A DNA stretch of 29,609 nucleotides from a virus. The notes below the pieces were generated by a model. The model was not told where the DNA came from, ran no database searches, and was given only the letters and a program-made list of their open reading frames with translations. The stretch covers positions 1 through 29,609 of IMG/VR virus record IMGVR_UViG_3300042429_000232. One strand, given 5' to 3'. Below, one piece after another: positions 1 through 29,609 of this stretch. Made by a program: the position numbers and the translations under genes. The stretch's first letter is position 1. Each line of letters starts with the position of its first letter.

Positions 1-1
1 G

Positions 2-292
2 TCGCTCGAAGGCGTGGATATCAAGCTGTTCTCAAACAACGCGAGCAACAACAACGATGTCATCAAATTGATGAACGGTGAACTTCCATGCGGCCCTTAC
101 ACACGCCCACGGAGCGTCGCTGGTTTGTTCTATATCAGCCAAGGTGTTCAGTACAGCTGTCGTGTGAGTTCACCCGCTGCGAGGGAACAGTTCGTGGGGC
201 AAATTACAGCCGGGTGGGTGGCTGAACCGGACCTTGAACACGCCCGTGCAATCCTGACCATTGTGGCTGATATGTTGGTCAAGGGAAAGTAA
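2..292 (+). CDS. Unknown small phage protein, 5' end cut by window
   Basis: The frame is open to the left edge of the window, so the true start may lie upstream; a GTG at 14 would give 92 residues. The protein is soluble-looking, with an Asn-rich start and no membrane segment, signal peptide or recognised domain. Its stop codon overlaps the ATG of the Rz-like gene by one base (TAATG), which places it in the same rightward transcript just ahead of the spanins. Holins often sit here, but the lack of a hydrophobic stretch argues against it being one. I do not recognise the family. Confidence 0.6.
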   Translation, partial: SLEGVDIKLFSNNASNNNDVIKLMNGELPCGPYTRPRSVAGLFYISQGVQYSCRVSSPAAREQFVGQITAGWVAEPDLEHARAILTIVADMLVKGK

Positions 293-705
293 TGCTTCTG
301 TACGCCAAGATAGCCGCTGCCGTGATTGCATTGGGCATTGCTTATTGGCAAGGCTATTCGACGATGAAAGACAAGCACCTGCTTTTTGTTGCAGAGGTTA
401 AGGCTGTGGGCGAGGCACAAGAGGCTGCTAATCGTAGTGCCGTTGAGATTGCGGAAGTCATCACAGAATCAGTCAAGGAAAATTATGAGAATCAAATTGC
501 TAGTCTGCGTACTAAGTACAATTCTGTTGGGAGGGTGTGCGACATCAATCCCAACAGCGGTAAAGTGTCCGCCGTTCCCAAACCCACCAGCGGAACTTAT
601 GACCCCACCACCGACTCAAAACTTATTGTCAACTGCGCCGAAACAACTGCACAGCTTGAAGCGCTCCAAAAATGGGTAAAGAAACAAAGTGAGGTAAAAA
701 GATGA
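292..705 (+). CDS. Rz-like inner-membrane spanin subunit (i-spanin)
   Basis: Encodes 137 residues. Residues about 4-20 form one N-terminal membrane anchor, followed by a long charged helical stretch (about 25-75) expected to cross the periplasm, and a C-terminal segment NCAETTAQLEALQKWV typical of Rz-like proteins. The i-spanin works with the outer-membrane lipoprotein spanin to fuse inner and outer membranes in the last step of lysis of Gram-negative cells. The decisive evidence is the nested lipoprotein gene in the +1 frame (485-679), the classic Rz/Rz1 arrangement. The start overlaps the previous stop by one base, and the end overlaps the HNH gene start (ATGA). Confidence 0.85.
   Translation: MLLYAKIAAAVIALGIAYWQGYSTMKDKHLLFVAEVKAVGEAQEAANRSAVEIAEVITESVKENYENQIASLRTKYNSVGRVCDINPNSGKVSAVPKPTSGTYDPTTDSKLIVNCAETTAQLEALQKWVKKQSEVKR
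485..679 (+). CDS. Rz1-like outer-membrane lipoprotein spanin (o-spanin), nested inside Rz
   Basis: A 64-residue protein lies wholly within the Rz-like gene in another frame. The ATG at 485 follows an AAGGAA ribosome site. Residues 1-17 form a lipoprotein signal peptide ending in the lipobox L15-G16-G17-C18, so the mature 47-residue protein would start at a lipidated Cys. The mature part is Pro-rich (PPFPNPP, TPPPT), as is usual for Rz1. A longer open frame reaches 386, but that extension is the basic out-of-frame reading of Rz and would bury the signal peptide, so 485 is preferred. It pairs with the Rz-like i-spanin for outer-membrane disruption. Confidence 0.88.
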   Translation: MRIKLLVCVLSTILLGGCATSIPTAVKCPPFPNPPAELMTPPPTQNLLSTAPKQLHSLKRSKNG

Positions 706-1163
706 TTACGCAACAAGAATTGTTGGATCGTTTTGAATACCGCAACGGTGAGTTAATCCGTAAAATAAACAATAAACCTATGAAAGGCATGAGTAATTCT
801 GGTTATCTGCGCGCCAACATTAACGGAACGATTTATTTAGTTCATCGTCTTATTTTTATGATGCATTACGGTTATTTGCCAAAGTACATTGATCATATTG
901 ATGGTAATACTGTTAACAACAATATTGTAAATTTAAGAGATGCATCGCTTTCAGAAAATGCGTGGAATCGACGAATTAATAAAAATTCCGTTACTAAAGT
1001 AAAAGGGGTTAGATTGCACAATTGCGGCAAATACCAAGTTAGATTACAAGTTAACAAAAAAAGTATGAATTTTGGTTTATATAACGATTTAGAACTTGCA
1101 GAATTAGTTGCTACCGAAGCTAGAAATAAATATCACAAGGAATTTGCAAATCATGGCTATTAA
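702..1163 (+). CDS. HNH homing endonuclease with C-terminal AP2-like DNA-binding domain
   Basis: Encodes 153 residues. The HNH core spans about 47-90: V47-H48-R49, then D64-H65-I66-D67-G68-N69, and a terminal N-rich part (N78, ENAWNR at 85-90). Residues about 100-146 resemble an AP2-type DNA-binding domain (KGVRL..., Y-Q-V-R-L, FGLYNDLELAELVATEA). Such genes are selfish homing elements that cut homologous phage DNA lacking the insert. The gene is clearly more AT-rich than its neighbours and sits in the lysis cassette, overlapping the Rz stop by 4 bases and the endolysin start by 11, so it was inserted without breaking either. No intron or intein is visible, so it is a free-standing endonuclease. 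Confidence 0.85.
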   Translation: MITQQELLDRFEYRNGELIRKINNKPMKGMSNSGYLRANINGTIYLVHRLIFMMHYGYLPKYIDHIDGNTVNNNIVNLRDASLSENAWNRRINKNSVTKVKGVRLHNCGKYQVRLQVNKKSMNFGLYNDLELAELVATEARNKYHKEFANHGY

Positions 1164-1692
1164 TAATTGGAAGCAGGCGTTTGAGCAGATGCTGGCAAGT
1201 GAAGGCGGGTTTACCGATGACACCCGTGATCCAGGCAATGCCCTGCCTGATGGTCGCGCAGGCTCAACCATGCTTGGCGTCACCCAGTACAACTGGGAGC
1301 AACACATTGGACACCAAGTCACGCACGATCAGATGCGTAAACTGACTCCTGCTGATGTCGAGCCACTGTACAAAAAGAAGTACTGGGACGCTGTTCGCGC
1401 TGACGAACTGCCAAGCGGGATTGATTATATGATTTTTGACATGGGTGTTAATTCAGGTCCAGGCCGCGCCATTAAGTTGTTGCAGTCTGCCGTAGGCGTT
1501 CCTGCTGATGGTGGGCTTGGCCCGATCTCAATGGCGGCTGTCTTGGCTGCTGACCCTGTTGAACTGATTGAAAAGTTCAGCGCAGAAAAAGAAGCCTTTT
1601 ACCGCAGCCTCAAAACATTTGAGACATACGGCAAAGGCTGGCTAAATCGTGTTGCTGCGGTCAAAGTTAAAGCCAATTCAATGTTAGCGTAA
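1153..1692 (+). CDS. Endolysin, GH108-type N-acetylmuramidase with C-terminal peptidoglycan-binding domain
   Basis: Encodes 179 residues, the usual size for the family. The N-terminal muramidase domain (about 5-95) has the E17-G18-G19 motif with E17 as expected catalytic acid, followed by D-P-G and a G-V-T-Q segment. Residues about 108-170 match a PG_binding_3-type domain (LLQSAVGVPADGGLGP). It cleaves the glycan backbone of peptidoglycan. There is no signal peptide or anchor, so release should depend on a holin not seen here. The ATG at 1153 follows AAGGAA with good spacing; a TTG at 1108 would add 15 residues inside the HNH gene and lacks family support. The stop region overlaps the convergent gene 1684-1869 by 9 bases. 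Confidence 0.9.
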   Translation: MAINNWKQAFEQMLASEGGFTDDTRDPGNALPDGRAGSTMLGVTQYNWEQHIGHQVTHDQMRKLTPADVEPLYKKKYWDAVRADELPSGIDYMIFDMGVNSGPGRAIKLLQSAVGVPADGGLGPISMAAVLAADPVELIEKFSAEKEAFYRSLKTFETYGKGWLNRVAAVKVKANSMLA

Positions 1693-1869
1693 GCCTGGTA
1701 CCCAGCCGAATTTGCGCCATGTCTTTTGGACATCGGTAGCAGCGGCTGGGACGTAGACGAAATTAGGATCGTCGGTCAAAGGGCATGGCAGCTTCTTCAT
1801 GCAGCGATCATTTGTGTCGCACAAGATGATGTGTTCGCAAACACAGATGTCTTTAGTCGTAGTGTACAT
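1684..1869 (-). CDS. Unknown small Cys-rich protein
   Basis: Encodes 61 residues with an ATG at 1869 preceded by AGGGAAA at suitable spacing. The N-terminal half holds five cysteines (C9, C11, C17, C23, C29) that could bind a metal; the second half is short and Trp/aromatic (KTWRKFGWVPG). It is the last gene of the leftward early operon and meets the endolysin tail to tail with a 9-base overlap and no obvious terminator between them. The family is not recognised. A good ribosome site and operon position favour a real gene. Confidence 0.6.
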   Translation of the reverse strand: MYTTTKDICVCEHIILCDTNDRCMKKLPCPLTDDPNFVYVPAAATDVQKTWRKFGWVPGLR

Positions 1870-1913
1870 AGCGTAGTTTCCCTGAAATGGCGATTAGTTC
1901 CGGTTGATGTTTC

Positions 1914-2207
1914 TTAGCTTTCTCTGCTGCTAGTTTTAATGCTGGTGGTAACTTGTAAGGCTTCACGTCGTTCAATTTCTCTGTTGACATACCACACCGC
2001 CTTTTTTAAGTCTTCAATTGCGTCGTGTTTGAGATCAGCGCGCCAAATATACTTTACTGCATTACCCAAGCAAAAGTTCATAGTTTCTGTAATCTGGATA
2101 CATTCCACGCCAGACGGGTGTGCTGTGTAGTGGGGTGGGTGGTTGACCAAATCGTTAATCTCTCTAAGCGTGTCGCGCGCAATGTCGCCTACGGTCATAG
2201 GGTTCAT
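1914..2207 (-). CDS. DUF3310 family protein
   Basis: Encodes 97 residues with the DUF3310 signature: NHPPHYT at 22-28, G-V-E-C-I at 33-37, and FCLGNAVKYIWRADLK at 45-60 followed by D-A-I-E-D-L-K-K-A-V-W-Y. The family is widespread in phages as small early proteins, sometimes annotated as nucleotide kinases by relation to phage T7 gene 1.7; no phosphate-binding loop is visible here, so activity is not claimed. GGAGG lies about 10 bases ahead of the ATG at 2207, and that ATG overlaps the upstream stop (ATGA). A second ATG three codons in is possible. Confidence 0.85.
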   Translation of the reverse strand: MNPMTVGDIARDTLREINDLVNHPPHYTAHPSGVECIQITETMNFCLGNAVKYIWRADLKHDAIEDLKKAVWYVNREIERREALQVTTSIKTSSRES

Positions 2208-2413
2208 GGTGTTGTGGCCTCCTTCAGTATTTCAATCCGTTCGCGCATCACGCGCAAAGTGTTGCCACGCTGATGCAAGCGCAGGATCATAGACGCCCTG
2301 CGTGGTCCGTTAAGTTCTTCCTCTAGCAACGCAAACACCTCGTCTTCCGACAAGCTGCTCAGTCTGCTATTCAGATTTCGCCAAGTGGTTTTCAATTTTC
2401 TTCTCCAAGTCAT
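2204..2413 (-). CDS. Unknown small helical phage protein
   Basis: From ATG 2413 the product has 69 residues, basic at the N-terminus and then helical, with the segment LSEDEVFALLEEEL and L-R-L-H-Q-R-G-N-T-L-R...R-E-R-I-E-I-L. I recognise this pattern as a recurring small phage protein of unknown role. The stop overlaps the DUF3310 start (ATGA). The start is uncertain: the ATG at 2413 has no clear ribosome site and lies 47 bases inside the upstream gene, an ATG at 2470 gives a longer form, and a later TTG/CTG near the conserved core is also possible. Confidence 0.55.
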   Translation of the reverse strand: MTWRRKLKTTWRNLNSRLSSLSEDEVFALLEEELNGPRRASMILRLHQRGNTLRVMRERIEILKEATTP

Positions 2414-2531
2414 GTATGGTTCGGTGGGTGTTGTTAAGCGCGCGCACGACAGCCCTCGCATGACGCCCATGTATCTTAAGTTCTGCCTTCGCAGCTTTTA
2501 GTTTGGCATTCCATAAATCTAATCTTTTCAT
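2367..2531 (-). CDS. Unknown small basic coiled-coil-like protein
   Basis: Encodes 54 residues from the ATG at 2531, which overlaps the previous stop as ATGA and has GGAG six bases upstream. The sequence is highly charged and helical (KLKAAKAELK..., D-L-E-K-K-I-E-N-H-L), suggesting a short coiled coil. No domain is recognised. The start at 2552 seen in the longer open frame is less likely because it lies inside the upstream gene without a better ribosome site. Its 3' end overlaps the next gene by up to 47 bases in another frame. Confidence 0.55.
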   Translation of the reverse strand: MKRLDLWNAKLKAAKAELKIHGRHARAVVRALNNTHRTIHDLEKKIENHLAKSE

Positions 2532-2971
2532 GCTATCTCCGTAAATAACCACGCTGACGCAGGGTCTGGGTGCGGGTGAAACCGCTCCATAAATTTAATG
2601 TGTTCGCCGTGTTGAAACGAATAATCTTTTGAATGTATCGTGGACACCCATCCGTTGTTAGGCGCCACAGGCGCGTAGGGGTCGTAGTCTTTGCGTTTGG
2701 TAAGCGCCCTTCTTGCTGCGTCTTGTTTTGATTTTCTCTTAGCGACAAGCACAACAGATTCACCCCCACCTAATTTATATGCCTTGGTCATAACACCGTG
2801 TTTACCCTTGCGCCACTCACACACATAAATATGACCCATATCTTCTAACAAGCGCAGATGCTTAGACGTAGCTTTAGTCTCTGACCCGACCTCTAACGCA
2901 ATCTCGGCTGCCGTCATACTTGGTCGTGTTTTAAGAAGATCAATAATTGTTTGCTGCTTGGGGCTAATCAT
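2528..2971 (-). CDS. Winged helix-turn-helix DNA-binding protein
   Basis: Encodes 147 residues from ATG 2971, which has AAGGAG five bases upstream and overlaps the preceding stop (ATGA); the longer frame to 3010 is rejected. Residues 1 to about 65 form a winged helix of MarR/ArsR-like pattern: a first helix (PKQQTIIDLLKTR), M-T-A-A-E-I-A, recognition helix TKATSKHLRLLEDMG and a wing with V-C-E-W...A-Y-K-L. The rest is a basic linker and an uncharacterised aromatic/His-rich tail ending at the next gene. It may regulate phage or host transcription from this operon; the target is unknown. Confidence 0.7.
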   Translation of the reverse strand: MISPKQQTIIDLLKTRPSMTAAEIALEVGSETKATSKHLRLLEDMGHIYVCEWRKGKHGVMTKAYKLGGGESVVLVAKRKSKQDAARRALTKRKDYDPYAPVAPNNGWVSTIHSKDYSFQHGEHIKFMERFHPHPDPASAWLFTEIA

Positions 2972-3156
2972 TTCGGCTCCTTCTTTAAGCAACGGTCGTA
3001 TAACTCGCAACGCTCTGGGTTGGCGCAGTCACACTTAATTAGTTTTACTTGGTTGGCTGCGCTCCATCCAGCGCACCACGCTTTGTATGCAAACCCTTGT
3101 GACTTCGTGCCTTCTAAGCTGTCGTACCAAAGGCTAAACAACACATCTTTATTCAT
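2968..3156 (-). CDS. Unknown small protein with C-terminal Cys cluster
   Basis: Encodes 62 residues. The ATG at 3156 overlaps the helicase stop (ATGA) and has GGAGG seven bases upstream. An aromatic N-terminal half (L-W-Y-D-S, A-Y-K-A-W-C-A-G-W) is followed by C42-D-C44...C50...C56, which could form a small metal site. The family is not identified. It is translationally coupled to the SNF2-type helicase upstream and the winged-helix gene downstream. Confidence 0.65.
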   Translation of the reverse strand: MNKDVLFSLWYDSLEGTKSQGFAYKAWCAGWSAANQVKLIKCDCANPERCELYDRCLKKEPK

Positions 3157-4484
3157 TTCAACGCCTCCATAGCGATGTCAGACACGGCGCGCTTGTCATG
3201 CAACGCGCCCCAAATTTTCTCATCAACAGTTTTGTTGGTGAGCATTATATAAACCCAGACATCGTGCTGTTGTCCTGATCGGTGCAGTCGTCCGACGGTC
3301 TGCTCGAACAACTCAAGACTCCAAGGCAGTGACAGAAAGACCATCCGGCAACCGCCGTGTTGCAAGTTAAGACCGTGGCCTGCTGACTTGGGGTGGACAA
3401 GTAGCAACTCCACTTCTCCCGCATTCCAGCGTTCGATAGCGCGGTCATCGTCAAGGGTGACGGCGTGTTTGTATCGGCGCTTGAGTTCTGCAAGTTCTTC
3501 TTTGTAGTTGTAGGCGATGATGGTGTTGGCACGTTGATTCTCCTGAAGTAAATCATCTAGCGCATCAAACTTATGCTTGCTAAACCAAATGGGCGTTTGT
3601 GTAACCGCAAACTTACCTGGTGCGTCACTCGCCACGCTTGTGGTGTCATAGACAAAGCCAGACGCCATCTGTTGCAGCTTGCCTGTCACAACCGCTGCGT
3701 TAATGGCTGCGATTTGACTGTCACCAAACTGCACCACAAAGTCTTTCTTCATGGTGTTGTACTCAGTCATTACCATGTCGCAGCGCATCTCGACCATGTG
3801 ACAGGGCGGCAGCTTATCTGCGTACACACCAGGCTCTAGCACATAGGTAGCGGGCTTAATGACATCCATCACACGCTTGAGCGAACCTGGGCGCGGCATC
3901 CACTCGCCGTACTCAGGGTTCATCAGCACAAAGTACTGCTGCATGAACGCACCCTTGCTGCGCCCTAACAACTTCTGGTCAACAATCTTGCACTGCCCGA
4001 ACACGTCCTCTAAACCATTGCTTGTAAACGATCCGGTCAAGCCCCAACGCACACCCATCTTGTCGATGACTTTATTGAGCGCCTTGAAGCGCGCGCCTGA
4101 TGGGTTCTTCAAGCGTGTCAGTTCGTCAAACACAATGGCATCAAAGTTTAATTCTTGCTCAGACAGCCATTGCAAGTTGTCGTAGTTGGTCACCACGATG
4201 TCGCTGTGTGAGTTAAGCGCAGACAGACGTTCAGCCGGTGTGCCAACAGCCACGCGCATATACAAATTGGGCGCCCACTTCAATACTTCTACTGGCCACA
4301 CATCCGTACACACGCGCTTAGGCGCTAACACTAAGAAGCGTCGCACAATCTTGTCGTTGAGCGCGTCCTTCATTGCGGTCAATGTAATCGCGGTCTTGCC
4401 TGCGCCCACGGGCGCCAAGATCATCGCACGATCACTCTCATATAGAAAGTCAGCCGCGTCATTCTGATAAGGTCTTAGTTCCAT
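3153..4484 (-). CDS. SNF2-family (DEAD/DEAH-like) helicase
   Basis: Encodes 443 residues from ATG 4484, overlapping the upstream stop by 10 bases; the alternative start at 4538 is a TTG inside the methyltransferase-like gene. Helicase superfamily 2 motifs are visible: RPYQ at 4-7 (Q-like motif), Walker A G27-A-G-K-T31, DEAH-box equivalent D120-E-L-T with R-L-K-N, a T-G-S motif III region, and motif VI Q-T-V-G-R-L-H-R-S-G-Q at 395-405. SNF2-type phage helicases translocate on duplex DNA and are thought to act in recombination, replication restart or branch processing. Its operon partner VRR-NUC fits such a role. It is compact, without extra targeting domains. Confidence 0.88.
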   Translation of the reverse strand: MELRPYQNDAADFLYESDRAMILAPVGAGKTAITLTAMKDALNDKIVRRFLVLAPKRVCTDVWPVEVLKWAPNLYMRVAVGTPAERLSALNSHSDIVVTNYDNLQWLSEQELNFDAIVFDELTRLKNPSGARFKALNKVIDKMGVRWGLTGSFTSNGLEDVFGQCKIVDQKLLGRSKGAFMQQYFVLMNPEYGEWMPRPGSLKRVMDVIKPATYVLEPGVYADKLPPCHMVEMRCDMVMTEYNTMKKDFVVQFGDSQIAAINAAVVTGKLQQMASGFVYDTTSVASDAPGKFAVTQTPIWFSKHKFDALDDLLQENQRANTIIAYNYKEELAELKRRYKHAVTLDDDRAIERWNAGEVELLLVHPKSAGHGLNLQHGGCRMVFLSLPWSLELFEQTVGRLHRSGQQHDVWVYIMLTNKTVDEKIWGALHDKRAVSDIAMEALK

Positions 4485-5065
4485 TGTTCTGCCATCGCTT
4501 GCGCGATCCCCGTATATGTTTCGCTGCGGATTTTCCAACGGTCATCACTTGGCGGCAAACGGTTTTGCCCGCTATCGGTTTGATTCGCCCAACGCTTCTT
4601 ACCGTTCACGATGCGCGGTTCAACAATGCCAGTAGGGGTGAGCAGCGGTAAATTCTTTAGCCACAAGCAAGTACGTTTGCTTGCGTCATGCCCGAACTGC
4701 CACGGGTTGATGATCTGATCTGGCTTACGGATGCGGCTAGAGATTACGCTGATCGGATTCTCTATCGCGATACGCGGGATAGACGCTGCCATCAAGCGCG
4801 TCACAAAGTCTAACGCGTCTTCGGTCAACTGAGGATCACGCAAGCCCCGCGCTGTCCAGTGCATACCAGACACAGACAAGTAAGTGCAGGGTGGATGCGC
4901 GATCATCATGTCCCAACCGTTGTTGATGATGTCAAACACATCGCCTTCATAGTGCGGTCCTGGCACATCCGTGGGTAACAGATCGCATGACATAGCGTCA
5001 TGCCCTGCCCGTATAAATGCGTCGCGTACTGTACCGCTGTACTCACAGGCTATTAATATATGCAT
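4475..5065 (-). CDS. DNA cytosine methyltransferase-like protein (short phage type)
   Basis: Encodes 196 residues. The N-terminus resembles motif I of C5-cytosine methyltransferases (I-A-C-E-Y-S-G-T-V-R-D at 5-15, with D28 after the second strand), then P58-P59-C60 as motif IV with the nucleophile Cys, E102-N103-P104 as motif VI, and R180-S-E-T-Y-T-G-I-A near the C-terminus like motif X. It is far shorter than a standard methyltransferase and shows no obvious target-recognition domain. This short form is common in phages with unknown target; it could methylate DNA against restriction or act on another base. AAGGAG lies seven bases before the ATG at 5065, and the start overlaps the VRR-NUC gene by 23 bases. 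Confidence 0.78.
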   Translation of the reverse strand: MHILIACEYSGTVRDAFIRAGHDAMSCDLLPTDVPGPHYEGDVFDIINNGWDMMIAHPPCTYLSVSGMHWTARGLRDPQLTEDALDFVTRLMAASIPRIAIENPISVISSRIRKPDQIINPWQFGHDASKRTCLWLKNLPLLTPTGIVEPRIVNGKKRWANQTDSGQNRLPPSDDRWKIRSETYTGIAQAMAEQWN

Positions 5066-5315
5066 CTATTTGCTCCTTGCTCCATAGTGTCGTGTACTGT
5101 TGATTAAGTCTTTTCATTTCTTCGGCGAACAACTTTTGCAACGGTGAAAGCCTCCCACCCTTGGTCTTGAGTTCTACGAATATCGTCCTGCCGTCTGGCA
5201 AACACGCTATCCTGTCCGACACGCCTTTGTGTGCGGGCGATGTGAACTTGTAGCTTTTGCCACCTAGACGCTCTATAGCCCATACAAAGTAAGCCTCGAT
5301 CTCTTTTTCTTTCAT
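5043..5315 (-). CDS. VRR-NUC domain nuclease
   Basis: Encodes 90 residues, essentially a minimal VRR-NUC (PD-(D/E)XK superfamily) domain: E7 in the first helix, G31-V-S-D34 R-I, then F46-V-E48-L-K50 with the metal-binding acid and Lys, and Q60 in the following helix. Phage VRR-NUC proteins are structure-specific or nicking nucleases often paired with SNF2 helicases, as here. The ATG at 5315 begins where the family begins; no Shine-Dalgarno precedes it, and the extended -10 box ends seven bases upstream, so the mRNA may be leaderless. The frame open to 5432 runs through the promoter region and is rejected. Confidence 0.85.
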   Translation of the reverse strand: MKEKEIEAYFVWAIERLGGKSYKFTSPAHKGVSDRIACLPDGRTIFVELKTKGGRLSPLQKLFAEEMKRLNQQYTTLWSKEQIDAYINSL

Positions 5316-5322
5316 GTGACGA

Positions 5323-5350
5323 AATATAACATGAAAAAAGTATTTGACAA
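5323..5350 (-). promoter_or_regulatory. Leftward sigma70-like early promoter (extended -10)
   Basis: On the minus strand a TTGTCA -35 (5350-5345), a 16-base spacer and a TATATT -10 (5328-5323) preceded by TG (extended -10) are visible. Transcription would begin near 5316, at or next to the VRR-NUC start codon. The -35 overlaps that of the divergent rightward promoter, so the two could compete for RNA polymerase. Confidence 0.6.
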
Positions 5351-5373
5351 TATTTAATTTAATGTGATCTAAT
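5344..5373 (+). promoter_or_regulatory. Rightward sigma70-like early promoter
   Basis: A perfect TTGACA -35 (5344-5349), an 18-base spacer and TCTAAT -10 (5368-5373) with TG one base before it (extended -10) lie in AT-rich DNA. It would drive the replication operon starting with the DUF2800 gene at 5396, leaving a leader of about 15-17 bases that carries AAGGAG. It is back to back with the leftward promoter. Confidence 0.7.
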
Positions 5374-5395
5374 GAAAGTTCTAAAGGAGACACTA

Positions 5396-6487
5396 ATGCT
5401 ACACAGTTCAATAGTCGGCGGTTCAACAGCAAAGCGGGTCATCAGTTGCCCCGCATCAGTCAATCTAGTGGCCAAAATGCCACCCAAGCCCTCAAGTGTT
5501 CACGCAGACCGTGGCACACTACTGCACGATGCTATCGCACTTATCCTAGAAGGCAAGCCAGATGTGGTTGGCATGAAGTATAACGACATCACACTTACGC
5601 AGGAGTTATACGATGAAAAGATTGTCCCTGCGTTGGCGTTTCTGGATGAACTCGACGCTTCCACAACTATGGAATATGCTGTGGAAAGCAGAGTCGGTTT
5701 TGGAAGCCTTTTGCCTGGGGTGTTTGGTTCTGCTGATTTGCTTGGGCGCGTTGGCAATCGTGCTGTTGTTCTTGATTGGAAGTTTGGTGATGGTGTGGCA
5801 GTTGATGCTATAGAGAACGCACAAGGAATGTTCTACGCCGCTGCTGCTATGCGTACACCTGAGACTGCATGGGTGTTTGATGGCGCAGACGAAATTGAGA
5901 TTGTGATCGTGCAGCCGCCTGTCATGCGTCGTTGGGTGACAACACCAGAACGCATCAAACAGTTTGAAATGGAGTTGGTCGCAGCAGTAAAACAATCACA
6001 GAAATCTAGCGCACCGTTTAAGACAGGCGATCATTGCCGGTGGTGCGCCGCAAAGCCTGTGTGTCCACAGATGACAGGTGAAGTTGATCGCTTTGTTAAG
6101 ACATCCTTGCAAACCATTGACGCAACACAGATCAGTCATTACTTGCAGCAAGCCGACCAGATAGAAGAATTTATTAAGTCGGTGCGTGAGATGGCTTTTA
6201 CGATGCTTGAGAACGATGTCAAGGTGCCTGGATACAAGTTGGTGGCCAAGCGTGGCACACGTCAGTGGGTCGATGAAAAGAAAGCTGAAGAATTATTAGG
6301 TGACAACGCTTACGAAAAGAAGTTAATATCTGTCGCTCAAGCCGAGAAGTTAATCGGCAAAAAGAATTTCCCGCAGGAACTGGCTGTATCGGTTTCTTCG
6401 GGCAATACGCTGGCAAACGAGGATGATCCTCGCCCAGCAATCCTGAACATTGGTAAGCAACTTACTAATGCTCTTTCTAAACTTTAA
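5396..6487 (+). CDS. DUF2800 protein, RecB/Cas4-like PD-(D/E)XK nuclease
   Basis: Encodes 363 residues from ATG 5396, seven bases after AAGGAG; the frame to 5372 starts inside the promoter. RecB-family nuclease features are visible: G40-T-L-L-H44, D114 in G-S-A-D-L-L, D127-W-K129, and Q143-G-M-F-Y147. Cysteines C18, C214, C217 and C223 have the one-plus-three spacing of the iron-sulfur 'staple' of AddB/Cas4-type nucleases. The protein probably processes DNA ends in phage recombination or replication. It leads the rightward early operon, with the possible ssDNA-binding gene 11 bases downstream. Confidence 0.85.
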   Translation: MLHSSIVGGSTAKRVISCPASVNLVAKMPPKPSSVHADRGTLLHDAIALILEGKPDVVGMKYNDITLTQELYDEKIVPALAFLDELDASTTMEYAVESRVGFGSLLPGVFGSADLLGRVGNRAVVLDWKFGDGVAVDAIENAQGMFYAAAAMRTPETAWVFDGADEIEIVIVQPPVMRRWVTTPERIKQFEMELVAAVKQSQKSSAPFKTGDHCRWCAAKPVCPQMTGEVDRFVKTSLQTIDATQISHYLQQADQIEEFIKSVREMAFTMLENDVKVPGYKLVAKRGTRQWVDEKKAEELLGDNAYEKKLISVAQAEKLIGKKNFPQELAVSVSSGNTLANEDDPRPAILNIGKQLTNALSKL

Positions 6488-6498
6488 GGTGATCTAAA

Positions 6499-7140
6499 AT
6501 GTCAACATTCGCAATTGCAAACCTCCCCCCAGTAACATCACTCTCCACTTCTTTGCGCGCGCTTGAGCAAGATGTGGGTCCTGTTGGCTCCGTCATTATT
6601 AAGATGGACAAGACAGGTCATTGGGTATTCGGTGCAGACCAGACCGAAGTAGAAGATGACGCTAAGTGGGCAGTCAATCCTTTCTCGTTCGTCCACGGCT
6701 ACATTGCGTGGGGTGAAGGTGAAGTGTTGGGCGAGAAGATGGTGTCGGTATCAGAGCCGTTGCCACAACTCGACGTAGCACCCCCAAATGCCAAGCGCGG
6801 TTGGGAAACCCAAGTCGGTATGTCATTGAAGTGTATCAGTGGCGAAGACGAGGGGATGGAAGCGCGTTACACCGTCACATCCGTTGGTGGTAAGCGCGCA
6901 GTACAAGCTTTGGCAGTCGCCATCGCCAATCAAGTTGATGCCGATCAGAGTAAACCTGTACCAGTTGTTAGACTGAAAAAGGAACACTATCAGCACAAGT
7001 CCTATGGTCGTATCTACACGCCAGTTTTTGAATTGGTTGAGTGGGTGGGCATGGATGGCGCTGCGGCTGAAGCGCAGGCAGAAGAAGCCTACGCTGAAGC
7101 ATCGCAGCCTGCACGACGCCGTCGTGTAGCAGCAACCTAA
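6499..7140 (+). CDS. Unknown early protein, possible ssDNA-binding protein
   Basis: Encodes 213 residues preceded by AAGGTGA. The body is rich in beta-type and aromatic residues (V-I-I-K-M-D-K-T-G-H-W-V-F, S-Y-G-R-I-Y-T-P-V-F) and the C-terminus is an acidic Ala/Glu tract ending in A-R-R-R-R-V. A beta-rich core, charged tail and position between a RecB-like nuclease and the DNA polymerase are what one expects of a phage single-stranded DNA-binding protein, but I cannot assign it to a named family. The functional call rests on context only. Confidence 0.6.
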   Translation: MSTFAIANLPPVTSLSTSLRALEQDVGPVGSVIIKMDKTGHWVFGADQTEVEDDAKWAVNPFSFVHGYIAWGEGEVLGEKMVSVSEPLPQLDVAPPNAKRGWETQVGMSLKCISGEDEGMEARYTVTSVGGKRAVQALAVAIANQVDADQSKPVPVVRLKKEHYQHKSYGRIYTPVFELVEWVGMDGAAAEAQAEEAYAEASQPARRRRVAAT

Positions 7141-7147
7141 GTAAGGA

Positions 7148-7167
7148 GGGGCGGCTACGGTCGCCCC
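7148..7167 (+). other. GC-rich hairpin in leader of PP-loop gene
   Basis: GGGGCG (7148-7153) can pair with CGCCCC (7162-7167) around an eight-base loop. No T-run follows, so it is unlikely to be a complete terminator. The left arm overlaps an AAGGAGG that lies too far upstream (about 36 bases) to serve the gene at 7185. It may stabilise mRNA ends or tune expression of the downstream gene. Confidence 0.5.
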
Positions 7168-7184
7168 GCCTACGGGACAAAATA

Positions 7185-7952
7185 ATGAGAACACTTGTAT
7201 GGTTTTCCTGTGGCGCAGCGAGCGCTGTGGCCGCCAAGATGGCTGTCGATAAATATCCAGACTGCGAAGTGTTGTACTGCGATACGCTTGCATACGAACA
7301 CCCAGACAATATGCGATTCCTAAATGATGTCGCTAAATGGATCGGCAAAGAAATTAAATTACTGAAGTCTGCCAAGTATACCGACATCTTTGATGTGTTT
7401 GACAAGACTGGTTGGTTGATCGGTGTGGGCGGCGCGCGCTGCACAACTGAGTTAAAGAAGAACGTGCGCAAACAATACGAGCGCCCTGATGACTTGCATA
7501 TCTTTGGTCTGACTAAAGATGAGGCCAAGCGCATCGAACGCTTTGAAGACCAGAACTCAGACACTAAGGTTGAGTGGATTCTTGAGAACACTACTAAAAA
7601 AGATTGTTACCGTATTGTCCAAGAGGCAGGCATTGAATTGCCTGAGATGTATAAGCTTGGGTACAACAATAACAATTGCATTGGTTGCGTCAAAGGTCAG
7701 GCAGGCTACTGGAATAAAATCCGCGTAGACTTTCCCGACGCGTTTGATCGTATGGCCAAGCAAGAGCGTAAGATGGGTGTCGCGATCAACAAGTCGTATG
7801 CGGGTGACGGTAAGCGCAAACGCATCTTCTTGGATGAACTAAACCCCAACTATGGCCGCAACGTGCCGCTACCAGACATTGAGTGCGGCGCGATCTGCAT
7901 TGCCCCAGAAGAAAAGTTTGAAACGGTGTCGCGCTATGATTCTCTGGATTGA
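7185..7952 (+). CDS. PAPS reductase-like PP-loop (adenine nucleotide alpha-hydrolase) protein
   Basis: Encodes 255 residues. The N-terminus W-F-S8-C-G-A-A-S13-A-V is a PP-loop nucleotide-binding motif in a variant form (SGGxxS is usual). C86 (A-R-C-T-T-E-L-K) and C165-x2-C168 (N-C-I-G-C-V-K-G) plus late cysteines in E-C-G-A-I-C may bind a metal or Fe-S cluster. Relatives activate substrates by adenylation or reduce PAPS; many phages carry such a gene and its substrate is unknown. I see no other sulfur-assimilation or phosphorothioation genes in the window. Only weak GGGA precedes the ATG. Its 3' end overlaps the polymerase start by 17 bases. Confidence 0.8.
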   Translation: MRTLVWFSCGAASAVAAKMAVDKYPDCEVLYCDTLAYEHPDNMRFLNDVAKWIGKEIKLLKSAKYTDIFDVFDKTGWLIGVGGARCTTELKKNVRKQYERPDDLHIFGLTKDEAKRIERFEDQNSDTKVEWILENTTKKDCYRIVQEAGIELPEMYKLGYNNNNCIGCVKGQAGYWNKIRVDFPDAFDRMAKQERKMGVAINKSYAGDGKRKRIFLDELNPNYGRNVPLPDIECGAICIAPEEKFETVSRYDSLD

Positions 7953-9867
7953 TTTTGAAACCCGCAGCCGTTGCGACTTAAAGAAGCACGGCGTGTATAA
8001 CTACGCCCAAGACGGCACAACAGAAGTGCTTTGTATGTCCTATGCGTTTGACGATGAGGACGTGCAGACTTGGACGCCAGATCAACCGTTTCCTGCTGAT
8101 GTGCGTAACCACACGGGCATGATCTACGCCCACAACGCCGCTTTTGAGCGCCTGATCTTTTGGTACGTTTTACAGATTGATTTTAAGCTAGAGCAATTTT
8201 ATTGCACCGCAGCACAAGCGCGCGCCAACTGCGCACCAGGTTCGCTTGAGGACGTAGGGCGCTTTGCGGGCGCAAGCATGAAGAAAGACCATAGGGGGTC
8301 GCAATTGATTCGTCTGTTGTCGATCCCTCGCGCCGATGGTACATTTAACGAGTCCCTCGACTTGATGCCCGAGATGGTGGCCTATTGTGAGCAGGATGTG
8401 CGCGCCATGCGCGCGATCAGTCTTGGCCTGCGCCCTTTGTCAAAAATTGAATTGGATGACTATCATGTTAACGAACGAATCAATGATCGTGGCGTCTTGG
8501 TGGACGTGCCTCTTGCCTGTGCAAGTATCACATACGCCGACCGAGAACTCGAAGAAATACAGCATATTGTGCGAGAAGTCACAGAAGGGGCGATCACGTC
8601 AGTCCGTAGCCCAAAAATGCGAGAATGGGTCAAAGAAAGGGTGGGCGAAGAAGCGCTCAAGTTAATGTGGACGGGAGAAAAATATTCAATCGACAAAACG
8701 GTTAGAGCGAACCTACTCGCAATCAATGATCCTGAACAAGTACCGCCCGACGTTGCCGAGGTTATCCAATGCGCCGATGACCTCTGGGCGTCGTCGGTTG
8801 CGAAGTTCAGCCGCCTCAAAGACTTGGCAGACACAGAGGATCACCGCGTTAGAGGCGCTTTTGTGTTCTCTGGTGGCGCAGCTACAGGACGAGCTTCTAG
8901 TTATGGCGCGCAAGTCCACAACTTCACTCGTAAATGCGCCGCCGAACCTGATGCAGTAAGACACGCTATGGTCAGAGGGCATGAAATCGTACCGAAGTAT
9001 GGCAAACGCGTCACAGACGTACTAAAGAGTATGCTGCGGCCTGCGCTGATCCCTGCACCTGGCAACGTCTTAATTGCTGCCGACTGGTCAAGCATTGAAG
9101 CGCGCATGAATCCGTGGCTGTCCAACTGCACGTCTGGCATGGCTAAGTTAGACTTGTTTGCCAAGGGTGAGGACGTGTACAAGTTTAATGCGGCCGCAAC
9201 CTTTAACGTGCGCGTTGCAGACGTAGACAAGGATCAGCGCCAGATCGGTAAGGTGCAAGAGTTAGCCTGTGGCTTTGCGGGCGGCATTGGCGCGTTTGCT
9301 GCAATGGGTCGGGCGTATGGTATTTATCTACCAGAGTCAGATGCCAGACGCATGGTGGACGCATGGCGGCGCGCTAATCCGTGGGCTGTCTCGTATTGGT
9401 CTGATCTTGAGTCAGCCTACACACGCGCCATGCGAAATAAAGGCTACGAATTTACCGCCGGTCGAGTAACATACTTATTTGATGGATCGCACTTGTGGTA
9501 CGCGCTTCCCTCTGGTCGGGTGCTATGCTACCCGTTCGCTAAGTTAGAAGAAGAAGGTGTGACCTATGCCAAAGCCGCTTGGAAACCCGCAGCAGACGCT
9601 AAAGAATGGCCACGCGCTAGGCTATGGAAGGGTCTCGCTTGCGAGAACATTACGCAAGCTGCGGCGAACGATGTATTACGCGCATCTTTGGCTACGCTTG
9701 ATAATGTCGTTCTTCACGTTCACGACGAAATCGTTGTCGAATGTCGTGAAGAAGACGCTGAAGAAACTAAAGTAAAAATAGAAACAGTAATGTGTACGCC
9801 GCCTGCATGGTGCGCTGATCTGCCGTTAGGGGTCGAAGCCGCCATTATGCAGAGGTATGGTAAGTAA
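7936..9867 (+). CDS. Family A DNA polymerase with 3'-5' exonuclease domain
   Basis: Encodes 643 residues. The exonuclease domain shows D6-F-E8 (Exo I), A-H-N-A-A-F-E (Exo II) and Y-C-E-Q-D-V (Exo III, with Tyr and Asp). The polymerase domain shows motif A A-D383-W-S-S-I-E388, motif B R435-x3-K439 within R-Q-I-G-K-V-Q-E-L-A, and motif C H596-D597-E598. All key acidic residues are present, so both activities are expected; it should be the replicative polymerase. ATG 7936 overlaps the PP-loop gene by 17 bases. A longer frame from 7852 adds 28 residues read out of frame from that gene and lacks family support. Confidence 0.93.
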   Translation: MILWIDFETRSRCDLKKHGVYNYAQDGTTEVLCMSYAFDDEDVQTWTPDQPFPADVRNHTGMIYAHNAAFERLIFWYVLQIDFKLEQFYCTAAQARANCAPGSLEDVGRFAGASMKKDHRGSQLIRLLSIPRADGTFNESLDLMPEMVAYCEQDVRAMRAISLGLRPLSKIELDDYHVNERINDRGVLVDVPLACASITYADRELEEIQHIVREVTEGAITSVRSPKMREWVKERVGEEALKLMWTGEKYSIDKTVRANLLAINDPEQVPPDVAEVIQCADDLWASSVAKFSRLKDLADTEDHRVRGAFVFSGGAATGRASSYGAQVHNFTRKCAAEPDAVRHAMVRGHEIVPKYGKRVTDVLKSMLRPALIPAPGNVLIAADWSSIEARMNPWLSNCTSGMAKLDLFAKGEDVYKFNAAATFNVRVADVDKDQRQIGKVQELACGFAGGIGAFAAMGRAYGIYLPESDARRMVDAWRRANPWAVSYWSDLESAYTRAMRNKGYEFTAGRVTYLFDGSHLWYALPSGRVLCYPFAKLEEEGVTYAKAAWKPAADAKEWPRARLWKGLACENITQAAANDVLRASLATLDNVVLHVHDEIVVECREEDAEETKVKIETVMCTPPAWCADLPLGVEAAIMQRYGK

Positions 9868-9873
9868 AAAAGA

Positions 9874-9895
9874 AGCCCACCTGTCGGGGTGGGCT
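9874..9895 (-). terminator. Intrinsic terminator read on the minus strand
   Basis: AGCCCACC (9874-9881) pairs with GGTGGGCT (9888-9895) around a six-base loop. On the minus strand the stem is followed by TCTTTTTTA, a good U-run; on the plus strand no T-run follows. It therefore ends leftward, antisense transcription between two rightward genes. On the plus strand it would only be a hairpin between the polymerase and primase-helicase genes. Confidence 0.6.
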
Positions 9896-9918
9896 AAGAC
9901 AAACCAAGGAGAATTACT

Positions 9919-12234
9919 TTGTCGAGTGTACAACAAAATTTTATTGAATATCTATCTGGCCTTGCTATGCAGGGTGAAACATCGTTAATTGTTCGCCAAA
10001 AACCACAACTAAAGAACGGCGAGATGCAATTCCACGCCAACGGCGCGATCAAAGCGGTATGGCCTGCTTACTTGCCTACCCATAAAGTTAAGCCCGACTG
10101 GGCGATTTATGGCAATACGGCATCCTTTATTATTGATCGCTTTACCGATGGGCATCCAAGCGCATCCGTTAACAACGCCGAGTATGTGATGGTGATGGTG
10201 TTGGATGATGTAGGCGATCCAGACAAAGCCCCCAACATTCCGCCGTTGCAACCGACTTGGAAGATGGAGACGTCTAAAGGGTCGTTTCAATGGGGCTACA
10301 CCTTCTCAGATCAGCCCACAACAGGCGAATTTACAGCGGCCATCAAAGCCATTGCAGCGGCGGGTTACACCGACCCAGGCGCGACCAATGCGGTGCGTAA
10401 TTTCCGCCTGCCTGGTTCGATCAACTTAAAACCTGGGCGCGACAATTTTGCGTCTGCCCTGACTGAGTTTGACCCCAAGATCGAGTACACGCTAGAGGAA
10501 ATTTGTACGGCGTTTAACGTCACGCCAGAGGCCGCCGACACGTCTAGCATCCGCGCTGTTCGATTGATGGATGATGGTAACGATGACGTGGTGCGTTGGC
10601 TGTCGGTCAATAGTCTGATCATATCCAAGCCGAACTCCCAAGGTTGGATGGGGGTCGTTTGCCCTAATTTTGAACAGCACACGGACGGCAACCCTGAGGG
10701 GCGTTATCTACCCTTGAGCCGCGCATACTGCTGTCTGCACTCGCATTGTATTGACTTCGATAGCACGTCATTTTTAGCGTGGGTTGAGGAACAGGGCGGC
10801 CCGAAACACTCGCCTGGACTGCGGGAGGAATTGTTAGCGTCCAGTATGAATAGCGCGCTGTCCAAGCTTACACCCACCGAGGCGTTTCCTGATAGGGGTG
10901 CTGAGATCATCGCTGAGGTTGAGCGAAAAGAGGTCGGACGGGTTGAGAAGGCCGGATGGTTTACGCGCTTTGCGTACCTCCAAGCCGATGACGCTTACTT
11001 CGATTTACACGAGCGTACCCAAATATCGCGCCAATCATTTAACGCGCTGTTCCGTCACATAGACTGCAAGAGCGCGCACAACATTAAACGCCGCGTTGAG
11101 GCGTCCGTCTCGTTTGATGAACTTAGACAGAAATACGGCGCGCCCGCCTTGACTGGCATCACGTTTGCAGCGGGCGATGATGTGCTAGTGTCGCGCGGCG
11201 GCTTAGTCTACGCTAACCAATGGCGTAACTTGCGCCCGCCCGTTGTGCCTGGGGACGTGACCCCATGGCTCAAGCATGGTGAGCGCTTAATCCCCAATGA
11301 TGCCGAACGCAATCATGTACTGGATGCGATGGCCTATAAGCTGCAAAACCCCAAGGGCAAGGTCAACCACGCGATCTTACACGGCGGGCGCAGTCGTTCA
11401 GGTAAGGATAGCCTCTGGGCGCCGTTTTTCTGGGGTATTAGGGGTGATAGTCAGGACAACGTCAAATTGATGGCCGCTGCCCAATTGCAACAACAATTTC
11501 ATTACCAATTAGAAACCGAAGTGTTGGTGCTAAACGAATTGAAAGAGCCTGACGCCAAAGAGCGCCGCGCCCTAGCCAATGCACTTAAGCCCATCATTGC
11601 CGCCCCGCCAGACATGATCTCAATCAACCGTAAGGGCTTAAAACCTTATGAGATGATTAACAGACTATTCGTAGTGGCGTTCAGTAACGACAAGCTATCC
11701 ATTACCCTAGACAGCGATGACGGGCGATGGTTTTGTATATGGTCTGACGCGCCTAGAATGACAGAGGAAGAAAGCGCGCGGCTTTGGGCTTGGTATAACG
11801 CGGGCGGCTTGTCTGCTGTCGCGGCTTGGCTGTATGCGCGAGACGTGAGCAAGTTTAACCCCAAAGCGATACCGTTTGAAACTGACTTTAAACGTGCCAT
11901 GATTGAGCAGGGTATGAGCGGCGCAGAATCTAGCATCTACCATGACTTGATTGAGCGTAAGGGCGAATTTAGCAGAGGCGTGATTTCTAGCCCCTTCCAG
12001 GCACTCTGCGCCCGTATGAGTAACACTGGCGTAAAAATACCCGTTCCCGCGCTTATACACGCGCTAGCAGAGGCTAAATGGGTTGATATGGGTTTGGTTA
12101 TGAGTCGTGACTACACGACCAAAAAACACCTATACGCCGCGCCTGAAATGGCGGCTAAATATCCCAAGTCTGAATTGCGGCGCATGGTTGAGGAAATGCC
12201 CGCAACCTCTCCACCGTTACAGATCGTTAAATAA
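9919..12234 (+). CDS. Primase-helicase (RepB/AEP-like primase plus DUF5906/D5-like helicase)
   Basis: Encodes 771 residues from a TTG start at 9919, supported by AAGGAG seven bases upstream. The N-terminal part resembles archaeo-eukaryotic-type primases: L95-D96-D97-V-G-D100 as metal site and N157-A-V-R-N-F-R-L-P-G-S around 157-167. A Cys/His-containing middle (V-C-P-N-F...Y-C-C-L-H-S-H-C) may be a zinc motif. The C-terminal half has a helicase P-loop G490-R-S-R-S-G495-K496-D497, with Asp in place of the usual Ser/Thr as in DUF5906-type phage helicases, then E-V-L-V-L-N-E as Walker B. It should prime and unwind DNA for the polymerase encoded just upstream. Confidence 0.83.
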   Translation: MSSVQQNFIEYLSGLAMQGETSLIVRQKPQLKNGEMQFHANGAIKAVWPAYLPTHKVKPDWAIYGNTASFIIDRFTDGHPSASVNNAEYVMVMVLDDVGDPDKAPNIPPLQPTWKMETSKGSFQWGYTFSDQPTTGEFTAAIKAIAAAGYTDPGATNAVRNFRLPGSINLKPGRDNFASALTEFDPKIEYTLEEICTAFNVTPEAADTSSIRAVRLMDDGNDDVVRWLSVNSLIISKPNSQGWMGVVCPNFEQHTDGNPEGRYLPLSRAYCCLHSHCIDFDSTSFLAWVEEQGGPKHSPGLREELLASSMNSALSKLTPTEAFPDRGAEIIAEVERKEVGRVEKAGWFTRFAYLQADDAYFDLHERTQISRQSFNALFRHIDCKSAHNIKRRVEASVSFDELRQKYGAPALTGITFAAGDDVLVSRGGLVYANQWRNLRPPVVPGDVTPWLKHGERLIPNDAERNHVLDAMAYKLQNPKGKVNHAILHGGRSRSGKDSLWAPFFWGIRGDSQDNVKLMAAAQLQQQFHYQLETEVLVLNELKEPDAKERRALANALKPIIAAPPDMISINRKGLKPYEMINRLFVVAFSNDKLSITLDSDDGRWFCIWSDAPRMTEEESARLWAWYNAGGLSAVAAWLYARDVSKFNPKAIPFETDFKRAMIEQGMSGAESSIYHDLIERKGEFSRGVISSPFQALCARMSNTGVKIPVPALIHALAEAKWVDMGLVMSRDYTTKKHLYAAPEMAAKYPKSELRRMVEEMPATSPPLQIVK

Positions 12235-12238
12235 ATTA

Positions 12239-12265
12239 AAGCCCCTGCGAAGGGGCTTATTTTTT
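12239..12265. terminator. Bidirectional intrinsic terminator between convergent operons
   Basis: AAGCCCCT (12239-12246) pairs with AGGGGCTT (12251-12258) around a GCGA tetraloop, followed on the plus strand by A and six T. On the minus strand the same stem is followed by an AT-rich TTAATTTATT. It sits at the meeting point of the rightward replication operon and the leftward small-gene operon. Confidence 0.85.
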
Positions 12266-12323
12266 AGATGTCGAATATTATTATTATGAGCACCACAACC
12301 GCGCCAGTTATCAAGGGAAGCAT
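12264..12323 (-). CDS. 19-residue hydrophobic micropeptide, predicted membrane protein
   Basis: The open frame encodes MLPLITGAVVVLIIIIFDI. It starts at an ATG seven bases after a perfect AAGGAGG that lies inside the 3' end of the upstream gene, with a 13-base overlap. Nearly the whole peptide could span a membrane once, and it carries no positive charge other than its N-terminus. Its stop coincides with the T-run of the convergent terminator, so it is the last gene of the leftward operon. The function is unknown; short phage membrane peptides can act in exclusion, lysis control or inhibition of host membrane proteins. The chance of a random ORF is reduced by the ideal ribosome site and operon-end position. 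Confidence 0.55.
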   Translation of the reverse strand: MLPLITGAVVVLIIIIFDI

Positions 12324-12523
12324 CTAAGCGCCTCCTTAAATATGGGGTGCACGTTATCCAGATACGCGCCAATGTCACGCGGAAAGACGTGCTTAAAGGT
12401 TGCGCTTTCATCCATTGACTTGACGTAGACGTAATTATTGAAATCGTGCACGATATATGGCGTGTTTTTAATATGCACAATATCGCCGCGCTCAACTGGT
12501 TTGCCATTCGTATATTTAAGCAT
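12311..12523 (-). CDS. Unknown small protein
   Basis: Encodes 70 residues from ATG 12523, nine bases after GGAG and overlapping the previous stop by 8 bases; a TTG at 12538 is a weaker alternative. The sequence starts with a compact beta-type segment (V-E-R-G-D-I-V-H-I-K-N-T-P-Y-I-V-H-D) reminiscent of small SH3-like or KOW-like folds, followed by a helical end. I do not recognise the family. The 3' end holds the ribosome site of the micropeptide gene. Confidence 0.65.
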   Translation of the reverse strand: MLKYTNGKPVERGDIVHIKNTPYIVHDFNNYVYVKSMDESATFKHVFPRDIGAYLDNVHPIFKEALRCFP

Positions 12524-12713
12524 TTTCGACCGCTCCAAAAGCTACAAATTCGGTTTCATTGATGTCAATCACTAGGTTAGGCGCGTCAATTAGCCGCCAT
12601 TCCGCATTTTCCGTATCGCAAGCGGCGATTTCTTGCGCCTCCTCTGCATCGGGCGCGACAATGTCAATCCAGACCTTTTGGATATATTCGCCATAGACTC
12701 TGTAAGTGTTCAT
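12516..12713 (-). CDS. Unknown small acidic protein, DpnD/PcfM-like
   Basis: Encodes 65 residues. The first part (M-N-T-Y-R-V-Y-G-E...W-I-D-I-V-A-P-D-A-E-E-A-Q-E-I-A) follows the pattern of DpnD/PcfM-type small proteins: a strand, another strand, then an 'A-x-x-x-E-E-A' helix. The protein is acidic overall. The ATG at 12713 overlaps the previous stop as ATGA. No activity is known for this family, so the similarity gives no function. Confidence 0.65.
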   Translation of the reverse strand: MNTYRVYGEYIQKVWIDIVAPDAEEAQEIAACDTENAEWRLIDAPNLVIDINETEFVAFGAVENA

Positions 12714-12865
12714 TCTGCCACCTCATGGAAACAGTAATCGGCTACGCCGCGCTCATACCCCATTGTGTATAAAACGCGTAGTTTTGCCTCGTCATATACA
12801 TTATTTTCTACGCCATTGTGACGGCCGTCATAATAGCCAATTGCGTACGCGTCATAAGTGTTCAT
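12710..12865 (-). CDS. Small phage protein with GYYDGR...GYERGVADYC pattern
   Basis: Encodes 51 residues. Two related segments, A-I-G-Y-Y-D-G-R-H-N-G and T-M-G-Y-E-R-G-V-A-D-Y-C, form a pattern I recognise from short hypothetical phage proteins. The ATG at 12865 overlaps the upstream stop (ATGA) and its own stop overlaps the next ATG (ATGA), so it is fully coupled to both neighbours. That coupling and the motif make it a real gene despite its size. Function unknown. Confidence 0.7.
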   Translation of the reverse strand: MNTYDAYAIGYYDGRHNGVENNVYDEAKLRVLYTMGYERGVADYCFHEVAE

Positions 12866-13029
12866 TTATTAGCCTCTTTAAGTTTTTGCGCCTCTGCCTG
12901 GGTTAACCCGTAGTAGTCGGGCGTGACATCAAAACGCCCACATTCGGACGTGTAAGCGTCCGTGATTTCCATATCGTTGATTACATAAGCATAGACTGGC
13001 GCGCCAGTTGCATCGGTTGTCAATATCAT
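12862..13029 (-). CDS. Unknown small protein
   Basis: Encodes 55 residues from ATG 13029, which overlaps the previous stop (ATGA) and has GGAG eight bases upstream; the ATG at 13044 is inside the upstream gene and less likely. The sequence has a beta-like first half (A-P-V-Y-A-Y-V-I-N-D-M-E-I) and ends with Y-G-L-T-Q-A-E-A-Q-K-L-K-E-A. No family recognised. Confidence 0.6.
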   Translation of the reverse strand: MILTTDATGAPVYAYVINDMEITDAYTSECGRFDVTPDYYGLTQAEAQKLKEANK

Positions 13030-13184
13030 TTTTTGATACTCCATGCGTAGACATAAGGTAATTCTTGTTTAAGTGTGATTTCGCCGCCATTCGCACCTTG
13101 TCCTAACTCATCAATAATATCTTGTAACGCTTCGCCCAAAGCGTCAGGTTCGTAAAACTTAATTTCTATCGTTAATGTTTTCAT
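13026..13184 (-). CDS. Unknown small protein
   Basis: Encodes 52 residues, starting M-K-T-L-T-I-E-I-K-F-Y-E-P-D-A and continuing with an acidic helix (L-G-E-A-L-Q-D-I-I-D-E-L) and a C-terminal strand (L-P-Y-V-Y-A-W-S-I-K-K). GAGGTGA lies just before the ATG at 13184, which overlaps the previous stop as ATGA. The stop in turn overlaps the next start as ATGA. A beta-alpha-beta layout is suggested. Function unknown. Confidence 0.65.
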   Translation of the reverse strand: MKTLTIEIKFYEPDALGEALQDIIDELGQGANGGEITLKQELPYVYAWSIKK

Positions 13185-13393
13185 TTTGTCACCTCAAAAG
13201 TAAGTTGCTCGTTGATGTACTGGACAAACATATCTTTTAGTACTTTCTCGCGGTCACAGTCTAAAAACTGACCTGCAAAGCCGCCATCGGTCACGCCCAT
13301 CTGCGCTTGCATATATGCAAACGCGGCGTTTATCGCGCCATCTGCTAAACCATCGGCTAGCACGTCATAAAGTTTATTTGTATCCATTTTCAT
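13181..13393 (-). CDS. Unknown small protein
   Basis: Encodes 70 residues from ATG 13393, seven bases after AAGGGG. The first half is Ala/Gly/Asp-rich and helical (L-A-D-G-L-A-D-G-A-I-N-A-A-F-A-Y-M-Q-A-Q-M); the second carries C46 and a helix ending at E-V-T-K. It could be a small oligomeric protein, but no family is recognised. It is separated by 11 bases from the upstream gene. Confidence 0.6.
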   Translation of the reverse strand: MKMDTNKLYDVLADGLADGAINAAFAYMQAQMGVTDGGFAGQFLDCDREKVLKDMFVQYINEQLTFEVTK

Positions 13394-13404
13394 TTTGTAG
13401 CCCC

Positions 13405-13764
13405 TTAGAATTGAACGTAGACAATCGTACCGGATGAGGTCATACCTGCGACTTGTGTTTCATCCCATAAATACTCATGCACTAATTGCGACACTTCGGC
13501 GTCGGTGAAACTGTCTACGCCGTGTTCTTCAAACTGAGGTATTTCGGTGTCTAAGCTATACGCCTTGATAATGTCGCGCGGTGTAGATTCTGCCCATTCG
13601 CAACAGATACCGATCATGTCGAATTCGATCTGTTCACCGGTGCTGTCTTCGTATTCTTCGATATAGTCAAAAATGAGCGTTTGCGCCTCATAAGAGAATT
13701 GATCTTTGCGGTCTGAGTTGCGGAAAGCGTTCGTAAAGTCTGAGAGTCTGAGTGTCTGTATCAT
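13405..13764 (-). CDS. Unknown acidic phage protein
   Basis: Encodes 119 residues and is the largest gene of this cluster. The segment F-S-Y-E-A-Q-T-L-I-F-D-Y-I-E-E-Y-E followed by I-E-F-D-M-I-G-I-C-C-E-W matches a pattern seen in many small phage hypothetical proteins (DUF7222-like, from memory). It is strongly acidic, as DNA-mimic and anti-restriction proteins often are, but so are many small proteins; no function is claimed. AGGAAAT precedes the ATG at 13764. Confidence 0.7.
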   Translation of the reverse strand: MIQTLRLSDFTNAFRNSDRKDQFSYEAQTLIFDYIEEYEDSTGEQIEFDMIGICCEWAESTPRDIIKAYSLDTEIPQFEEHGVDSFTDAEVSQLVHEYLWDETQVAGMTSSGTIVYVQF

Positions 13765-13803
13765 TTTGTAATTTCCTAAGGATATTTTGGTTTTTACGCC
13801 AGT

Positions 13804-13869
13804 CTATAAAAAGCAAGCGGCAACGATAGCCGCGCCAAAAAGAATGACTGCTGTGATGTCGTGAATCAT
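13804..13869 (-). CDS. 21-residue hydrophobic micropeptide, predicted membrane protein
   Basis: The ATG at 13869 overlaps the upstream stop as ATGA, and the 22-codon frame encodes a short polar N-terminus (M-I-H-D-I-T) followed by a hydrophobic stretch A-V-I-L-F-G-A-A-I-V-A-A-C-F-L long enough for one membrane span. GAGG is visible about 11 bases upstream, slightly far, so translational coupling probably matters. It is the second hydrophobic micropeptide of this leftward operon. Function unknown; it may be a chance frame, though coupling and uniform hydrophobicity argue otherwise. Confidence 0.45.
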   Translation of the reverse strand: MIHDITAVILFGAAIVAACFL

Positions 13870-14129
13870 AATTGAAGTGCCTCAATAGCAGAGTGAAGGG
13901 AATCGAAAGACATATCGCCGTTTGTCACGCCGTCATCAGTTACGGCGAATTTGTAGCCGTCTTCACTCATAATGGAAATAACAGTATGCGCGGCGAGGAA
14001 ATCATCAAGGCTATCGAACAACAAGTCGCTGTTGATATCGCCGTACAAAGCGCCGCCTTCAGCGTCAGAATAGATTTTGCCGTCATCGTGCAAGTAGTAA
14101 GACGTCTCGATTGTGTGTAGTGTTAGCAT
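13866..14129 (-). CDS. Unknown acidic small protein, first gene of leftward cluster
   Basis: Encodes 87 residues and is strongly acidic (many Asp/Glu, few basic residues). Two similar segments, H-D-D-G-K-I-Y-S-D and M-S-E-D-G-Y-K-F-A-V-T-D-D-G, suggest a small repeated beta fold. The ATG at 14129 follows AGGGG and a leader of about 60 bases from the promoter at 14196-14223, so it should be the first and best-expressed gene of the operon. The family is not recognised. Confidence 0.65.
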   Translation of the reverse strand: MLTLHTIETSYYLHDDGKIYSDAEGGALYGDINSDLLFDSLDDFLAAHTVISIMSEDGYKFAVTDDGVTNGDMSFDSLHSAIEALQL

Positions 14130-14195
14130 TTTTAACCCCTAGTTTGTAAAAGATTGTGTTACCTGGTGAACTACAAAACTGAATTTATGTAAGTT

Positions 14196-14223
14196 ATTGT
14201 AACAGATTCTTTTACACTCGCAA
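14196..14223 (-). promoter_or_regulatory. Leftward promoter for the small-gene cluster
   Basis: On the minus strand TTGCGA (14223-14218), a 16-base spacer and TACAAT (14201-14196) preceded by TG (extended -10) are present. Transcription would start near 14189, giving a leader of about 60 bases to the gene at 14129. A degenerate copy of the 9-base repeat (14189-14197) overlaps the start-site side of the -10 and two perfect copies lie 32 bases upstream, so the repeats could act as operators. Confidence 0.6.
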
Positions 14224-14254
14224 ACGCAAACCTCACAAAAGCTCGCAGCTATTT

Positions 14255-14296
14255 GTAAGTCATGTAAGTCATTTTGTAGTCATGCGATGACTTACA
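14255..14296. repeat. 9-base repeat family A, first cluster with inverted pair
   Basis: GTAAGTCAT occurs at 14255-14263 and 14264-14272, a shortened GTAGTCAT at 14276-14283, then the opposite orientation ATGACTTAC at 14287-14295. The last two form the dyad AGTCAT-GCG-ATGACT (14278-14292). This mixes direct and inverted repeats, as in protein-binding arrays. Confidence 0.85.
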
Positions 14297-14320
14297 GGAA
14301 AACCGCATGGGCGCTTGATC

Positions 14321-14350
14321 TTGAGAGATGTAAGTCATAATAGTTATAGT
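14321..14350 (+). promoter_or_regulatory. Possible weak rightward promoter
   Basis: TTGAGA (14321-14326), an 18-base spacer and TATAGT (14345-14350) fit a sigma70 promoter with one mismatch in each box. A family A repeat (14330-14338) lies between the boxes. It would produce a long leader before the terminase gene or an origin transcript. AT-rich DNA makes chance matches likely. Confidence 0.3.
14330..14338 (-). repeat. Single family A repeat copy
   Basis: An isolated perfect GTAAGTCAT copy lies in the same orientation as the copies at 14255 and 14264. It precedes the AT-rich stretch with an imperfect inverted repeat TATATC...GATATA (14351-14368). Confidence 0.75.
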
Positions 14351-14444
14351 TATATCAAAAATGATATATGTATAAACGTAGTAGATAAGTACTAGATAAT
14401 AGCGGTAGAAAGAGCTGCGCCGTTTCAAACCCAATTTTTTTCCG

Positions 14445-14470
14445 ATGACTACATGACTTACATGACTTAC
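14445..14470 (+). repeat. Family A repeat, second tandem cluster
   Basis: A shortened ATGACTAC (14445-14452) is followed without gap by two perfect ATGACTTAC units (14453-14461, 14462-14470). The shortened unit is the exact complement of the shortened copy at 14276-14283, so the two clusters are arranged as mirror images around about 14365. Confidence 0.85.
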
Positions 14471-14480
14471 ATAATTTAGG

Positions 14481-14761
14481 CGGTAGTGCAAAAAGAACTG
14501 GCGTAAAAACCAAGTATTCCTTAGGAAACTATTGAGCGTGTAAAGACTTTTAAACCATGACTTACATGACTTACATGACTTACAAGTAATCCTTAGCGCT
14601 AAGCATTCCTTAGCCTGGTGTTAAGCATTACTTAACCAAGATACTAAACAATACTTAACTAAATATTCCTTAACCAGGTAGTTAAACAATACTTAGTGTC
14701 TGCTAGTCCTAAGTTTTCTTTAGTCTTAAGCTTTCCTTAGTCCAGGCTTGCGGCAGTGCAA
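14481..14761 (+). repeat. Duplicated 11-mer CGGYAGTGCAA bracketing family B
   Basis: CGGTAGTGCAA at 14481-14491 and CGGCAGTGCAA at 14751-14761 differ in one base and lie on either side of nearly the whole family B array, in the same orientation. They may mark the ends of a duplicated or recombined segment or be a third type of binding site. Confidence 0.6.
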
Positions 14762-14780
14762 CATAAAGCAATCCTTAGCC
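14512..14780 (+). repeat. Family B repeats, about ten degenerate CTTA-centred units
   Basis: Units approximate AAGCAWTMCTTARC: they start at about 14512, 14584, 14601, 14623, 14646, 14661, 14684, 14711, 14728 and 14765, with frequent spacing of 15-23 bases. Most end in CCTTAG or ACTTAA, often followed by CC. CTTAGCGCTAAG (14592-14603) is a perfect 12-base palindrome inside the array, and CCTTAGCCAAGG (14773-14784) closes it. The degeneracy with a conserved core is typical of binding sites rather than copied DNA. Confidence 0.8.
14557..14583 (+). repeat. Family A repeat, three perfect tandem units
   Basis: Three consecutive perfect ATGACTTAC units at 14557, 14566 and 14575 lie immediately before the family B array. 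The unit is 9 bases, just under one helical turn. Confidence 0.9.
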
Positions 14781-14785
14781 AAGGA

Positions 14786-14826
14786 GGGGGGGTAGGGCCC
14801 GCGGCTGGGGGTATGTGTGTGCGCAC
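14786..14826 (+). other. G-run block and alternating purine/pyrimidine tract
   Basis: Runs of seven, three and five G (14786-14792, 14795-14797, 14807-14811) could fold as a G-quadruplex if the first run supplies two G-tracts. They are followed by an alternating GTATGTGTGTGCGCAC (14811-14826) with Z-DNA potential and a GTGCGCAC palindrome. The GC-rich block contrasts sharply with the AT-rich DNA on both sides and sits about 50-90 bases before the small terminase gene. Confidence 0.6.
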
Positions 14827-14859
14827 GGTCCGCTAAAACTTTTTATTTTTTATTATTTT

Positions 14860-14865
14860 TATAAT
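14860..14865 (+). promoter_or_regulatory. Possible late promoter -10 box before terminase
   Basis: A perfect TATAAT lies 11 bases before the small terminase ATG, after a T-rich tract. No good -35 is found at 16-18 bases, so it may need an activator or a phage-specific factor. Initiation here would leave a very short leader, consistent with the absence of a ribosome site before the ATG at 14877. Confidence 0.4.
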
Positions 14866-14876
14866 ACAATCAGCTC

Positions 14877-15332
14877 ATGTTTGAATCGCTCCCATTCGCG
14901 CCTCGTCAGGTCAAAGCTACCGAGTCACGGCTACGCAGCATCTACGACGCTGCCCGTGCGGGATTGCGTGGAGATGCGTTGGCGTTCGCAGCGGGGATGC
15001 TGCCAACCGAGTACCGACAACTCACGCAGCTTGACCCTGTGGTAGAGTTAGCAGAACAAAAAGGTCGCGCTGACTCCGAGATTGAGATGTCTACAATCAT
15101 GCGTAACGCAGCACTCGCTGGCGACGCTAAGATGGCGCTAGAGTTCTTAAAGCACAAGCACGACTGGGTAGCCAAACAGCAAGTCCAAGTCGATGTGACG
15201 CAACAGATCAGTATCATCACTGCTTTAGAGCAGGCTCAACAGAGGCTCACCATAGATGCAGACGACGCAATATTCAGCCCAAGACGAGATGACGCTCATG
15301 TCCCGTCTCTGGTCGCCCGCGATCAAGGATGA
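14877..15332 (+). CDS. Terminase small subunit
   Basis: Encodes 151 residues, close to the P22 small terminase length (162). A helical N-terminal domain (S-R-L-R-S-I-Y-D-A-A-R-A-G-L-R-G-D-A-L-A-F-A-A-G-M) resembles the DNA-recognition part, followed by a central helical region with K-M-A-L-E-F-L-K-H-K-H-D-W and a long helix suited to ring assembly. It recognises the packaging site and feeds DNA to the large subunit, whose gene overlaps its 3' end by 77 bases. No Shine-Dalgarno precedes the ATG. The upstream repeat region may contain its binding site. Confidence 0.85.
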   Translation: MFESLPFAPRQVKATESRLRSIYDAARAGLRGDALAFAAGMLPTEYRQLTQLDPVVELAEQKGRADSEIEMSTIMRNAALAGDAKMALEFLKHKHDWVAKQQVQVDVTQQISIITALEQAQQRLTIDADDAIFSPRRDDAHVPSLVARDQG

Positions 15333-16779
15333 TCCACTAGCGTTTGTGCTGTTTACGTTTCCGTGGGGTGTGCAAGGTACGCCCTTGGCTAACTTCACGG
15401 GGCCACGCAAGTGGCAGCGTGAGGTGCTTATCTCCATCAAAGACCACATCGCGCAGAACAACGGCAAGGTGGACTTTAATACGCTACGCTTGGCGACCTC
15501 GTCTGGTCGTGGTATTGGTAAGTCTGCGCTTGTTAGCTGGCTGACCATTTGGATGCTCTCCACCCGAATCGGCTCGACAACCATCATTTCAGCCAACTCA
15601 GAATCACAGCTACGGTCAGTCACTTGGGCGGAGATTACTAAGTGGTTGGCGATGTCTCTGAACAGCCATTGGTTCGAGGTGAGCGCCACTCGACTCATGC
15701 CTGCTAAGTGGATTACAGAATTGGTCGAGCGTGACTTAAAGAAAGGCACACGCTACTGGTCGGTGGAGGGACGTTTGTGGTCGGCGGAGAACCCAGACTC
15801 GTACGCCGGTGTCCACAACTACGACGGTGTGATGGTGATCTTTGATGAGGCGTCCGGTATTGATGACGCCATCTGGGCAGTCACCTCTGGATTCTTTACC
15901 GAAAACACCCCGAACAGGTTTTGGTTGGCGTTCTCCAACCCACGGCGCAACACGGGCTACTTCTTTGAGTGCTTTAATTCTAAGCGTGACTTCTGGACGA
16001 CCAAGATTGTGGATGCCAGGACTGTCGAGGGTACGGACAAGGCGGTCTATGAACAGATTATCGAGGAATACGGCGCAGACTCCTCACAGGCGGCGGTTGA
16101 AGTCTATGGCTCATTTCCGTCAGCGGGTGATGACCAGTTTATATCTAGCCTGATCGTGGATGAGGCGATGAAACGCCCCCGCTACAAGGACTCTAGCGCC
16201 CCCATTATTGTGGGTGTTGACCCTGCGCGCTTTGGTTCGGACTCGACGGTGATTGCGATTCGCCAAGGGCGCGACATTATCGCCATTAAACGCTTCAAGG
16301 GTGATGACACGATGACGGTCGTGGGTCATGTCATTGAATGTATTGAAGAGTTTGCCCCTGCGATGGTGGTGATTGACGAGGGTGGCGTGGGCGGAGGGGT
16401 GGTGGATCGCTTAAAAGAGCAGCGCTACAAGATTCGGGGCGTGAATTTTGGAAACCGCTCCAAAAACCCGATGATGTATGGCAACAAACGCGCTGAAATG
16501 TGGGGTGAAATGCGCAATTGGTTGAAAACTGCATCGATTCCTAGTGACAGAGTACTTAAAACTGATTTAATATCACCTATAATGAAGCCGGACTCCAAGG
16601 GTACGATCTTTTTGGAGTCTAAGAAGGATATGCGCGCAAGGGGTCTAGCCTCACCAGACGCAGCAGATGCGATATGTGTGACGTTTGCGTTTCCGGTGGC
16701 GCATAGAGAGTCGAGTATTAAGTTAAAGACAAGAAGTTACGCTCAAAGTGGTATGGCAACCTCATGGATGGGTTCCTAA
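15256..16779 (+). CDS. Terminase large subunit (ATPase and nuclease)
   Basis: Encodes 507 residues, similar to P22 gp2 (499). The packaging ATPase has Walker A S83-G-R-G-I-G-K89-S90 and Walker B V-M-V-I-F-D197-E198. The C-terminal RNase H-like nuclease has D322 in V-G-V-D-P-A-R-F-G-S-D, a second acid in V-V-I-D-E-G-G, and S-P-D-A-A-D near the end. It pumps DNA into the prohead and cuts it. The gene starts inside the small-subunit gene after AGAGG. All key residues are present. Confidence 0.93.
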   Translation: MQTTQYSAQDEMTLMSRLWSPAIKDDPLAFVLFTFPWGVQGTPLANFTGPRKWQREVLISIKDHIAQNNGKVDFNTLRLATSSGRGIGKSALVSWLTIWMLSTRIGSTTIISANSESQLRSVTWAEITKWLAMSLNSHWFEVSATRLMPAKWITELVERDLKKGTRYWSVEGRLWSAENPDSYAGVHNYDGVMVIFDEASGIDDAIWAVTSGFFTENTPNRFWLAFSNPRRNTGYFFECFNSKRDFWTTKIVDARTVEGTDKAVYEQIIEEYGADSSQAAVEVYGSFPSAGDDQFISSLIVDEAMKRPRYKDSSAPIIVGVDPARFGSDSTVIAIRQGRDIIAIKRFKGDDTMTVVGHVIECIEEFAPAMVVIDEGGVGGGVVDRLKEQRYKIRGVNFGNRSKNPMMYGNKRAEMWGEMRNWLKTASIPSDRVLKTDLISPIMKPDSKGTIFLESKKDMRARGLASPDAADAICVTFAFPVAHRESSIKLKTRSYAQSGMATSWMGS

Positions 16780-16780
16780 A

Positions 16781-17038
16781 ATGGCGAAAAAATCAGTGTC
16801 ATTATCAGTTGGTCGAGGCGAGAAGTTACCTGTCAAGCAGGGCGCTGGACTGACCGCCAAAGGTCGTGAGAAGTATAATCGCGAGACGGGATCAAACTTA
16901 AAAGCACCAGCACCAAACCCAAAGACTAAGGCTGATGCGGGACGCAAGGCGTCCTTTTGTGCAAGAATGGGCGCGGTTGCTGCTAACGCTAAAGACGGCG
17001 AACGTGCAAAAGCTTCTCTTAAACGATGGAAATGCTAA
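16781..17038 (+). CDS. DUF6321-like small basic protein
   Basis: Encodes 85 residues from ATG 16781, one base after the terminase stop; a longer frame begins inside the terminase gene and is rejected. It is strongly basic, with G-A-G-L-T-A-K-G-R-E-K-Y-N-R-E-T-G-S-N and R-K-A-S-F-C-A-R-M, a pattern recalled from small basic phage/environmental proteins (DUF6321). It is the first of three consecutive small basic genes between terminase and portal, perhaps DNA- or RNA-binding. Function unknown. Confidence 0.75.
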   Translation: MAKKSVSLSVGRGEKLPVKQGAGLTAKGREKYNRETGSNLKAPAPNPKTKADAGRKASFCARMGAVAANAKDGERAKASLKRWKC

Positions 17039-17040
17039 TC

Positions 17041-17193
17041 ATGGCTACAAAACCTGGTTTATACGCAAATATTCACGCCAAACAGGCTCGAATTGCTGCG
17101 GGGAGTGGCGAGAAGATGCGCAAGGCTGGCTCAAAAGGCGCGCCAAGTGCTAAAGACTTTAAAGAATCTGCTAAAACGGCTAAGAAGAAATAA
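17041..17193 (+). CDS. Small basic protein (DUF7218-like)
   Basis: Encodes 50 residues, beginning M-A-T-K-P-G-L-Y-A-N-I-H-A-K and rich in Lys, Ala and Gly (G-S-G-E-K-M-R-K-A-G-S-K-G-A-P). I recognise the pattern from short phage and bacterial proteins with no known role. It starts two bases after the preceding stop. Short, disordered and basic, it may bind nucleic acid or be packaged in virions. Confidence 0.7.
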   Translation: MATKPGLYANIHAKQARIAAGSGEKMRKAGSKGAPSAKDFKESAKTAKKK

Positions 17194-17194
17194 T

Positions 17195-17320
17195 ATGCCG
17201 TTAAAAAAATCACCTTCAAAAGAAGCCTTCCGGCAGAACGTCAAAGCTGAAGTTAAAGCTGGGAAGCCCGTCAAACAGGCTGTCGCAATTGCGTATGCCG
17301 TTAAACGAAAAGCAAAATGA
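17195..17320 (+). CDS. Small basic phage protein
   Basis: Encodes 41 residues with the pattern S-K-E-A-F-R-Q-N-V-K-A-E-V-K-A-G-K-P-V-K followed by Q-A-V-A-I-A-Y-A-V-K-R, which recurs in many phages in this position near terminase or portal. One base separates it from the preceding stop, and its own stop overlaps the co-chaperonin start (ATGA). A helix-turn-helix-like pair of helices is possible. Function unknown. Confidence 0.75.
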   Translation: MPLKKSPSKEAFRQNVKAEVKAGKPVKQAVAIAYAVKRKAK

Positions 17321-17562
17321 TCCGACCAATCAACGATAATATTGTAGTCAAACCTGATCCGTTCGTTCAGAGCGGGCTAATTATCATGCCTGAAGAAGAG
17401 ATGCGCACCGGAGTGGTGGTTGCGGTCGGTCCAGGCAAGAAAGGCTCCAACCGCCCGCTCATGGTGTCGGTCGGCGATCACATCATGTACAGCGGCACAA
17501 TCGACCAAGAGTTTGATGGGCTGTTGGTAATGAAAGACAAAGACGTAATAGGAACGGTATGA
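17317..17562 (+). CDS. GroES-like co-chaperonin
   Basis: Encodes 81 residues with a clear Cpn10 pattern: R3-P-I-N-D-N-I-V-V-K12, mobile-loop region around S19-G20-L21-I22-I23-M-P, T-G-V-V-V-A-V-G-P-G, V-G-D-H-I-M-Y-S, and a C-terminal L-L-V-M-K-D-K-D-V-I-G. Compared with bacterial GroES (about 97 residues) the roof/loop parts look shortened. Viral co-chaperonins replace GroES so that host GroEL can fold the coat protein (phage T4 gp31 is the known case). It lies ATGA-coupled before the portal gene, in the head module, which suits that role. Confidence 0.82.
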   Translation: MIRPINDNIVVKPDPFVQSGLIIMPEEEMRTGVVVAVGPGKKGSNRPLMVSVGDHIMYSGTIDQEFDGLLVMKDKDVIGTV

Positions 17563-19727
17563 AAGATAAAGACATCATCTCGGTTGCCAAAAGCCGCTTT
17601 ACAATGGCTGTATCAGCGTATTCTGAGAGTCGAGAGGATGAATTGGATGACTTGCGTTTCTACGCCGCTAGCCCAGACAACCAGTGGCAGTGGCCAGCCG
17701 ACGTACTCGCCACCCGTGGCTCCGTCCAAGGTCAAACCATCAACGCCCGCCCCTGCCTCACCATCAACAAACTCCCCCAGCACGTCAGACAAGTTACCAA
17801 CGATCAGCGCCAAAATCGACCAAGTGGGAAAGTAATTCCTGTGGACGACAAGGCGGATGTCGAGGTCGCTGAGATATTTGACGGGCTTGTACGCCATATA
17901 GAGTACATCTCTGATGCGGATGTAGCGTATGACACGGCGTGTGAGAACCAAGTGGCGTATGGCGAGGGTTATATCCGCCTGTTGACTGAGTACTGCGACG
18001 ACAATAGCTTTAACCAAGACATTAAGATTGGTCGGATTCGTAACAGCTTCAGCGTTTACATGGACCCCACGATCCAAGACCCTTGTGGGTCGGATGCACA
18101 GTGGTGTTTTATTACCGAAGACTTGACCAAAGCTGAGTACGAGCGTCAATTCCCTGATGCGCAGCCTATTTCGTCCATGATGCAGCAGGGTGTGGGCGAT
18201 GCGTCTACCTCGCAGTGGATTAGCGAAAACACAATTCGTATTGCTGAGTATTTTTATATTGAGCATGAAAAAGCCACGCTGAACCTGTACTACGGTAACG
18301 TCAGCGCCATGAAAGGCTCGGTTGAAGACCAAGAGATGGTCATGCGTGGCATGAAGCCTATCAAAAGCCGCACGGTTGACATTAAGAAGGTCAAATGGTG
18401 CAAAATCAACGGTTTTGAGATTCTTGAATCGCAAGATTGGGCAGGATCATCTATCCCCGTGGTGCGTGTGGTCGGCAACGAATTTGAAGTTGATGGTCGT
18501 ATTTATGTCTCCGGCATTGTGCGCAACGCTAAAGATGCGCAGCGGATGTATAACTACTGGACAAGCCAAGAAGCTGAAATGCTTGCCTTGGCGCCCAAAG
18601 CCCCATTTATTGGCTACGGTGGTCAGTTTGAAGGCTACGAGCAGCAGTGGAAGACTGCCAACACGACCAACTGGCCGTATTTGGAAGTTAACCCCGATGT
18701 GACCGACGGTGCGGGCGGTGTACTGCCCTTGCCACAACGTGCGCCTCCACCACTGCCACAAACAGGCTTAATTCAAGCCAAAATGGGCGCTAGCGACGAT
18801 ATTAAGGGAACTACTGGTCAATATGACTCCAGCCTCGGTCAGACCTCTAACGAGCGTTCTGGTAAGGCTATCTTGGCTCGTGAGCGTCAAGCGGATGTCG
18901 GCACCTATCACTACGTCGATAACTTGGCTCGTGCTGTGCGTTACATCACACGTCAGATCGTGGACTTGGTGCCTAAGATTTATGATACTGAGCGGATTGC
19001 GCGCATCATTGGTATTGATGGCGAGACGGACATTATTAAGGTTAACCCTAACCAGCCGATGCCGGTCAATAAGATTGTGGATCAGCAAGGCATTGTGCTT
19101 GAAAAGATTTATAACTTAGGTGTTGGCAAGTACGATGTCTGCGTGACGACCGGTCCAAGCTACATGACCAAGCGTCAGGAAGCATTGGAAGCGATGGCTC
19201 AACTGTTGCAAGGCAACCCACAGTTGTGGGCAGTGGCTGGCGACTTGTTCATTAAGAACATGGATTGGCCTGGTGCGCAGGAGATGTCCAAGCGCTTTGC
19301 CAAGACCATTGATCCTAAGATTATGGAAGGCGGCGACGACTCACCTGAGATGCAGGCTGCCAAGATGCAGATGGACGCTATGAACCAAGAGATGGAGCAG
19401 ATGATGAGTATGCTCCAGAATATCGGCAAGTCTGTCGAGGTTCAAGAGCAGCAACGTGCGGATTATGAGGCTCAGATTAAGGCATTTGATGCTGAAACCA
19501 AGCGTATCTCGGCTGTCCAAGCGGGCATGACATTTGAGCAGATTCAAGACATTGTAAATGGCACCATTGCGGCTGCACTTGATACTGGTGATCTGATTGG
19601 TGGCGCACCGCAGCGTGAGCAGTTTGAAATGCCTGAAATGGCACCGCCCCCAATGGAGCAGCAAATGCCTCCACCTGAAATGATGCCCCCGCCTGAACAA
19701 ATGCCCCCGATGGAGCCACAACAATGA
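17559..19727 (+). CDS. Portal protein, P22-like
   Basis: Encodes 722 residues, matching the P22 portal (725). Features include an aromatic N-terminal DNA-packaging part (W-Q-W-P near 45-50), conserved V-A-Y-G-E-G-Y-I-R, a long helical crown region and a Gln/Met/Pro-rich tail. The dodecameric portal is the head vertex through which DNA passes and the tail attaches. The start overlaps the co-chaperonin stop (ATGA), and its stop overlaps the following gene (ATGA). The C-terminal Pro/Gln/Met tract (P-P-P-E-M-M-P-P-P-E-Q) is probably disordered. Confidence 0.9.
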   Translation: MKDKDIISVAKSRFTMAVSAYSESREDELDDLRFYAASPDNQWQWPADVLATRGSVQGQTINARPCLTINKLPQHVRQVTNDQRQNRPSGKVIPVDDKADVEVAEIFDGLVRHIEYISDADVAYDTACENQVAYGEGYIRLLTEYCDDNSFNQDIKIGRIRNSFSVYMDPTIQDPCGSDAQWCFITEDLTKAEYERQFPDAQPISSMMQQGVGDASTSQWISENTIRIAEYFYIEHEKATLNLYYGNVSAMKGSVEDQEMVMRGMKPIKSRTVDIKKVKWCKINGFEILESQDWAGSSIPVVRVVGNEFEVDGRIYVSGIVRNAKDAQRMYNYWTSQEAEMLALAPKAPFIGYGGQFEGYEQQWKTANTTNWPYLEVNPDVTDGAGGVLPLPQRAPPPLPQTGLIQAKMGASDDIKGTTGQYDSSLGQTSNERSGKAILARERQADVGTYHYVDNLARAVRYITRQIVDLVPKIYDTERIARIIGIDGETDIIKVNPNQPMPVNKIVDQQGIVLEKIYNLGVGKYDVCVTTGPSYMTKRQEALEAMAQLLQGNPQLWAVAGDLFIKNMDWPGAQEMSKRFAKTIDPKIMEGGDDSPEMQAAKMQMDAMNQEMEQMMSMLQNIGKSVEVQEQQRADYEAQIKAFDAETKRISAVQAGMTFEQIQDIVNGTIAAALDTGDLIGGAPQREQFEMPEMAPPPMEQQMPPPEMMPPPEQMPPMEPQQ

Positions 19728-20086
19728 AATGCGCTGAATTTATTGGTCTAATGTTTTTAGCTAGAGATGTCACGCACAGTGTTCATTTGAACACTCGCAG
19801 TTATGCTAAACACAAAGCTTTGCAGAAGTTTTACGACAACATCATTGATTTAGCTGATGGTTTTGCTGAAGCGTATCAAGGCAGGCATGGCTTAATTGGT
19901 CCAATTGGTCTACAATCTGCTAAGAAAACAACAAATGTGGTTGAGTTTTTAGAGGCACAGGTTGAAGAGATTGAAAAATGCCGGTATGAAGTGTGCGGCA
20001 AAGACGACACACCGCTTCAAAACTTGATTGACGGTATTTTAGAGTTGTACTTGTCAACGCTTTACAAGCTAAAATTTTTAGCATAA
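19724..20086 (+). CDS. DUF5856-like, Dps/ferritin-like small helical protein
   Basis: Encodes 120 residues, mostly helical. The N-terminal helices hold H18, H21, H30, D42, D45 and E49 within H-L-N-T-R-S-Y-A-K-H-K-A-L. From H30 to E49 the spacing equals that of H63, D75, D78 and E82 of E. coli Dps as I recall it, with Q34 where Dps has D67. A second pair of helices (F-L-E-A-Q-V-E-E-I, L-Q-N-L-I-D-G-I-L-E-L-Y) completes a possible four-helix bundle. It could bind iron or be a structural ferritin-like relic; the DUF assignment is from memory. ATGA-coupled to the portal. Confidence 0.6.
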   Translation: MKCAEFIGLMFLARDVTHSVHLNTRSYAKHKALQKFYDNIIDLADGFAEAYQGRHGLIGPIGLQSAKKTTNVVEFLEAQVEEIEKCRYEVCGKDDTPLQNLIDGILELYLSTLYKLKFLA

Positions 20087-20095
20087 GGAAATAAA

Positions 20096-20368
20096 ATGTC
20101 AATTTACAAAACCGTTGGCGCAACTACAGTTGTTAAGCCTGCCGCTGGTAAGTTAAAAGGAATTTTTGTTAGTTCCGTTTCAGGTTCGCCAACAATTGCT
20201 TTTTTTGACTCTTTTGCCGAGACTGGTGCAGCAAAAACAATTATTGCGTCTTTTGTCCCTGTCGCCGCCACATTTTATCCTTTTGGTCAATTTGATGGTA
20301 TTTTTGCCACTACTGGTATCCGTGTTGAAATTGGCGGAACCGTTGTTGCCACAGTCGTATTTGAATAA
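20096..20368 (+). CDS. Unknown small beta-rich protein, possible head decoration
   Basis: Encodes 90 residues, preceded by AAGGAAAT, the ribosome site common to the head genes here. The sequence is small, beta-type and Ala/Gly/Thr-rich with no charged helices (V-S-S-V-S-G-S-P-T-I-A-F-F-D-S). Small beta proteins between portal and scaffold genes are often minor head or decoration proteins. The family is not recognised, so this is inference from composition and location. Confidence 0.6.
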   Translation: MSIYKTVGATTVVKPAAGKLKGIFVSSVSGSPTIAFFDSFAETGAAKTIIASFVPVAATFYPFGQFDGIFATTGIRVEIGGTVVATVVFE

Positions 20369-20383
20369 ATTTTAGCCCCCGTA

Positions 20384-20400
20384 CTGGTGCGATTCACCAG
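20384..20400 (+). other. Hairpin before scaffold gene
   Basis: CTGGTG (20384-20389) pairs with CACCAG (20395-20400) around a CGATT loop. No T-run of useful length follows directly, so it is probably a leader structure or processing site and not a terminator. Confidence 0.45.
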
Positions 20401-20401
20401 G

Positions 20402-20415
20402 GTTTCTTAGGAAAC
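20402..20415 (+). promoter_or_regulatory. Small hairpin overlapping scaffold ribosome site
   Basis: GTTTC (20402-20406) can pair with GAAAC (20411-20415) around TTAG, placing part of the AGGAAAC ribosome site of the scaffold gene inside the stem. This could lower or regulate scaffold translation relative to coat. Confidence 0.4.
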
Positions 20416-20419
20416 AAAA

Positions 20420-21199
20420 ATGTCAGACGAAGTAAGCCAAGCGGAAGTGCCCGCGCCGGAACTGGAAGCTACGGTAGCCCCAGTATCTGAAGTACAAACG
20501 CCGGAAGTAGCTGAGAACCAAGTCGAGCAGCAAGAGGAAAAGAAGTATTCCCAAGCTGAAATTGATGCGATGATCGGCAAAAGGCTCGCAAGAGAGCAAC
20601 GTAAGTGGGAAAGAGAGCAGGCTCAACGAGCGCAACCCCCTGTGCAACCAGCTATTCCCGTAGTGCCAGAACAGTTTGAATCGACCGATGCGTATGTAGA
20701 AGCACTTGCAGCGCAAAAAGCCGAGCAATTACTGGCTCAACGAGAGCAGCAAAAGCAACAGTCAGCGCTTTTGGAGTCTTATCACGACAAAGAGGAAAAG
20801 GCACGGGAAAAGTACGACGACTTCGAGCAAGTCGCCTATAACCCAAACCTTCCAATTACTGACGTGATGGCTCAGACAATTCAAGCTTCCGATATTGGAC
20901 CTGAGATGGCATATCATCTTGGCGCCAACCCAAAAGAAGCCGAACGAATTGCCCGTTTATCGCCACTTTTGCAAGCCAAAGAGATTGGCAAATTGGAAGC
21001 TAAATTAGCTGCTGATCCGCCAGTTAAAAAGACATCTAATGCGCCAACGCCCATTAGTCCGATTACTGCCAGAAGCACGGGTTCGCCCGCATACGATACA
21101 ACTGACCCACGCTCTATCAAAACGATGAGTACGTCAGAATGGATTGAAGCAGACCGGCAACGTCAGATTAAGAAGCAAGAAGCGCGATACAACCGCTAA
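20420..21199 (+). CDS. Scaffolding protein
   Basis: Encodes 259 residues with the composition of a phage scaffold: acidic Glu/Pro/Val-rich N-terminus, long charged helices rich in Glu, Gln and Lys (residues about 40-150), and a basic C-terminal end (D-R-Q-R-Q-I-K-K-Q-E-A-R-Y-N-R). In P22 the basic C-terminal helix-turn-helix binds coat; the same charge pattern is seen here. It lies directly before the coat gene, as expected, and has an AGGAAAC ribosome site. It should assemble inside proheads and leave before DNA fills them. Confidence 0.82.
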   Translation: MSDEVSQAEVPAPELEATVAPVSEVQTPEVAENQVEQQEEKKYSQAEIDAMIGKRLAREQRKWEREQAQRAQPPVQPAIPVVPEQFESTDAYVEALAAQKAEQLLAQREQQKQQSALLESYHDKEEKAREKYDDFEQVAYNPNLPITDVMAQTIQASDIGPEMAYHLGANPKEAERIARLSPLLQAKEIGKLEAKLAADPPVKKTSNAPTPISPITARSTGSPAYDTTDPRSIKTMSTSEWIEADRQRQIKKQEARYNR

Positions 21200-21219
21200 C
21201 TTACTTTTAGGAAATCAAA

Positions 21220-22422
21220 ATGAGTAATTCACTCTTAACCATTGATATGATCACACGGAAGTCTCTTGAAATTCTTGAGAACAACCTTGTGCTTACCCGT
21301 AACGTCAACCGTCAGTACGATGACTCCTTCGCTGTTGAAGGCGCCAAGATTGGTTCAACTCTCCGTATCCGCCTGCCCGATCGCGCGCTGGTAACTGACG
21401 GTGCAGCCCTGCAAGTTCAGGCTGACAACGAGCAGTTCACAACGCTGACTGTGTCTAGCCAGAAGCACATTGGTGTTAACTTCACCTCTGCCGAACTGAC
21501 AATGCAGTTGGACGACTTTGCAGAGCGTGTTTTGAAGCCCCGCGTTTCGCAGTTGGCATCTTCGGTTGACGCCGATGTTGCAACTTCGTACAAAGGCATC
21601 TACAACACAGTCGGTACACCAGGTTCCGTTCCTTCAACTTCTTTGGTTCTGCTCCAAGCTAACCAGAAGCTTAACGAATTTGCTACTCCAATGGATCAGC
21701 GCTACGCAACGGTTAACCCCGCTGCCAACGCCGGTTTGGTCGAAGGCATGAAGGGCTTGTTTAACCCAACCGGCACTATCAGCCGCCAGTTCAAGAACGG
21801 CATGATGGGTGAAGGCATTTTGGGTCTGGACGAGATCAATATGTCTCAGTCAATCAGCAACCACACGAACGGCGATTGGGGCACAACCATCACCGTGACT
21901 TCAACTGTTTCGACAGAAGGTCAGTCCACATTGCCAATCAGTTTCACTGGTTCAAGCAAGACATGGAACGTGGGCGACGTATTCACTATCGCCGGTGTGT
22001 TCGCTGTTAACCCACAGACACGTCAATCAACAGGTAGCCTCCAACAGTTCGTCGTAACTGCTGCGGCAACTGGTTCTTCGACAGCTACACTGAGCATCAG
22101 TCCTGCTCTGTACACATCGTCTAACGCATTGGCTACTGTGAACTCGTTCCCACAAGCATCTGCTGTTGTGACAATGGTTGGTTCGGCTAACACCGGCTAC
22201 CCGCAAAACTTGATCTATCATAAAGATGCGATTTCGTTTGCGACTGCTGACTTGTTGCTGCCACAGGGTGTTGACATGGCTTCGCGCCAAGTCCACAACG
22301 GTATTTCGTTGCGTATCGTGCGTCAGTACGACATCAACAACGACCGCCTCCCCTGCCGTATTGACGTGCTGTATGGCTACAACGCCATCCGTCCTGTCAC
22401 TGCCGTCCGTCTCTGGGGCTAA
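21220..22422 (+). CDS. Major capsid protein, P22 coat-like
   Basis: Encodes 400 residues (P22 gp5: 430). The start S-N-S-L-L-T-I-D-M-I-T-R-K-S-L-E and the segment T-R-N-V-N-R-Q-Y-D-D-S-F-A resemble the N-arm and first helix of P22 coat-type HK97 folds. A Thr/Ser/Val-rich stretch around residues 220-310 looks like the inserted beta domain, and the end R-I-D-V-L-Y-G-Y-N-A-I-R-P is typical. It follows the scaffold gene with TTAGGAAAT before the ATG and is followed by a strong hairpin. Confidence 0.9.
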   Translation: MSNSLLTIDMITRKSLEILENNLVLTRNVNRQYDDSFAVEGAKIGSTLRIRLPDRALVTDGAALQVQADNEQFTTLTVSSQKHIGVNFTSAELTMQLDDFAERVLKPRVSQLASSVDADVATSYKGIYNTVGTPGSVPSTSLVLLQANQKLNEFATPMDQRYATVNPAANAGLVEGMKGLFNPTGTISRQFKNGMMGEGILGLDEINMSQSISNHTNGDWGTTITVTSTVSTEGQSTLPISFTGSSKTWNVGDVFTIAGVFAVNPQTRQSTGSLQQFVVTAAATGSSTATLSISPALYTSSNALATVNSFPQASAVVTMVGSANTGYPQNLIYHKDAISFATADLLLPQGVDMASRQVHNGISLRIVRQYDINNDRLPCRIDVLYGYNAIRPVTAVRLWG

Positions 22423-22427
22423 ATCAG

Positions 22428-22459
22428 TGGGGGCTTCGGCCCCCATTCGTAACTTTTTT
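22428..22459 (+). terminator. Terminator-like hairpin after coat gene
   Basis: TGGGGGC (22428-22434), TTCG loop and GCCCCCA (22439-22445) form a very stable stem; six T follow at 22454-22459, eight bases after the stem. The displaced T-run suggests partial termination or an mRNA 3'-end stabiliser that keeps coat mRNA abundant. Confidence 0.65.
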
Positions 22460-22473
22460 CAAGGAAATTTATC

Positions 22474-22869
22474 ATGGCACTTTCTAATGGCACAGGCGGT
22501 TATCAGGTCGGCGCAGGCGCAACTGACGAAGCAATTATGTTCGTTCAGGGCGCACCTACTGCATTGGCAGCAGCCGCAACTGCAACTCCCGCACAACTCC
22601 AAAATGGTCTGTTTGTTTTTGACGGCACCGCTGGCAACCTAACATTGCCAACAGTCGCTTTGTTGGAAGCAGATATGGTTAGCGCAGAAAAAGTTAATTC
22701 TGCGTTTGACTTTTTTGTGGTCAACATCGACGCAGCCGATGCAGTCACTTTGGCTGTTGGTACTGGTTGGACAATCGTTGGCGCTGCTGCTGTGGCGCTT
22801 TCAACATCCGCCCATTTCCGCGCACGCAAGACCGGTGCTGGAACATGGACTGCGTACCGCATTAGTTAA
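22474..22869 (+). CDS. Probable minor capsid/decoration protein
   Basis: Encodes 131 residues, mainly small and beta-type (A-A-A-A-T-A-T-P-A-Q-L...). The C-terminal part V-G-T-G-W-T-I-V-G...H-F-R-A-R-K-T-G-A-G-T-W-T-A-Y-R-I resembles a module I recall from phage virion-associated proteins. AAGGAAAT precedes the ATG, and terminators flank it on both sides. Position directly after the coat suggests a decoration or head-fibre role; not proven by sequence. Confidence 0.65.
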   Translation: MALSNGTGGYQVGAGATDEAIMFVQGAPTALAAAATATPAQLQNGLFVFDGTAGNLTLPTVALLEADMVSAEKVNSAFDFFVVNIDAADAVTLAVGTGWTIVGAAAVALSTSAHFRARKTGAGTWTAYRIS

Positions 22870-22873
22870 TACA

Positions 22874-22900
22874 AAGAGGGCACTTCGGTGCCTTCTTTTT
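22874..22900 (+). terminator. Intrinsic terminator
   Basis: AAGAGGGCAC (22874-22883) pairs with GTGCCTTCTT (22888-22897) around a TTCG tetraloop with one G-T wobble, followed by further T. It is a complete intrinsic terminator between two small head genes. Confidence 0.8.
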
Positions 22901-22913
22901 AAAAGGAAATATT

Positions 22914-23216
22914 ATGGCTAATACTAAACCTATTGGCGTAGCTTTTGCGGATCCAGAACTTGTTGCTGGCACTACAATCGCCGACGCTGTTATTACTGGT
23001 TCTTCAGTTGGCGGTACGTTTACTTCGACTGCAACAACCGGACCGGTTGTGGCTAACGCTACTGCTGGTTTGTACTTTTTGACTTCGGCTATCACAGCTA
23101 ACACAACTACCACAACAGCCCCCAAAGGGTCTATTGGTACTACTTCAAATGCAACTGGTGCAGGAAAGATGTTTATTTCTGACGGCACTAAATGGCAATT
23201 TGCTGCAATTACCTAA
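22914..23216 (+). CDS. Unknown small Thr/Ala-rich protein, possible head fibre or decoration
   Basis: Encodes 100 residues, very rich in Thr, Ala, Gly and Val with almost no charge (T-S-T-A-T-T-G-P-V-V-A-N-A-T-A-G), and ends K-M-F-I-S-D-G-T-K-W-Q-F-A-A-I, a pattern seen at the ends of phage surface proteins. AAAGGAAAT precedes the ATG, and it lies between two terminators. Virion surface location is inferred from composition and context. Confidence 0.6.
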   Translation: MANTKPIGVAFADPELVAGTTIADAVITGSSVGGTFTSTATTGPVVANATAGLYFLTSAITANTTTTTAPKGSIGTTSNATGAGKMFISDGTKWQFAAIT

Positions 23217-23221
23217 TAGGG

Positions 23222-23245
23222 CGGGGGTCACAAGCCCCCGTTTTT
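23222..23245 (+). terminator. Intrinsic terminator
   Basis: CGGGGG (23222-23227) pairs with CCCCCG (23235-23240) around a seven-base loop and is followed by TTTTT. It is the third hairpin in 820 bases and lies only five bases before the next start codon. Confidence 0.8.
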
Positions 23246-23250
23246 AATTT

Positions 23251-23421
23251 ATGATTATTTATCTAAAACACCCTACGCACGGCACAAAGATTGCATCAAT
23301 GGAGGCGGAAGCAGAATTTGATGAAACAAACGGTTGGGTGCGGTACAATCCAAATACGCCTGAAGTTGCAGTAGCGGAGCCAATTAACACGCTAAAACGT
23401 CGTCGTAAAACTACGGAGTAA
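23251..23421 (+). CDS. Small phage protein beginning MIIYLKHPTHGTKIA
   Basis: Encodes 56 residues. The pattern K-H-P-T-H-G-T-K-I-A...E-A-E-F-D-E-T-N-G-W recurs in short phage proteins next to head-completion genes; the C-terminus is basic (T-L-K-R-R-R-K-T-T-E). There is no ribosome site, since the terminator ends five bases before the ATG; an internal ATG at 23299 would lose the conserved start. It is two bases ahead of the gp4-like gene, so it may aid coupling. Function unknown. Confidence 0.65.
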   Translation: MIIYLKHPTHGTKIASMEAEAEFDETNGWVRYNPNTPEVAVAEPINTLKRRRKTTE

Positions 23422-23423
23422 AC

Positions 23424-24137
23424 ATGGCCACAACAGCCAGTGAGCAAATTAACAGCGCTTTGCGCTTACTTGGCGTGTTAGCCGAAGGTGAAACGCCGTC
23501 GGCAGCCACAGCGCAAGACGCACTTGCTGCGCTAAATCAGATGATTGATAGCTGGAACACTGAGCGTTTAGCCGTGTTTTCCACGCAAGATCAAGTCTTT
23601 TCTTGGCCGCCTGGTGCCATACAGCGCACACTTGGACCCACCGGTGACTTCGTAGGCGAACGCCCAATTTTGGTGGAAGATTCTACATACTTCCGTGACC
23701 CTGCGTCAGGCATTTCCTACGGCCTTAAACTAATCAATCAGCAGCAATACAACGGTATTGCTGTCAAAACTGTGACCTCCACCTATCCACAGGTGATGTG
23801 GGTCAACATGGAATACCCAGACATTTTGATGACGGTGTACCCAGTACCCACCAAATTGCTAGAGTTCCACATTGTGTCGGTCAAACCGCTGACAACACCG
23901 GCTAATTTATCTACGGTCTTGGCGTTCCCACCAGGCTATTTGCGCGCCTTTAAATACAACTTGGCGTGTGAGATTGCACCTGAGTTTGGTATGGAGCCGC
24001 CTCCAACTGTTGTTCGTATTGCGATGACTTCTAAGCGTAACTTGAAGCGCATCAACAATCCTGATGACATCATGTCGATGCCTTACTCGATTGTTGCAAC
24101 GCGTCAACGCTTTAACATCTTTGCCGGTAACTACTAA
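23424..24137 (+). CDS. Head-completion/tail accessory protein, P22 gp4-like
   Basis: Encodes 237 residues. The N-terminal part (S-E-Q-I-N-S-A-L-R-L-L-G-V-L-A-E-G-E-T-P-S-A...A-L-A-A-L-N-Q-M-I-D-S-W) has the signature of gp4-type adaptors that bind under the portal and stabilise packaged DNA. The rest has aromatic beta segments with Y-P-V-P and A-F-P-P-G-Y-L-R. It is longer than P22 gp4 (166), as in many environmental relatives. The stop overlaps the gp10-like start by one base (TAATG). Confidence 0.82.
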   Translation: MATTASEQINSALRLLGVLAEGETPSAATAQDALAALNQMIDSWNTERLAVFSTQDQVFSWPPGAIQRTLGPTGDFVGERPILVEDSTYFRDPASGISYGLKLINQQQYNGIAVKTVTSTYPQVMWVNMEYPDILMTVYPVPTKLLEFHIVSVKPLTTPANLSTVLAFPPGYLRAFKYNLACEIAPEFGMEPPPTVVRIAMTSKRNLKRINNPDDIMSMPYSIVATRQRFNIFAGNY

Positions 24138-25567
24138 TGAAGACGCCTATTTTAGGCTCCGCATACGTTACCCGCAGCGTCAATGCTGCGGATAACCGCA
24201 TGGTTAACTTATTCCCTGAAGTTATCCCCGAAGGCGGCAAAGAGCCTGCGTTCTTGCAACGCGCACCTGGGTTGCGTCTTTTGGTTAACGTCGGCACAGG
24301 ACCAATCCGTGGCGAGTGGGTCTTAGGTGATTATGCGTATGTAGTCTCTGCAAACGAGTTTTATCGTATTGATAAAAGTTACACGGTAAAGCTGTTGGGC
24401 AGCGTATCTGGTGAGGGTCCTGTCTCTATGTCAGACAACGGCACTCAAATATTTATCGCCTGCAACCCTGCGGGCTACATATACAACGCACAAACTGAGG
24501 TGTTTGCTCAGATTAGCGATCCAGACTTCCCTGGTGCTGTTACCGTAGGCTATTTGGACGGCTACTTTGTATTTAACGAGCCAAACAGCCAGAAGGTTTG
24601 GGTCACTCAATTGCTAGATGGCACTTCGGTTGACCCTCTTGACTTTGCAAGCGCTGAAGGCTCCCCAGACGGTTTGGTGTCGCTTATTATCGACCACCGT
24701 GAGGCATGGCTGTTTGGCACAAACTCAGTTGAGGTTTGGTACAACGCAGGCGGTGTAGACTTCCCGCTTCAGCGCATCCAAGGTGCCTACAACGAGATTG
24801 GCTGTATTGCGCCATACTCTGTTGCCAAACTTGATAATGGCTTGTTTTGGCTAGGCGCTGACGCCCGTGGGCGAGGCATTGTTTATCGTGCCGAAGGTTA
24901 CACCGGAAAGCGTATTAGTACCCATGCTGTTGAATGGCAAATACAAAACTATAGCGATATGTCTGACGCTTTAGCGTACACCTACCAGCAAGATGGTCAC
25001 GCTTTTTATGTGCTGATTTTCCCAACTGCAAACACCACTTGGGTGTACGACGTAGCGACTAACGCTTGGCATGAGCGGGCAAGTTGGTCTAATGGCGAAT
25101 TTGAGCGCCACCGCAGCAATTGCCAGATGTCGTTCAATAACGAGATTATTGTTGGCGACTATGAGAACAGTAAGCTGTACGCTTTTGACCTAGACGATTA
25201 CTCTGATGATGACCAGATTCAAAAGTGGCTGCGCTCATGGCGCGCGCTTCCTACTGGTCAAAACAACCTAAAACGAACTGCCCAGCACAGTATGCAATTG
25301 GATTGTGAGACGGGTGTTGGGTTAAATGACGGTCAGGGTTCTGTCCCCCAAGCCATGCTTCGGTGGTCTGATGACGGTGGTCACACTTGGTCTAACGAGC
25401 ATTGGAGTTCTATGGGCAAGATTGGTCAAAGCGGGCATCGCACGTTTTGGCGTCGCTTAGGCATGACCCAAAAGATTAGGGACAGAGTGTACGAAATATC
25501 AGGCACCGATCCGGTAAAGATTGCTATTCTTGGCGCAGAACTTATATTAAGCCCCACAAATGGCTGA
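24137..25567 (+). CDS. Packaged DNA stabilization/tail hub protein, P22 gp10-like
   Basis: Encodes 476 residues, nearly the length of P22 gp10 (472). The opening G-S-A-Y-V-T-R-S-V-N-A-A-D-N-R-M-V-N-L-F-P-E is the family's typical start (S-x-N-A...N-x-Y-P-E). The body is beta-rich with Trp and Tyr repeats as in a propeller-like hub. It should plug the head-tail channel and bind tail needle and spikes. It overlaps gp4-like and fibre genes at either end. Confidence 0.85.
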   Translation: MKTPILGSAYVTRSVNAADNRMVNLFPEVIPEGGKEPAFLQRAPGLRLLVNVGTGPIRGEWVLGDYAYVVSANEFYRIDKSYTVKLLGSVSGEGPVSMSDNGTQIFIACNPAGYIYNAQTEVFAQISDPDFPGAVTVGYLDGYFVFNEPNSQKVWVTQLLDGTSVDPLDFASAEGSPDGLVSLIIDHREAWLFGTNSVEVWYNAGGVDFPLQRIQGAYNEIGCIAPYSVAKLDNGLFWLGADARGRGIVYRAEGYTGKRISTHAVEWQIQNYSDMSDALAYTYQQDGHAFYVLIFPTANTTWVYDVATNAWHERASWSNGEFERHRSNCQMSFNNEIIVGDYENSKLYAFDLDDYSDDDQIQKWLRSWRALPTGQNNLKRTAQHSMQLDCETGVGLNDGQGSVPQAMLRWSDDGGHTWSNEHWSSMGKIGQSGHRTFWRRLGMTQKIRDRVYEISGTDPVKIAILGAELILSPTNG

Positions 25568-28520
25568 TACCACAAATATCCCATCGGCGAGAGTGCCGCT
25601 TATAGAAACCGACAGTTCTTTGGTGTCTAGGGAGTGGTACCGGTATTTCTTTAACCAATACAACTTGGTGTCTGGTTCAACCACTACCCACAACACGTTA
25701 AGCGGGTTGCAGGGAGGCGCAACGGATCAGTACTACCATTTGACGGCGATAGAGTACACAGGCACAGGTTCAGGCGTCTTTGTGCGTCAGAACGGACCGA
25801 CATTAGTCGCACCCAACCTCGGTACGCCGTCTGCAATTGATTTGACCAACGGAACTGGGCTACCCCTTACAACGGGCGTAACAGGCGTTTTGGCGGTCTC
25901 TAATGGCGGCACGGGTGCGTCAACTGCGTCAAGCGCCCGCGCAAACTTGTCGGCTGCTGTATTAGGCGCAAACAACGACATTACAAGTATGTCGGCTGTA
26001 ACGGGTGCAATTGCTAGCCCTACATACGTTCAATTTAATACCACGCAAAGCCCGCTGCCAACTGACGCCACAGGTCGGCTGTACTACAACAACGAAGATC
26101 AATTCCAGACTTTTTCATTTCAAATGAATGGCAGTACTGTTCAGCACATCGGTGAAGAACAGTATTACAGAGTTAAATGCCAAGGAACCGTTACCAAAGG
26201 ACAGGTGGTGTCTTTTGCAGGGACGCTTGGTGCATCTGGAGGCTTAATTGCCAAAGCTGCAACAGGCTTAACGGTTGACCAATCAAACTACATTTTAGGA
26301 ATTGCTGACGAGTCTGGCATTAACAACGATTGGATTTTTGTTAAGTCGTTTGGTGAAGTTAAAAACATCGACACGACAGGCGGCGCAGAAGCTTGGACGC
26401 AAGGCGAGGTTTTGTACTACAACCCTGCTGTCACAGGCGGCTTAACAAAAACCAAACCATCTGTACCAAACGCAATTGCGATTATGGCGGCTGTTGTTCA
26501 TGTAGGTTCGTCTAACGGCATACTGTTTGTTCGTCCAACATTAGGTTCTGTTTTAGGTGGCACTGATGGCAACGTGCAATTCAGTACGCTTAACAACCTA
26601 GACATCATTCAATACGACAGTGCTAACCAGTACTGGAAAAACGTATCGCCTTCGGTATTGACTGTATCAACAGCTACAAATTTGGCGTCCGGCGCAGCAG
26701 GCAGCGTACCCTACCAAACAGGGTCGTCAACTACCACTTTTCTGCCAATTGGAACTGCAAGTCAATTTTTGCGTGTTAACGCTGGCGCTACCGCTCCTGA
26801 GTGGGCAACAGGCGCTGCAATTTCCAAAACCGACGACACAAACGTAACGCTGACGTTGGGTGGAAGCGCAAGCACGGCGTTAGTTAATGCCGCATCGTTT
26901 ACGCTAGGTTGGTCAGGTCAATTGTCTTCCGTTAGAGGTGGCACAGGGTATGGCAGCTACGCGGTTGGCGACATTTTGTACGCTGACACTACAACGACGT
27001 TAGCCAAGCTATCTCCTGGAACGGTAGACTACGCACTGGTGTCTAACGGCGCAGGCGTGGCACCCTCGTACAAACAGATTTCTTTAACCGCAGGCGTAAC
27101 AGGCACCTTGCCTATTGCTAACGGCGGCACGAACGCTACAACGGCAACGGGTGCGCGTACCAACATCTTGCCCTCTTACGCCACAAACGCAGGCAAGGTT
27201 TTGGCGGTCAATGTCGGTGAGACAGACGCAGAATGGATTTCTGTTGGCGGCGCCGGCACAGTCACTAGCGTAAGCGGTACAGGCACGGTTAGTGGCATCA
27301 GTTTGTCGGGTACGGTCACAAGTGCCGGTAGTTTGACGCTAGGCGGCGCGCTTGACTTGTCTAGCCCACCCGCTATTGGTGGCACAACGCCATCAACGGG
27401 CAAATTCTCAAACCTTGAGTACACAGGCACATTTACTGGCGGTACGGGCGTAGTCAACATTGGCTCAGGTCAGATATACAAAGATGCGTCTGGTTTTGTT
27501 GGTCTTGGTACTGCGTCGCCTGCAACTGACCTTGATGTGGTCGGTCCGGCTAGCGTGACGTCTTTTACCGGCACAACCAAGCTTGGCGTAGTTGTCCGTG
27601 GATCAACAGCTGCAACTGATTACAGCGGTATCGACTTTATTGGAAACAGTCAGACAAACCCCACAGCTAGAATTGCCGTAATTTCAACAGGCAGCGGTTC
27701 ATCTTTGTCATTTGGAACGTCTAGTTCCTACGCTTCCGGCATTACTACTAATGCGATGACGCTTAACGATGATGGAATTGTTGGCGTAGGTACATCGGCC
27801 CCCAGCGACCCAGTTGGTTTTGGTCGTGCGGTTGATATTCAAGGTTCGCTTGGTGGTGCTGTATATCTTAGAGATGTTGACGCACCATCTGTTTACACTT
27901 ATCTTGGATTTATTGGTAGCAATAGCACAACTTACATTTGGTCGTTAGCAAACGGGCCAATTCTTTTTGGCACTAATGATGCTGAACGTATGCGGATTGC
28001 GTCAGGAGGGGCAGTATCAATCGGTAAAACGGTAGACACCGTTACGGGTGCAGGAGTTGTTCTTGATCCATCTGGCTTAATAAGAATTACTAGGGCTGGC
28101 ACAACATCCTCCACACAAATACAGTTTGCTAATAACGGCGGAACGCAAGTTGGCACTATCACAACATCAGGTTCAGCTACTGCGTACAACACGTCTTCAG
28201 ATTACAGACTCAAAACAATTGACGGCAAAGTTTCCGGCGCAGAAGCTAAAGATTTTATTATGGCGCTTGAACCAGTAAAAGGCAACTGGAGGGCTGATGG
28301 CTCAAAGTTTGTTGGCTTCTTAGCGCACAAATTTCAAGAAATTAGCCCTTCTTCCGTAACTGGCAGAAAAGATGAAATTGACGAAGAAGGCAACCCGCTT
28401 TACCAAGGGATGCAGGCGGCTAGCCCAGAAGTCATGGCGAACCTAATTGCATTTGTTCAAGAGCAACAGGTTCTTATACAATCTCTTACAGCACGTCTAG
28501 AAGTGTTGGAAAACAAATGA
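25560..28520 (+). CDS. Tail fibre with C-terminal S74 intramolecular chaperone domain
   Basis: Encodes 986 residues. The N-terminus (R-E-W-Y-R-Y-F at 25-31) probably attaches to the tail, followed by Gly/Thr/Ala-rich fibre repeats; two similar modules with T-G-V-T-G and N-G-G-T lie near residues 105-135 and 510-545. The end is a peptidase S74-type chaperone: S880-D-Y-R-L-K885 holds the Ser/Lys pair for self-cleavage, followed by G-F-L-A-H-K-F-Q-E-I-S-P and a long terminal helix that trimerises. After trimer formation the chaperone is released. It is a host-recognition protein. Overlaps the gp10-like gene by 8 bases. Confidence 0.88.
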   Translation: MADTTNIPSARVPLIETDSSLVSREWYRYFFNQYNLVSGSTTTHNTLSGLQGGATDQYYHLTAIEYTGTGSGVFVRQNGPTLVAPNLGTPSAIDLTNGTGLPLTTGVTGVLAVSNGGTGASTASSARANLSAAVLGANNDITSMSAVTGAIASPTYVQFNTTQSPLPTDATGRLYYNNEDQFQTFSFQMNGSTVQHIGEEQYYRVKCQGTVTKGQVVSFAGTLGASGGLIAKAATGLTVDQSNYILGIADESGINNDWIFVKSFGEVKNIDTTGGAEAWTQGEVLYYNPAVTGGLTKTKPSVPNAIAIMAAVVHVGSSNGILFVRPTLGSVLGGTDGNVQFSTLNNLDIIQYDSANQYWKNVSPSVLTVSTATNLASGAAGSVPYQTGSSTTTFLPIGTASQFLRVNAGATAPEWATGAAISKTDDTNVTLTLGGSASTALVNAASFTLGWSGQLSSVRGGTGYGSYAVGDILYADTTTTLAKLSPGTVDYALVSNGAGVAPSYKQISLTAGVTGTLPIANGGTNATTATGARTNILPSYATNAGKVLAVNVGETDAEWISVGGAGTVTSVSGTGTVSGISLSGTVTSAGSLTLGGALDLSSPPAIGGTTPSTGKFSNLEYTGTFTGGTGVVNIGSGQIYKDASGFVGLGTASPATDLDVVGPASVTSFTGTTKLGVVVRGSTAATDYSGIDFIGNSQTNPTARIAVISTGSGSSLSFGTSSSYASGITTNAMTLNDDGIVGVGTSAPSDPVGFGRAVDIQGSLGGAVYLRDVDAPSVYTYLGFIGSNSTTYIWSLANGPILFGTNDAERMRIASGGAVSIGKTVDTVTGAGVVLDPSGLIRITRAGTTSSTQIQFANNGGTQVGTITTSGSATAYNTSSDYRLKTIDGKVSGAEAKDFIMALEPVKGNWRADGSKFVGFLAHKFQEISPSSVTGRKDEIDEEGNPLYQGMQAASPEVMANLIAFVQEQQVLIQSLTARLEVLENK

Positions 28521-28660
28521 AACGCAACATTAAACACATTGCTTTTATGCTTGAAAACAACACGTTAACAGAATATACTCGGACTAATAAAACAGCCCGA
28601 TTTCCCTTTCGTATCGCTGGTGTACCAGCACAGAAGTGGCAAAACCAGGATAAATTATGA
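28517..28660 (+). CDS. Unknown small basic protein between fibre and tailspike
   Basis: Encodes 47 residues, basic (M-K-R-N-I-K-H-I-A-F-M-L-E-N-N...R-T-N-K-T-A-R-F-P-F-R). Both ends are ATGA overlaps: with the fibre stop at 28517-28520 and with the tailspike start at 28657-28660. No family is recognised. Double coupling in a conserved structural operon is the main evidence. It could be a fibre-assembly helper or simply a translational bridge. Confidence 0.6.
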   Translation: MKRNIKHIAFMLENNTLTEYTRTNKTARFPFRIAGVPAQKWQNQDKL

Positions 28661-29609
28661 GCGTAAACCTTTCCTTATTAGCGGGCGCGGGCTGGCAGTT
28701 CTTTACGGACTCAGGCGCTGTCTTGACCGGTGGTAAGCTGTATACATACGCGGCCGGTACAACAACACCGCTTGCGTCGTATACATCTAGCACCGGCGCA
28801 ACACCAAACGCCAACCCAATTATCTTGGACGCTGCTGGGCGCGTGCCAGAAGAGATTTGGCTTACAGAAGGTTTGCTCTATAAGTTTGTATTGATGGACG
28901 CAAACGACGTACTGATTTGGACTAAAGACAACATTATTGGCGCCGCAGATTTGGTGGGGTTTGCCGCTGATTTGGCAAACGCATCTGATCCAGCTAAAGG
29001 CGACGCCCTTGTTGGCTTTCGTCAGTCCAATAGCAGCGGCAATTTGACCGGATCGGTTAACAGCACCGTACACAAAAAACTGCAAGAGATCATTAGTTTT
29101 AAAGATTTCGGCGCAGTTGGTGACGGTACAACCAACGACCAAGCTGCGATTCAAGCGGCGTTAACTGCTGCCAACGGTCAGATCATTGACGGTCAGAACC
29201 TGACGTACAAAATCAACGCACCTATTGCGCTTACCGCGTCTAACACGGTTATCAAGAACGCCACGTTTGACTTTTCAGACATGGCAGACCAACCTAGTTC
29301 GCCCGATTTATGCCTTGTGGTTAGCGGGTCAATCGGTACGGCGGCTGCGCTTACTGTAACCACTAGCGTAGGTGCGGTCACGATAACAGTCGCAAGCACA
29401 ACAGGCTTTGCTGCTGACGACTTGGTGTTTTTAAAATCTAATGCTGTTTGGGATTCTGGCTCATCGGTCACATACGGTCAATACGCAAGAATTAACACTG
29501 TTATTTCTTCAACACAATTTTCTTTGACTGAAGGCGTAGCACTTAGATTTGCTACTACTGATTCCGCAACGGTTGCTAAAGTTACGCCAATTAAAAACGT
29601 CAAGTTTGA
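28657..29609 (+). CDS. Tailspike, P22-like head-binding N-terminus and pectate-lyase-like domain (3' end cut)
   Basis: Open to the right edge of the window; 317 complete codons are visible. Residues about 5-95 match the head-binding type of podovirus tailspikes (L-A-G-A-G-W-Q-F-F-T-D-S-G...G-G-K-L-Y-T-Y-A-A-G-T-T-T-P). Residues from about 147 (F-K-D-F-G-A-V-G-D-G-T-T-N-D) begin a pectate-lyase-3 type beta-helix, which usually degrades or binds host surface polysaccharide. The catalytic region lies outside the window. It follows the S74 fibre, so this phage carries two candidate receptor-binding proteins. Confidence 0.85.
   Translation, partial: MSVNLSLLAGAGWQFFTDSGAVLTGGKLYTYAAGTTTPLASYTSSTGATPNANPIILDAAGRVPEEIWLTEGLLYKFVLMDANDVLIWTKDNIIGAADLVGFAADLANASDPAKGDALVGFRQSNSSGNLTGSVNSTVHKKLQEIISFKDFGAVGDGTTNDQAAIQAALTAANGQIIDGQNLTYKINAPIALTASNTVIKNATFDFSDMADQPSSPDLCLVVSGSIGTAAALTVTTSVGAVTITVASTTGFAADDLVFLKSNAVWDSGSSVTYGQYARINTVISSTQFSLTEGVALRFATTDSATVAKVTPIKNVKF

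What the first reader, a model, noticed from the sequence alone, without database searches (positions are those of the whole stretch)
12264..12323. Nineteen-residue membrane micropeptide with an ideal ribosome site
A perfect AAGGAGG seven bases before ATG drives a frame encoding a nearly pure hydrophobic segment at the very end of the leftward operon. Such peptides escape routine annotation. It may target a host membrane protein, act in superinfection exclusion or regulate lysis.
Basis: partly seen in the sequence, partly recalled or inferred. Interest (0 to 1): 0.65.

Follow-up and report, generated by a model that had tools for sequence, protein, structure and literature searches.

The report
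Conserved phage membrane micropeptide, 19 residues
A 19-residue water-repelling peptide encoded at the end of a phage gene cluster is a genuine, strongly conserved gene family that annotation misses; it probably sits in the host's inner membrane during infection, and the same operon carries a second, unrelated membrane micropeptide.

Summary
Window 12264-12323 (-) encodes MLPLITGAVVVLIIIIFDI*, with AAGGAGG seven bases before ATG, as the last gene of the leftward small-ORF operon. It is a real gene: 58 distinct DNA versions encode 41 distinct 19-20-residue proteins in uncultured phage contigs, with pN/pS about 0.25 and invariant L5, L13 and C-terminal F-D (20-residue numbering). In a search not conditioned on the peptide, 52 of 57 usable loci carrying the upstream gene carry it directly behind that gene; none is frameshifted or broken. 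Four of the other five have an unrelated 34-35-residue single-span peptide in the slot. It also occurs behind different upstream genes, so it is selected in its own right. The perfect Shine-Dalgarno is particular to this phage; many relatives rely on start/stop overlap. The window carries a second membrane micropeptide, 13804-13869 (-), MIHDITAVILFGAAIVAACFL*, also a conserved family. Neither matches Pfam, PHROGs, NCBIfam or PDB usefully. Function is inferred: most likely a single-span inner-membrane peptide acting through a specific helix contact on a host membrane protein. Lysis effector is unlikely, since a close relative has a full lysis cassette; an Ibs-like toxin remains possible.

The parts
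12264..12323 (-). Peptide B: 19-residue micropeptide MLPLITGAVVVLIIIIFDI*, one predicted membrane span, C-terminal F-D-I
   Evidence: family conservation
12331..12337 (-). Shine-Dalgarno AAGGAGG, 7 bases before the ATG, inside the last codons of the upstream gene
   Evidence: variable in relatives
12311..12538 (-). Upstream gene (up75, TTG start as listed, 75 aa); its stop lies 13 bases inside peptide B; weakly modelled small beta-barrel plus C-terminal helix
12239..12258 (.). Bidirectional intrinsic-terminator-like hairpin between the leftward operon and the convergent primase gene
   Evidence: 48 of 51 distinct family loci have a terminator within 150 bases of the B stop
13804..13869 (-). 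Peptide A: second micropeptide, MIHDITAVILFGAAIVAACFL* (21 aa), ATGA overlap with the upstream 87-aa ORF
13866..14129 (-). 87-aa ORF coupled to peptide A; first clear gene of the leftward small-ORF operon
12516..12713 (-). 65-aa ORF of the operon, conserved in near relatives only
12862..13044 (-). 60-aa ORF of the operon, conserved in several relatives
   Evidence: PHROG 38721 E 0.0027
13405..13764 (-). 119-aa ORF of the operon, PHROG 9974, unknown function

Best explanation
Window 12264-12323 (-) is a protein-coding gene for a 19-residue single-span membrane peptide (peptide B), translated by coupling to the gene in front of it. SHOWN by sequence: the gene is real, under purifying selection, fixed in length at 19-20 residues, always ends F-D-[L/I/V], lies last in its operon before a terminator, and is kept when the upstream gene or the replication genes are exchanged. 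INFERRED from hydrophobicity: it inserts in the host inner membrane as one short helix, probably N-terminus inside and the acidic C-terminus at the outer face. INFERRED and least certain: it works by a specific helix contact, through the invariant residues, with one inner-membrane partner, most likely a host protein, to adjust host physiology or block a second phage, rather than by unspecific membrane damage.
For: Unconditioned test: 52 of 57 loci with the upstream gene have B (37 distinct DNA versions), no broken copies. 58 DNA versions, 41 proteins, pN/pS 0.25; L5, L13, F18 and D19 invariant while the other helix positions swap aliphatic residues; the unconditioned set also always ends F-D-[L/I/V], so this is not created by the search pattern. 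B sits behind unrelated upstream genes in L044/L048, behind peptide A in L069/L087/L099/L115/L122/L138, and with another primase. GRAVY 2.5-2.7, net charge -1. Full lysis genes lie elsewhere in a close relative. Four of five loci without B have another single-span peptide in the slot. Essentially absent from cellular genomes: the only hit among 84,980 has no start codon and a stop just upstream.
Against: No expression, membrane insertion or partner is shown. Timing is unknown: the operon has no promoter match above chance. Variability shows no significant helical face (p 0.26), so a specific packing surface is not demonstrated. The partner could be a phage protein, including peptide A, which co-occurs in 23 of 36 distinct loci with enough upstream DNA.
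Confidence: 0.45

Rival explanations
1. It works like the 19-residue toxin IbsC: a hydrophobic peptide that depolarises the host inner membrane and arrests growth.
For: Same length class and extreme hydrophobicity. IbsC is 19 residues, a membrane helix without positively charged C-terminal residues, and depolarises cells (PMC8309996).
Against: IbsC toxicity needs few residues, and frameshifted IbsC keeps toxicity (PMC7192591), whereas B is held to an invariant L, L, F-D pattern with pN/pS 0.25. No Pfam match to an Ibs family; no antisense RNA antitoxin was looked for beyond Rfam, which found nothing. A stand-alone toxin coupled to other genes needs timing control not seen here.
Confidence: 0.17
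2. Peptides A and B together form one two-peptide membrane complex, each useless without the other.
For: Both are conserved single-span peptides in the same operon; in one phage type A lies directly before B with a 7-8-base gap. A is found in 23 of 36 distinct loci with enough DNA.
Against: 13 of 36 loci with B have no recognised A; L208 has A with a different peptide in the B slot. In the window they are 1.5 kb apart.
Confidence: 0.15
3. It regulates lysis timing, for example as an antiholin for the two-span holin candidate.
For: Small single-span peptides can inhibit holins (general knowledge); a close relative has a 64-aa two-span candidate holin.
Against: It lies in the leftward small-ORF operon, not in the lysis cassette, which itself looks complete in that relative (2-span protein, Rz, Rz1, endolysin).
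Confidence: 0.1
4. It serves the upstream gene product only, as a membrane anchor or partner of the small beta-barrel protein.
For: Start and stop overlap in most loci; 52 of 57 loci keep both.
Against: B occurs without that gene behind unrelated ones (L044/L048, L093/L132, the A-B loci); in L012/L054 the upstream frame has an internal stop while B is intact, though that could be a sequencing error.
Confidence: 0.1
5. Not translated: the conservation reflects an RNA or overlap effect.
For: It overlaps the upstream gene by 13 bases in this phage.
Against: Third-position excess, pN/pS 0.25, ATG and stop kept in all 58 versions, no other frame open in all; null 0 of 200; no Rfam match.
Confidence: 0.03

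Closest known systems
IbsC and the Ibs type I toxins of E. coli
   Same: 19 residues, almost purely hydrophobic, one predicted membrane helix (PMC8309996)
   Different: Phage-encoded inside an operon, coupled to the upstream gene, F-D-[L/I/V] end invariant, strong sequence constraint, no RNA antitoxin known
Bacterial small single-span membrane proteins such as YohP (27 aa)
   Same: A lone membrane span of under 30 residues with no enzymatic domain (PMC7549839, abstract)
   Different: No sequence relation found; phage gene, shorter, acidic C-terminus
Phage superinfection-exclusion membrane proteins (T4 Imm, P22 SieA; from general knowledge)
   Same: Small phage proteins of the inner membrane in non-structural operons
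   Different: Those are several times longer; no homology and no exclusion test here
Phage holins and antiholins
   Same: Short hydrophobic spans in phage genomes
   Different: Not in the lysis cassette, a single span of 19-20 residues, and a holin candidate exists elsewhere in a close relative

Membership tests
Ibs type I toxin | Short hydrophobic peptide, one membrane helix | tested here: met
   19-20 residues, GRAVY 2.5-2.7; the span itself is a prediction from hydrophobicity
Ibs type I toxin | Match to a curated family model | tested here: not met
   No Ibs match in Pfam or NCBIfam at E up to 10; such short queries lose sensitivity
Ibs type I toxin | Antisense RNA antitoxin encoded at the locus | tested here: inconclusive
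   No Rfam family in the window; antisense promoters not testable reliably
Ibs type I toxin | Toxic by membrane depolarisation | not testable with these tools
   Needs expression
Holin or antiholin | Encoded with endolysin and spanins | tested here: not met
   Lysis genes lie in another operon (window 292-1692; L146 1930-3650)
Holin or antiholin | Match to a lysis PHROG | tested here: not met
   PHROGs gives only phrog_6210, unknown function, E 0.14
Phage superinfection-exclusion protein | Excludes a second phage | not testable with these tools
   No host or isolate known
Phage small membrane protein (general kind) | Conserved coding micro-ORF with one predicted span | tested here: met

The most novel reading that the evidence does not exclude
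The small-ORF operon of this phage group has two fixed membrane-micropeptide slots, one after the 87-aa gene (peptide A or an unrelated peptide) and one at the operon end (peptide B or an unrelated 34-35-residue peptide), and the peptides of the two slots act together as a two-part membrane device built from some of the shortest conserved phage proteins known.
Probability: 0.15. Interest if true: 0.7.

Novelty: new variant of a known kind. Interest (0 to 1): 0.5.

Why it matters
Proteins this short are below usual annotation cut-offs, yet here one is as tightly kept as ordinary genes across a whole group of P22-like environmental phages, and a second one shares its operon. The invariant residues, the independence from neighbouring genes and the replacement of B by unrelated single-span peptides give a clear testable case for what phages gain from a lone membrane helix, and a search recipe (degenerate DNA pattern plus length, terminator and start/stop overlap) for finding more.

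Tried and rejected
tblastn of a 20-residue version against INPHARED found nothing, but low-complexity filtering makes that uninformative; the 75-aa upstream protein also has no match there, which is informative. Annotated relatives OR003940, MW202483 and MW202898 were scanned for a homolog: none found. The one hit in 84,980 cellular genomes (L065) is chance: no start codon, stop just upstream. The 92.9-kb contig of L051 looked like a prophage in host DNA, but appears to be a chimera of this phage (about 38 kb, lysis genes repeated at its ends) and another phage, so it does not reveal the host. Helical-face analysis of the variable positions: not significant. Fold search with the upstream protein: small barrel with KOW, Tudor and PWWP look-alikes, best E 0.034, not significant. 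The peptides are too short for the structure predictor (minimum 30 residues). A weak Pfam match to PsbX (E 0.056, below cut-off) was dismissed as generic hydrophobic similarity.

Full report
What was claimed. A 19-codon frame at 12264-12323 on the minus strand with a perfect AAGGAGG seven bases before its ATG, encoding a hydrophobic peptide at the end of the leftward operon. All of this is in the sequence: MLPLITGAVVVLIIIIFDI*. The ATG lies 13 bases inside the end of the 75-aa upstream frame 12311-12538, and a hairpin with T-rich tails on both sides (12239-12258) separates the operon from the convergent primase gene 9919-12234.

Is it more than chance? The window holds two strongly hydrophobic micro-frames of 15-25 codons against 0.19 expected in shuffles, and one with a strong Shine-Dalgarno against none in 100 shuffles. 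The stronger test is comparative. Relatives were first fetched with the upstream protein and the primase, without reference to the peptide; every one of the loci that holds the upstream gene encodes a 19-20-residue homolog right behind it. A degenerate DNA pattern then found 46 contigs in IMG/VR, all with an ATG at the right distance apart from one cut by its contig end. A looser pattern split cleanly into real homologs, each with ATG exactly 20 codons before the stop, and chance hits without a fitting ATG. In all there are 58 distinct DNA versions and 41 proteins. A single scan of 84,980 cellular genomes with the same pattern gave one chance hit.

Unbiased conservation test. An alignment of the upstream protein was used to fetch 62 loci. 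Four are only distantly similar and one is cut off. Of the 57 usable, 52 (37 distinct DNA versions) have the peptide directly behind the upstream gene, all ending F-D-[L/I/V]; none is frameshifted or interrupted. Of the other five, L183, L184, L185 and L208 have instead an unrelated 34-35-residue peptide with one hydrophobic stretch (MTTTPKNPGLFKLISRLLLFWLVHAFINKDKKHK and a relative), and L192 has a soluble frame.

Selection. Over the last 16 codons pS is 0.72 and pN 0.18, ratio 0.25; mean pairwise differences at codon positions 1, 2, 3 are 0.31, 0.09, 0.59; no other frame, sense or antisense, is open in all versions; the 30 bases behind the stop differ at 0.69 of positions. Permuting alignment columns gives 0.84 +/- 0.23, none of 200 as low as observed (first 35 versions). 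In 20-residue numbering L5, L13, F18 and D19 never vary, V11 and I15 hardly vary, other positions exchange aliphatic or small residues. The sequence is therefore held more tightly than 'any hydrophobic helix' requires, although no single helix face stands out (p 0.26).

Independence from neighbours. The upstream gene is usually the up75 family, with its stop overlapping the start by 1, 4 or 13 bases. But in L044 and L048 an unrelated 94/89-aa gene takes its place, in L093 and L132 another, and in L069, L087, L099, L115, L122 and L138 another micropeptide. Some of these phages carry a different primase and a terminase-small-subunit-like gene downstream. In L012/L054 the up75 frame has an internal stop while the peptide is intact (possibly a sequencing error). 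48 of 51 distinct downstream flanks have an intrinsic terminator within 150 bases. The micropeptide is thus a gene in its own right, and its fixed place is the operon end. The strong SD of this window is not conserved; overlap coupling is.

A second micropeptide. The peptide directly upstream of B in the L069 type led to a family (peptide A, 21-24 residues, 38 proteins, pN/pS 0.23-0.40) that is also in the window: 13804-13869 (-), MIHDITAVILFGAAIVAACFL*, with its ATG overlapping the stop of the 87-aa frame. A is recognised in 23 of 36 distinct loci with enough upstream DNA. In L024, L037 and L054 an unrelated 31-residue membrane peptide sits at the same place (compare).

What the phage is. Portal, coat-like and terminase genes are P22-like; the nearest annotated records are metagenome-assembled phages, DSL-LC05 from Dishui Lake (large terminase 67%) and MW202483 from Manatee Spring (large terminase 76%, primase 50%). 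Neither has peptide B. No host is known.

Mechanism. Hydrophobicity (GRAVY 2.5-2.7, charge -1) makes insertion as one short helix very likely, not shown. Lysis is unlikely as its task: the close relative G001 (locus L146) has a two-span holin candidate, Rz and Rz1 candidates and an endolysin together in the other operon, and the window has the right part of that cassette at 292-1692. An Ibs-like depolarising toxin is the main rival; IbsC has the same length and character (PMC8309996), but its toxicity tolerates drastic sequence change, even frameshifts (PMC7192591), which contrasts with the invariant F-D end here. I therefore favour a specific contact with an inner-membrane partner, most likely of the host, for host reprogramming or superinfection exclusion; confidence in that last step is modest.

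Known families. No useful match in Pfam, NCBIfam, PHROGs or PDB sequences; short queries limit these searches. I count it as a new family of a known general kind, phage single-span small membrane proteins, unusual for its length, its invariant C-terminus and its two-slot operon.

Noticed in passing
window 13804-13869 (-): Second membrane micropeptide of the same operon, MIHDITAVILFGAAIVAACFL*, ATGA-coupled to the 87-aa frame, member of a conserved family of 21-24 residues (38 proteins, pN/pS 0.23-0.40).
   Followed up: yes
L183, L184, L185, L208, directly behind the up75 gene (match ends at 613, 3195, 3195, 3204): Peptide B replaced by an unrelated 34-35-residue single-span peptide with a basic C-terminus, followed by a terminator-like hairpin.
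   Followed up: partly
L024, L037, L054 about 1.9 kb upstream of peptide B: Peptide A replaced by an unrelated 31-residue membrane peptide MKRKLLDLFCYAFLIVMTLYLMDMFVTELAR.
   Followed up: partly
window 702-1163 (+): HNH-endonuclease-like frame between the Rz-like gene and the endolysin; absent in the close relative L146, where the endolysin follows directly.
   Followed up: no
window 386-679 (+) inside 292-705 (+): Rz1-like lipoprotein frame (MRIKLLVCVLSTILLGGCATS...) nested in the Rz-like gene.
   Followed up: no
window 17317-17562 (+): GroES-like co-chaperonin frame before the portal gene; the same position is annotated GroES in DSL-LC05.
   Followed up: no
window 7185-7952 (+): PAPS-reductase-domain gene (Pfam PF01507) between the single-strand-binding-like and polymerase genes.
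   Followed up: no
L051 / contig IMGVR_UViG_3300042472_000301 (92.9 kb): Public contig looks chimeric: a complete phage of this group (about 38 kb) joined to a different phage.
   Followed up: yes
L012 and L054, up75 homolog: Internal stop codon in the upstream gene (KSG*VYA) while peptide B is intact; sequencing error not excluded.
   Followed up: partly
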